Source: Spiroplasma tabanidicola (lineage in GTDB: Bacteria > Bacillota_I > Bacilli_A > Mycoplasmatales > Mycoplasmataceae). From it: a DNA stretch of 64,000 nt. The translations under genes and the position numbers were made by a program. Shown in pieces: positions 1-64,000 of the stretch. The first letter of the stretch is position 1. Each line of letters starts with the position of its first letter. The stretch covers positions 434,001 through 498,000 of the forward strand of contig NZ_CP046276.1 in assembly GCF_009730595.1 (NCBI RefSeq), written 5' to 3'. The notes under the pieces are model-generated. The model did no database searches. It had not been told where the DNA came from and worked only from the letters and a program-made list of their open reading frames with translations.

Positions 1-131
1 TTAAAAATAAAATTGCTAAAAAACTAAGTTTTGGGCTTTTAACAATGCCACATTTATTGGTAAGAATCATTCTATTAGAACAAATCTATCGTGCATTTAA
101 AATTATAAGAAATGAGACATATCATAAATAA
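1..131 (+). CDS. C-terminal end of an unidentified protein (partial)
   Basis: An open frame enters from the left edge and runs to a TAA at 129-131, giving about 43 residues that end in TYHK. The tail is basic and rich in Leu/Ile (for example [17 protein letters not shown]), compatible with a terminal amphipathic helix. I do not recognise the family, and the rest of the gene lies outside the window. About 80 bases separate it from rbgA, and no clear terminator is visible between them, so co-transcription is possible. Confidence 0.55.
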
Positions 132-211
132 TTTTAAAATTATTTATAGAACTTTTAAAGTTTATTTATAATTAAAGAGTTAAAATATCATTAGTGAGGT
201 ATATATATTTT

Positions 212-1165
212 ATGGAAAAAGCAAAATTCAATTGATTTCCAGGTCATATGAATAAAAGTATCAAAGAAATTGAAGAAAAAATACAAATAGTAGATTTGGT
301 AATGGAAATAGTTGATGCAAGAGCACCTTTTTCAACACAAAACCCCTTACTAAGAAAGGTTTTATCAAAAAGACCTAGATTAATAGTATTATCAAAAAGT
401 GATTTAGCAGACGAAGAAGTTACAAAAAATTGAATTAATTATTTTGAACAAAAAGGTGACCAAACATATTTGGTTAAAAATAAAACTCAAAATATTTATG
501 ATGATCTTTTAAAATTAATTAATTTAATGACAAAAGAAAAGCAACAAAAAGACATTGCAAGAGGAATTGAAAAACCAAAATTAAATGTTTTAGTTGTAGG
601 TATTCCAAATGTAGGAAAATCAACAACAATATTAAGATTATCAAAAGGAAAGCAAATTAAAACTGGAAATAAACCAGGAGTTACAAGAGGTATGCAAAGA
701 ATTGTGATGTCGGAAAACATTACATTGATCGACACACCAGGAATATTACCTGCAAAATTTGAAAACGAAACAATTGCATGTAATTGTGCTGCAACTAATT
801 CTATTAAAATTGAAGTTGTCCCAAAAGAAAGATTTGCAACAAAATTAATGAGATATATCTATAATAGTTATCCTTTATTAATTGAAGATAAATATAAGAT
901 TTCAAAAAATGTATTAAGACCAATAAATTATGATGATACTTTTAAACTTTTTGAAGAGATTGCAAAAAGAAATAAGTTTGTAATTTTAGATGATATTGCT
1001 GATGTTGAAAAGGCTATAACTTTATTTATAAATGATCTTATAAGTAATAACCTAGGAAGAATATCATTTGAAAAACCAATCGAAATTGATAAAACAAGTT
1101 TAATTTCAATTGATAAAGAAGATATTGAAGATAGTGTAGAAAGCGATTTGACAGTAGAATGATAA
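212..1165 (+). CDS. rbgA: Ribosome biogenesis GTPase RbgA (YlqF)
   Basis: This is a circularly permuted GTPase of 317 residues that, in Bacillus, acts in late 50S subunit assembly. The N-terminus MEKAKFNWFPGHMNKS is typical of the family and needs TGA read as Trp. The G motifs appear in permuted order: DARAPFSTQNP, then the G4-like LSKSD near residue 58, then the P-loop GIPNVGKST near residue 130, then DTPG (G3) near residue 175. The ATG at 212 follows a GTGAGGT Shine-Dalgarno. The frame ends TGA TAA, so the real stop is the TAA at 1163-1165. The start of rnhB at 1159 overlaps it, suggesting translational coupling. Length is near the family norm (about 280-320). Confidence 0.95.
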
Positions 1166-1800
1166 AAATTAATCGCTATAAATTCGATTTAGATATAAAA
1201 GAAAAATATCAAGTTACTATTATTTCTGGAAGTGATGAAGTCGGAAGAGGAGCTATGGCTGGACCAATCGTTGTTGCTTCTATTATTTTAAAAGAAGATT
1301 ATTTCAATCCATTAATAAAAGATTCTAAACTTTTAAATCAAAAACAAAGAGAAATCTTATATGAAGAAATTTTAAATAATTGTGTTGAATATTCAATTAA
1401 AGTGTATGATTCTAAAGTTGTAGATAAATTAAATCCTAAAAAAACAAGTGTTGTAGGAATGATCGAAACTATAAGTGAATTAAAAACAAAACCGCAATTA
1501 TGTCTTGTTGATGGAGAAAAAATTACAATAAAAGATTATCAAACATTGCAACTTATTAAAGGAGATAATCTTAGTCAATCAATAGCTGCTGCAAGTATTT
1601 TAGCAAAAGTATATCGAGACAATATAATGATAGAATATGACAAGCAATATCAAGGATATAATTTTTTTAAACATAAAGGATATTGTACAAAAGAACATAT
1701 TCAAAAAGTTAAAGAATTAGGGATTCTTGAAATCCATAGATTAACTTACAAACCAATATCAGCTATTAAGGAGAAAAACAATGATTTTTGACAAGTCTAA
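1159..1800 (+). CDS. rnhB: Ribonuclease HII
   Basis: RNase HII cleaves the RNA strand of RNA-DNA hybrids and starts removal of misincorporated ribonucleotides. The 213-residue product carries the family signature GSDEVGRGAMAGPIVVASI with the catalytic Asp-Glu pair near residues 27-28, followed by DSKLLNQKQRE, LVDG, and the SIAAASILAKVYRD segment with the last metal-binding Asp. The ATG overlaps the 3' end of rbgA by 7 bases, and its own end overlaps the phosphohexomutase start by 20 bases, so the three genes form a tight operon. The frame reads through one TGA (Trp) near the C-terminus and stops at TAA 1798-1800. Confidence 0.95.
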
Positions 1801-3463
1801 CAAGGAATATTTAAACTGAGTTGAAAATAACAACTTAGATGAAGAGTTAAAAAAACAATTAGAAAATGCAAGTAATGAAGAACTAAATGCAGCATTTGGA
1901 TTGAAATTGAATTTTGGAACAGCAGGAATTAGAGGTATATTAGGGGCAGGTCCTGGTAGATTTAATGTATACACTATCAAAAAAGTTACAATAAGTTATG
2001 CTAAATTATTAATTTCAAAATATCCTAATGATTTACATAGAGGTGTTGTAATTGGGCATGATAATAGACATAATTCAACAAAATTTTCTCGCTTAGCTGC
2101 AGAAATTTTAACAAGTTTTGGTATTAAAGCATATTTGTTTGCAGAAAATAAAATGAAACCAACTCCGGTTGTGTCATTTGCTACAAAAGATTTAAATGCA
2201 ATTGGTGGAGTAATTATTACTGCAAGTCATAATCCTGCAGTGTACAACGGATATAAAATTTATGATGAGTATGGTTGTCAATTAATTGATAGTGAAACAC
2301 AAATTATTGCAGATAATATGAATGAAATCAAGAACATAATTGATTGAAATTATAAAACGGATGAAGATTTAATTGAAATAGTCGATCAAAAAGTAATTGA
2401 AGATTATAATAAAATGATTGCTAATTTACAGTTTTATAAAAATCAATCAAGAGATGGATTTAAAATGATTTATTCTGCAGTTAATGGAACAGGAACCGAA
2501 TTCACACCTCCTTTATTAAGATCATTTGGATATGAAGTTATAGAAGTAAAAGAGCACTCTTTCGAAGATGAAACTTTTAAAAATGTAGGAAATCCAAATC
2601 CAGAGTTTGACCCAGCTTGAACTATTCCTTTTGAATATGGAGAAAAAAATCTTGATGCTTCAATTATAATTATTCAAGATCCTGATGCGGATAGAATTGG
2701 GTGTGCTGTAAATCATAATGGTAAATGAATTAGAATTGATGGAAATCAAACCGGACCAATTTTAATAGAATGAAAACTTAGTCAAATGAAAAAACATAAT
2801 ATGATTCCAGAAAATCCTGTTATGTATTCAAGTTTTGTAACAAGTGATTTAGGTGATAGAATTGCAAGTGAAACATACGGTGTTAAGGTTATAAAAACTT
2901 TAACTGGATTCAAATGGATGGGATCTGAAATTTTAAAAGAACCCGAAAGAAACTTAAACTTTGTTTTTGCTTATGAAGAAAGTTATGGATATGTAATCGA
3001 TTCTTCAACAAGAGATAAAGATGGTATTCAAGCAACAACTATGTTAGTAGAAGCTGCTTGATATTATAAAAAAGAAGGAAAAACCTTATTAGATGTATTA
3101 GAAGATATTTATAAAAAATATGGATATTACTATACATATACTGAAAATTTGAATTTTAAACCTGAAGAAGTTGAATCAAAAATTGAACCAATTATGAAAA
3201 CTTTAAGAAAAGAATCATTCAATGCTTTAGGAGACTTAGAATTAAAATATTGTGAAGATTATCTCCATGGTTTATTTAATATGCCGGGTCAAAACTTGTT
3301 AAAGTTCTACTTTAATGAAGGTAGTTGGTTTGCAGTTAGACCTAGCGGAACTGAACCAAAAATAAAAATTTATTTTGTTGCTGTTGATAAAGATGAAATT
3401 AGTGCAAAAGATAAATGTGAAAAAATGTTTAAAAATTTAAAAAAGATATTAGAAATAAATTAA
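1781..3463 (+). CDS. pgcA: Phosphohexomutase (phosphoglucomutase/phosphomannomutase family)
   Basis: An alpha-D-phosphohexomutase of 560 residues that interconverts hexose 1- and 6-phosphates, the step feeding glycolipid and polysaccharide precursors. Visible motifs are the N-terminal FGTAGIRG, the active-site phosphoserine loop VIITASHNP near residue 148, the metal-binding loop DPDADR near residue 300, the sugar-specificity region FAYEESYGY near residue 403, and the C-terminal phosphate-binding RPSGTEPKIKIY. The length fits the longer PgcA/Pgm2-like subfamily. Whether glucose or mannose phosphate is preferred cannot be read from sequence; mycoplasma genomes often label it manB. The start at 1781 follows AAGGAGAAAAACA and lies inside rnhB. 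Several in-frame TGA codons encode Trp. Confidence 0.9.
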
Positions 3464-3470
3464 ATAATTT

Positions 3471-3503
3471 AAAAAAATGCATCAAAAAATGTATTTTTTT
3501 TCT
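3471..3503 (+). terminator. Rho-independent terminator after the rbgA-rnhB-pgcA operon
   Basis: A stem of AAAAAATGCAT pairs with ATGTATTTTTT (one G-T pair) around a 6-base loop and runs into a T-rich tract. It closes the first operon just before the Shine-Dalgarno of the SSB-like gene. Confidence 0.7.
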
Positions 3504-3540
3504 TTTTTTATACGATTAAATATACAGGAGGAAATTAAAG

Positions 3541-3846
3541 ATGAACAATGTGACAATTATAGGACAAATTGAAGAACTACCACAAGTTATTTACAACTCA
3601 AAAACAGGAGAAAAAAAATTATATAAGTTAGTATTAAAAGTACCAAGAGGGTATAGAAATAAAGATGGAAAGCAACAAGAAGATTTTATAAATGTAAAAG
3701 TATGAAGTAATGTTTTAGGAGATGAGTATGAATATTTTGATCAATCATTAGTAGGGATTGAAGGAAAGCTTGTATCTTATGGATTAAGCGATGCTACTAG
3801 TTATGGTAATGAACTTGTTGCAAGCAAAATAACTCAATTAAACTAA
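3541..3846 (+). CDS. Small single-stranded DNA-binding (OB-fold) protein
   Basis: A 101-residue protein starting MNNVTIIGQI, with the SSB-like run 'NKDGKQQEDFINVKVW' and then GIEGKL, which is the typical order of OB-fold strands in SSB/PriB-type proteins. It lacks the long acidic C-terminal tail of the main replicative SSB, so it is probably an accessory SSB paralogue. A strong SD (AGGAGGAAA) lies 5-7 bases before the ATG. It sits 5 bases before dprA, and DprA loads recombinases onto single-stranded DNA, so the pairing with an SSB-like protein makes functional sense, although that link is inference. Confidence 0.75.
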
Positions 3847-3851
3847 TTTAA

Positions 3852-4610
3852 GTGGAAAAAATTTTATTATATTTTAGTTTAAAATATAACGGTAATTGAG
3901 ATAAAATTTATAACGCTTTAGAAAAAAAAGAAAAAATCTTACATAGTCAGTTAGAAGAAACTTGCCAAAAAATAGATTGTGATTTCTTAACAATCTTAAG
4001 TCCTTTGTATCCAAACTTTTTAAAAAGTGCACACAAACCACCATTTGTTATATTTTATAAGGGAAATATTGAACTTTTATCTAAATATAACAAAACTATA
4101 TCAATTGTTGGAGGACAAAAATATAGTGAAAAATCAATTAATAATACTTATAGAATTGTTAAAGAATTAATTAATGAAAAAAGAGTTATAGTTACATATC
4201 AAAAAGAAGGAACAAACAATCAAATCATAAGTTTATGTAGAGAAGAAAATTTTGAAAATATTGTAATTTTAGCTGAATCAATGAAAACTTATATTGAAAA
4301 AACTAAGAATATAAATGAAAAAGAAAATAAACTATTTATTTGCGAAGTTTATGAGTTTTTAAATAACCAATTAACAGAAGAATATGAAGAATATCTAAAC
4401 AGAATGCTATGTGGAATCTCAAAAGGTATTCTATTTACACCATACAATTCAAAAGATTCTTATTTTTCATTAGTTAATTATGCTATAAATGAAGGTAAAG
4501 AGATATTTGCAATCCCTACAACAGAAAAAGAGTTCAACGAAACAAATAAATTGATAAAAATGGGTGCAAAATTTACAGAAAATGCAAAAGATATAGTAAA
4601 TTTAATTTAA
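3852..4610 (+). CDS. dprA: DNA-processing protein DprA/Smf-like
   Basis: A 252-residue DprA-family protein; DprA binds ssDNA and loads RecA during natural transformation or recombination. Family features are the Rossmann start SIVGGQKYSEKS, which replaces the usual VGSR, and the C-terminal block GISKGILFTPYNSKDSYFSL followed by EIFAIPTTEKE and TNKLIKMGAKFTENAKDIV, which matches the DprA end (NRLIKQGA...AEDIL). The start is a GTG at 3852 giving MEKILLYFSLKYNGNW; no earlier in-frame start exists after the preceding stop. It is shorter than Firmicute DprA (about 290-300 residues), as usual in Mollicutes. It lies 5 bases after the SSB-like gene and is probably co-transcribed with it. Confidence 0.85.
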
Positions 4611-4626
4611 AGTGTTATAATAAATT

Positions 4627-4758
4627 TGTGATATTTATATCACACTTGTAAAAGGTTTATACCTAATAATTTTTTTAACTAATCATTTTATTCCCGACAC
4701 ATGAATGATGAGTATAGAAAACAAACATTTTAATAATGTTTGTTTTTTTTTTTTTTTT
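4627..4758 (+). ncRNA. Possible small structured RNA ending in a strong terminator
   Basis: The 227 bases between dprA and the ABC exporter hold no ORF, but do hold a TTATAAT (-10-like, about 4614-4620), a perfect hairpin GTGATA-TTTA-TATCAC (4628-4643), a second short dyad AGGT-TTAT-ACCT near 4653, and an 11-bp terminator stem (4719-4745). This arrangement could be a short transcript of roughly 115-130 nt or simply the dprA 3' untranslated region. I could not match it to a known RNA family by eye. Confidence 0.3.
4719..4758 (+). terminator. Strong Rho-independent terminator
   Basis: AAACAAACATT pairs perfectly with AATGTTTGTTT around a 5-base loop and runs into 16 consecutive T. It separates dprA from the ABC exporter gene. 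Confidence 0.85.
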
Positions 4759-4837
4759 GAAAAAGTTTAAATAAATAATTATGATACCATTATTAAGATA
4801 TGATTTACATTTATTAATATAAAAAAGGAGAGGGATT

Positions 4838-6835
4838 ATGGCTAAAAAAACAGCTGTAAATGAACCCCTTAATCTTTCAAGTAAAAATCTAAATAATGAA
4901 AAAAAACATAAAGATTTTAATGTTAAAAAAAAAGGCGGTTCATTTACAAAAACAATCATTTATTATATGAAAAAAAACAAATGAATGACATTTTTTATGA
5001 TCTTAATTTGTGTGATTTCATCTGTTGCAACAGTTTTGGGACCAAAATTAATTCAAAATATGATGGCCAATTTATTAGCTCCTTCATCAGGACTTGATTA
5101 TTTTAATAATGGTACTAAAACAGTTGGTGAGTTAAATAATTTATTAGATGGAAAAGTATTTATAAGTGGGGATGAAAATCAATTTTTAACAGAAGAATTT
5201 GTAAGTAATTCAAAAAACTACTTTACATTATTTTTTGGTTTACATTTTGGATGAGATAAATGAATTTATTTGCAGTTAAGTTTATTTGTAGTTTTAGGAG
5301 TTTCTGCATATTTTTCAAGTTATCTTGGTGGAACTATGGGTAAAAATGTTGAAATTGATTTGAGAAATAGATCTTTAGAAAAATTAGTTAAACAAGATAT
5401 GAGTTACTACTCTGATAAAAAAATTGGAGAAATTCTTACAAAAATTGTTTCAGATACTCAAATAATCGGAGATCAAACTGCAAGTGTTCCGGTTACAATG
5501 ATTTCTGCATTTATAACATTTTTTGGGTCGTTAGGAGTTTTAGTTACAATTGATTGAAAATTAACTTTAATTGTTATTGCAATTATGTTTGTTTTACTTA
5601 TTGTTTTACAATCAACTTTTACGGTTGTTGGAAGAATGTCAAAAAGAGTCAGAAAGACTATTACAACAATTAATGGTGATGTAACAGATAGAATTTCAAC
5701 TGTAAGATTAATTAAATCTAGTGGAACAGAAGCTTATGAAAACGAAAGATTTAATGAAGTTCATAAAGAATATTACAAAAAATCTTTTACATTAATTACA
5801 ATGCAATCTTTTATATCAACTGTTATGACTGCAGGTATTAGTTCTGTACAAATTATAATAGTTATATGTTCTGCTATTTTATATAAAGATAATCCTCAAT
5901 ATTTAACTGTAACACTTTCGGCATTTATAAGTGGAGTTGGTTCTATGGTGGGACCATTAATGACATTATCAAGATTAGTTTCTGGGATAATTCAAGCTTC
6001 TACTTGTTGTTATAGAGTAAATGAAATTATTTTAACAGTACCTAGAATTGATACTCACTATGAAGAAGGTGAAGGAATCATCGTAGATGAAATTGAAGGA
6101 AATATTGTATTTAAAGATGTTGAATTTAGATATCCTGAAAAACCAGAACAATTAATTTTACCAAAATTCAACTTCGTTTTTGAAAAAGGAAAAAGTTATG
6201 CATTTGTTGGAGAAACTGGTGCAGGAAAATCGACAATATCTAAATTATTGTTAAGATTTTATGATCCTTCTACTGGAGATATTTTTATAAATGATAATGT
6301 TAATTTAAAAGATGTTCATTTATCAAGTTATTTAGATAAAGTAGGATATGTTGAACAAGAGCCTCAAATTTTATATGGAACAGTTATGGATAATATAAAA
6401 TATGGTAACTTTAATGCAACAGATGAAGAAATTATTTCTGCTTCTAAAAAAGCAGAGTTACATGATTTGGTAATGAGCTGACCAAATGGATATGACACTA
6501 TTCTAGGAGAACGTGGTTTTATGTTATCTGGTGGTCAAAAACAAAGACTTATTATTGCAAGAATGTTTTTAAAAAATCCTCAAATTTTAATTCTTGATGA
6601 AGCTACAAGTGCTTTGGATAATATTGTTGAAAAAGAAATACAAGAAGAATTAGAAAAATTAATGAAAAATAGAACTACAATTTCAATAGCGCATAGATTA
6701 AGTACGATTATGAATTGTGATCAAATTATAGTTTTAGGAAGAAATCAAGGAATTGTTCAAGTTGGAACATATGAACAATTAAAAGAAGAACATGGTCATT
6801 TTAAAAGATTATACGAAGCGGGTTTGATGAATTAA
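4838..6835 (+). CDS. ABC transporter, fused permease/ATPase (MDR-type half exporter)
   Basis: A 665-residue half transporter: a charged N-terminal cytosolic stretch of about 45 residues, a six-helix membrane domain (roughly residues 48-350), then an ATP-binding domain with Walker [11 protein letters not shown]-loop region, signature LSGGQKQRL, Walker [13 protein letters not shown], and the H-loop in SIAHRLST. This is the layout of homodimeric or heterodimeric exporters such as BmrA/MdlB; the substrate cannot be inferred. The loop between the first two helices is long and mostly outside. The start follows AAAGGAGAGG. It is a single-gene unit bounded by terminators on both sides, and several TGA codons encode Trp. 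Confidence 0.92.
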
Positions 6836-6840
6836 TTTTA

Positions 6841-6866
6841 AAAGAGTATATAGTACTCTTTTTTTA
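6841..6866 (+). terminator. Rho-independent terminator after the ABC exporter
   Basis: AAAGAGTA pairs with TACTCTTT around a TATAG loop and ends in a run of T. It lies immediately before the trmFO promoter. Confidence 0.8.
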
Positions 6867-6867
6867 T

Positions 6868-6876
6868 TGGTATAAT
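6868..6876 (+). promoter_or_regulatory. Extended -10 promoter directly upstream of trmFO
   Basis: TGGTATAAT is a consensus TGn-TATAAT extended -10 element. It ends only 6 bases before the trmFO ATG at 6883, so transcription should begin at or next to the start codon and leave no room for a Shine-Dalgarno. Confidence 0.65.
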
Positions 6877-6882
6877 TAAAAA

Positions 6883-8205
6883 ATGAAAAAAATAGTTAAT
6901 ATTATTGGTGCTGGATTAGCAGGCTGTGAAGCAGCTTATCAACTTGCAAAAAGACAAATATATGTAAATTTATATGAAAAAAAGACAATCAAAAAAAATA
7001 GTGTTCAAACATTAGATTTATTTGCTGAGCTAGTTTGTTCAAATACTTTGAGATCAACTGATTTAAAAAATGCTGTTGGAACCTTAAAAGAAGAAATGAG
7101 ATTATTAGACTCTTTGATTATAAAAGCAGCTGAGTTTGCAAAAATACCAGCTGGCGAAAGTCTAGCGGTAGATAGAAAAAAGTTTTCTCAATATATTACA
7201 GATACAATGAAAGAAAATCAGTTTATTAACGTTATGGAACAAGAAATAATAGATATTGATAGTTCGATACCAACTATTATAGCTTCAGGTCCTTTAACTA
7301 GTGAAAAATTGCAAGAAAGCATTTCTAAATTTGTGGGAAAAGACTATTTTTATTTTTTTGATGCAGTTTCTCCAATAATAAAAAAAGATTCAATTAATTT
7401 TGATATAGTTTTTAGAAAAAATCGATATGAAAAAGGAGAAACTCAAGATTATTTAAATTGTCCAATGAATAAAGAACAATATACAAAGTTCTATAATGAA
7501 CTAATAAATGCAAAAATAACAGATACTCATTTGAAGGAAGAAAAAGATTTAAAAGTATTTGAAGGTTGTATGCCAGTTGAAGTTATGGCAAAACGAGGTT
7601 TTGATACTCTTACTTTTGGCCCTTTGAAACCTGCGGGTTTACGAAACTTGGATGGTACAAATAACTTTGCAGTTGTGCAACTAAGACAAGATAATGCTGC
7701 AAATGATTTATATAATCTTGTTGGTTTTCAAACAAACTTAACTTGACCAGAACAAAAAAGAGTTTTTCAATTAATTCCTGGATTAGAAAATGCTGAGTTC
7801 GTAAGATATGGAGTAATGCATTTAAATAACTTTATAAATTCTCCAGAATTATTAAATGAATTTAATCAACTTAAATCAAACAAAAACATCTATTTTGCAG
7901 GACAAATAACTGGGGTTGAAGGATATGTTGAGTCAACTAGTAGTGGAATAATTGCTGCTATTAATATGGCGAGAATGATTAATAATGAACAACAAGTTAT
8001 TTTCCCAAAAGATAGTGTAATTGGAGGATTACAAAATTATATTATTTCAACAGATTCTAAAAATTTTCAACCAATGAAAGCAAATTGAAGTATTGTTGAT
8101 CCACTAAATTTAATAAAAAAAGAAAAAAAAGAAGTAAGAAAAGAAATGTATTCTAATCGTGCCATTAATTCAATTAAAACTTTTATTAAAGAATATAAAT
8201 TATAG
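6883..8205 (+). CDS. trmFO: tRNA uracil-54 C5-methyltransferase TrmFO (folate/FAD-dependent)
   Basis: TrmFO makes ribothymidine at position 54 of tRNA using methylene-tetrahydrofolate and FAD. The 440-residue product opens with the FAD-binding Rossmann motif [16 protein letters not shown]. It also has the family segments [27 protein letters not shown], the cysteine-containing [20 protein letters not shown], and the C-terminal [14 protein letters not shown]. No Shine-Dalgarno is present: a TATAAT box ends 6 bases before the ATG, pointing to a leaderless message. Length is normal for the family (about 435-440). It forms a one-gene unit between a terminator and a hairpin. Confidence 0.95.
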
Positions 8206-8224
8206 TCTTTATAAAGACATTTTT
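8205..8224 (+). terminator. Short hairpin after trmFO
   Basis: GTCTT-TATA-AAGAC is a perfect short stem overlapping the last base of the trmFO stop codon, followed by ATTTTTAA. It is a weak terminator at best. Confidence 0.45.
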
Positions 8225-8234
8225 AATAAAAAAG

Positions 8235-8263
8235 TTGATAATTTTTATTAAAAAGACTACAAT
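8235..8263 (+). promoter_or_regulatory. Promoter of the 534-residue unknown gene
   Basis: TTGATA (8235-8240) and TACAAT (8258-8263) are separated by exactly 17 bases, a good sigma-A type promoter 23 bases before the gene start. Confidence 0.65.
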
Positions 8264-8286
8264 CTTAAAGTTATAAGAGGTAAAGA

Positions 8287-9891
8287 ATGAAATTATATGA
8301 AAAAGAAAGTCTTTTTTGATTTGGTTTACACAGAATTGCAAAAGATGATCCTGAGTTAAAATATAACATTACAACTCAAAAAGAACTTATAAATGATTTA
8401 TACCCTTTAGTTCACCTAGGTGTTATCCAATACACTTTATATCGTGGTATTTCCTTACAAGAAATTCCAATAGAAGAAACTAATGAATATGTAAATTATA
8501 TTTTAGAAAATATGGATGAAATTTACAAAATTAAATATAGATTTGTAAAAGAAAAGCCAAAAAAAATTAATCTTAATGATAAAGAGATTTATTCACTTTG
8601 TGAAGATATTATAAGTAGATTATTTATTCCTTTTATGAATGAATATGCTTTTAAAAAAGTAAGTTCTACAATAGGAATGAATGGTTCTTATATTCGTGAA
8701 TCATTATTAAGTTATGAATATGATATTAACCATGAATCAGATGATGGTAAACTAAAAACTAGTGTTTTATATCCATTTTTATTCACTTTAAGTTTGATAA
8801 AAATCTTTGATAAAAAAGGTTTGTACAATCGTATTTTAAAAACTTATCAAAAAGATGATTTAATAAGAAAATATAAAGCTGGAAGAGAATGAAAGAAAAA
8901 AGAAATTGATTATCTTCAAGAAAGTTATGAACTATTAAATAATGATGAAGAATGAAGTTTATTTTTAAGTAATTTCTCTATTTCAAAATGAGATGTGTTT
9001 GATATGAAAGAAAGATTTAAAGCTTTATTTCAATTAACAAAAATAACAACTATTTTGATGAAGGATGAAATTACAGCTGTTACTATGTTATCTGATGGTG
9101 AAGAAGTTTATGAAATGTTAGAAAATTACTTACCAATGTATATTGATTATGATCGATATATTAATGAAGAAGGGGTAATAGTTCATGATCTTGGTGAACA
9201 TGATAAATTTGTATTTTCACCATTCTCGCAAAGAAATGTAAACTTTTCAATCTTATTGCCTTATATTGAATCAAAAAACGAAAGACATGTTGCATGTGAT
9301 TATAAGAAATTGCAAACTACATTATTTATATTTTTAAAATCATATTCTAAGGTAAGAAACTTATTATTAACCCATGAATATCTTCCCAAAATTATTGATA
9401 TTTTAATTGAAGGTAAGAAAAAAATATTTTGTGATATTTTGGGTATATTTGAAGAAGTTAAAGATCATAAATATAAAAGATTGATTGATTTTGAAAACTT
9501 TACTGAAGATTTGTTCTTTTTAACAGAAGAACAAATTAATCAAGCATTAGAATCAAATCCTAAAAATCTTGAAGAATTTATTGCTATCCCTGCATTTGAA
9601 AAAATTGGAAAAGTAATGACTTTTAATTTAGCTTTAAAAAATTATACAGCAAGAACAGTTGATTATAGACTTTATGAGTTATTAAAATATTTATTAGTTT
9701 TATTTGGTCCGCATCCATTAGACCACACAGTTCAATCTTTAGAAAATATTGAAAATTTTTACAATAAGTTCGAAACTTTTGTTAGAATGTATGAGAGCCA
9801 AAAAGAAAAAAATGGCAATAACCAAATAGTTATTGACTTACAAAAATCTTTAGAGTTACCGTTAAAGTTATTAAATTGAAAAAAAGATTAA
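8287..9891 (+). CDS. Conserved-type hypothetical protein, 534 residues
   Basis: I do not recognise this family. The 534-residue product (MKLYEKESLFWFGLHRI...) is soluble, mixed charged, has no signal peptide, no obvious membrane helix and no nucleotide-binding or metal motif I can name. Predicted character is mostly helical with acidic and Lys-rich stretches. The start follows ATAAGAGGTAAAG, and a clean -35/-10 promoter lies directly upstream. It ends 49 bases before a tRNA gene. The in-frame TGA codons (several Trp) and the codon use are like its neighbours, so it looks like a resident gene rather than recently acquired DNA. Confidence 0.75.
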
Positions 9892-9940
9892 AATATCTAG
9901 CAAATATAATTCAATTTTGCTATTATATTTTTGTCTTATT

Positions 9941-10017
9941 GCCCACGTAGCTCAGTAGGATAGAGCATGCGCCTTCTAAGCGTAGGGTCAGAAGTTCGAA
10001 TCTTCTCGTGGGCGCCA
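9941..10017 (+). tRNA. tRNA-Arg (anticodon TCT)
   Basis: Acceptor arms GCCCACG and CGTGGGC pair fully over 7 bp. The D-arm GCTC/GAGC, anticodon arm TGCGC-CTTCTAA-GCGTA with TCT in the middle of the loop, and the T-arm AGAAG-TTCGAAT-CTTCT are all intact. The 3' CCA is encoded (10015-10017). The anticodon reads AGA/AGG, the dominant Arg codons here. An extended -10-like TTTTGCTATTAT lies about 15 bases upstream, and a terminator follows at 10031. Confidence 0.97.
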
Positions 10018-10030
10018 TTTATAAAAGCGC

Positions 10031-10058
10031 AAAAGCAACAATTGTTGCTTTTTTTATT
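10031..10058 (+). terminator. Terminator of the tRNA-Arg gene
   Basis: AAAAGCAAC-AATT-GTTGCTTTT forms a 9-bp stem and continues into seven or more T. Confidence 0.85.
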
Positions 10059-10109
10059 TATTTAAAACTATGTTAATATTTAATTGAAAAAAAGATATGG
10101 AGATGTTGT

Positions 10110-10466
10110 ATGTTAGCTATTTATGATGAAAATGGACTTACCGAATATGGTAAGAAAGTTGTTTATATATTTACAGCAGTTTTGTTATATATTTGTGGGA
10201 TTATTGGACATATGCTATTTGTGTTTTTATTTTCTAGAAATAAAGAAAGAGATGAAAAAAAAGTAACTAAAGTGGTCCTGTGAATTACATCATTTATTTT
10301 TATTCCAGGTTGGCCAATAATGACTATTATAGTATTTGCTATTTTAGAGAGAAATGGAAAAGCATTTTTAAGTTGATTTCCAACTATTAATAATCCATTT
10401 GTTTTAAATGAAAAATATTATAAAGATAAAATAAGAAAAAAAGAACCGACAATAAAAAAACAATAA
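10110..10466 (+). CDS. Small membrane protein, 118 residues, two predicted helices
   Basis: I do not recognise the family. The product MLAIYDENGLTEYGKK... has two hydrophobic segments, about residues 18-42 (VVYIFTAVLLYICGIIG) and about 55-80 (WITSFIFIPGWPIMTII), joined by a short basic loop, and ends in a Lys-rich tail (RKKEPTIKKQ). This suggests a two-helix inner membrane protein with the tail in the cytosol. The ATG at 10110 follows GGAGA with 6-base spacing. It is the first of three small membrane genes between the tRNA and rpsP. Confidence 0.65.
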
Positions 10467-10532
10467 TAAGTATATAATTAATACAAATTTAAAGAAAAGA
10501 GTTTTATAATTGGTGAGTCAATAGGAAGTTTA

Positions 10533-10763
10533 TTGGGAGATTATTTTCGATATGCTTATAATTATAAGTTTTTAGACAATGAAACAAAAGATAAAACTAT
10601 CAAAAAAAATGTTTATAAAGGTTATGTCAGATCTGCTTTAATAGAATTGTTAATTGCACTTTTATTTGGAATTTTAGCCATAATTTTTAGTAAGTATGTT
10701 TTAAATTATAAATCTGTATATTCATCAATTTTTTCAGGATTTTTTTTTCTAATGTTTTTTTAA
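10533..10763 (+). CDS. Small membrane protein, 5' part of a probably frameshifted gene
   Basis: A 76-residue frame with charged N-terminus (GDYFRYAYNYKFLDNETK) and two hydrophobic helices, ending in a stretch of Phe/Leu/Met. The start is uncertain: TTG at 10533 has a weak AGGAAG site 4 bases upstream, and an in-frame ATT at 10509 has AAAGAAAAGAG 7 bases upstream. The frame ends at a TAA formed inside a 7-T run, exactly where the next frame opens with ATG in the +1 overlap. One extra T would join both into a single four-helix protein of about 144-152 residues. Confidence 0.5.
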   Translation: MGDYFRYAYNYKFLDNETKDKTIKKNVYKGYVRSALIELLIALLFGILAIIFSKYVLNYKSVYSSIFSGFFFLMFF

Positions 10764-10963
10764 TGTTTATGAGACAATGTATGTTTGCTGTTTGTGTATA
10801 TAAATTAAAAAAAACAGTTAACTATGAAAAAGAAAACTTTACTTTTATATTTTTTTATAGTTGTTTTTTAATTTTTACACCATTTATAGGATTTTTTACA
10901 AATCTAATATATTTTAAAAGAGTTAAGAATTATGCTTTAAGTCAAGGTTATAAATATCAATAA
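10763..10963 (+). CDS. Small membrane protein, 3' part of a probably frameshifted gene
   Basis: A 66-residue frame starting MFMRQCMFAV and holding two further hydrophobic segments around a short charged loop (LKKTVNYEKENF), ending in a basic tail. Its ATG overlaps the upstream TAA (TAATG), which could allow reinitiation. No independent Shine-Dalgarno is visible, because the preceding bases are a T run. The overall layout (helices 3-4 after helices 1-2) fits the second half of one ancestral gene. Unknown function. Confidence 0.45.
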   Translation: MFMRQCMFAVCVYKLKKTVNYEKENFTFIFFYSCFLIFTPFIGFFTNLIYFKRVKNYALSQGYKYQ

Positions 10964-10995
10964 TAAAAAAATTTAAGTTTGTTAAGGTTTTTTAC

Positions 10996-11023
10996 TTGAC
11001 AAACTTTTTATTTAATATAGTAT
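10996..11023 (+). promoter_or_regulatory. Promoter of the rpsP operon
   Basis: A consensus -35 TTGACA (10996-11001) is followed after 16 bases by TAGTAT (11018-11023), with TATAGT as an alternative -10 two bases earlier. The region also contains an inverted repeat AAGTTTGT...ACAAACTT followed by TTTTTA, probably the terminator of the upstream gene overlapping the -35. Confidence 0.6.
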
Positions 11024-11061
11024 TAAAGTTGTCTTTAAAATAGAAAAAAAAGGAGGAAAAA

Positions 11062-11415
11062 ATGGTAAAACTAAGGTTAAAAAGAGCAGGTAAAAAAAGA
11101 GCAGCATTTTACAGAATAGTAGCTGCAGATGCTCGTGTTAAACGAGACGGTGCTTATATTGAACTATTAGGAACATACAACCCATTAAATGGAGTTGTTG
11201 ATCTTAAAAAAGAAGTTGCTTTAAAATGATTACAACAAGGAGCACAACCAACAGATACAGTTAGAAGTATTCTTTCAAAAGAAGGTGTTATGACTGAATT
11301 ACATAATGTGAAACTAGAAGTGTCAAAATCAGTACCTAAAAAAGAAAAAGCAGCTAAAAAACCAGTAGCTGCTAAGCCAAAAGCTACTAAAAAAGTAGCA
11401 GAAGCAAAAGCATAG
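11062..11415 (+). CDS. rpsP: 30S ribosomal protein S16
   Basis: Ribosomal protein S16 of the small subunit, 117 residues. The N-terminus [20 protein letters not shown] and the following [14 protein letters not shown] are diagnostic. The C-terminus is extended by an Ala/Lys-rich tail ([15 protein letters not shown]) common in AT-rich Mollicutes. It has a perfect AGGAGG Shine-Dalgarno. It is the first gene of the operon rpsP, KH-like gene, rimM, trmD, rplS, which is the standard Firmicute order with ylqC in second place. Confidence 0.97.
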
Positions 11416-11417
11416 TA

Positions 11418-11678
11418 ATGATTGAAAATCTATATTTATTGTTAGATAAAATTATACTTAATGCTCTACCTAAAGAATCAACATATATTTTTAAAAAACA
11501 ATTAGAAACAAAAGATGAATATAAATTTATCCTCTTAATTGATGAAAAAGTTAGTAACTCAAAACTATTTAAAAAAAATAGTTTGATAAAAACAATATTA
11601 GATGCTTTAAATCTAGAAGTATCGAAATATGAAAAAAAAATCTCAATTGATGTGGAGGTATATGATGAACTTGGATAA
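11418..11678 (+). CDS. Degenerate KH-domain protein (KhpA/YlqC position)
   Basis: An 86-residue protein in the position held by KhpA (YlqC) in Firmicutes, between rpsP and rimM. Its C-terminal half (LFKKNSLIKTILDALNLEV followed by [11 protein letters not shown]) follows the same pattern as the KH core of KhpA (VIGKQGRIAKAIRTV ... KVFLEI). The RNA-binding GxxG loop is replaced by KKNS, so classical KH RNA binding may be lost. The gene begins 2 bases after rpsP and its 3' end carries the rimM Shine-Dalgarno and start, so coupling is tight. The family assignment rests mostly on synteny and is an inference. Confidence 0.6.
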   Translation: MIENLYLLLDKIILNALPKESTYIFKKQLETKDEYKFILLIDEKVSNSKLFKKNSLIKTILDALNLEVSKYEKKISIDVEVYDELG

Positions 11679-12168
11679 ACAATTGCTAAAAGTAGGTAAA
11701 TTAAAATCTACTCATGGTATTAAGGGTGAATTTAAGTTTTGATTAGATGATGGTATTTATATTATTGATGATTTAAAAGATAAACAAATCTTTTTAAAAG
11801 ACTTAAAAAATAATTTAGATGTTTACTTAATTGAAAATTTTCATGAAGTGGCAAATAAATTAGTAATTAAGTTTAAAGGTATTGATAATATCAATGATGC
11901 ATTAAATTTTATTGGTCAAGAAGTATTTTTTAAAATTGAAGATAATTTGATAGAACACGAAGAAACACTAATAGATTTTAAATTAGTTGTAAATAACAAT
12001 ACTATTGGAACTGTTATAGATGAAATGTTTAATGGAGCTCAAGATTTAGTTAAAATTAAAACTAATGATAATAAACAGTTTTGAGTACCTTGTGTAGATG
12101 AATATGTTATTGAAATAGATTATGATAACAAAATTATTTATGCAAAAAACATCGAAATATTAATTTAA
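11665..12168 (+). CDS. rimM: Ribosome maturation factor RimM
   Basis: RimM assists 30S head assembly by binding S19. The product of about 167 residues has the N-terminal family motif [20 protein letters not shown] and a C-terminal PRC-barrel region ending [16 protein letters not shown]. Two adjacent ATG codons exist (11662 and 11665); GGAGG at 11654-11658 favours the second by spacing. It overlaps the preceding gene by 14 bases, and its TAA shares an A with the trmD start (TAATG). Confidence 0.92.
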
Positions 12169-12896
12169 TGAAATTTACAATAATAACGTTATTTCCAAAT
12201 TTAATTAAAAGTTACATTAGTGAATCGATTATCAAAAGAGCAATTGAAAAAAACAAAGTTGATATAGAAATTGTAGATTTAAGAAACTATACAAATTACT
12301 CTCATAATCAGGTTGATGATTATCAATTTGGTGGGGGAAAGGGAATGGTTTTAATGGTTGAACCAATAGTTAATGCTATTGAAAAATATAAAACCAATGA
12401 ATCATTAGTAATACTAACTTCACCTCAGGGAAAAACTTGAAATCAAAAATTATCAAAAAACTATGCAAATAATTGTAAACATATAATTATAATTTGTGGT
12501 CATTATGAAGGTTTTGATGAAAGAGTTTTAGATTATGTTGATCTTGAAGTTTCGATTGGCGATTATGTTTTAACAGGTGGAGAATTAGCAAGTTTAGTAT
12601 TAGTTGATTCAATAACTAGACTAATTGATGGAGTTATTCAAAATGAATCTCATTTAAATGAAAGTTTTGAAAACAATTTATTAGATTATTCAGTTTATAC
12701 AAAACCAGTTGATTTTAGAGGAAAAGTCGTTCCAGAAGTCTTGTTAAGTGGACATCATGCAAATATTGAAAAATTTAGACATGAAAGTAGATTAAAAAAC
12801 ACTTACTTAAAAAGACCAGACTTATTAAACGAACAAGAATTATCAAAAACAGATAAAGAATTTTTAAATAATTTAAAAAATAGAAAGGAAGAATAG
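12168..12896 (+). CDS. trmD: tRNA (guanine-37-N1)-methyltransferase TrmD
   Basis: TrmD methylates G37 next to the anticodon with S-adenosylmethionine and prevents frameshifting. The 242-residue protein has the N-terminal [12 protein letters not shown], the [15 protein letters not shown] segment, and the deep trefoil-knot SAM-binding motifs [12 protein letters not shown] and [11 protein letters not shown], followed by PEVLLSGHH. These residues are intact. It starts within the rimM stop and ends 4 bases before rplS. Confidence 0.97.
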
Positions 12897-12900
12897 AAAA

Positions 12901-13350
12901 ATGAACATGTTAACTAAGAAGACTAAATCTTTAGTAGAAGAACAATTAAATAATAATCTTCCTGAATTTACTTCAGGAGATACTATTAAAGTTAATGTAA
13001 AAATTAAAGAGGGAGATAAATACCGTATCCAAGCATTTGAAGGTGTTGTGATTAAAACACAAGGTAGTGGAATTTCATTTTCTGTATGTGTAAGAAAAAA
13101 TTCTGGAGGTATCTTTGTTGAAAGAACTTTCCCAATTCATTCTCCTATCATTGACTCAATTGATGTTATTAAACGTGGTCGTGTTAGAAGAGCAAGAATT
13201 TATTACATTAGAAAATTATCTGGTAAAGCTGCACGTATTAAAGAAGTTGTTAATTCAAAATCAAAAGATCTTAAAGCAAAAACAGCTGTTAAAGCAGCTC
13301 CAAAAAAAGCAGCTCCTAAAAAAGAAGCAACTCCAGATTCAACTAAATAA
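12901..13350 (+). CDS. rplS: 50S ribosomal protein L19
   Basis: Ribosomal protein L19, at the 30S-50S interface. The 149-residue product shows GDTIKVNVKIKEGDKYRIQAFEGVVI, SGGIFVERTFPIHSPIIDSI and VIKRGRVRRARIYYIRKLSGKAARI, all typical. A Lys/Ala-rich C-terminal extension of about 30 residues (KAAPKKAAPKKE) exceeds the usual length of about 115. It is the last gene of the rpsP operon, with AAAGGAAG as its ribosome site, and a terminator follows. Confidence 0.97.
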   Translation: MNMLTKKTKSLVEEQLNNNLPEFTSGDTIKVNVKIKEGDKYRIQAFEGVVIKTQGSGISFSVCVRKNSGGIFVERTFPIHSPIIDSIDVIKRGRVRRARIYYIRKLSGKAARIKEVVNSKSKDLKAKTAVKAAPKKAAPKKEATPDSTK

Positions 13351-13360
13351 TAATTTAATT

Positions 13361-13382
13361 ACAGCAGCAATGCTGTTTTTTT
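13361..13382 (+). terminator. Terminator of the rpsP-rplS operon
   Basis: ACAGCA-GCAA-TGCTGT with a T run; the GNRA-type loop (GCAA) makes it stable. Confidence 0.85.
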
Positions 13383-13604
13383 ATTATTCAGTAATTTTTG
13401 TATCTTTCTTTATTTTTTTGTATAATAAAAATAGAAAGAATGAATAATGAATATTATTATAACAATTAGTAAAATTTAAAAACATTAGATTTATAAGTAG
13501 TTTAAATCTTTTATTGTAGTATTTGTTTTTAACAAATTATTTTTTAGATTTTCCTTTTTTAATATAATAGCTGTTTTATTTTTTTTTAAAAAAGGAGGGA
13601 TATT
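13383..13604 (+). other. 222-base AT-rich spacer with two promoter-like boxes and a hairpin
   Basis: No gene is visible. The spacer has a TATAAT at 13421-13426, very short frames only (9-10 codons), a hairpin AGATTTA...TAAATCT (13487-13509) followed by TTTTA, and a second TATAAT at 13563-13568 that is well placed to start the following ABC operon. The first box and hairpin could bound an RNA of about 80 nt, which is speculative. Confidence 0.4.
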
Positions 13605-15404
13605 ATTAAAAATATAATATATTTTAATATGATGAAAAATATTAAAAACAAATTTTTTTTAACTTTTAACATATTAGTTTTTCTATTGATAATTATATGC
13701 GGAATAGTTATGTTTTTGTTATCCGATGTTAATTTCAAAAAAACTCTTATATATACAAACAGTATAATTTATGTATCATGAACTCTTATAATAACTTATA
13801 TTAATTTGATATTTATTTCTAATTCAATGATTTTTGATCATGAAAACGGAATTATTAATTTAGAGGTTTCAAAAGGTTTTAAACAAAGTGAACTATTATT
13901 ATACAAAACATTAGCAAAGTTTTTTTACTCTATTGTTTTTAATATTTCATTAATAATAGTAATGGTTTGTTTGCTTTATATCATAAATCCTGTAAATCTT
14001 AATTATATTGCTAAGAATTTAATACCTGGTTTTCTTTCTTTTATAGCTTTTGATTTTCTAATAACAGGCTTATATTTCACATTTTGCTCTTTTAAAAAAA
14101 TTAGAATAGTTTTATCATTAACTAGTTTTGTTTCTATTCTTTATATTTTTTCACCTTTAGTTGGAAGAATACAGTTTATTATAGGAGAAGGAAAAGTAAA
14201 TGTTAACTGAAATTCTTTTAGTTATGATGTAGAATTTTTAAAAAATTTAGAAGATTTATCATATAAAAAAGATGGATTAATCTACTCATTATTATATAAT
14301 TTAGGATCATTAAAAAATGACTACTCTTTAAAAAAAGATTTTAAAGGTACCACAGATAATTGCGAAGATAAAAATTATATTTGTTATTACGAGCAGTTTG
14401 ATGAAGAAAATAAAAATAGAGATGTTTCATGAGGGTATAGTTATGTAGCAGCAAATGGTTTGATGTTAGATGTGGAATATTTTTTAAATAATAGTAAAAC
14501 ATTTTCTCAAAATTTTAAATACACATTAAATGAAAAAATAAATGAAAATAAAATATATAAATTTTTTAACATTACTATAATGAAAAATAATGAAGGTAAA
14601 TTTGAAGACACATATTTTTACAAACCTTCAAAAAATAATTTATCTGGTAAAAATCAATTATTAGATTATTTTTCTTATATACAACAAGATGAAATGATAT
14701 TGAACATAAAAAAAATTTTTAATTTATCAATGTCTAATCAAGAATTAAAAGAAGAAATTAATTCTGTTAATAATATTCTTCTGAAATATTTTGAAAGTAT
14801 TTTTTACAATAATTTTGATAGCCATAATTATAAAGTTTATTCTTTAATTAGAGAAATTATTCAAAATTATGACTATGATATTGAAAATAAAACTAGTTTA
14901 GTAAACGAAAAAGACTTTTATGAAAATGCAAAACTAAAAAATGGAAATCGTTTATATATGGCATTGTTATTTAATTTATTTGATGAGTATCTAAGTACTT
15001 GAGAAGGAGACTTAAAAGATTTTGAAAAAATATATAACTATATACAAACTAATGACTTTTATTATAATAAGTTTTTTACATTAAATCCAATATATTATCA
15101 TTTGAATCTATTAGGATTTAGTACATATTCTAGTTATACAGATGATATATTAACTCAAAACAAAGTTTATGATTTAAATATGCCAATTAGATCTTTTTTA
15201 GTTGAAAAAAATCCAAATTATATGCAAAGTGATTATAAAAGTAAGTTTAGTATGTATGATAGTTTAGAAAATTCATATATTAAAAAAATTAATTTATCTA
15301 AAAGAGTAGTTAGTTCAGAATTTATATATATAGGATATATTTTATTCGGGATATTGTCAGGTTTAATTGGAATCTTAATTTATAGAAAGGTTAATGTCTT
15401 TTAG
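13605..15404 (+). CDS. ABC-2 type permease with large extracellular domain
   Basis: A membrane protein of about 599 residues, with one hydrophobic segment near residues 18-40, four more between about 50 and 195, a long hydrophilic region of about 360 residues, and a final helix (FIYIGYILFGILSGLIGILIY). This is the layout of ABC-2 exporter permeases with an inserted ectodomain, and it matches the paralogue at 22540. A strong SD (AAGGAGGG, 13592-13599) is 30 bases from the first ATG (13629) but 5 bases from an in-frame ATT (13605). The extra codons align without gaps to the paralogue N-terminus (MKFYICFKYAL...), so I start the gene at the ATT. It is the first gene of an operon with a lipoprotein and an ATPase. 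The substrate is unknown. Confidence 0.75.
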
Positions 15405-15417
15405 AAAGGGGTATAAC

Positions 15418-17109
15418 ATGAAAATTATAATAAAATTATTTGTATTTCTATTCGTTTTCCCCATTATAATGCAAACGCTTTCATCTTGTAATGCTAAAAA
15501 AAATAATAGTTCTCTAAGAGATGATGGGTTAATTGGTAAAAGAGAGATAACTAATATTTTAAATAGTCTTGTAAGTGAATCTTATTTATCTTTTAATCAA
15601 ATTAATAGTGATATAAAAAAAGCTTTTAGTAATTATGACTATATAAGATTTGAAGAAGAAGAAATAAATAAAAAAAGTTTTTTAATTAAAACAGATTTAG
15701 CAAGCTTTTCTAAAAGCGCTTGAAATGTTGATATATCAGTAACAGAATCTTCATTTGAAAATGGTAAATATTTTTTTAATAATAATTTATCAATTGTATA
15801 TAATTATCAATTTAATAGATCTTTAGTAAAAATTGATAAAGTTATTTTAAACTCTTATCAAGAAAATTATTATGGAAACGATGTATTAAATCCAATAATT
15901 GTTGAAAATTTTGATGAAGTGGAAAATTTAAAAATAAGGATCACAAAAAATAGAGAGTATGTTTCAAGTTGAGAGTATGATTTTGAACAATCCAATAAGA
16001 TTTATTTTTATATTAAAAAAAATTTGACTTCAAAAGAACCAATTGTTATTAGTGTTGTATTCTCGGGTAATAATACTAAACAAGATACGGTTTTACAAAT
16101 AAACAACTTTTATTATGAAAAAAAAGAACCAGCAAAAATTGATTACACAATTAATGGTAGTGAGTTTTTTTGAGGAGATGAAATATTAATAACAATAAAA
16201 AATTTAAATAATCTAAGTAATTTTTCTTTTGACACTGGAAACGATATTTTAAAAGGCAAAGCAAAATTAGTATCAAATCAAATAAAATTTAAAGCATACT
16301 TTGAAAACGAAAATGCTAACACAATTGATAAAAATAAATATTTATATATTAATTTAAGGTCTGAAAATGATAGCGAATTAATAACAATACATATTAAACC
16401 AATTAGACCAATAGATATCGATATAAATAATATTCAATTAGATGTAGGTAAACCAACAAACTTTACTTTAAATAAGAGATTTAAAGATGTAAGTTTAAAA
16501 ATAAATCAAAATTATGAAAATAGTTTAGTATCCTTCCTTAATGGAAAAATTGATAAAAAAGAGAATTCTGCTAATTATGAAGGATTAAGCGAAATAAGTT
16601 TAGAAGGTTGATGATATAGTTCTATAATGAATCGTGAATCTGGAGTTTTAAAATGTAAATTTTATATAGAGATTGATTCAATAGAATATCAAAAAGTTTT
16701 GTCATATAGTCTAGGCTTTGAAATAGTAAATAGCACAGAACAGCTATATATTGATAAAAATGATTATAATTTTATTTCGGTTGAAGAGGACAAAAAGTTA
16801 ACATATAAAAATATTGACAATGCTATTTTTGTCAAAACAAACTCTTCAGAAATAAATTTAAATTTACAAACTAATTTTTTTAGAAAAATAAAAGAAAGCA
16901 CAAAATTTGTTGAAAATGATGTAATTGTTGTATCTGAAATTAGTCATATTTTTCCAAGTAAAAGCGAAAATTTTTATACAGTTCAAATATCAATTAATAT
17001 TGAAAAAATAAAATCTATACCAAGCAAAACTCAAGAATTAAAAACAGTATTTTCTTATAAAAATAATTTATATCTTGAGATATCAATAACTTATGACGAA
17101 AATTTATAA
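15418..17109 (+). CDS. Lipoprotein of an ABC system, 563 residues
   Basis: The product begins MKIIIKLFVFLFVFPIIMQTLSSCNAKK: a basic start, a hydrophobic core and a lipobox (LSSC) whose Cys is at residue 24, so it is a predicted surface lipoprotein. The mature part is Asn/Lys/Ser-rich with alternating hydrophobic residues suggesting beta-strand domains; I see no named domain. It lies 13 bases after the permease and 12 bases before the ATPase, so it is probably the extracytoplasmic partner of that transporter. The start is the ATG at 15418 because it follows AAAGGGG and begins a proper signal peptide; an earlier ATG at 15394 lies inside the permease gene. Confidence 0.8.
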
Positions 17110-17121
17110 AAGGAGGTATTT

Positions 17122-17850
17122 ATGTTTATAATAGACAATGTTTCAAAAGAATTTAAAGAAAAAAAAGGTATTTTTAATATATCTACATCATTTAATCAAG
17201 GTGATATTGTTGGTTTAGTTGGTGATAATGGCGCTGGTAAATCAACTCTATTAAAATGTTTATTTAATGCATATAAAGTTGATAGTGGTGAATTTTGATA
17301 TAAAAATGAAAAGCTTAACAAAAATAGTTTAAAAAAATTTTCATTTTTTCCAGATCAAAGTATATATCCAAAAAATATAAGTATAAAAGATTTTTGTATT
17401 TATTCAGCAAAATTATCAGGTATAAAAACAAAAGAAGCTAAATCAAGAGCAAATTACTTATTAGAAGTATTAAATTTAATAGAATATAAAAATAAAACAT
17501 TTAAATCACTTTCGGCAGGTATGCAAAAAAGAGCATTATTGGCAATTTGCTTAATTAATGAACCTGAAATAATTGTTTTAGATGAACCTACAGCAAATTT
17601 AGATGTAAGCACAAGAGTTGATTTTATAAACTTGTTAAAACTATTAGCACAAAACGGTAAAACTATTCTTATAACAAGTCATATTATAGATGAGTTACAA
17701 AAGTTTATAAATAAATTAGTAATAATTGATGAAGGACACATAGTATTTGATAGATATTTGCATCCTGATGACAATATAGAAAATATTTATTTTAATATTA
17801 CTAATAGAAAAAAAAGAAAAAGTATTGATATACAAAATCTTTCTTTTTAA
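17122..17850 (+). CDS. ABC transporter ATP-binding protein (copy 1)
   Basis: A 242-residue ATPase of the ABC-2 (drug or antibiotic exporter, CcmA-like) type. Walker A is GDNGAGKST near residue 35, the signature is LSAGMQKRA in place of LSGGQ, Walker B is IIVLDEPTANLD, and the H-loop is in ILITSHI. LSAGM is usual for this subfamily. A near-perfect AGGAGG ribosome site precedes the ATG. It closes the permease-lipoprotein-ATPase operon and is clearly paralogous to the ATPase at 21812, sharing identical length and the segment GMQK(R/K)A. Confidence 0.93.
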
Positions 17851-17884
17851 TTTTTAAAACATATTTTATATTTTTTTAGTATTT

Positions 17885-17911
17885 AAAACACTTTATTAAA
17901 AGTGTTTTTTT
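17885..17911 (+). terminator. Terminator of ABC system 1
   Basis: AAAACACTTT-ATTA-AAAGTGTTTT is a perfect stem followed by T residues. Confidence 0.85.
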
Positions 17912-17967
17912 ATTTATAAATTAATGAAATTAGATAGGAGTTGAACTATAATTATATTGGTGATAAT

Positions 17968-18393
17968 ATGAAAAAATACAAATGAGTTAAAGGGATGAAT
18001 TGTTTAAGTTTAATAATATACTTTTTACTAGTATTTATAACAGGAACTATGTATTCGTATTATTTTTTTGGGGTGAAAAGCAATATTAATTTTGAATTTC
18101 CCGAACTATATATATTAATAATGACTATTATAATTTCATGCATAATACTTTTTGTTTTAATTGCATGATTTGTTAACTTTATTATGAAAGAAAAGTTTGA
18201 AAAGTATCTAGTATATATAAACTTTGCTATTGCTTTTTTATTTACATTAATTGCAGCAATTGGATTTATATTTATTGACTATGAAAATATAGATCTAGTA
18301 AGACAAAACATTTTTTATATATTAATTAGTGTTTCGCTATTATTGACAAGCTATTTGTTTTATAGTCAAATTCGTAATAAAAAGAATTACTAA
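17968..18393 (+). CDS. Four-helix membrane protein, 141 residues
   Basis: I do not recognise the family. MKKYKWVKGMN is followed by four hydrophobic segments (about residues 12-34, 49-71, 82-104, 115-133) and a basic tail IRNKKNY. No SD is obvious before the ATG at 17968. A GGAG at 17937-17940 abuts an in-frame TTG at 17941, so the start may lie up to nine codons earlier. It stands alone between a terminator and the DUF3196-like gene. Confidence 0.6.
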
Positions 18394-18439
18394 TAAAATT
18401 ACATATTTGTTAAAATAATGATACTAAAAGGAGCTATTT

Positions 18440-19189
18440 ATGAGTGATAATTATTATGAATTAACTAAAAATAATATAAGAGATTTAATTAGTGAAAGTC
18501 ACTTTGAAGAAGCAATGATAATTATCAATGATGAACTTTCTGCTCCTTATATACCAAAAGATTTTGAAAGAGCTTTAAATCGATATAAATTTGAAATTGA
18601 AGAAATTCTTAAAAAAGATTCAAAAACTTCTTCTTCTAATTGAAGTTTAGAAAAAGTCGTTGATATTATGCAACAATCATTAGATCAAGAAATGCATTTA
18701 GTTGCTTTTGATAATTTAAGAAACCTTAATGCAAGAAAAATTTTAGATCATATTAAAGATTATTTGAATGATGAAAATATCAAAAATGAATATAAAACAT
18801 TTTTATTAATGGTTTTGATTGAACAAAAATTAGATGAGTTTCTTTTAGTTAAAAAGAAAGAAGGAATAATAACAATTAATCCTGCTAAATTTGATTTAAA
18901 AGAATCTCAAGATTTTTTAAGAAACTTAGAATATCGCTTAATGACTTTAGTAAGCGACAAAGACCCAAGTTTATTTTCTATTTGTCGTCATGTTGCAAAT
19001 ACCTATTTTTATAATATTTTTCCAGACTTTAAACTTGAACAAAATAATATTGATGATATTGTTGCATGTGTTTATATCTATTCAAGAAAAGCATTAGGGA
19101 TTGGTGAAGATATTTATCTAAATGATAAATTAAATTTTAATTATGACAATGCAATGTTATTATTAAGTAAGTTTGAAAAAATAATATAG
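18440..19189 (+). CDS. DUF3196-like TPR-type helical protein
   Basis: A 249-residue, all-helical acidic protein with an N-terminal region ELTKNNIRDLISESHFEEAM resembling the mycoplasma DUF3196 family (M. pneumoniae MP506/MG237 group), whose known structure is a TPR-like superhelix. The alternation of short amphipathic helices (NEYKTFLLMVLIEQKLDEFLL) fits that fold. Function is not established. The SD is AAAAGGAG. It begins a run of four closely spaced genes (this gene, the CxxC protein, obgE, nadE), so co-expression with obgE is likely. The family call is from memory of the pattern, not a search. Confidence 0.65.
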
Positions 19190-19199
19190 GAGTTTATTT

Positions 19200-19553
19200 A
19201 TGAAAAAAGAATCTTTTAATAAAGAAGACTTTAAAGTCTTTGAAGATAAAAAAAATATAATGGCACAATTATTTGGAATTAGTTGTAGTGTTTGTGGAAT
19301 TGATGAAATTGCTTATGTTGCTTCTAACGCTCCAAAAACAATTGGACAAATTGCTCAAGAAGCATATGATGAAAATCCTGATATAAGCGATGAAGAATTA
19401 GATAAATTAATAGAATCACCACTTGAAGCATGACAAGAAGTTGATGATTACAACTCATCAATTGGTATGCCAACTTTTGCTTGTGATAATTGTTATAACC
19501 AATTGTTAAATGGAGAAATTCAAATTTCTGATTTGAATCAAGAAGAGGAATAA
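19200..19553 (+). CDS. Small protein with two CxxC pairs upstream of obgE
   Basis: A 117-residue acidic protein with CSVCG near residues 28-32 and CDNC near residues 98-101. Two separated CxxC pairs suggest one four-cysteine zinc site. The middle part (PDISDEELDKLIESPLEAW) is acidic and helical. The gene starts 10 bases after the DUF3196-like gene and ends 3 bases before obgE, replacing the usual rplU-ysxB-rpmA neighbours of obgE. I do not recognise a named family; a role linked to ribosome assembly would be guesswork based on context. Confidence 0.7.
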
Positions 19554-19556
19554 GAA

Positions 19557-20849
19557 ATGAAGTTTGTAGATTTAGCAAAATTTAACATCAAATCTGGAAA
19601 AGGTGGCGATGGAGCTGTTTCTTTTCGTCATGAGTTATATGTTCCTAATGGAGGTCCAAATGGTGGCGATGGTGGAAAAGGTGGCGATGTGATTTTTATT
19701 GCTGATGAAGGAAAATCTTCATTATTAGACTTAAAATTACAAAAATCATATGCAGCTGAAGACGGTCATAAAGGTGATATTAAAAATATGCATGGAAAAA
19801 ACGGTAAAGACATTATTGTAAAAGTACCTGTGGGTACTGTTTTATTTAATGATGAAACTGGAGATTTGCTTGCTGATTTTACGACGGATGGAGAACAAAA
19901 AATACTTGCACTTGGAGGAAAAGGCGGAAGAGGTAATGCAAGATTTGCAAACTCAAGAAATAAAGCCCCAACAATTTTTGAAGCTGGAGATCCTGGAATT
20001 GAAATTAATATTAAAGCTGAATTAAAAGTTTTAGCAGATGTAGGATTCGTTGGTCTTCCAAATGCTGGTAAATCCACTTTATTAAGAGCAATTTCAAATT
20101 CTAAACCAGAAGTTGCAGATTATCCTTTCACAACCATTAATCCTCAATTAGGAGTTTCTAGAGACAAACAAGGAAGAACCTTTACAGTTGCAGATTTACC
20201 TGGATTAATTGAAGGAGCAAGTTTAGGAAAAGGATTAGGTCATGAATTTTTAAGACATATTGAAAGATGCAAAATTATTTGTCATGTTATCGATATGTCA
20301 GGAAACTACGGAACAGAAGATGTTGTAAAAAATTATGAATTAATCAGAAAAGAACTAGTTGAATATAATTTTAATTTAGAAAAAAGATTAGAAATAATAG
20401 TAGCAAACAAAATAGATACTGAAGAAGCGCAAATAAATACTTTATATTTTAAAGAAAAATATAATGATAAGAATATAATAGAAGTATCTGGATTAAATAA
20501 AATAAATATAGATAAACTTCTTTTAGAAATTGGAGATAAATTAGAAAACTTAAAAGATGAACCTCTATGATTAATAAAAGAAGATCAAGAAAGTGACTTT
20601 AAGTTATATACTTTTGAATCTGATTTAAAAGATGTTGTTGTAAATAATTTAGGAAATGGAAAATGAGATATAACAGGAAAAGACGTTTTAAAAGTTTATC
20701 AAAAAACACCAATTTCAACTCACGATAATTTATTATTATTTAACGAGAAATTAAAAAATTTAGGAGTATATGAATTATTAAGAACTAAAGGTGCTAAAAA
20801 AGGCGATATAGTAAAAGTTTTTGATTTAGAACTAGAATGGATGGATTAA
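19557..20849 (+). CDS. obgE: GTPase Obg/CgtA
   Basis: Obg binds the 50S subunit and couples GTP level to ribosome assembly and stress. The 430-residue product has the glycine-rich N-terminal Obg fold (KFNIKSGKGGDGAVSFRHE, GGDGGKGGDVIF), then the G domain with P-loop GLPNAGKST near residue 166, G3 DLPGL, and G4 NKID, then a C-terminal OCT domain (EPLW... to LEWMD). All motifs are intact. The frame passes two or more TGA (Trp) codons after residue 337, which is the only reason the OCT domain would seem missing under the standard code. nadE starts 1 base after the stop. Confidence 0.97.
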
Positions 20850-20850
20850 A

Positions 20851-21576
20851 ATGAATTTAAAAGAGTATTTAGATTATTTAGTAGAATGATTAAGAAGTGA
20901 AGTTAAAAAAGCTGGTCAAAAAGGAGTAATAATTGGAATTAGTGGAGGTATTGATTCTGCAGTGGTTGCTGCACTTGGTAAAAAAGCATTTCCTGACAAT
21001 TATTTAACAGTTTGAATGCCTTGTCAATCAAGTGATTTAGATGAAAAATGTAAAGCAGACTTAATTAATAATTTGGATTTAAAATCAGTTACAGTAGATT
21101 TAAAATCAACTTTTGAAACAATTAGTAAAGCTTTAAATGAATCTGGAATTGAACAATCAAAACTTGCATTAGCAAATACAAAAGCAAGATTAAGAATGAC
21201 AACTTTATATTCAATGGCTCAAACACATAACTATTTAGTTTTAGGAACTGATAATTGAGCAGAGTGACATTTAGGATACTTTACCAAATTTGGTGATGGG
21301 GGGGTAGATTTATTACCAATTGTTCATCTACTAAAAGGCGAAGTTAAAGAAGCTGCAAAATTTTTAAATGTACCTGAATCAATAATTAATAGAGCTCCAA
21401 CCGCTAGTCTCTGAGAAGATCAAACTGATGAACAAGAAATTGGATTTGGTTATGACTTAATAGATAAATATTTATTGGGTCAAAATGTTGAAAATCATAT
21501 AAAAGAAAGAATTGAACAATTGCATAAAGTATCAGAGCACAAAAGAAATGGCGCCCCTCAACCTAATAAAAAATAG
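20851..21576 (+). CDS. nadE: NAD+ synthetase (ammonia-dependent)
   Basis: NadE amidates nicotinic acid adenine dinucleotide to NAD+ with ATP. The 241-residue protein has the N-type ATP pyrophosphatase P-loop [12 protein letters not shown] (residues 31-42), the segment [25 protein letters not shown], and the metal-binding region around [16 protein letters not shown] and [12 protein letters not shown]. There is no glutaminase domain, so it uses ammonia. It lies one base after obgE and reads through several Trp TGA codons. Confidence 0.95.
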
Positions 21577-21677
21577 TTAAATATGTATATCGTTTTTATT
21601 AATAAAAGAATCACTAGCAGCATAATTTAATATAAAATATATAATATACAAAAAAGAAAGTTTGAGAATAAATATTA

Positions 21678-21800
21678 ATGAAAATTTCAAAAAATATAAG
21701 TGCATTAGAAATATACAAAAAAGTTATTTTTACTTATTTTAAAAATAACTTATGATTAAACAACTTTACATCATATTTGATTAATTATAATTATTTTTAA
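21678..21800 (+). CDS. Possible 40-residue leader peptide or gene remnant
   Basis: A short frame from ATG 21678 to TAA 21800, 12 bases before the ATPase start, containing one TGA (Trp). The product (MKISKNISALEIYKK...) has a weakly hydrophobic, aromatic C-terminal half. It carries a strong hairpin in its middle. It could be a leader peptide, the relic of a permease N-terminus, or chance; no good Shine-Dalgarno is seen. Confidence 0.25.
21721..21751 (+). repeat. 12-bp perfect inverted repeat upstream of the ABC ATPase
   Basis: AAGTTATTTTTA and TAAAAATAACTT pair perfectly around a 7-base loop. No T run follows, so it is not a typical terminator; it may be a regulatory hairpin or an mRNA-stabilising element. 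Confidence 0.6.
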
Positions 21801-21811
21801 AATCACAAAAA

Positions 21812-22540
21812 ATGTTAGAAGTTAAAAATTTATATAAAGTATTTAAAAATGATGTAGGTGTAAAAGATATCAATTTAAAATTTTTACCAGGAGAAATAAT
21901 AGGTATACTTGGTCCGAATGGAGCAGGAAAATCAACTTTATTAAAACTTATCTTTAAAGAGTATAAAAAAGATAGTGGAGAAATAATTTATCAAAATGAA
22001 CAAGGAAATTTAAAAGGATTTAGTTTTTTCACAGATCAGTCATTATTTCCTAAAAATGTAACTTTAAATTTTTTTTGTATGTATAATGCAGAATTAGCAG
22101 GAATAAAACCTAAAGAAGCAAAAAAAAGAACAGAACATTTATTAAAGAATTTGGAGTTAGATAAATATAAAAATAAAACTTTTAGATCATTATCGGCTGG
22201 TATGCAAAAAAAAGCGATGTTAGCAGTATCTTTAATAAATGATCCAGAAATTATTTTTTTTGATGAACCAACAGCTAATTTAGATATTGATTCAAGAAAA
22301 GAATTAATATCATTGATAAAAGATATGAAAGAAAATAATAAATCTATTATAATTGCTAGTCATATTTTAGAAGAACTAGAAACTTTAATTGATAGAGTTA
22401 TTGTCATAAATAAGGGTAAAGTAGTTGTGAATAAAAAGTTTGATAAAGAAAAAGAAAATTTAGAATTGATTTATTTTGAGAGTATCAAAAATGAAAAGCG
22501 AAATAAAAACTTTAAAGATTTAATGAAATGAGATAAGTAA
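21812..22540 (+). CDS. ABC transporter ATP-binding protein (copy 2)
   Basis: A 242-residue ATPase, paralogue of the one at 17122 with equal length. It has Walker A GPNGAGKST, signature LSAGMQKKA, Walker B IIFFDEPTANLD (Phe replaces the usual Leu before Asp), and H-loop IIIASHI. It is the partner of the permease starting at 22540, whose ATG overlaps the stop codon by one base. No strong SD is visible before its ATG (ATCACAAAAA), unlike copy 1, so expression may be lower or depend on the upstream leader. Confidence 0.92.
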
Positions 22541-24275
22541 TGATGAAATTTTATATATGTTTTAAATATGCACTTTTTTCAATTTTTAAGTCAAAATCAA
22601 CTTTAATTGTAACAATTTTTTTCTTGTCAACAATTTTTCTAATTAATTTAATATTTGGACTTTATATTAAATTAACTCAAGCGGAATCTGTTGATTTGTT
22701 TGTTTTAAATTATATTAACACAGTTTTAATTTTTATTTTTTTAAGTGTTGTTTCTATACTTTTATCAAATGAGTTTTTTACAATCAAAAGAAAAATGGTG
22801 TAAAAACAATAGAAATAAAAAATGGTATGAAAATATGAGAAATATTTTTTTCAAAAGTATCAGCTCTTTTATTGGTTATTTTTATATTTTCTATAATTAT
22901 TTCCACTGTTGTTGTTATAGAGTCGCTAATAATATTCAATGATAATATTTTTGTAACTAAACTTTTATTTATAAATTTATACATTATTTTTTTAGTGCCT
23001 CTATTTGTTTTTTCTTTAAATTTGTTAATTGTAAGTTTAAATTTACAAAAAATTAGTTTAATCTTTTCAAGCTTTTTTATGGGATTAATGACTTTATTTT
23101 ACTTAATAAATGCCGTTTTATATGAATTTAAAAGTGATTCTGGTAAAAATGGTAGCAATCTTATATCAAGCAGCGAATATAATTTTTACCTTAGATACTA
23201 TATTAAAACATATGAAGAAAAAAATAAAAAAGAAAATAAAATTATAAGTGATTTGGTAGAATATAGTAAAAATTCTGAAAAAATGAAAAATCTAATTCAT
23301 TTTGATAATTTGGAAAGTTTAAATTTAGAAGAAAGTCGTCTAAAAGATTATTACTTTAGATTTATAACAGATAATAGTTTTTATAGCAGTGGTGATTTAT
23401 TTTCTAATATAGATTTATTTAATGAATTTAATAAAACATATTTAATAAAGGATGAATATTATAGAGAAGCTAAATATGATGCTAGTTTAATTGAAAATAA
23501 TTTATTATTTAAGGAACTTTATAATTTCAAAGACACAAAAAATGAAAATGATATTTTTGAGTATAATGACTATAAAAACTTAAAAAAAAGTTCTACTTAT
23601 TTACATGAACTTAATAGTTACATAAATAAATTGGAAAATTACTTTAAAATAAATAATGAAATAAATTCATATTATTTTGATTTAAAGTCTATAAATAAAT
23701 TGATTTTGGAAATTTATAAAAAAGGATTTTATTTCACTAACCAAATACTTATTTTATCTAATTCGGTTGGAAGAAATAATTCAAATATTGTAGATTTTTT
23801 AAAAGCACCTTTTAATGAAAAAATTGATTATATTAAAAATCAAAAAATTCTTTTTAATATGCAAAAAACTTCTAGTGCAAAATTACTTTATCAAGGCATT
23901 TTGTTTTATCTAGTTAATAATTGAAACTATGAAGAACCTTTTACAAATAACACAGAGCAGCCAGATAGTTTTACTTTAAGTTCTTTACAAATGGCAAACT
24001 ATTATACAAGTCCATTTTTATGATTAGAATTTTTAAGCAAGTTTGGGTTAGTGGATAAAACATTTGATAACATAACCACAATAGAAAGTGCAATTTTTTA
24101 TAAAAGTAATAATTTTTATATAATAAATAATTCATATTTAAATAATAAATATATTATAAAAGATTATGTTTATGAAGGTCCTAATACAGCATTAATGATT
24201 TTTTTGATATTAATTTTTAACTCAATTTTAGTTTTATTTGCATATTCATTATATAGATTTAATTTCTATAAATAA
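22540..24275 (+). pseudogene. ABC-2 type permease (copy 2), split by a one-base frameshift
   Basis: The first frame (22540-22803) gives 87 residues with two helices and stops at TAA 22801. The continuation lies in the next frame and is open from before 22800 to TAA 24275, reading through TGA. Restoring one A in the A run at 22791-22795 joins them: EFFTIKRK then NGVKTIEIKNGMKIWEIFFSK. This junction aligns with permease copy 1 (SMIFDHENGIINLEVSKGFKQSELLLYK) at the same position. The joined product is about 578 residues with N-terminal helices, a large hydrophilic region and a final helix, like copy 1. It may be a pseudogene, a phase-variable gene, or a sequencing error. Confidence 0.75.
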
Positions 24276-24349
24276 TTCTTTATATACTATATTTTTTAGT
24301 TGCTTAATGTTTTGTAGCAGTTAAAATTAATTAATAAATATAAGTTTTT

Positions 24350-24378
24350 TTGACTAATCTTTATTTTTAATAGATAAT
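24350..24378 (+). promoter_or_regulatory. Promoter of the 164-residue acidic protein gene
   Basis: TTGACT (24350-24355) and GATAAT (24373-24378) are spaced by 17 bases, 27 bases before the ATG. Confidence 0.65.
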
Positions 24379-24404
24379 ACATTTACAAGGAGAATTTTAA
24401 AAAT

Positions 24405-24899
24405 ATGACAGATCAACAAGCAAATAGTATAAGTGATTTTATTGATAATTTAGATGATGAAATAGCAGATAAGATGTTTGAAGAATTAATTGCAGGTATG
24501 AGCTTATACTTTGCAATATTAATTTTTGGAGAACAAATCGATAATGTCTTTGAAGACCCTGCTAATAAAGATAAATCAGCAGAAGAAAAAGCTAAAATAA
24601 TAAAAAGTAATTCAGTTAATGAAGAAGATGTATATGCTGCTTTAATGGGAGCTTTATCAGAAGAAGAAAAAGCTCAAGATTTTGCAGAAGATTGTGTTCA
24701 ATCAATTGCATTTAATCCTGAATATCCTCAGGTTTTATTAGATAAAATAAAAGAATTAGAAATTGAAGAACAAGATTTCTCATGAAATTTAATAGTTACA
24801 TTTAAAGATCAATTTATTGATTTCTTTGTAAATGATTTAGATATTGAAGAATGAAAAAATGATATTATTGATGCTTTAGTAGCAAGTTGAGAACAATAA
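24405..24899 (+). CDS. Acidic hypothetical protein, 164 residues
   Basis: I do not recognise the family. The product (MTDQQANSISDFIDNLDDEIADKM...) is strongly acidic, helical, has no cysteine-rich, membrane or signal segment, and includes three or more Trp read from TGA near its end. It has a good promoter and an AAGGAG ribosome site, and a terminator of its own follows, so it is a single-gene unit that is probably well expressed. Confidence 0.75.
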
Positions 24900-24910
24900 T
24901 ATGGCTATTA

Positions 24911-24937
24911 AAAAAGTTGCTATTAGCAATTTTTTTA
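24911..24937 (+). terminator. Terminator of the acidic protein gene
   Basis: AAAAAGTTGCT-ATT-AGCAATTTTTTT forms an 11-bp stem with one G-T pair, followed by T. Confidence 0.75.
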
Positions 24938-24956
24938 ATAAATAAATTTAATTTTA

Positions 24957-25002
24957 TTTAATTTCTTTAACATTTTTTTTAAAAATTATTAAAGAAATTA
25001 AA
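24957..25002 (+). repeat. 14-bp perfect inverted repeat in an intergenic region
   Basis: TTTAATTTCTTTAA pairs with TTAAAGAAATTAAA across an 18-base AT-only loop apart from one C. It is followed by a second short dyad ATTGTA...TACAAT (25028-25048) in the leader of the next gene. No T run follows, so this is a protein-binding dyad or a structured leader rather than a classic terminator. Confidence 0.55.
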
Positions 25003-25079
25003 TACTAAATATGTTATGATTTATATGATTGTAGATAGGGTTTACAATTTATGGGCTTATATAAAAATAAGGTGAATGT

Positions 25080-25343
25080 ATGTTTCTAGCTAAAACATTT
25101 TTTAAAGTATTAACTTTTGAAATTCCATTATGAGTGATTTTGTTAATTTTTGCTTTAATTGGGATTGCTAGTTTATCTATTTACTTTTTTATTCTTTTTA
25201 GAAAAAACAAAAAATTTGTGTATGAAAAAGAAGAAGTTTCAGCAAAAGATTTTAAAAGATTAGACAAATTTGAAACTCTTAGAAATGATTTTGAAGTAGA
25301 AATCGCACAAGTTAAAAAAATTAGACGTAATTCTAAAAAGTAG
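25080..25343 (+). CDS. Single-helix membrane protein, 87 residues
   Basis: MFLAKTFFKVLTFEIPLW leads into a hydrophobic helix (about residues 16-42, VILLIFALIGIASLSIYFFILF), then a basic stop-transfer (RKNKK) and a charged cytosolic tail ending RRNSKK. It is a small bitopic membrane protein of unknown function. AAGGTGA is the ribosome site. It lies 32 bases before the N/Q-rich membrane protein gene and is likely co-transcribed with it. Confidence 0.65.
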
Positions 25344-25375
25344 TTATATTTTGCTTATAAAAAAGGGGCGTTTTT

Positions 25376-27031
25376 ATGAGTGTATTCAAAAAAATTACAA
25401 GTTCTATCATTGGTGGATCAAATAGGGAAAATCAACAAAATATTGTTGATGATTTTGCGTTTCAACAAAACCAAATGAATATGCCAAATCAAAACAACTA
25501 CCCTATAAATCAGTTTAATCATCATCACCAATATAATTCAAATAATATGCAACAAAATCAGTTTAACAACCCACAAATGCAACAAGGTTTTTCAAATCCA
25601 ACTAGTATGTATCAAGAACAATTGATTAATCAAAAAAATTATGTTCCTATGCAAAATAATAACCAATATATGGAAACAAATTTATATAATGAACCTCAAG
25701 TTGTAAATAATAGTTATCAAAATCCTTATATTAATAACCCAAATCAATATCAACCACAATCTCAAAACTTAAATTATCAACCTCAAAATAACCCTAATCT
25801 AAATTTTACAAATGCACAACAAGGATATATTCAACCAGAATTTCAAAATTATCCAAGAAAAAATCGCAACCCAAATAATTATTACAATGATAATATGTTA
25901 CAGCAACCAGCTTTAGACTTTGATAATATTAATCAAATTGATTATGGAAATTACTATGATCCTAATCAAGAATATTTACAAAATCAAAACTATATAAATC
26001 AAAACTTATATCAAGGTCATATTCAGTATACAAATCATATTGAACAACAAAAAATGCAAAATCAAGGATTTAATAACTACCAAGCAAATCAAAATATGTA
26101 TCAAAATCAATATTTTAACCAAGCACAAACATATTATCGTCCTGAAAGTTATGCAGCAAATCAAATGGTAGGATATCAAAGAAGCCCTGCTAATAACTAT
26201 AATGGTTATAATAATAATACTTATAAACAAAGATTTTCAAAATCTAACATAATCCCAAATGAAATTGCAAAAGAAATTAGAGCAGAAAAATTAAGAAATG
26301 CTTTATTGTTTTTAATCGGATTGACAGGAATAATTGCAACATCTCTAATGTTAGCAATTTATTATAAAACAAGTAATCAAAATGAAAAATGGTTAATATT
26401 TAGTAGAAAACATACTATTTATCCATTCTTTTCAATTTTCTTATTATTAATTTCAACATGTTTCTTTTTTATGAGTGTCACAGATTATACATTACTAACT
26501 TCAAATGTTAAAAAATATGAAAGAGATTTATTGAATGGTAGAGAAATAGTTCCTTACTTTATAACAAGAAACTATCGATCAATAATAGCAAGAAGTGTTT
26601 ATATTAATTGGATTGGATTTTCAACATATATAGTTGGTGCAATCTGTTTAGGAATTTTATATGGATTACAAGCTTTATATAAAGAACATCCTGATGAACC
26701 TATTACTATTTTCTTTTGAAAAATAGGTACAATGAAATCATTTGAATCTGATATTATTGTAAATATTGTTGTATTAATGTCTGTATTTGGAGTTCATATT
26801 TTAAATATAATTACTTCAAGAAGTAGAAAAAATAATATTATTAGTTATTATGGATATGAAATAATACCACAACATGAAATTAATGCTATTAGAAAAAAAG
26901 CAAATAAAATTTGTTTAATAATATTTATTGTTGTTTGTTGTATTATATTATTTGCAATATTAATTCCTTGACTTGTAATTAGAAAGAAAAAAGGATTAAG
27001 TTGAAAACCATGACAAAGAAGCAAGAATTAA
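25376..27031 (+). CDS. N/Q-rich membrane protein (MSC_0882-like architecture)
   Basis: A 551-residue protein in two parts. Residues about 15-290 are dominated by Asn and Gln with Tyr, Pro and Met (for example NQNNYPINQFNHHHQYNSN), which is low complexity and prion-like in composition. Residues about 305-540 carry five hydrophobic helices separated by basic loops, ending in a basic tail. This order resembles the MSC_0882 family of Mollicute membrane proteins, but I could not verify that. The N-terminal part has no signal peptide and should be cytosolic. The gene has a GGGGCG ribosome site, and its 3' end overlaps the hemW start by 22 bases when TGA is read as Trp. Confidence 0.75.
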
Positions 27032-28125
27032 AGAATAGAAATATAAAAAGTTTATATGTTCACATCCCTTATTGTGAACATATTTGTTTTTATTGTGATT
27101 TTGCAAAAACAATTAAACCAAAAAGTAAAGAAAATGTTATTGAGTATTTGAATAACCTAGAAAATGAATTAATAAGTTATGAAAATAGGTTAGATAATTT
27201 AGAAACTATTTATATTGGTGGAGGAACACCAAGTTGTTTAGATGAAGAAGAAACTATTTTATTATTAAAGTCTTTATCTAAATATGTAAAAAATAATAAA
27301 GATTTTGAGTTTAGCATTGAATTAAATCCTGAATCAGTTAGTGAGACTAAATTAAAAATTTATAAAGAATATAAAATAAATAGAATTAGTATGGGAATTC
27401 AAACTTTTAATAATGATTTATTAAAAAAAATTGGAAGAATACATGATAAAGATTTAGCTGTTGAAAAGTTTAATTTAATTAGAACTATTGGATTTGACAA
27501 TATTAGTATTGATTTAATGTATAACTTATTTAATCAAACTAAGGAAAATATAATAGAAGATTTAGAATACATAAAACAGTTAAAACCTGATCATATTTCA
27601 TGATACTCATTAATTATGAAAGATAACTCTATTTGAGGTAAAAAGAATTTAAAAAAACCTGAAAATGATGAATTTTTTGATGTAATTGTAAATGAAGGTT
27701 TAAAAAAATTAGGTTACAAAAGATATGAAATCTCAAATTATTGTTTAAATAATAAAATTTCAAAACACAATTTAAGCTATTGAGATAACTCTTTATTTGC
27801 AGGAGTTGGCTTTGGAGCTTCTGGTTTTGAGCTAATAAATAAAAAGTATTATTTAACAATAAATGAAGGTACAATTTTAAATTATCAAAAAAAATTTGAA
27901 GAATTGTCTATAGAAGACTATTATTTTCAAATTATAATGATGGGTTTAAGATTAGTAGATGGAATTAATATTAGCTTAGAAAAAAATAAAGATGCTTATC
28001 TATTTTATAAAGAAAAAATTGAAATCAATATTAAAAAAGGATTTTTATTATTAGAAAATAATTATTTAAAATGTAATGATAAAGGTTTTGATATATTAAA
28101 TGATATTCTTGTTGATATTTTATAA
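27010..28125 (+). CDS. hemW: Radical SAM protein HemW (oxygen-independent coproporphyrinogen oxidase-like)
   Basis: A 371-residue radical SAM protein with the [4Fe-4S] cysteine motif CEHICFYC near residues 26-33 (CxxxCxxC), the SAM-binding glycine stretch IGGGTPS, the ELNPES strand, and MGIQTFNNDLLKKIGR. HemW homologues lacking the extra N-terminal residues of HemN act as heme chaperones rather than coproporphyrinogen oxidases. No other heme gene is seen here and Mollicutes generally lack heme synthesis, so its role is unclear. The start is the ATG at 27010 within the preceding gene; no good SD precedes it, suggesting coupled translation. Confidence 0.92.
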
Positions 28126-28131
28126 AAGAGT

Positions 28132-28172
28132 AAAAAAGTATAAAAATTTGAAAATTTTTATACTTTTTTTTC
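28132..28172 (+). terminator. Long terminator hairpin after hemW
   Basis: AAAAAAGTATAAAAA pairs with TTTTTATACTTTTTT around an 8-base loop, then more T. The A run on the left side would also serve on the - strand. Confidence 0.85.
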
Positions 28173-28202
28173 GATTATATTATTGGGAAGGAAAATTAGT
28201 AT

Positions 28203-28970
28203 ATGTTAGCAGATTTACAACATAGAAATTTAAAAGAACTTGGATCATCTTTTTATTTTACAAAGCTGAACTTTACTTTTAAAAATGATGAAAACTTAGC
28301 GTTTTTTGTTAATCCTAATTTAATTAAACACAAAGTTACAAATAAATATTTCAGGTTACTAAATTATTCTGTCTTGTCAAATGACTTTGAAACAATTAAC
28401 GATTACATAAAAAACGATTTTCCAAGCTCAAAAATAAAGCATTTATTAAAGTTAGTTGCAAAGACTACTAAAACACTATTTGAGAATAGATTTAAAAATC
28501 AAGTTGATTATGAAAATCTGTTTAAATTAAATATTTATTGTCAGTTATTTTTGATTTACATCAGATACAACCCAAATATTTGATTAAAAATGGATATAAA
28601 TAATTCTAAACAAATCATGAACAATGGTCCTTTGGATTGAAGTATCATTTATTACATAATTAATTATCATGTATTAAGAGATAGTAGATTTGATCTTACT
28701 AAAACTCAAAAAAGCATTATAAATAAATTAATGTCAATAGATTTAAATGACAACAACATTCAAACAAGGGACATTATTGATGAAATTGTTGCAGAACCCA
28801 TATTAGTCATAAAGGTATTTGTTATGCAAAGAGAAGTTATTAAAAGTATGAGAAATCTAAGAACAAGCAAAAGAAAATATAAACACCTTTTATTTTCAAC
28901 TGCTATGCAATTAATAATTCATTTTATTAATAATAACATTGATGATTATACTAGAGTGACAAACCATTAA
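28203..28970 (+). CDS. Hypothetical protein, 255 residues
   Basis: I do not recognise the family. The product (MLADLQHRNLKELGSSFYFTKLNFTF...) is basic, rich in Ile/Leu/Asn/Lys and probably helical, without signal peptide or clear membrane span. A Lys/Arg-rich patch (SMRNLRTSKRKYKHL) near the C-terminus could bind nucleic acid, which is only a suggestion. It has its own AAGGAAAA ribosome site and is bounded by terminators at both ends, directly before the clpB heat-shock promoter. Confidence 0.7.
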
Positions 28971-28989
28971 AATCATAATATCCCTTGTT

Positions 28990-29020
28990 AAAAACAAAGT
29001 TATCTTTGTTTTTATTTTTT
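28990..29020 (+). terminator. Terminator before the clpB promoter
   Basis: AAAAACAAAG-TTAT-CTTTGTTTTT is a perfect 10-bp stem continuing into a T-rich tract. Confidence 0.85.
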
Positions 29021-29028
29021 CAAATTTT

Positions 29029-29055
29029 TTAGCACTTTACTATTGACATTGCTAA
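29029..29055 (+). promoter_or_regulatory. CIRCE operator 1 of clpB (HrcA site)
   Basis: TTAGCACTT and CATTGCTAA are separated by exactly 9 bases, the CIRCE layout (consensus TTAGCACTC-N9-GAGTGCTAA). Its spacer and right arm contain the -35 TTGACA, so bound HrcA would block RNA polymerase. Confidence 0.88.
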
Positions 29056-29070
29056 AAACCAATGTATTAT
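29043..29070 (+). promoter_or_regulatory. clpB promoter
   Basis: A perfect -35 TTGACA (29043-29048) and a -10 TATTAT (29065-29070) with 16-base spacing lie between and within two CIRCE operators. Confidence 0.75.
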
Positions 29071-29078
29071 ATTATTGA

Positions 29079-29105
29079 TTAGCAAAAGAACGTATAGAGT
29101 GCTAA
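29079..29105 (+). promoter_or_regulatory. CIRCE operator 2 of clpB (HrcA site)
   Basis: TTAGCAAAA-N9-GAGTGCTAA: the right arm is a perfect consensus half-site, while the left arm keeps TTAGCA. It lies just downstream of the -10, about at the transcription start, 15 bases before the clpB ATG. Confidence 0.88.
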
Positions 29106-29120
29106 TCAGGAGGTTAAAAT

Positions 29121-31268
29121 ATGGATTTTCAACAAAAACCAGACCCTTTAAATGATCCAGAAATTTTAAGTAAATATACAAGGGATTTATCAAAGGATGC
29201 AAAAGAAGGAAAAATAGACCCTATTATTGGTAGGGATGATGAAATAATGCGAGTAATTCGTATATTAAGTAGAAAAACAAAAAATAACCCTGTTCTTGTA
29301 GGAGAGCCAGGGGTTGGTAAAACAGCTATAGCAGAAGGGCTTGCTCAAAGAATTAATAAAGGCGATGTCCCAAGCATCTTAAAAAATAAAAGAATTTTAG
29401 AACTAGATATGGGAAGTGTTATGGCTGGTGCTAGCTATCTTGGAGATTATGAAGCAAGAATAAAAGGGATAGTAAATGCAATTCAAAAAGAAAATGGAGA
29501 GATAATCTTATTTATTGATGAGTTACATTTAATTGTTGGTGCTGGAAAAACCGGTAATGGAGGAGGAATGGATGTTTCTAACCTTTTAAAACCAGCTTTA
29601 GCTAGAGGCGGATTAAAAGCCATTGGTGCAACAACTTTAAAAGAATATCGTGAATATATTGAAAAAGATGCCGCTTTAGAAAGAAGATTTCAAAAAGTTA
29701 TGGTATCTGAACCAACAGTTGAAGAAACAATATCAATTTTAAGGGGATTAAAAGAAAAGTTTGAAACATATCATGGAGTAAGAATTCATGATAATGCTTT
29801 AGTAGCAGCAGCACAATTAAGTGATAGATATATTGCAGATCGTTTTTTACCTGATAAAGCTATTGATTTAGTAGATGAAGCAAGTGCAACAATTAAAACT
29901 GAGTTAGCTTCTGTTCCCACTGAATTATATCAAGTTGATAGAAAAGTTATGCAATTAGAAATTGAAAGAGCTGCTTTAAGCAAAGAAACTGATGAAAAAT
30001 CAAAAGAAAGATTAACTTTTAATGAAAAAGAGTTAATGAAATATAAAACAATTCAAAATGAATTAACAAGTAAATGAGAAGAAGAGAAAAAAGCTCATGA
30101 AAAAATTAATCAATTAAGATCAACAATGGATTCATTAAAAACAGAACTAGATCGTGCTCAAGCAGAAGGTAAGTTTGAGAGAGCAGGAGAGATTCAATAT
30201 TCTTTACTTCCAGCGATTGAAAAACAATTAAAAAAAGCGGAAAAAGAAGATGAAAATCAATTAATGTCTGAAGAAGTCTCAGAAAAAGAAATTGCAACAA
30301 TTATTGGAAGATGAACAGGTATTCCAGTTGAAAACTTAATGGAATCAGAAAAACAAAGATTATTAGGTTTAGAAACTTCACTTCGAAAAATGGTTAAAGG
30401 TCAACCAGAAGCATTAAAAGCTGTTAGCGAAGCAATTTTAAGAAGTAGAAGTGGAATTAAAGATCCATCAAAACCGATTGGTAGTTTCTTATTTTTAGGT
30501 CCAACTGGGGTTGGTAAAACTGAAGTTGCAAGAAGCTTAGCAAAACAACTATTTAGTAGTGAGAAAAAAATGATTAGACTTGATATGAGTGAGTATATGG
30601 AAAAACACTCAGTGTCTAAATTAATTGGATCTCCTCCGGGATATGTTGGATATGAAGAAGGTGGAAGACTTACTGAAGCTGTGAGAAGAAACCCTTATTC
30701 AATTGTATTATTTGATGAAGTTGAAAAAGCTCATCCTGATGTATTTAATGTGTTGTTACAAATTTTAGATGATGGAAGAATCACAGATTCTTTAGGAAAA
30801 ACAATTGATTTTAAAAATACAATTATAATTATGACTTCAAATATAGGATCAGATTATTTAATGACCACTGAGCCAGAACTGATTGATGAAAAAGAAATTG
30901 AAAATATGCTTAAAAAATTCTTTAGACCAGAATTCTTAAACAGAATCGACAACATTGTAAGATTTAATCCTCTTTCAAAAGAAGTTATTAGAGAAATTAT
31001 TGAAAAAACTTTAATTGAATTAAAAGAAAGAATTACTGAAAATGGAGAATATATAATCAACTTCTCAGAAACAAGTGTAGAAAAAATCTTAAAAGAAGGT
31101 TATGATAGAGACTTTGGAGCTAGACCAATTAAAAGATATATAGAAAAAAACATCGAAACTGTAATAGCAAAATCAATAGTTTCAAGTGAAATTGAACCTA
31201 AAAGAAACTATGTTCTAGATGTACAAAATGATCATTTTGTGGTTTCTAGTTCAAATAAATTAAATTAG
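29121..31268 (+). CDS. clpB: ATP-dependent disaggregase ClpB
   Basis: ClpB works with DnaK to pull apart protein aggregates. The 715-residue product has two AAA+ modules: Walker A GEPGVGKT (61-68) with Walker B LFIDELH, and Walker A GPTGVGKT (about 460) with [10 protein letters not shown]. Between them is a coiled-coil M domain ([19 protein letters not shown]...), which separates ClpB from ClpC/E. The usual N-terminal substrate domain (about 145 residues) is absent: the protein starts right at [13 protein letters not shown]. This corresponds to the short form also made by internal initiation in other bacteria. Two CIRCE operators and an AGGAGG ribosome site precede it. The terminal TAG is part of the hrcA CIRCE. 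Confidence 0.97.
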
Positions 31269-31291
31269 CACTTGACTACATTAAGTGCTAT
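31265..31291 (+). promoter_or_regulatory. CIRCE operator of hrcA
   Basis: TTAGCACTT-N9-AAGTGCTAT, a 9-9-9 inverted repeat that overlaps the clpB stop codon and contains the -35 box of the following promoter. It implies HrcA autoregulation. As RNA the same repeat could also act as a weak clpB terminator. Confidence 0.85.
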
Positions 31292-31300
31292 TGGTACACT
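31272..31300 (+). promoter_or_regulatory. hrcA promoter
   Basis: TTGACT (31272-31277) and TACACT (31295-31300) have 17-base spacing; the -35 lies inside the CIRCE. Confidence 0.7.
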
Positions 31301-31326
31301 AAAAAAGGATTGTTCGGGAGGTTTTT

Positions 31327-32346
31327 ATGTTAACTAAAAGACAAGAGATAATCTTAAGACTAATTATTGAAGAATACATAAAAACAGCTTCTCCTGTAGG
31401 TTCAAAACGAATACAAGAAGTTATGTCAATTGATATATCTTCTGCAACAATTAGAAACGAGTCAGCATTTTTAGAAGAACATGGTTTTTTAGAAAAAGCT
31501 CATACTTCTTCTGGGAGAGTGCCCTCGACAAAAGGTTATAGATATTATGTAGATAATCTTATGAAGAGAAATAACATTGAAGATGTAAAACAACAAATTG
31601 AAGAAATTTTTAAAAGAAGAGGTGCAACAATTGATGAAATCTTAGAACAAACTTCTAAGATTTTAAGCGAAATGACAAAGTTAGCAACAGTTGTATCTAC
31701 TAGCGAAAATATAGAAGAAGTTAAATTAAATAGAGTCGAGTTAGTACCGCTATCTCCAAAAAGTGCAGTTGTTATATTTATACTTTCAAATGGAAGTATT
31801 GAAAATAAAACAATTGATTTAGATTCTGTTTCAATTGAAGAACTAAAAATCTCAATTGATTTATTTAACGAAAGATTATCAAACTCTAAAATTCAAGAAA
31901 TTGAATTTAAAGTACAAGCAATTGTTCCAATTCTAAAAGAACAAGTTAAAAAGTATGAATTTATATTACATACATTCGTAAGTGCTTTATTGCATACTGG
32001 TTCTTCTCAATTTAAAACTGGAGGAATGAAATATTTGCTTGAAAACCCAGAATTCAACGATCCTAACAAAATTAAAAGTATTGTTGAATTTATAGAAGGA
32101 GCTTCTCCGTTTGTTTGATTTAAATCACATTTAAACAATCATTCAAAACCAGCTGTAGCAATTGGTTTTGAAACAGGTATAGGTAATGACGATATTGCAG
32201 TTGTTGGTACTAACTTTCCCACAGACACGGGTGGGAAAGGGACTTTGGCTCTAGTTGGGCCAAAAAGAATTCAGTATGATAAGGTATCTGACTTATTAGA
32301 ATGAATTAGTCTAAAAATTGAAGAGTTCCACAAAGGAGAAGAGTAG
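31327..32346 (+). CDS. hrcA: Heat-inducible transcription repressor HrcA
   Basis: HrcA represses chaperone genes by binding CIRCE; its folding depends on chaperones, closing a feedback loop. The 339-residue protein has the N-terminal winged-helix (LTKRQEIILRLIIEEYIKTASPVGS, SSATIRNESAFLEEHGFLEKAHTSSGRVPS) and the long C-terminal regulatory domain ending after IGFETGIGNDDIAVVGTNF. The GGGAGG ribosome site precedes the ATG. It starts the hrcA-grpE-(2 genes)-dnaK-dnaJ run and its own promoter carries a CIRCE. Confidence 0.96.
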
Positions 32347-32348
32347 AT

Positions 32349-33017
32349 ATGGAAAAAGAAAAGTATAAAAAAGTATTTGATTTAATCAATAATGTTAAAA
32401 AAGAATTAAATATTGATTCAAATTTGAATAACAATATTCCAAAACAGCAAACTGATAATAATAATGTAGATTTAAATGATAAAACAAACATTAAACACGA
32501 AAAAGACAGCAAGTCTGATTCCAAACAATCTGAAGAAAAACCATTAACAAGTATTGAACTTTTAGAATTAGAGTTTGTAGATTTATTAGAAACAAACTCT
32601 AAATTAGAAGAACAAAAACTAATGGCGGTTGCAGATAATCAAAATACTGTAAGAAGATATCAAAATGAAGCTGCATCAGTTAGAAAATATGGGGGAGAAA
32701 AACTTGCAACTGAGTTACTACCAGCAATTGATATGTTTAGATCAGTTTTAAAAACAAGTCCCGATAATCCAGAAATTAAAAATTATTTAATTGGTTTTGA
32801 AATGATAATCAATCAAATTGATCAAGCATTATCAAACGCAGGACTTTCAATGATTCAAACAAAAATTGGAGATGAATTAGATCCAAATATTCATAACGCA
32901 ATTGATCAAATTGAAACAAAAGATGTAAAAAGTGGAAGAATTGCAGCTATTGTTTCAAATGGTTATCGATTACATGACAGAGTAATAAAACATGTTGGTG
33001 TAAAAGTTGCTAAATAA
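32349..33017 (+). CDS. grpE: Nucleotide exchange factor GrpE
   Basis: GrpE releases ADP from DnaK. The 222-residue product has a long Asn/Lys/Ser-rich N-terminal extension (about 70 residues), then the coiled-coil helix and the family region RYQNEAASVRKYGGEKLATELLPAIDMF, LIGFEMIINQIDQALSNAGL and the C-terminal beta domain DPNIHNAIDQIE...VKVAK. It starts 2 bases after the hrcA stop with GGAGAAGAG as ribosome site inside the hrcA end. Normal length is about 190, so the extension is the odd part. Confidence 0.95.
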   Translation: MEKEKYKKVFDLINNVKKELNIDSNLNNNIPKQQTDNNNVDLNDKTNIKHEKDSKSDSKQSEEKPLTSIELLELEFVDLLETNSKLEEQKLMAVADNQNTVRRYQNEAASVRKYGGEKLATELLPAIDMFRSVLKTSPDNPEIKNYLIGFEMIINQIDQALSNAGLSMIQTKIGDELDPNIHNAIDQIETKDVKSGRIAAIVSNGYRLHDRVIKHVGVKVAK

Positions 33018-33028
33018 GTTTAATTAAA

Positions 33029-33226
33029 ATGATTAAAGAAAAAAAATTTAAAAATGTGGTTATTAATAAAGAAGTTTTAAAAATTAAAGTTGGAAAAGGA
33101 ATTTTAATTAAAGAACTAGAAAAAGATAACGACATTGAACATAAAATTAAAAAAATAGCTAGTGAAATTGATGATTATGTTCAAAATGAAGTTTATCAAT
33201 CAATTTTAGAAAAAAAAGTAATTTAA
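33029..33226 (+). CDS. Hypothetical 65-residue protein between grpE and dnaK
   Basis: A small basic protein (MIKEKKFKNVVINKEVLKIKVG...) with alternating hydrophobic residues at the N-terminus and an acidic amphipathic helix (HKIKKIASEIDDYVQNEVYQ) after it. No signal, no cysteine. It lies 11 bases after grpE, with no good Shine-Dalgarno. I do not recognise it; its place within the chaperone operon suggests co-expression only. Confidence 0.55.
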   Translation: MIKEKKFKNVVINKEVLKIKVGKGILIKELEKDNDIEHKIKKIASEIDDYVQNEVYQSILEKKVI

Positions 33227-33261
33227 AATACTAATTATTAAAAATGAAATGAGAAAAAATA

Positions 33262-35675
<2,414 letters not shown>

Positions 35676-35690
35676 AAAAGTAAATAATTC

Positions 35691-35716
35691 AAAACAACTT
35701 ATTCTAGTTGTTTTTT
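35691..35716 (+). terminator. Hairpin between dnaK and dnaJ
   Basis: AAAACAACT-TATTCT-AGTTGTTTT stem with a short T run. It could end part of the dnaK transcripts and lower dnaJ expression relative to dnaK. Confidence 0.65.
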
Positions 35717-35737
35717 CAAAAGAGAGTGAGGTTTATT

Positions 35738-36913
35738 ATGGCTAAACGTGATTATTATGAAATTCTTGGAGTTAGCAAAAGTGCAACTGAAGATGAAATT
35801 AAAAAAGCATATCGTAAATTAGCTAAAAAATACCACCCTGATGTTAATAAAAATCATGATGCAGAAGAAAAATTTAAAGAAGCAACTGAAGCATGTGAAG
35901 TTTTATTAGATCCTAAAAAAAGAAAAATGTATGATCAATTCGGTCATGATGGTTTAAAAGGAATGGGTCAAGGTTCTGGATTCGGAGACTTCGGAGACTT
36001 CGGAGACTTCTTCTCTAATATGTCAGGATCAACAGGTGGAGGAGCTGGAGACTTTTTCTCAGATATTTTCTCAAGTTTTTTTGGTGGTAGTGCTAAAAAA
36101 TCTGGATTTAGTGGATTCGGAAGTAACAAACGTTCTTCAGGACCAGAAGCTTCAAGAGGTAAAGATATTATTATCGAAATAAACCTTACTTTAAAAGAGT
36201 TATTGTTCGGAGTTAATAAAGAAATAGTTTTAGATTTAATTTCAAAATGTGAAGTTTGTGATGGAGTTGGTGCAAAAAACAAAAGTGACATTGTAACTTG
36301 TGAAGTTTGTGATGGAGTTGGTATGGTAACTGTTGTTCAAGAATTTGGATTTACAAAGTTTCAAAGTAATCAAGCTTGTCCAAAATGTAAAGGACACGGT
36401 AAAAAAAATGCTAATCCATGTAAATCTTGTCATGGAGAAGGTGTTAAAAAGAAAAAAGAACCAGTTATGTTTAATATCCCAAAAGGTTTATCTCCAGGAG
36501 AAAAAGTTATTTTAAGAAATTCTGGTAATGAAGGAAAAAATGGTGGACCTAAAGGACATATCTATGCCGATATATTTTTAAATGCTTCTAAAAAATTAGT
36601 AATTGTTGATAATTATAATATTAAAGGAGTTTTAAATATTTCTTATTTGGATGCCATATTAAAAAATGATATAACTATTGAAACTCTTGATGGTCAAATC
36701 AATGTTAATATACCAAAAAATGTAAAAAATGGTGATATTATAGTTGTTGCAAATCATGGATTATATAAAGGAATCAAAAGTAATAAGCGTGGAGATTTAC
36801 TTTTAGAAATAAATATTAAAGTACCAAATGAAATTAACAATGAAGAAAAAGAAATTATGGAAAAACTATACAAATTAAACAACTTTAAAGTTGAAAATGA
36901 ATTCAAAGAATAG
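35738..36913 (+). CDS. dnaJ: Chaperone protein DnaJ (Hsp40)
   Basis: DnaJ stimulates DnaK ATPase and presents substrates. The 391-residue protein has the J domain with HPD at residues 33-35, a Gly/Phe linker that contains three tandem GDF units, a zinc domain with four CxxCxGxG-type repeats (CEVCDGVG twice, [16 protein letters not shown]), and a C-terminal substrate domain. The ATG at 35738 gives [16 protein letters not shown] and has a GAGTGAGG ribosome site; an earlier in-frame start would lie inside the hairpin. All key residues are intact. Confidence 0.97.
35981..36007 (+). repeat. Three tandem 9-bp repeats within dnaJ
   Basis: TTCGGAGAC occurs three times in a row, coding for FGD units in the Gly/Phe region. 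In-frame 9-bp units could expand or contract without breaking the gene. Confidence 0.8.
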
Positions 36914-36931
36914 CATTTATGCTATTTTTTT
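36910..36931 (+). terminator. Terminator of dnaJ
   Basis: ATAGCA-TTTA-TGCTAT followed by seven T; the stem overlaps the dnaJ TAG stop. Confidence 0.75.
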
Positions 36932-36972
36932 GATTCTTTAAATAATGTATAATAACTAAATAGGGGTAATGT

Positions 36973-39572
<2,600 letters not shown>

Positions 39573-39630
39573 TTTTAAAATAGCAAATAAATAGTTTAAA
39601 ATGAAAGTAACATATTAAGGAGATGAAGAC

Positions 39631-40287
39631 ATGTTTTTTGCAGATGGTGAAAGTGGAGGTTTATTTGGAGGAAGTAGTACCACTACAACAATTATTTTTG
39701 CTGTTATTGTATTAGTTATTATTATATTTATAGTAATTTCATCAATTACAAGTAAAAAAGCACAAAAAAAAGAACAAGCTAAAAGAAAAAAGGTGGTTAA
39801 AGAAGAAATTAAAAACTATCTATCACAAACTCAAAATCAAAAAAATATTAAAATAGAGTATGAAAAAGTTTATGCTCGTAAAGGACCAGAATATAAATAT
39901 CGAGATGTATTTGATGTTATTGTCCAAATGTATGAACCAAAAACAAATGAATTAATTAAAACTGCAGCTTATGAAGTTGAAGGAATAACAACAAAAGCTG
40001 ATAAAAAAACTTACAATACTGCTTGACAAGTTAATAAAGAATTAGATATTGAAGATACAAAAAAACGTATAGCAATAGCTGAGAAAAAAATTAAACTTTC
40101 TAAAGAAGAAAGAAAAATAATGAGAGCAGAAGAGATTGTTAGATCAAAAGAACTAAGAGCTAATTTAAAAGCTGAAGAAGCAAAAATTAAAGAAACACAA
40201 GCAAAACAAAAAGCAAATCCATCATTAAGAGTTCCAGACGAAGTTAAAGCAGCAACAGTTAAATTTATTCCAAAGAGAAACAAATAA
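39631..40287 (+). CDS. Membrane-anchored coiled-coil protein, 218 residues
   Basis: After a short Gly/Ser/Thr-rich N-terminus (ADGESGGLFGGSSTTTT), one hydrophobic helix (residues about 20-42, IIFAVIVLVIIIFIVISSI) is followed by a Lys-rich stop-transfer and a long charged, helical cytosolic domain with clear coiled-coil character towards the C-terminus. It is a bitopic membrane protein of unknown function. AAGGAGATG is the ribosome site. A terminator follows, so it may be co-transcribed with mnmA or form its own unit. Confidence 0.7.
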
Positions 40288-40316
40288 CGCTTTCTTTTAA
40301 TAAGGTGTTATTTTTT
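40282..40316 (+). terminator. Terminator after the coiled-coil membrane protein gene
   Basis: A 12-bp stem (AAATAACGCTTT with AAGGTGTTATTT, two G-T pairs) around an 8-base loop, ending in T7; it overlaps the stop codon. Confidence 0.8.
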
Positions 40317-40344
40317 TATATAATTAAAAAAGTTGAGGGTATTT

Positions 40345-42411
40345 ATGGAATTAAAAAATGTTGTTAAAAAGAAAGATTTTATAAAATGATTTGCAAGTTG
40401 TAATAAAGAAGCTTGAGTTTTTCATAATTTAAAAAATTTTGAAAAAGCAATTCATTTAAGAGACAAAAAAGTGTATGAGTTTTTTTTAACTGAAGAACTC
40501 GAAGAAGGCGGTTTTGAATCAGGTTCTGGATTTGACCCCTTAGAATTATATAAAAATATTTTAAATAATAAAGATCTAAGCGAAGAACAAAAGAAACAAA
40601 AAGAATTATTACTAAATATTTTAGATGAATTTGATGGATTAGAGTTGTCAACAATAAATAACAACTTTATTTTAGATGGTAATGACACAGGTCAAGCAGC
40701 AAGAGAGTATTTTATAGAAATGCTAACAAAAGAAAATATAAAAAATAACACTAATTTTAAATATTATGATTTTCAACAATCCGGATATCAAGATTCTAAA
40801 TGGAAAACAATTGAATTAATCAATAATCCAGAATATAAATTATTTTTTGAACCAACTTTCGAAAAGTATGATGGAAAAATGAAAACACGTTGTGATATTT
40901 TATTTAAAAATGAAGACGGTAGTTTCGATATAATTGAAGTAAAAGCATCTACAAAAGAAAAAGATTCGCATTTTTTTGATTTATTCTATCAGTGATATAT
41001 CGTTTCTGAATCAATAATAATAAAGAATATTAAATTATGCCTACTTAATAAAGAGTATTTTAGAGGGGTAAATGGAAAATTATATATGACCGAAGATTTA
41101 AATGATACTTCTAATTTAGTTGATTATAAACTTGAGGTAGAAGAAATTTTAAAAAGAAAAATTGTAATACAAGAAGAAGAACCAGACTATTTAAATTATG
41201 ATAAATTATTTATTTTAAATAATTCAATAGAAAAAAGAAAAATTAGAATTGATTATATAGATTTTTTTAAATCCATAAGAGATAACTTTGAAATAGATAA
41301 TGAGATTTTAAAAATGTCTAATACTTTTATAAATGATAAAATATTAAGTGATAAAATGTGTGGATGTTATGAGCTAGATTTTAAAAATTTAAATTTAAAA
41401 ATAAAAGAAAAAGTTTGTAGTCATGTTGTTAAATGATTTAACAAAAAAAAGTTCTCAATTTTTGATTTACCAAAAAATAAAGAAAAATCAGCAAGATTTT
41501 ATTATGATAAAAATAAGGTATATATTGAAGACTTAGATTGAGGAGACATAAACTCATTTTTTTATAAAAATGGTGAAAAAGAATATTTCAATGAAGATTG
41601 TAAAAAAATCATAAAAATTACTCAGAATTATATTAAAAAAAATAATAATATAAACATTATGGATATGGTTGATATTAATAAAAAAGAAGTTCTAAAAGAA
41701 GTTGTTAGAGATTACTTTAATTATCCAATTTATATGTTTGATTTTGAAACGTCAATGTGAGCGATACCTAAATATAATAAATCTAAAAGTTATCAGCAAA
41801 TACCTTTTCAATTTTCTGTTCATATAATTACAAATGAAAATTATGATTTTAAAAATCCTGATAAAACTATGATTCATTATAATTTTATAGCAAAATCTCC
41901 AAATGATCCAAGACCAGAATTTTTAAGTAATTTTTTAAAAGCTTGTTTTTTAAAAGGTCCTGGAAAATATGTTGCTTACAATAAATCATTTGAAAGAATG
42001 GTCATTAAAGACTTAATATTAATGTTTCCGGAATTCATTAAACCATTAAAATATATATATGAAAACACAATAGATTTGATGAACTTTTTTCAACTTCCTA
42101 AAAATAACTGACTAATATATCATCCTGAGTTTAGAGGTTCAGCCTCTATAAAGGTGACTCAGCCAGTTCTGGATAGTTCATTAACTTATAAAGATTTAAA
42201 AATTAATAAAGGAGATAAGGCAAGTTCGGTTTTTAGGAGATTTGCAGATAATTATTTTAGTCAAGACTTATGAGATAAATTATACAAACCAGATATGTTG
42301 CTATATTGTGATCGAGATACTCTTGCAATGGTTGTAATTTTACAAGTTGTAATAAATTATATAAAAGAAACATCACCAGATATTTTAAAAGAAATTAAAG
42401 GGGAAATTTAA
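40345..42411 (+). CDS. DUF2779-type protein: RecB-like plus DEDD-like nuclease
   Basis: A 688-residue two-module protein. The N-terminal module has a PD-(D/E)xK nuclease core: CDILFKN (Asp near residue 184) followed by FDIIEVKAST (Glu near 198, Lys near 200), as in RecB/Cas4 nucleases. The C-terminal module has YMFDFETSMW (near residue 467) with IPFQFSVHI after it, and later YNKSFERMVIKDL and YCDRDTLAMV, a spacing expected of a DEDD 3'-5' exonuclease. This architecture matches the DUF2779 family. Cysteines flank the nuclease modules but no clear Fe-S motif is certain. It has a TTGAGGG ribosome site and its stop abuts the fmt ATG. Its biological role is not known. Confidence 0.85.
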
Positions 42412-43362
42412 ATGAAATATAAAGTTATATTTTGTGGAACGCCACCAATTGCAGTAGAAGTTTTAAAAGGATTAGAAGCTTTAAATCTTGAAATAGTTTG
42501 TGTTATTACACAACCAGATAAAATGGTTGGGAGAAAAAAAGTTTTAACTCCATCCGTTGTAAAAGGATATGCATTGGTAAAAAATTACAATATTTTACAA
42601 CCAGCAAATATTAAAGATGCATTTGAAGAAATAAAAAAATATAATGCTGACTTTTTATTAACTTGTGCATTTGGACAATTTATACCTGAAAACATTTTAA
42701 GCTTATTTAAAAACTCAATAAATGTGCATGGTTCAATTTTGCCAAAATATCGAGGTGGAAGTCCGATTCAATACGCAATTATGAATGGAGATAAACAAAC
42801 CGGTATTAGTTTAATGAAAATGATTAAAAAGATGGATGCTGGAGAAGTTTATAAAACTGAACTAATAGATATTTTAGATGAAGATGATAGTGGAAGTTTA
42901 TTTGAAAAAATGGGAAAACTTGCTAATCAAATGATTCAAAAATATTTAATTGATATTTTTGAAAAAAAAATAGTAGGAGTAGCTCAAGATGAGAGTCAAG
43001 CAACTTTTGCATATAATCTTTCAAATGAACAAGAAAAAATTGATTGATCAAAATCTAATATTGAAGTATTAAATTTCATAAGATCACAATCTCCTTTACC
43101 AATAGCTTTTACATATTTAGGTGATGAAAGAATCAAAATAAAAAAAGCAAGATTAGTAAAAGATGATGAAAAATATATTTCTTTATTAAAAATATTTCAA
43201 CCTGGTGAAATAATTTATTTAGATAAAGAAGGTATAATTGTACAAACAGGTCAAGGAATTATAAAAATTTTAGAATTACAAAGAGCTGGTAAAAAAATGG
43301 GAAGTGCTGGAATATATAAATTTGAAAACTCACCATTTTTACCTACTTGTATGTTCAAATAA
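42412..43362 (+). CDS. fmt: Methionyl-tRNA formyltransferase
   Basis: Fmt formylates initiator Met-tRNA with 10-formyl-tetrahydrofolate. The 316-residue protein shows KVIFCGTPPIAVEVL, the folate-binding/catalytic loop NVHGSILPKYRGGSPIQYAI with the catalytic Asn-His pair, and GISLMKMIKKMDAGEVY, followed by the C-terminal OB-like domain. It starts immediately after the DUF2779 stop; AAAGGGGAAA serves as SD. The frame reads through a TGA Trp at about residue 212. Confidence 0.96.
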
Positions 43363-43426
43363 TATTAAATAACTAAGTTTTTGTATATAATATAAAATAT
43401 AATATTTTAAATATAAGGAGATTTAT

Positions 43427-43987
43427 ATGTTAGTAAACGATTTAAGACCTGGAACAACTTTTTTATATGACGGGAACATATTTGTTGTTTTAGATTATTC
43501 TTTTTCAAAATCAGGAAGACAACAAGGGAAAGTTACAGTTAAAGTTAAAAACTTAAGAAGTGGATCAAGAGTTGAATTAACTTTCACAGGTGGAGATAAA
43601 GTAGAAAAAGCAATGGTAGAAAAAAAAGATATGCAATATCTTTATAATGATGGAAGCAATTGTATGTTAATGAATACTGAAACTTATGATCAAGTTGAAA
43701 TAAGTTCAAATAAATTAGAATGAGAATTAAAATTTCTTGTTGAAGGAACAATGGTAAAAATGACAGAATACAATGGTGAAGTTCTTGGAATTACAATACC
43801 AGAGAAAATGGAATTAACAATTAGTGAAGCAGAACCAGCTGTAAAAGGTGATACTACTAGTGGTGCACAAAAAAAAGCTGTTTTAGAAACCGGATTAGAA
43901 ATAATGGTTCCTTTATTTATTAAAGAAGGAGAAAAAGTTGTAATTAATACGACAGATGGAAAATATTCAGGAAGAGCTTCTAGTTAA
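43427..43987 (+). CDS. efp: Elongation factor P
   Basis: EF-P relieves ribosome stalling at polyproline. The 186-residue product has three beta domains: MLVNDLRPGTTFLYDGNIFVVLDY, SFSKSGRQQGKVTVKVKNLRSGS with the tip residue Arg/Lys region, and the C-terminal KGDTTSGAQKKAVLETGLEIMVPLFI. The tip holds SGRQQG, where lysine-type EF-Ps carry a modified Lys, so the modification type is not clear. A TATAAT at 43386-43391 and AAGGAG upstream fit its own promoter and start. Confidence 0.97.
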
Positions 43988-44010
43988 ACGAAAAGAAAAG
44001 AGTGATTTAT

Positions 44011-44304
44011 ATGTATTTTTCGATTGAAAGAAATGTTAATGGTAATTTAGAAGTCGAAGAAAAAATTATTGATAAAATTGTAGAATACCATATAACTAGT
44101 GCTACTAAGGGGATTAAAAAAGTTAAAGCAACAATTAGTATGCATCATGAAAGTATTTTATTCATTTTAATAAAAATGACTGTTACAAAAAAAGAAGATT
44201 TAGTAATTGATGAAGCAAAAATTAAGTCTGTAATTGAAGAATCAATCAAAAAGAATTTTTTAATAAGACCCAAAAATATTGCCTTTGCATATATTAAAGG
44301 CTAA
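44011..44304 (+). CDS. yqhY: Asp23/Gls24 family protein (YqhY-like)
   Basis: A 97-residue Asp23/Gls24 family protein, recognised from IDKIVEYHITSATKGIKKVKATI and the later KIKSVIEESIKKNF. In Firmicutes yqhY lies directly after efp, and the same synteny holds here, which supports the assignment. The family is implicated in control of acetyl-CoA carboxylase or envelope stress in Firmicutes; Mollicutes lack that pathway in many species, so the role here is open. The ATG at 44011 follows AAAAGAGTG with 7-base spacing. Confidence 0.82.
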   Translation: MYFSIERNVNGNLEVEEKIIDKIVEYHITSATKGIKKVKATISMHHESILFILIKMTVTKKEDLVIDEAKIKSVIEESIKKNFLIRPKNIAFAYIKG

Positions 44305-44331
44305 CAACAAGTTTAAGCTTGTTGTTTTTGT
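44303..44331 (+). terminator. Terminator of the efp-yqhY unit
   Basis: AACAACAAG-TTTAAG-CTTGTTGTT perfect 9-bp stem followed by TTTG; it overlaps the stop codon. Confidence 0.8.
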
Positions 44332-44422
44332 TAATTTTAAAAAGTTATTAAAAAATATTTTTATTTTTTTAAAATTTGATAAAATTGTATAAATTTATAA
44401 TGTTATGTGAGATACTTAAAGG

Positions 44423-44451
44423 TTGACTTTAAAAAGGGTAAAAAATAGTAT
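44423..44451 (+). promoter_or_regulatory. Promoter of the coiled-coil gene cluster
   Basis: TTGACT (44423-44428), 17 bases, TAGTAT (44446-44451), with an overlapping TATAAT just after. It lies about 45 bases before the next ATG with an AGGAGG ribosome site between, and serves a gene with CGT-rich Arg codons, suggesting high expression. Confidence 0.6.
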
Positions 44452-44494
44452 ATAATAATTAAGAATTATAGGTAAAAATTAGGAGGAAATTGAT

Positions 44495-46375
44495 ATGGCT
44501 GTACAAAAAAAATCGAATGCTAATAAAAAGGAAACATCTAAACCAGGTTCAGAATATGTTTGACAACCTTTTGGACAAAAAGCTTTAGCTTTAATAAATA
44601 AATATAATTTACAGACTGAAGAAAATTATAAAAAACTTATTTCTTCATTTGATAGAATTCAATCATTACCAAATGATGATCCTAGAAGACCTAATCTTAT
44701 AGAATTATGAGAAACTGAGTTTAATAGATTATTCAAACACTTTTGACAAACTTTTGCTAATAATAACAAGAGACAAGAAAGCAATATTGCAGGATGAAAA
44801 GACAGACTTAATGTAAAAGTTATTCCTAATACACCAGATGCAAAACGTCAAGATTTAATGTCAAGACTTTCTGGGGCTGGAAGTACAGGAAGAAGAGCGC
44901 AAGAAGAAATTCTTTCAAGAGCAGGATATCAAAATGTAACCACAACAGAACCTTTTAATTTTAAAGCGCAACCAAAAACAGGTCAAAGTCTATATGAGAT
45001 TGAAAATATTTTAGATGCTGTTGAAGGTGGTGTTGATAAACCAGGAAGTATTTTAGAAAATAACAATAGTTCAGGAGAATTTGTTGGGTTTGGAACTGTT
45101 GGTGCAGTTCAAAACAATGATGATAATCTTGAAGAATTAGATGTTGATGAAGAAACAAGAATTATGACTCAAGAAGTTAAACCAGATCCAAATTTATTGG
45201 ATTTCGTAAATGGTACTTCATCAAGATATGAAGAAGAACAAGATGAAGATGTTATAATTTCAAATGAAACTAATCAAAATGCTCCAAGTAGTGAATCAAC
45301 AAACACATTATCGTATAGTCAAAATATTCAGAATAGAGAATTTGTCGGTAGTGAAGATATGAGCCGTCAACAGTTTAATGTTTTAAATAACATACAATCA
45401 GAATATGTTCCTCCTCAAGATTCAGATGCATTAGCTGTTTTAGAATTAGGAACAGAATTTTTCCAAGAACAATTAGGAAGACATGGACTAGCGGCAGAAC
45501 CGATGCAAGAAGGACAATCTCCATTTGTATATACTGATAAAGATAATTTAATTAATCCAGAAAAAAGAAATATTTTATCAAGAGAAGGATTTGAAATTTA
45601 TAAAAGTACTGATGATGCAGGACTTAAAACAGAAGGAAAACCAAATTATGATATTTCAACAGGAGAAGTTGTAAAACCATTTCATGAAATAAGACCAGTA
45701 GGTAATTATGGTATAACTTACGATTATAAAAAACGTCCATCAATGCAAGATTTCTTTGAATCACAAGAAAAAGAAGGTCGTGTCATTGATGAGATGACTC
45801 AAAAAATTGAGTTTTTAAGAGATTTACGTAACGAGCGTCGTCATAGAATTAATATGATGAAAATCGAACGTGCAAACAGTTATATTGTTGCTAGAGCAAG
45901 AAGATTAGCTGAAGCTCGTGAGTTAAGAAGATTAAAACGTCGTGAAGATATTAATTTAAAAGCAATTGAAAAAGCAGAAAGAATGCGTAGATTGCATGAA
46001 CGTCAAAAATTAATACAATTAATGAAAGATCGCCAATTAAAAAGAGCAGAAGAAAAACGCGTTGCAACTGTACTAAAGTTGGAAAGAGAAAGACGTTTAG
46101 AGAGAGATGCAAAATATAGATCAGAAATTGCTTCTATAGATGCACAAATTAGACATGAGCAAGAATTAATCAAACGTACAGAATTGAAAATGAAAGCCTA
46201 CTTCACTAAAGTTCATGATGATCAATTATTTGACGAGTCACTAAGAGTTGCTAAAAAATCTAATCAATTCATAGAACTTGAACAAAAAGCTGAATTAATG
46301 CAAGAACTTGAAGAACAAAAAAGAAAAGATAGAATTGAAAAAATTAGTAGAAAATTTAACAAGAATATCAAGTAA
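44495..46375 (+). CDS. Large Arg/Glu-rich coiled-coil protein, 626 residues
   Basis: I do not recognise the family. The N-terminal part (about 1-120) has conserved-looking Trp residues (EYVWQPFGQKALALINKYN; IELWETEFNRLF; FKHFWQTFAN). A middle acidic Gln/Asn/Ser-rich region follows, and residues about 390-626 form a long Arg/Glu helix (AERMRRLHERQKLIQLMKD; LERERRLERDAKYRSE) typical of coiled coils. It has no signal peptide or membrane span. It uses CGT Arg codons much more than its neighbours, a mark of high expression, and has a perfect AGGAGG site and a good promoter. It may be structural (cytoskeletal), which is only an inference. Confidence 0.7.
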
Positions 46376-46382
46376 TAAAAGT

Positions 46383-46422
46383 AAAGGGGCAGAGTGTATT
46401 TTATATTACTCCCCCATTTTTT
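46383..46422 (+). terminator. Terminator after the large coiled-coil gene
   Basis: GGGG-CA-GAGT pairs with ACTC-CCCC with a two-base bulge around a 12-base loop, then ATTTTTT. It is unusually GC-rich for this genome. Confidence 0.75.
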
Positions 46423-46447
46423 ATTAAAATAGAAAGGACTGAAATCT

Positions 46448-47527
46448 ATGGCAAAAGCAAAAATTAACAAAGTTAAATATCCAAATGAATCTTATTTAAG
46501 AGAAATTGGATTAACTAATTCTGCAATAAATACTTTAACAGGTCAAATTGGTAAGTCTCATCAAAAAGCTACGGAAGTTGCAGTTCATGAAGCAGTTTTA
46601 AAAATGAATAAATCATTAGATGTAAAAGACAAGTTATCTAAAAAAGATTTAAAGCGTAGAGATCAGTTACTAAATGTAAAAAATAAAGAAAAAAATGTTA
46701 TTGAAAAATTAGAATTACTTGGCGAAAGAAAGAAAAATTTTGAAAATACCAAAAAACTTGATTATGAATTAATGCAAGAAGAAAGAAGAAAGAAAGCTAA
46801 ACAAAGTAGAAACAGCTCTTTAATTGGTTCTGCAGATTATGAGAAATTAAATAAAATGGCTGCAGATACTTTTATAAATAACACTAATGTTAGCAAGAAA
46901 AAAATTAAGCAAACTTCTTCACATTTAACCAACAGAAATGTTTCAAAAGCTGATTTAAATAATTTGTTTCAACTAAAAGATAATAAAAAATTTAGTTTTA
47001 AAAAGTCTGAACCAAAATCAATAATTCCAGTTAGAGGAGCAAGTTTGTTAAGTAAATTTGATTATTTAAGTGAATCGTCAAAACATTTTGCAAAAGAACT
47101 AGGTTGAATTGAAGATGATAGACAAAAAAGAATTTTTCAATCACCTTTAAAAAATTATAAAACTGAAAATAATGAAAAAAATGTAAATGAAGAAGATATA
47201 AAAAAGACATTTAGTTCTAATACATCAAATAAAAAACTAAATGATAAAAATCTAGAAGAACACGAAGATAATAAAGATGTAAAAAAAGAACTTGATTTAA
47301 AAACAATTGACGATATGGTAAAAAAATATACTAATAATGTTGAAAAAATTAATAAACAAAAAGTAAAAAGACAAATTGAAGCAATTAATGTTTCTCAAAT
47401 TACTAAAAAAATTTTAGATCAAAGTCCATTAGCAAAATTGTCTAGAGATAATAATAAAAAAGTTGTAGCACCAAAAGGTGTAGATATAAATAAAATTCCA
47501 TCAATAGTTTTTGATAGAAAAAAGTAG
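46448..47527 (+). CDS. Lys-rich hypothetical protein, 359 residues
   Basis: A basic protein with no signal peptide or membrane span. It begins MAKAKINKVKYPNESYLREIGL; the first 130 residues are helical and Lys/Glu-rich (KKDLKRRDQLLNVKNKEKNV), the rest is Asn/Ser/Lys-rich with Gln-poor coil regions. I do not recognise it. AGAAAGGAC is the ribosome site. It lies between the large coiled-coil gene and the KEA-repeat gene; the three may act together. Confidence 0.65.
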
Positions 47528-47541
47528 TTGAGGTGAACGGG

Positions 47542-48852
47542 ATGGCAAAAGAACTTAAAACTAGTGAAAAAGATTTTAATTTAATATCTGATAAGACTAA
47601 AACTAGAATTAAAGGTCTTATGGAAAAAAGATTAACTACACAAACTGTAGCTCTTTTTGCACAAGAATATGAAACATATGATTTTGATATTAGATCAGAA
47701 ATAATCGATTTTATTGTTTTTTTACTAGATAAAGCGCAACAAGAACTTGAAGATAATGATTCTAGAAGAAAAGATGAGTGAGATCAAAGAGCGTTTGAAA
47801 GAAGAAGACTAGATTTTATTGAAAAACAAACAAAAGTTAAAACAATTCAGGCTGCTCTTAAAACTGACCACAGCATTTTAAATAAATTTGATTTTTCAAG
47901 TCAGCAAAGTAAAGTTGAAGAAAAAAAACCAATAAAAAGTGTAAAACAAACTAATGTTAAAACTATAAATTTGGAAAAACAAAATACATCTGTAGATTCA
48001 AATAAAAAACTTAAAAAAGAAACTATTGCAAGCTCAATTGAAAAAAGAATTAGAGAAGCTGCTTTAAGAGAACAAAAAGAAGCGGCGGCTGAAAAAGCAA
48101 GATTAGAAAAAGAAAAAAAAGAAGCAGCAGAATTAAAAGCTAAACTTGAAAAAGAAAAAAAAGAAGCAGCCGAACTAAAATTTAGAAAAGAAAAAGAAAA
48201 AAAAGCAGTTGAAGAAAAAGCTAGAAAAGAAAAAGAAAAAAAAGAAGCAGAAGAGAAGAAAAAAGTAGACGCTGAAAAAAAAGCTAAAAATAATTTAAAA
48301 GCTCAATCTAATTCAGTTTTTAAACCTAAAGAAGAAAAAGAAAAAGAAAAAGTAGATAAAAAACCAGCAGTTCTTACTCAAAGAGATTATGAAAAAGAAC
48401 AAGCTGAGAAAGAAAAACTTTGAAAAGAATTATATGGTAAATCAAGAGTGCAAACGCAAGAAGCAAAAAGACCATCTACAAGTTCATTTGCACCAAGTCC
48501 AAAAAATACTGATAAAACACCACTTATAAAAGAAGAAAGTTTTGTTAATTTTAGATTATATGGACATACATATCCGATTGATGAATTAACTGATCCGAAA
48601 CATAAATTATACGTATTTTGAAATACTATAAAAAATAAATATAAATCAGGAAATATCTCAGTTTGATTAAAAGAACAATCTAAATTTAAAAATTGATGAA
48701 TTTATAAAAAACGTTTAAAAGCAGCAAAAAAAGCTAATAAAATGCAAACAAATAATGCTATTTCAAAACTAAATAACAATGATATAAATCAAAAAAAATT
48801 TAATAATAATATAAAACTACAAGAAAATACAAAAGATAATAATGTTGAATAA
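47542..48852 (+). CDS. KEA-repeat (TolA-like) coiled-coil protein, 436 residues
   Basis: A cytosolic protein with an N-terminal helical part of about 85 residues, then from about residue 165 to 265 a strongly repetitive helix made of EKEKKEAAELKAK-type units, then a C-terminal globular-looking part with aromatic clusters (NFRLYGHTYPIDELTDP; YVFWNTIKNKY; FKNWWIYKKRLKAAKKA). The repeat resembles the central helix of TolA only in composition. The ATG at 47542 follows GAGGTG with 6-base spacing. Unknown function; Trp residues from TGA cluster in the C-terminal part. Confidence 0.68.
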
Positions 48853-48884
48853 AAAAAAGATAATCTTATAGGAGAAATACTAAA

Positions 48885-49775
48885 ATGTCACATGATATTA
48901 TTATATGTTTATCAACAATCGTTTTAATAGTTTTTTTAATTGCTATTCCAGGAATGTTTTATCTTTTAGTTTCTAAGAATAAAAGGAAAGTTAAAACAGT
49001 TGAAGAAATTATCAATGAACCTTTCTTTGTTAATGAAGAACATAAAAAAGAAAATTGATGAATTTCAAAAGACGGAAGTTTCGAAAAAAAGTGATTGTTG
49101 AAACAAGATTTTGATTATAAGGTAGATTTCTTCGAGTACTATGAAAACTTTTCTAATGGTTTTTTTAGCTCAAAATTCATTAGAACTAAATATGTTTTAG
49201 TGGAATTAATGGATTTAAAATCAATCAATAAAACTGTTGATAGATTAAATTCATACTCAAATTGTTTAGAAAATATATGATGAAAAAAATATAAACCTTT
49301 ATTTGAAAAACAATTTAAAGAAGTTTATTCTATAACAAGTGCTCCTGTATATTTCTTTTATAAATACTATTTTAAATTCGTTTATGATTTAAAAAATGTA
49401 TTAGCCCATTATATGACAACTATTATAATTCCTAATACTATATTTTCAGAATTGAAAGCAAAACATTTAAAAAGTCTTGAAATCAACAAAAATGTTGATT
49501 ATCAAAAAAATATTAATTTTGCTTTTGAACAAGTGAAGATAATTGCAGAATTACTAGAAAATAAAATTAAAGAAGAGTTTAAAAAAGAATTAATTACAAA
49601 AGGAAAAGAATGAAAATTTGATTATAATGAAGAAAATGCATTCAAATTTATATTTGAAGAAGATAGTTTTATTAAAAGAGTTTTATTAACTGATAGTGCT
49701 AAAAAAAGTAAAATAAATTCTAATAGTAATTTTGTCAAACATGAAAAAGATGAAAAACAAAATTTTAACATATAG
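48885..49775 (+). CDS. Membrane-anchored hypothetical protein, 296 residues
   Basis: The N-terminus MSHDIIICLSTIVLIVFLIAI forms one hydrophobic helix (about residues 4-28), followed by a basic stretch (KNKRKVK) and a soluble domain of about 260 residues rich in Phe, Tyr, Lys and Asn, so the bulk is probably cytosolic. A helical core (LAHYMTTIIIPNTIFSELKAKHLKSLEINKNVDYQKN) is LemA-like in appearance but without a match I would defend. GGAGAAATAC is the SD. It is the last gene of the 44.5-49.8 kb cluster and is followed by a terminator. Confidence 0.65.
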
Positions 49776-49787
49776 AATTTTGATGTT

Positions 49788-49812
49788 AAAATGCTTTATA
49801 AAAGCATTTTTT
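49788..49812 (+). terminator. Terminator closing the coiled-coil cluster
   Basis: AAATGCTTT-ATA-AAAGCATTT with T7, a clean stem. Confidence 0.85.
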
Positions 49813-49889
49813 TATATTTTTTAGTACCACTCATGCAATCAGATGAAATTACATCTAATAAAAGGTATAATCAAAGAAAAGAGGTTTTT

Positions 49890-51254
49890 ATGAATTATAA
49901 AGCTAGTGATGCAATAGATTTAATTTATAGATTAATAGGAAATATTAGTGCAGTTTCGTTTCCTCATTTTTTAGACAATCACGGTAAAAAACGAAGCTTA
50001 GCTAACGATATAAAAGAGTTTTATCGAGATATGTATAAAAGAAAAATAAAATTAAAAGGAGAAGTAGAGAATCATTTTGATTTGAATAATTGATCGTTTT
50101 CACAAAATAAAGATGATATTTTAAAGGTTAAAAATTATTTTTTTGGAAACTTCTTTATAAAAACAGATTATAACTATTATCTAAATAAGCAACATATAAA
50201 TGAAGAGTTGAATAAGTTTCATGATAAAGCTTTAGATAATACCTTTATTTCAAATCTTACCAAAATCGATTGAAGTAGAACAACAAGAATAATAGAAGCA
50301 AGTTTTTTAACTTGAATAAACAACAAAAATTTAAAACAAGATGATGAGTTAAAACATCGACTAACTTTAATTTTAACAAGTTTAAATGAAAAAGAAGAAA
50401 TTAATTATAATCAAAAATATAAAATATTTTTAGAAACTATTGATAAATATAAAGATTTTGTAAATATGTACGATAAAGAAGAATTGCTTAAAACTCCAAT
50501 TAACAGTGATAGTTACGAGAAATATAATCAGATTTTAAAAATATATGAATATATTGAAAATGGGATGTCAATAGAAGAATATTTAGATTCAGAAAACATT
50601 ATTATGCAAATTAAAAAGCTACCAGATAATGCTGAATTATGAGAATATGATTTTACAAAAGTTTTATTAAAAAGAGTTTTTTTAATAACGTTGATTAACA
50701 GCGTTTTTAAAACTCATGCATCTTCTGCTCCAATTGCTAAAATAGAAATGATTATATCAAATGGTGGATTTAAAATAGATTTTCAAAAAATACCACTAAA
50801 TAATCTATATATTGCACTAACTCAAAATGAAGAAAATGTTAAAAAACTAATAAAGATAAGTGGTCAAAAACTAAATCGTGACTTAATTGATTTAGTAAAA
50901 GGTTTATTTAAAAACTTATTAATAAATATGCAGTTGAATCAATACCATTCATTTGATAACAAAGAAATATTTTATGTGCCTAATAAAAAAGTTATTTATT
51001 CATATTTAAAAGAGATCGGAAATTTAATAAAATATCATGAATCTAATCTAAATGAACCAATTTTATCTCATCCAGGTGATAATTTAAGTGATTTTAAAAT
51101 TGCTATATCTAGTTCGTTACTTAATTTTGAGGATAAAAATGCTATTATTGATGTTTTAAGAAAAAATTACAAAGAAATAAAAGATTATCCAAATGCGGTA
51201 TTATTAAAAACTATTGAATATATAGAATCACTATCTAATGTTGAAAATATTTAA
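49890..51254 (+). CDS. Hypothetical helical protein, 454 residues
   Basis: A soluble, mostly helical, Lys/Asn-rich protein with no signal peptide or recognised motif. The ATG at 49890 has GAGG 5-6 bases upstream, and a TATAAT at 49866-49871 gives a very short leader; the longer frame starting at 49791 would begin in the terminator and can be dropped. The product (MNYKASDAIDLIYRLIGNISAVSF...) shows a conserved-looking start but I do not recognise it. The next gene follows after 32 bases, so they may form a pair. Confidence 0.7.
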
Positions 51255-51286
51255 CTTATTTTAATTGTGTAAAATAGGAGATTAAA

Positions 51287-51898
51287 ATGTGTTGTAATTG
51301 TAAAGATAATATTTTAAATAATTGTTCATGTTCAATATATGAAGTTGAATGTAATTTGAATTGTTGTTGGTGTTGTTTATATTCAAGAATGGTAGATTTC
51401 GAAGCTAAAAAAAATTTTTTTAATATTTTAATAACTGATTTTACAAATGTATTAGCAAAACAAAAACATTTAAAAGTAATTAAAAAAGTTTTAAAAAATT
51501 CTTTAAAAGATTTAAATGAGTGCGAACAAGAGTTAAAAATTATTAAGGCAAAAAATTATATAAGTCTTATTAACTCTGATAATGATATTGAAAATATTGT
51601 AAAAGATATTGAATTGGATTTAGGTTTAAAAATAAGAAATATAATTAAACAATGAGAAATATATATTGAAATTAGTTATTTAATTTTAGATCTTGATAAA
51701 AGTTATTTTTCAAAAAAAACCTATAAAAACTTATCAGATATTTATGATTATATGAATGATTTTTTATTTGAACTAGCAAAACTGTTTAAAACAATAGTTT
51801 TCTCTCAAGATAATGCAAGTTTTATTTATACAATTCAAGAAAATTTTATTGATCTAGATAAAACATTAAAAAATTTTCATTCAAAGTTAGAGCAATAA
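51287..51898 (+). CDS. Cysteine-cluster hypothetical protein, 203 residues
   Basis: The first 30 residues contain ten cysteines (at 2, 3, 5, 13, 15, 22, 26, 27, 29 and 30), including two CC pairs around a Trp (CCWCC). The rest is a helical Lys/Asp-rich domain of about 170 residues without cysteines except one. No signal peptide is present, so this is not a lipoprotein lipobox. Such a cluster would be expected to bind zinc or an Fe-S cluster or to be palmitoyl-like modified; none can be told from sequence. It has an AGGAG ribosome site and follows the 454-residue gene. Confidence 0.7.
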
Positions 51899-51973
51899 AT
51901 TGGGCATTTATACCATATATTTGTTATAATAAAAATTGTATGAAATATGTATAAACTAGGAGGCAAAAGTATA

Positions 51974-53263
51974 ATGAAATTTGAAGCAAAAAAATTAGTT
52001 GATAAGGGACAAGGAGTTTGGATTGTAACCATTGATGGTAAAGATTGAGAATTTGCTGTTAAAAAAGGGAAGAATAAAGTAGCTTCATCAATTAAAATTG
52101 ATGGTTTTAGAGAAGGAAAAGCGCCAAAAGAATTACTTGAAAAACATATTACACCTGTTAAATATTTAAATGCAGCTGTTCAATCAATTATGGAAAAAGC
52201 ATGAGATTTTGCAAAAGAACAAAAAAGTGATGTTGAACCATTTTCTTCTCCAACACCAACCCCAACAAAAGTATCTGAAAAATTTTGTGAATTAGAATTT
52301 GTATTCGATTTAAAACCAGAAATTGAAATTGGTGAATACAAAGGGTTAAAATCAAAAGATTTAGTGAAAGAAGATTTTAAAGCAACTAAAGAAGAAATTG
52401 ATATTGCAATTGATCAATATCGTGATCGTTTTGCATTAGAAAAAGATAAAGACAAAGATGCAAAAATAGCAAAAGGAGATGTTGCTATATTTGACTTTGA
52501 AGGATTTGTTGATGGAGTCGCATTTAAAGGTGGGAAAGGTTTGGATTTTAGATTAGTAATTGGGTCAAATCAAATGATTCCTGGTTTTGAAGATGAATTA
52601 ATCGGTAAGAAATTAGGTGAGTCAAAAATTAAAGTAACTTTTCCAGAAGATTACACACCAGAATTATCAGGAAAAGATGCAGAATTTGTAATAAATGTAA
52701 AATCAATTAAAGAAAGAATTTTACCGGAAAAAGATGATGAATTAGCAAAAGATTTAAATTTACCAAATATAAAAACTTATAAAGAATTAGAAAACAGTGT
52801 AAAACAACAAATAATAGATCAAAAGACATTAAGTTTAAAAAACACATTTGTAAACAAAGTAATTGATATGATTATTGCTTCTTCCAAAATAGAGTTGCCA
52901 AAATCCGCTATTAATAGAGAAATTGAAAACCTATACAAAGAATTTGAAGCACGTGTTGCAAATCAAAAATTAACTATGAAAGAATATAAGAAAAAAACTG
53001 GTTTAACTGACGATAAAATAAGAGAAGAATTGTTTGACGATGCCAAAAGAAAGATTTGTAGCTATTTAGTAACAGATAAAGTAAGAAATACAGAAAAGTT
53101 TGAACCTACTAAAGAACAAATCGAGGAAAAATATAGTAAATTAGCAGCACAATTTGGAGTAGATGCAGATTACATTAGAAAAACAATTCTGCCAGAAGCT
53201 CAAATTAAAGAAGAAATAATCAGAGAGCAAATTGTAGACTTTTTATATGAAAATAATGGCTAA
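51974..53263 (+). CDS. tig: Trigger factor (ribosome-bound chaperone, PPIase)
   Basis: Trigger factor binds L23 and shields nascent chains. The 429-residue product has an N-terminal ribosome-binding domain (the signature loop is GFREGKAPKE near residue 50, usually GFRKGKVP), an FKBP-type PPIase domain (GDVAIFDFEGFVDGVAFKGGKG ... FEDELIGKKLGE), and the C-terminal helical arms. An extended -10 TGTTATAAT (51922-51930) and an AGGAGG site precede it. It lies just before lon, whose promoter carries a CIRCE, while tig has none. Confidence 0.96.
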
Positions 53264-53296
53264 AATATGATTAATATCATATTTTTTTTAAAATTT

Positions 53297-53323
53297 TTAG
53301 CACTTTACACTTGACAGTGCTAA
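53297..53323 (+). promoter_or_regulatory. CIRCE operator of lon (HrcA site)
   Basis: TTAGCACTT-N9-CAGTGCTAA, again a 9-9-9 inverted repeat; its spacer and right arm contain the -35 TTGACA of the lon promoter, the same geometry as CIRCE 1 of clpB. Confidence 0.9.
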
Positions 53324-53338
53324 AAAGTATGTTATTAT
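53311..53338 (+). promoter_or_regulatory. lon promoter
   Basis: Perfect -35 TTGACA (53311-53316) and TATTAT (53333-53338) at 16 bases, 35 bases before the ATG. Confidence 0.75.
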
Positions 53339-53372
53339 TATTTTGTACCAATATAAATTTAGGGGGAATAGT

Positions 53373-55760
53373 ATGAAAAATTCAAAAAGACTACCGCTTT
53401 TGGTAACAAGAGGTAGCTATGTATATCCAAGCTTTGAACAAGTGCTAGAGATTGGTAGGGATAAGACTACTTTAGCAGTAAAAGAAGCTGTTGAGCACAA
53501 CGATGGTTTGATACTAATCGTATCTCAAAAAAAACCATTAGAAGATGATCCAGATACAAATGAATTATTTAACTTTGGTGTGCTTGCAAAAGTAAATATT
53601 AAAAAAGAGTGAAAAGATGGTACTTTAACTGTAAACATAAAAACTATTTCAAGAGCAGCAATTAGTGCAATTGAATTAGATGGGTATTATTCGGCAGAGT
53701 ATGAAGAAAAAATACCTAATAGTAAAAATAATAAAGATGATGTTGAAAAAATTACAAAACACATTAAACAAATGATTGCTAGTCAAGATGAATTTCCAGC
53801 AGAAGTTGAAGAAATTTTAAAAGATTCAACAGCAAATATGGATGCAAGTTTCTTAGTTGATAGTGCAGCACACTTAATGCCATTTATGCCAATTGAAAAG
53901 AAACAAGCAATTTTAGAAGAAATTGATCCTGTTAAAAGAATTGGGATCATCAATGACTTTTTAGATGAGAAGCGTCAATCAGCAGACATTGAAACATCAA
54001 TTAGTAAAAAAATTAAATCTAGAGTTGATGAACAACAAAGAGAATTCTATTTAAGAGAAAAATTAAAAGCTATTAAAGAAGAATTAGGTGATATGGATGG
54101 GGAAGGAGACGATATTAAAAAATATAAAAAGCGTCTTGAAACCGAACCTTTCCCAGAACACATCAAAAAACGTATTATGCAAGAAATTGAAAGATATGAA
54201 GGATTACCTTCATCTTCAAGTGAAGCAAACATCATCAGAACTTATATAGATTGAATGATGCAAACTCCATGATGACAAAAAGCAGAAGAAAAAACTGATT
54301 TAAAATTTGCAAAAGAAATTTTAGATAAACATCATTATGGTTTAGAAAAAGTTAAAGAAAGAATTATCGAGTACTTAGCTGTAAAACAAAATACAAATAA
54401 AGTGAAAGGTCAAATTATTACTTTAGTAGGTCCTCCAGGAGTAGGAAAAACTAGTTTAGCAAAATCAATAGCAGATGCTATGGGTAGAAATTTTGTTAAA
54501 GTAGCTCTTGGTGGAATTAAAGATGAATCTGAAATTAGAGGTCACAGAAAAACATATATTGGTGCTATGCCAGGAAGAATTATTCAAGGGATGAAAAAAG
54601 CTGGAGTAAAAAACCCAGTGTTCTTATTGGATGAAATTGATAAAATGGCAAGTGATTACAGAGGAGATCCAGCTTCAGCAATGCTTGAAGTATTAGATCC
54701 AGAACAAAACTCAAAATTTTCAGATCACTACTTAGAAGAAGAATACGATTTAAGTGATGTTGTATTTATTGCAACAGCAAACTATCCTGATGGAATTCCT
54801 GAAGCATTATATGACAGAATGGAAATTATTGAATTATCAAGTTATACAGAAATAGAAAAACTAAAAATTGCAAAAGAATATTTAGTGCCAAAAGTTTTAG
54901 AAGATCATGCTGTAACTCCAGAACAAGTAAAATTTACAGTAGAAGGTTTAAATGAAATTATTAAACACTATACAAGAGAAGCGGGAGTTCGTCAATTAGA
55001 ACGTTGAATTGCTTCAATTACAAGAAAATTTGTTGTAAAAATGTTAAATAAAGAAATTGAAACTTTAGTCGTCACTCCAGAAATTGTAAATGAATTGTTA
55101 AAAAAACGTATATTTGAACATACTGAAAAAGAAAAAGATGCTCAAGTTGGAGTGGTAACTGGATTAGCATATACTCAATTTGGTGGAGATATCTTACCTA
55201 TTGAAGTAAATCACTTCCCAGGTAAAGGTGGATTAATTTTAACTGGTAAACTTGGAGATGTTATGAAAGAATCTGCAACAATTGCATATGACTTTGTAAA
55301 ATCAAATTTCAAATCATTTAATATTCCAAAAGAAGTGTTTAATGAAAATGACATTCATATTCACGTACCAGAAGGAGCTGTACCAAAAGATGGTCCTAGT
55401 GCTGGGGTAACAATTACAACAGCGATAGTTTCTGCTTTAACAAATAAACCAGTACCAAAAGATATTGGTATGACTGGTGAAATAACTTTAAGAGGATTAG
55501 TTTTTCCAATTGGTGGATTAAGAGAAAAATCAATCTCAGCAAATAGAAGTGGATTAAGTAAAATTATTATTCCATTTAAAAACCAAAAAGATATTGAAGA
55601 AATTCCTGAAGAAGTTAGAAATGCATTAAAAATTGTACCTGTACAAAGATATGAAGAAGTTTATGAAGAAGTATTTGGATCAAAACCTGCTGCATTTACA
55701 ACTGAATTACCAATTGCTACTTCATCAGATTCAAGTGCAAAATCAGCAGAAAGTCATTAA
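53373..55760 (+). CDS. lon: ATP-dependent protease Lon
   Basis: Lon degrades misfolded and regulatory proteins. The 795-residue protein has an N-terminal substrate-binding domain, an AAA+ module with Walker A GPPGVGKT (353-360) and Walker B FLLDEIDK, and a C-terminal Ser-Lys peptidase with the catalytic Ser in PKDGPSAGV (Ser 676) and Lys in GGLREKSI (Lys 719). All catalytic residues are present. The ATG at 53373 is preferred over any upstream start because AGGGGG lies 6 bases before it. The promoter carries CIRCE, placing lon in the HrcA regulon, which is unusual outside Mollicutes. Confidence 0.98.
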
Positions 55761-55766
55761 TATTTA

Positions 55767-55797
55767 AAATCAACACTACAAAGTGTTGATTTTTTAT
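55767..55797 (+). terminator. Terminator of lon
   Basis: AAATCAACACT-ACAA-AGTGTTGATTT, a perfect 11-bp stem followed by T. Confidence 0.88.
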
Positions 55798-55827
55798 TTA
55801 AAATATTAAAGTGAGTAGGAGAAGAAA

Positions 55828-57063
55828 ATGGATAAAGCACTTAGTTTTTTATTAAGACCAACAACATTAAAAAAAGTTATTGGTCAAACTCATTTATTAA
55901 ATAAAAATGGTATTATAACAAAAATGGTTGAAAAGAATTTTGTTGCTAATTTAATTTTTTATGGTCCTCCAGGAATAGGAAAAACTTCAACTGCTATTTC
56001 GTTAGCAAATGATTTAAATTGTGAATATATACAGTTTAATGCTTCAAAAGATAAAAAAGAAACTTTAATAAAATTAATAGAACTAAAAACATCTAAAAAT
56101 AAGTTAATTTTAATAATTGATGAAATCCATAGAATGAATAGAAATATTCAAGATTACTTATTAGAGTTTTTAGAAACTAGAGAGATTGTAGTTTTTATTA
56201 CAACTACAGAAAATCCTTATTTTGTAATTAATCCTGCAATTAGAAGTAGATGTACTGTTTTACAACTAAATGAAATTTCAAAAGAAGAGATGATTGAGGG
56301 AATAAAAAAAATAATAATAGATAATGATTTAAAACTTGATATTGATAATAAAAATATTAGCTTGATAAGTCAATATTCAAATGGTGATTTAAGAACTGCT
56401 TTGAATGTTTTGGAAATTTTAGAAAATCTTTATAATGATCAAAAAATTGATGAGAATTTATTAAAAAATATATTTGATAAAGCAAATGTCAAAGGAACAG
56501 CAGAAGGTGATGAATATCATGATTTAAAAAGTGCTTTTCAAAAATCTATTAGAGGAAGTGATGTAAATGCTGCTTTGCATTACTGAGCTAGACTTATGGA
56601 AATTGGTGATTATGAAATTATATTGAGAAGAATGCAAGTAATTGCTTATGAAGATATTGGTCTTGCGAATCCAGCGATTGCTCAAAGAGTTTATTTAGCT
56701 TGTCAATCATTTAGAGAAATAGGAATGCCTGAAGGTATTAAAATGCTTGGCATGGCAGTAATTGAAATGGCTTTAAGTGAAAAATCTAACTCAGCTTATT
56801 TAGCAATTGATGCTGCTATTTCAGATGTTAAATCCGGTAATGTCCCACCAATTCCTGTTTATCTAAGAGATGGACATTATGCAAGTGCAGTTAAATTAGG
56901 AGTTAATGGATATGTTTATCCTCATAACTATGAAAATGCTTGAGTTGATCAACAATATTTACCAGATAAAATTAAAAATATTAAGTATTTTGAGTTTAAA
57001 CCACACTCTGCATATGAAAAAAAACTTAAAGAAATTTATGATAAATTTACTAAGAAAAAATAA
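55828..57063 (+). CDS. rarA: Replication-associated recombination protein RarA (MgsA)
   Basis: A 411-residue AAA+ clamp-loader-like ATPase acting at stalled replication forks. Motifs are the RPTTLKKVIGQTHLL start, Walker A GPPGIGKT (46-53), Walker B LIIDEIHRMN, sensor 1 FITTTENP, sensor 2 region NGDLRTALNVLE, and the RarA-specific C-terminal domain (SIRGSDVNAALHYWARLMEIGDYE; RRMQVIAYEDIGLANP). It is shorter than the Bacillus form but complete in motifs. GTAGGAGAAG is the ribosome site. Confidence 0.95.
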
Positions 57064-57089
57064 TACAATAATTAAAAGGAGAATCAATT

Positions 57090-57866
57090 ATGCTTACAAC
57101 ATTACAAATAAAAGAAGATTTAGCAAAAGCTGGGTATAATTGATTACCTAACTATAAAGATATTTTAGAAAAAGTATGAGCTAATATGGAACAGTATTTT
57201 GATGATGATGAATCTGTAAAATCTGCTTTATGAGCAAGTTTTAAAAGATATGAAGAACCAAGTATTGGTATTGTTTTTATAACTTCAAAAAGAACCTTTA
57301 CTGTTGAAACAGCTGATAATGGTACAAATACACAATTAAGATATTTACCTTTTGATTCATACAGTTTACAAAAAATTCAAATGCAACTTGCAAAGAATAG
57401 TGGATTAAGTTATGTTAGTTTATTAAATGACAGTTTTGGAAATGGTATTACTTTTGGGTGTCCTAATCGAAATGTTGTTCAACATTTCGTAGAAACTTTA
57501 AGAGGAAGTTCTAATGCTGAGATTGAAATTTTACCAGAATCAGATGATCCATTATTAGCAGAAAATGAAAAAGAGCAGTTGATTGATGAAAATTTAAACA
57601 AAGTACAAGAAAATAAACCTCATAAGTTTGAAATGAAACATGAAGATAAAACTCCAATGAAAGAACACGACTTATGAAGAAAAGCTCCTCCTGAAAATAG
57701 TCAAAAAGAAGTTGAAATAAAAATTGTTCCACCAAAAAAAGTAAAGCCTGATAAACAAAAATTAACAGGTTATGCTTCAAAATGAAAATCTAAATTATGA
57801 TTGTTATGATTTTTATTACCAATGGGTTTAATTGGAGTAGTTTTAACATTAATGTTTTTATTGTAA
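57090..57866 (+). CDS. C-terminally anchored hypothetical protein, 258 residues
   Basis: A soluble N-terminal domain (MLTTLQIKEDLAKAGYNWLPNYKDILEKVWANM...) followed by a charged linker (about 155-230, Lys/Glu/Pro-rich) and a single C-terminal hydrophobic helix (residues about 236-257, LLWFLLPMGLIGVVLTLMFLL). This is a tail-anchored membrane protein. I do not recognise the family. AAAAGGAGAA is the SD, 27 bases after rarA, so the two are likely co-transcribed. The shared bidirectional terminator follows. Confidence 0.7.
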
Positions 57867-57872
57867 TTTAAT

Positions 57873-57908
57873 AAAAAAATCCTTTGTATTTACAAAGGAT
57901 TTTATAAT
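57873..57908. terminator. Bidirectional terminator between convergent genes
   Basis: AAATCCTTTG and CAAAGGATTT pair around a TATTTA loop, with A residues before and T residues after, so it can stop transcription from both the + strand gene ending at 57866 and the - strand lipoprotein gene ending at 57902. Confidence 0.85.
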
Positions 57909-60577
57909 TTTTTAGTACTTTCTATTGTTCAGCTTCTTTTTGTTGCATATTCGATTAATTTAACTTGATATTTTTTCTCAACACCATCAATTGGTGATCG
58001 ATATGTTATTTCCATTTCAATGTTTCCATATTTATCTTCATCAGTGATGTTGCTATATGAAACCATTTTATAACTAAAGTTATCATTAACAATATATTTA
58101 TCAATATTTGTTTTAATATATTCTTTTTTAATATCACTTAAACTTTTGAAATCACTTAACGCATTATCTCTTATTTTAATAACACTTTCATCATCAAAGA
58201 TATTTTCAATAGCAGCTAATGGAGAACCTTGATTAAAAGTTTTTTGTCCATCAACATATCCTAAAGCATATAAAGCACCTTTAGCACCTGCATAAATTTG
58301 TTCTTCTGAACCTGGTTTTAGTGCAGGTCCTTTTACAGCATATCCTGGGAATTTAATCAAGTTAAGTGCAATTGTTATTGGGTTATATTTCCCATCTTCA
58401 TCTCCGCTTGTACCTTTCATATTTTTAACAATAGATTTATCACTTTTATAAACTACTTGAATTTTGTTTTCTACTTTTAAACTTCTTGCAAGTGTAGTTA
58501 TTCCATCATTTACAAGACCAACTCTATTATCTGGTTTTGATTTATCATAATTTTTTCTATTTTCATCATTGTAATATTCTGTAAATTTTTTCAATAAACT
58601 TTCAATTGTTCCAGAATCTCCTAGATCAACTCCTAATAAATTTTGAATATTTATTGGTTTATCTCATAGTTTTTTGTTAAGCAATTCTGTAATTAATTGA
58701 GAATCTTTATCTCATAAAGCATTAAATCCTTTTGCCATTTTTGCAGTAGTTTCATCACTAATTTTTATACCTGTATCAAAGAAAGTGTTAATTGTATATA
58801 GAATTGATGAAACTCCTTGGATACTTCTATTATTTGAAATTGTATCTAATAATACTCCAGCAAGTCTTGATATAGCACTCCCTCCAAGACCCTTAATTAT
58901 TCCAGGAATACTTACTCCATCTATCATATCTAAGATTTTATATCCAATTCCTTGAATAATTCCGTTTAGTAATGAATCAACTCCGACAACTTCTCGGTTA
59001 AACATTCCTCCAGTTAAAGCTCCTAATTTGACAATATCAATTAAGTTAGCATTTTCTGAAAGTTTATAATCAACTCCAAAAGGTTTATTTGGATCTTCAT
59101 CTGGATTTCTTGATGCATTTGAATAACATAGTAAGAAAAATATTCTTTGCATGCTATACATACTTTTACTATCTTTAACATTAACAGCTCTAGTAATATT
59201 TTTTAGTAATTTATAAGCGCTAAATTTAGTTTTATTAGGCATACCTGATGAATTAATGCTGTTATTATAGTCAATTACTAACATTCTTTTCTTTTCATCT
59301 TTTTGATTATTCATTATTGAAGCAAATGTTTTATTATCTAAAACTTCAGCCATGTTTGAATTTATTCCTTGGAAATAAAATAAACTATCTGATCCAAGGC
59401 TAGTTGATAAAGTATTATCCATTTGTTCAAAATCAAAAATACCAATATTTATTATTAAACTACATAGTATGAAAAATAAATCTGAAATATTTTCAATAAT
59501 AGCAACATAGTTTAATTTATCTTTATTTTTTACTAAATATAAAATGTTTTCTCCTAAATTTTCTTTGAAAAACTCAGGTTTATCAATTGGGTGATAATCA
59601 TCCATTTCCAATTGTAATCTTATTGGATCGGTTTCAGGTGTGTTTGCATCAATATTTCTCCCGCTTAGTCTAATTAAAAGTTTATTTAATCTAACTAATG
59701 CTGATTGTTGAACTACTTTTGGAGTTAATTGAAGATTTACATCGATTGGAACTTCAGGATCTTGATTTTCTAACTCTTCTTTTGTTGGTTGATATTTTCC
59801 TTTAAAATCGTTGAACATTATTTCATTAATATAATCTTCTAAAATAAAGGGAACAACTGTACTTTTATCTGGTCCACCAGTTAAAATAGTCACTAATTCT
59901 TTTAATGCATCTTGATCTAATGTACCTGAATTTATAAAGTTAATATTAAAAAATAATCGACATAAAATTGATACAATTCCAGTTTTTCCAAAGTCATTTA
60001 GTAATTGTTGTGCATATGGTGCTAACTTTTCAAATGTATTTAATGCGTTATCTGACATTTTAAAATCAACACCATCATCACTTAAAAAACCACCAACTTC
60101 TGGTAAAAGACTTTCTAATATTCCTCCTAAAGATGGTTTGATTCCTCCTGCAGATTTAATAGCAGATAAAGCAGTTGATCCAGTATCAATAATGCTATCT
60201 GCAAATGAATCAGGAGATATTCCATCATCTAGAGTATAACCATTAGAATCACCAAGCCCAGTGTAAAATTTTTTATCTAATGGGTCTTCAAATGTGGCAT
60301 TAACAAAATCACTTACTTTTGCTTGTGGAGTTGCTTTAAAAGTCGGTAGCATATCATTCATTTTTTTGCTACCAATATAGTTATTTAAATAATCAACACT
60401 TATACCTTCAGCATCGTTTAAAATTGCTCCTCTAGAAGCAACACTTGCTACATCAACAATTGAGTCAACTTTATTTTTTATATATTGTTTTTTATAGTTA
60501 ACAAGAGAACATGATGTCACAGAAAAAACTGTCGTAGACATAGACAGTGCACTTACAATTGCGAGTAATTTTTTCAT
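57902..60577 (-). CDS. Large lipoprotein, 891 residues
   Basis: The only - strand gene. It begins MKKLLAIVSALSMSTTVFSVTSC, a classic signal peptide with lipobox VTSC, so the mature protein is anchored at Cys 23 on the cell surface. The rest is a large helical and Gly-containing domain with several Asn/Asp-rich loops; I see no catalytic motif. Three TGA-encoded Trp codons lie near 58600-58714 and 57929, and ignoring them would split the gene. AGGTGAT precedes the start. It shares a 129-base divergent intergenic region with a giant FtsX-type permease. Mollicute genomes often place such lipoproteins beside these permeases, so a functional pair is plausible. Confidence 0.82.
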
Positions 60578-60706
60578 TTAATCACCTATAATATTATTAT
60601 ATATAAGTTAATTTAAAAAAAATTTTATCATAATAAAAAATTTTGCTATTGTAATTTTTATAAAAAATCTTTAAGATTAAATTTGTTAGAAAAAGTAGGG
60701 ATATTA
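60578..60706. promoter_or_regulatory. Divergent promoter region between lipoprotein and FtsX-type permease
   Basis: The AT-only spacer contains a TATAAT-like box on the - strand near 60593-60603 (about 15-25 bases from the lipoprotein ATG) and no strong + strand -10; GTAGGG serves as ribosome site for the permease. I see no clear operator dyad. Confidence 0.4.
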
Positions 60707-63700
60707 ATGTATAAGAGTAGCATATGACTTTACTTAAAACAAGGTTTAAAAGGTGTTGTAAAGTTTAGAATTCAATTCTATGTAATTGTAATTCTAACTT
60801 TTATTTCATCTTTAATTTTAAGTCTTTCATTGTCTGCTTCTACAAGAATTTTAGACAATTATAATGAAATTATGCCTAAAATGGATCAATTTGATTATGT
60901 TTCTACTAGAGAAGTTGGATCAAAAAAGGATAATGACCCTAAAATTGTTCCGATGATGGATTTAATTGATTATCAATTTTTAGCTGGATATTATTCTGCT
61001 AAAAAAGATAATTTTGATGGCTTAAATAAAAGTTATGGATATAATTTTAATTTAGTTTCTATAACAGGTGAAAACGATCCGGAAAATACAAAAGGTTTTG
61101 CAGATGATAAATTTAGTCAAAATGATGATGAAAATGGATTAATTAATCACTACATGGTTACTGATAAATTTACTGTAACAGATGATTTTGATGATCTTTT
61201 AAAAGACCAATACAATAAAAACTACCAAGAAACTTTTATTTCAAATGCATTTAGTCAACGTCAAGTTAAAGAAGCTTTTCATAAAGTTTTAAGTAATACT
61301 AGATTTTTAGATATCATTTTTCATTATCAATATAATAAGGAAAATGATGTAGTTGAATATAAAAAAACTTATGATCAATATAATAAATTAGAAATAACTG
61401 GAGCTACAAAATATGCAGATTATATTGATGGATCTGATAAAAGTCCAAGTGACAGTGATTATAATTTAAAAAAAGTTATTTATGGAAATTTTGTAAAAAC
61501 AGCAATTTATTATTTAAGAGAGTGTTTTTTACAAGATTTATCAAGTAGAAAAGAATATTTAAAAAATACTACATTTGATAAATTATGACAAAGAGGAATA
61601 ATTAACAAAGAAAATTTCTTTCAAATTTTTACTCCTGCACCAAAAGAAAGTGAAATAGATGAACCTACGAAAGAATATGCAATGCCAACAAGCGTTAAAT
61701 ATCCTTCTAAATATGATTTATATTTAATTAATGCATTAAGTAGTTTAGTAGGACAAGTTATAAACTCTGCAATTGAATATGTTCAATATTATATTGACTC
61801 ATCAGTTGCTGAAGCTACAAAAGTTGAAAACACAACTAATGTCGATACTTCAAAATTAGCAGTATATTTTAATAAAGGTGTTGTAAATGATGATGGTATC
61901 GATAAAGAAAAAGATGTTGCTGGATTTAAATATTGAACTGGTGATGGAAATGTAAGCAATCCAAGATATATCGCAAACATTTTATATACATATATTTTTG
62001 GAAATATTTATAGTGAAAATGATATTCAAAAAGATAATAATGATTATGTTAATAAGTTAAATAAATTACAAATAAATATTGATGAAAAACAGTTTCCGTA
62101 TTTACAACAAGTTGATTTATCTTTTTCATTGGAATCAGATAAAACCAGTGATAATTCTTCAGATATTGGAGATGAAACTTCAAGTTTATCAACACGTAAA
62201 AGAGCTGATGAAACAACTCCAGAAAGTAATCGAACAACAGCAGATGTTGAATATTTTGATTATACTTGTCAAAATAAAACTGATAAATTTAAAAAAGGTT
62301 TAAGAGGAAGTTTGAATCAAATTATAGTTGAGCTTGACGGAAAAGAATCAGATGCAATGCCAACAGGTAGTGCAGGTAGTATGAGTGATACTAAAATTTT
62401 AAAATTTGAAAATGATAGAACTACAATTAACGAAGATATTGCAACAGATACTGGTTTTGTAAATTTCTCAGATCGTTTTGATTATAGTAGAACAAAAATA
62501 AACAATATTAAATTATATTATTTAAAAAGTGATATAGTTGGTGAAGCAACTAACGTAACTGTTGATCATCGTGCTGAAATGGGAATGTCAGATACTGTTC
62601 AAGAGTTGAAATATCGTATGGTTGTTTTAGATGAATTATGGAATTCTAGATTAACAATTGTATCTGGAAGACCTCCAACAGCAAGCAATGAAATTTTAAT
62701 TAACTCTCAATTTGCAAAAGTTAATGGAGTTAAATTAGGGAGTTCATTATCAATCGGAGGATCTGCGTTTATTATTTGTGGTTTTGCAGCAGACCCACTT
62801 ACTTTTTATCCTGTTGCAGATATGGATGTTCCAATTCCTAACATCAAAAAAGGAATTATAGTTTATGCAACAGAAGATACTTTAAAAAGAGTTGTTACAG
62901 AAGATTTTAGTAAATATACTTCAAAAATATTAGATACTTTTGTTACTGCAAACAATAGCAAAAATGCTGAAAAAGCAACTTTAGATTATTTTTCATCTTT
63001 AATGTCTAATGAAAAATATTTATATCAATCTTATTATGCAAAAAAAGCTTATGCTGATGCACAAAATAATTCTTCAGCTTCAATTAAAAATAGCAAAGAT
63101 ATTTTGTCAAGCATTAATAAGGGATATGATGAATATAAAAGTTTTGCAGATTCAACACTATCTTTCAACTGAACATTAGCACCAATGGTTACTAAAATGT
63201 TTCAAATTTTTTCTTATACAGTTTCATTTTTAATTGCATTGATTGCACTTGCTGCTACTTTAATTGCGATTAAAAAAACAATTGAAATGAATGCAGGAGA
63301 AATTACAATATTAAAAGCTATGGGAGCAACAAGTTCAAGTGTTGCGGTTTCATACTTATCATATGGTATTATTTCATCATTTATTATTGCACCAGTTGCT
63401 TGATTATTAGGATCATTCTTTCAAGAAGGAATTGTTAGTTTATTAATATCCTATACAGGTGGTGCTTATTGGCAAGCTATCTTTGATTGGCAAGCTTTAC
63501 TTGTAACACTTGGAATATTTGGAGTATTAACGCTTGGTGTTTCTTATTATGTTGCATATCGGTTGGTTAGAAAACCAGTTCTTGAAATTGCAAAAATTAA
63601 AGATGTTGTTAAGAAAAATGAGACTCTTGAAAAAATTAAAAAATTTCTTACAAAAAATAAAAGTTTTTCAAAAAAATTCAGTACTGAACTTGCTATAAAT

Positions 63701-64000
63701 GGATTTTCAAAAACTCTTTTAACAGCAGTTGCAATATTCTTTGCTTCGTTCTTTATATCGGGATCAATGGCAATACCTGGATTGGTGAAAAAAACCTTAA
63801 ATGATTATTATAAAAGTGTAAATTACACCAATTATGTTGATTATGTTGATTTAGTTGGAAACGGTCCTTTATCAAAAAGTGCTTTATCTCCATGGCAAGG
63901 TGTTGAAAGCTATGAAGATAAATATATTGATACTCAAGGTAAATTAGATGCAGGAATTACAAATGTAGGTAAAACAACTTCTGCAACATTACCAATTTCT
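60707..64000 (+). CDS. Giant FtsX/MacB-type ABC permease (partial, runs off the window)
   Basis: The frame is open for 1098 codons from ATG 60707 to the window end. It has one N-terminal helix (about residues 25-45, QFYVIVILTFISSLILSLSL), a hydrophilic region of about 770 residues that should be outside the cell, then FtsX-type helices from about residue 828 with the typical segment (QIFSYTVSFLIALIALAATLIAI, then EITILKAMGATSSSVAVSYL), a second helix pair, and a second core domain beginning near residue 1000 (NGFSKTLLTAVAIFFASFFISG). The outer region includes a MacB-like stretch (RLTIVSGRPPTASNEILINSQFAK). It moves or releases unknown lipid or peptide cargo with an ATPase not seen here. A GTAGGG site precedes the ATG; TGA encodes Trp at several points. 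Confidence 0.85.

Follow-up and report, generated by a model that had tools for sequence, protein, structure and literature searches.

An N/Q-rich tail of prion-like composition on an MSC_0882-family membrane protein of Spiroplasma tabanidicola

The 551-residue protein encoded in the analyzed window (a stretch of 64,000 nucleotides from the Spiroplasma tabanidicola genome, itself one contig of 1,284,335 bases) is an MSC_0882 family member by every feature tested, and ahead of its membrane domain it bears a long tail that is prion-like by composition. This composition is far above what AT-rich sequence yields by chance, and tails of the same kind are kept across a whole clade of relatives. The reading we tentatively prefer, at a little short of an even chance, takes the tail for a sticker-rich scaffold, disordered and tethered to the membrane, that carries a few partner motifs and would assemble with itself. 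The features discussed below are as follows.

25376..27031, + strand: whole gene for the MSC_0882-family protein, 551 amino acids by code 4, stop codon included
25376..26236, + strand: N/Q/Y/P-rich low-complexity tail, residues 1-287, of prion-like composition (from composition, controls and scores), probably cytosolic
25376..25408, + strand: N-terminal motif, residues 1-11 (MSVFKKITSSI), from its hydrophobic moment and cross-genus recognition
25601..25645, + strand: YQxxLIxxKN motif, residues 76-90, recognizable beyond its own genus
25910..25954, + strand: LDF...IDYGNY motif, residues 179-193, recognizable in one other genus and borderline in a second
26270..26989, + strand: MSC_0882-family membrane domain, residues 299-538, with five hydrophobic helices
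about residues 306-330, 346-374, 410-431, 455-482 and 505-538, + strand: helices of the MSC_0882 domain, from hydropathy
25080..25343, + strand: upstream TIGR04561 family membrane protein, 87 amino acids
27001..28125, + strand: hemW-like gene downstream (TIGR00539), which shares 22-31 bases with the end of the 551-residue gene, depending on the hemW-like start

Four TGA codons inside the gene are read as tryptophan under code 4, by which the broken table-11 frames in the window merge into full genes. The table-11 end of the gene at 26717-26719 is a false stop, TGA being a Trp codon there, so the gene extends to 27031. The original prediction placed the tail correctly, at 25376..26260; the end of the gene needed correction. 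Residues 299-538 match NF045846 along the entire profile (1-244 of 244; 211.4 bits against a cut-off of 60, E 1.1e-62). Hydropathy gives five hydrophobic stretches in this domain, and a low-confidence model has five long helices (pLDDT 59); family match and hydropathy thus agree with the prediction of an N/Q-rich domain fused to a five-helix membrane part. A PDB search found no sequence relative of the domain, only one chance match at E 0.98, and a fold search with the weak model returned nothing at E<=0.001.

It is mildly favored by the loop charges that the tail is cytosolic. A long tail (300 residues) that lacks a signal peptide is seldom exported. With the tail inside, the inner loops would hold 18 K/R and the outer parts 14, of which 7 fall in the C-tail RKKKGLSWKPWQRSKN; the odd number of helices would then leave this very basic C-tail outside. 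The earlier claim that the tail sits under the membrane is accordingly helped a little by the charge counts and opposed by the position of the C-tail. In the literature, MSC_0882 is only named as a hypothetical transmembrane protein in the available part of one paper (PMC1798306), the available part of another (PMC6609329) holds nothing usable on the family, and a search of open-licence literature found no published report on the tail.

The stretch 25376..26260 encodes 295 residues under code 4, with N at 23.4%, Q at 18.0%, Y at 10.5%, P at 6.4% and M at 4.1%. Its richest 80-residue window contains 40 Q/N, against a threshold of at least 30 in 80 for prion-like composition. Random AT-rich translations (2000 of 280 amino acids, built from the window's own dinucleotide chain) had a mean of 13.2 Q/N per 80 and a maximum of 21. 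Open reading frames of the same genome gave a mean of 12.9 (218 frames of at least 100 amino acids, from the window and ten 20-kb stretches, 264 kb or about 20% of the genome), and at least 30 was reached by 7 of the 218, the 551-residue gene among them; the tail is thus unusual within its genome, yet not alone. Dominance by N, Q, Y, P and M, as originally described, is borne out by the composition and by both controls. The description of "almost no charge" is slightly strong for residues 1-287, where charge is low at 5.2% D+E and 4.2% K+R, and the remark that other disordered regions are mostly charged agrees with the charged make-up of 42 of 48 other very polar stretches. A PLAAC-like score, computed from approximate tables with a simple 60-residue window and not with the PLAAC program, was 32.6-32.9 for the tail, while no random translation exceeded -3.4, the criterion for a prion-like domain being a PLAAC LLR of about 20 or more; on this comparison with random AT-rich translations, proposed at the outset, the tail scores high. 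Its PAPA-like score, again from approximate tables, was 0.135, and 12 of the 218 frames lay above 0.05. FoldIndex for the tail was -0.249. An AlphaFold model was mostly coil at pLDDT 45, with residues 1-196 below 50 and a weak helix at residues 196-250 in this low-confidence model, an unfair test of disorder as the input was a single sequence. Profile searches gave no NCBIfam or Pfam family match to the tail (no Pfam match over cut-off). These family searches gave no sign of a globular fold in the N-terminal part, the outcome that would have spoken against a prion-like tail.

The sampled stretches also encode four further N/Q-rich proteins that lack a family match (L101:5992-7017, L102:8633-9331, L101:10995-13040 and L098:9642-12272, all on the + strand), three of which seem membrane-helical by eye, while one has repeats of the QQYMDNQQLYPN type.

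The MSC_0882 domain scores over its profile cut-off in all 60 genomes of the family and in 251 of 320 genomes of the order. Measured up to 20 residues short of the first helix, the tail spans 129-314 residues in 42 of the 60 and 33-83 in the other 18, so the long tail is no oddity of one isolate; a comparison of lengths among strains had been proposed at the outset. Long- and short-tail groups form sister clades (support 0.97 and 0.975 in a midpoint-rooted FtsZ+MSC_0882 tree). At least 30 Q/N in 80 was found in 37 of 42 long tails and in none of the 18 short ones. PLAAC-like scores from approximate tables were at least 20 in 25 of the 42 long-tail genomes and in 0 of 18 short-tail ones with the yeast background, at least 10 in 41 of 42 with that same background, and at least 20 in 32 of 42 with the own-genome background. 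PAPA-like scores exceeded 0.05 in 27 of 42 (4 of 14 in genus g8), and tyrosine makes up 8-14% of the tails in genus g1. One family genome (G005, L061) has a tail with about ten tandem copies of a repeat of the NPYQPQQNQPQF type, which points to a recent expansion.

NF045846 covers the membrane domain only, and most of the members listed outside the family are open frames of about 250-320 amino acids; the 551-residue protein is longer because of its tail. Tails outside the family were viewed in genomes picked for long open frames or as neighbors among the 320. N/Q-rich tails occur there on the MSC_0882 domain of G149 in family f7 (Q 32%, P 20%) and, in genus g46 of family f8, of G296, G300 and, in shorter form, G298. 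Two other genomes of g46 (G295 and G304) have charged tails, as does G281; those of family f9 are about 160 residues long and charged rather than N/Q-rich, and those of family f11 about 100-110 residues and of mixed composition. With these separate cases in two other families, an N/Q-rich tail seems to have originated on this domain on more than one occasion.

The 87-residue protein is encoded by a separate gene upstream, and matches TIGR04561 at 86 bits (cut-off 30, E 1.2e-24). In the family, 58 of 60 genomes have a TIGR04561 match at E<=0.001, 45 of them over the cut-off, and G005 and G019 have none; all 45 over-cut-off matches among the 320 genomes lie inside the family, so TIGR04561 is nearly confined to it, whereas MSC_0882 is order-wide. 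Adjacency was scored within the family, and outside it G311 and G313 were viewed by eye. The TIGR04561 gene lies directly upstream of the MSC_0882 gene on the same strand in 58 of 58, the two being an estimated -1 to 81 bases apart. This conserved pairing backs the linkage that the original prediction drew from spacing, and co-transcription of the two genes is probable. By eye, Mesoplasma seiffertii (L097) has obgE-like, nadE-like, TIGR04561-like, MSC_0882 and clpB-like genes in this order, which the window matches, with fewer intervening genes in Mesoplasma seiffertii. Two genes that flank the locus, at 24405-24899 (164 amino acids, acidic) and 28203-28970 (255 amino acids), both on the + strand, had no NCBIfam or significant Pfam match. 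Further upstream, two membrane-protein-like genes at 22540-24275 (+) follow an ABC ATPase gene (21812-22540) and have no NCBIfam match; they perhaps form an exporter. Elsewhere in the window, CIRCE-like inverted repeats with 2-3 mismatches (0.02 expected) occur at 29029-29055, 29079-29105, 31265-31291 and 53297-53323 (+), upstream of clpB (two), hrcA and an 805-amino-acid frame at 53343, and an 891-amino-acid protein at 57902-60577 (-) just reaches the threshold for MOLPALP lipoproteins (65.2 vs 65 bits).

Substitution patterns suggest that the tail is under mostly weak purifying selection. Among 187 pairs examined, the readings rest on close, nearly gap-free ones, as gappy alignment and high dS leave tail dN/dS in distant pairs with little meaning. 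In close pairs, dN/dS was 0.03 (G042/G044), 0.07 (G042/G029), 0.25 (G035/G043), 0.19 (G022/G023) and 0.29 (G016/G019), and the tail evolves faster than the MSC_0882 domain. Four genus g8 pairs with few changes gave 0.81, 1.43 (G020/G017), 0.99 (G020/G021) and 0.84, so constraint on the tail is weak in places. In an alignment of tails from the own genus, identity reaches 80% or more in 44 columns; 20 residue shuffles, a control that ignores shared ancestry, gave 4-14 such columns. With the profile built from this alignment, the tails of g6 and of one of the two g10 genomes clearly outscored every one of 100 shuffles, those of g9 and g8 only partly.

Five motif blocks were tested in other genera, with p values uncorrected for some 50 tests. 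The N-terminal block was recognizable in g8 (12 of 14 at p<=0.01), g4, g6 (p 0.013) and one of two g10, and absent in g9; the YQxxLIxxKN block in g4, g6 and g9 (3 of 3 at p<=0.05); and the LDF-IDYGNY block in g6 and, as a borderline case, g9. Blocks M1 and M4 were not recognized in other genera beyond chance, and matches of similar p also occur in a few short-tail genomes, such as G059 for the N-terminal block. Residues 1-11 form the peak hydrophobic moment of the tail in its own genome, but the moment at the N-terminus is unmatched by later tail windows in only 7 of 42 genomes (G000 included) and is absent in g9, so an amphipathic helix there is weakly indicated.

Taken as a scaffold, the gene product would be an integral membrane protein of the MSC_0882 family whose N-terminal tail of about 285 residues, probably cytosolic and disordered, is anchored to the membrane by the helices, with the amphipathic first 11 residues perhaps adding to this hold. 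Through contacts among Tyr, Gln and Asn the protein would associate weakly and reversibly, both with further copies of itself and with other N/Q-rich proteins, and the few short conserved motifs would pick particular partners. A heritable amyloid state is neither needed nor proposed. This reading draws on a composition that neither chance nor most of the sampled proteome matches, on the retention in 37 of 42, on dN/dS below 1 in most close pairs and on the separate N/Q tails in two other families. Against it count the 18 of 60 genomes that keep the MSC_0882 domain with a short tail (33-83), the charged tail of f9, PAPA-like scores above 0.05 in only 27 of 42, and the pairs with dN/dS of 0.8-1.4.

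It is rather unlikely, if still a serious competitor, that the tail serves as a flexible tether. It would then act as an inert spacer or entropic brush that does not self-assemble, N/Q richness being one way among others to stay soluble and unfolded, and what matters in it would be the N-terminal segment and a few short linear motifs alone. Conserved motifs, including one with a set place at the N-terminus, would suit such a tether, as would the freely varying length (129-314) and the charged tails that replace N/Q-rich ones in f9, G295, G304 and G281; the g1 level of tyrosine and an N/Q bias kept in 37 of 42, however, exceed what a spacer needs. Low-complexity drift, in which a tolerated extension with no function of its own filled with AAT and CAA codons in an AT-rich genome, seems improbable to us. 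The tandem repeat in G005 and the few close pairs with dN/dS near or above 1 fit drift, and the available part of one survey reports Tenericutes and Mycoplasma with high fractions of N/Q-rich, prion-predicted proteins (PMC6400439). Random AT-rich DNA, however, peaks at 21 in 80 where the tail has 40, dN/dS is well below 1 in most close pairs, and motifs are shared between genera.

Proteins of cell division also rank among the most N/Q-rich in the sampled 20% of the genome. SepF (PF04472, 3e-17) reaches 39 Q/N per 80, the FtsA-like protein (TIGR01174, 4e-13, below cut-off) 38 and FtsZ, the eighth in rank, 27. The three genes lie in a row at L105:7448-10719 (-) (about 927.4-930.7 kb), with N/Q-rich parts in the N-terminal part of SepF, the FtsZ linker (weaker) and the C-terminal tail of the FtsA-like protein. 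Together with SepF, FtsZ of Spiroplasma assembles into ring-like structures at the membrane, according to the available part of a report (PMC11987601). In most long-tail genomes of the family the FtsA tail is rich in N/Q and carries little charge (a mean of 30.5 Q/N residues against 13.0 in short-tail genomes). Raw counts correlate with the MSC_0882 tail for FtsA (rho 0.64) and FtsZ (0.60) but not SepF (-0.07), the SepF row being weak since it covers N-terminal parts from some of the genomes only. Independent contrasts on the FtsZ+MSC_0882 tree erase the FtsA correlation (r -0.19, p 0.16) and give 0.27 (p 0.036) for FtsZ and 0.30 (p 0.059) for SepF, uncorrected over ten tests, and covariation with the divisome did not survive the phylogeny correction. 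The N-terminal part of SepF is 41% Q/N in the own genome and at most 30% elsewhere among those measured, and G149, G296 and G298 have N/Q tails on MSC_0882 with no FtsZ match; a divisome link was rejected on the contrasts and these genomes. The own genome has many MreB copies, and all 42 long-tail genomes of the family have strong MreB matches (E about 1e-128), while none of the 18 short-tail ones does. Inside the family the tail thus occurs only with MreB; this rule fails overall, for G308 and G309 of f9 keep a charged tail with no full MreB match (G308 a fragment). As 42 of 42 against 0 of 18 amounts to one clade split, which these f9 genomes contradict, the MreB match was rejected as evidence. 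We give little credence to a role in division or cell shape in which, at the membrane, the tail would associate with the MreB ribbon or with the N/Q-rich regions of FtsA and SepF.

Among known systems, E. coli ZipA and FtsK have P/Q-rich, membrane-anchored cytosolic disordered linkers of uncharged residues; those linkers lead to a folded domain, whereas the free end of the MSC_0882 tail bears a short motif alone. Bacterial prion-like domains such as that of Clostridium botulinum Rho, in the available part of the literature, are likewise N/Q-rich and low in charge, with high PLAAC-like and PAPA-like scores; unlike them, the tail is tied to a multi-span membrane protein and is prion-like by composition. 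The available part of PMC6400439 describes about half of the bacterial prion-like domains as having a coverage of C<=0.1 and the domains as mostly sporadic in evolution, against which retention of the MSC_0882 tail in 37 of 42 is wide. Since the same text reports high fractions of N/Q-rich proteins in Mycoplasma and Tenericutes, the N/Q-rich class is already known, and the new part is the clade-wide retention of such a tail on a multi-span membrane protein.

A prion-like domain is thus joined to an order-wide membrane family and kept across a whole clade, and the tail offers an entry point to what the MSC_0882 family does. It is conceivable, if very doubtful, that in these wall-less bacteria N/Q-rich membrane-associated proteins (the MSC_0882 protein, FtsA, SepF and other multi-span proteins of its genome) co-assemble by like-with-like contacts into a low-complexity coat on the inner face of the membrane; such a coat, if it exists, would do the job of a wall or fixed scaffold, for example in marking the division site. 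If the tail assembles, it would offer a simple membrane-bound test system for N/Q/Y stickers in a wall-less cell.
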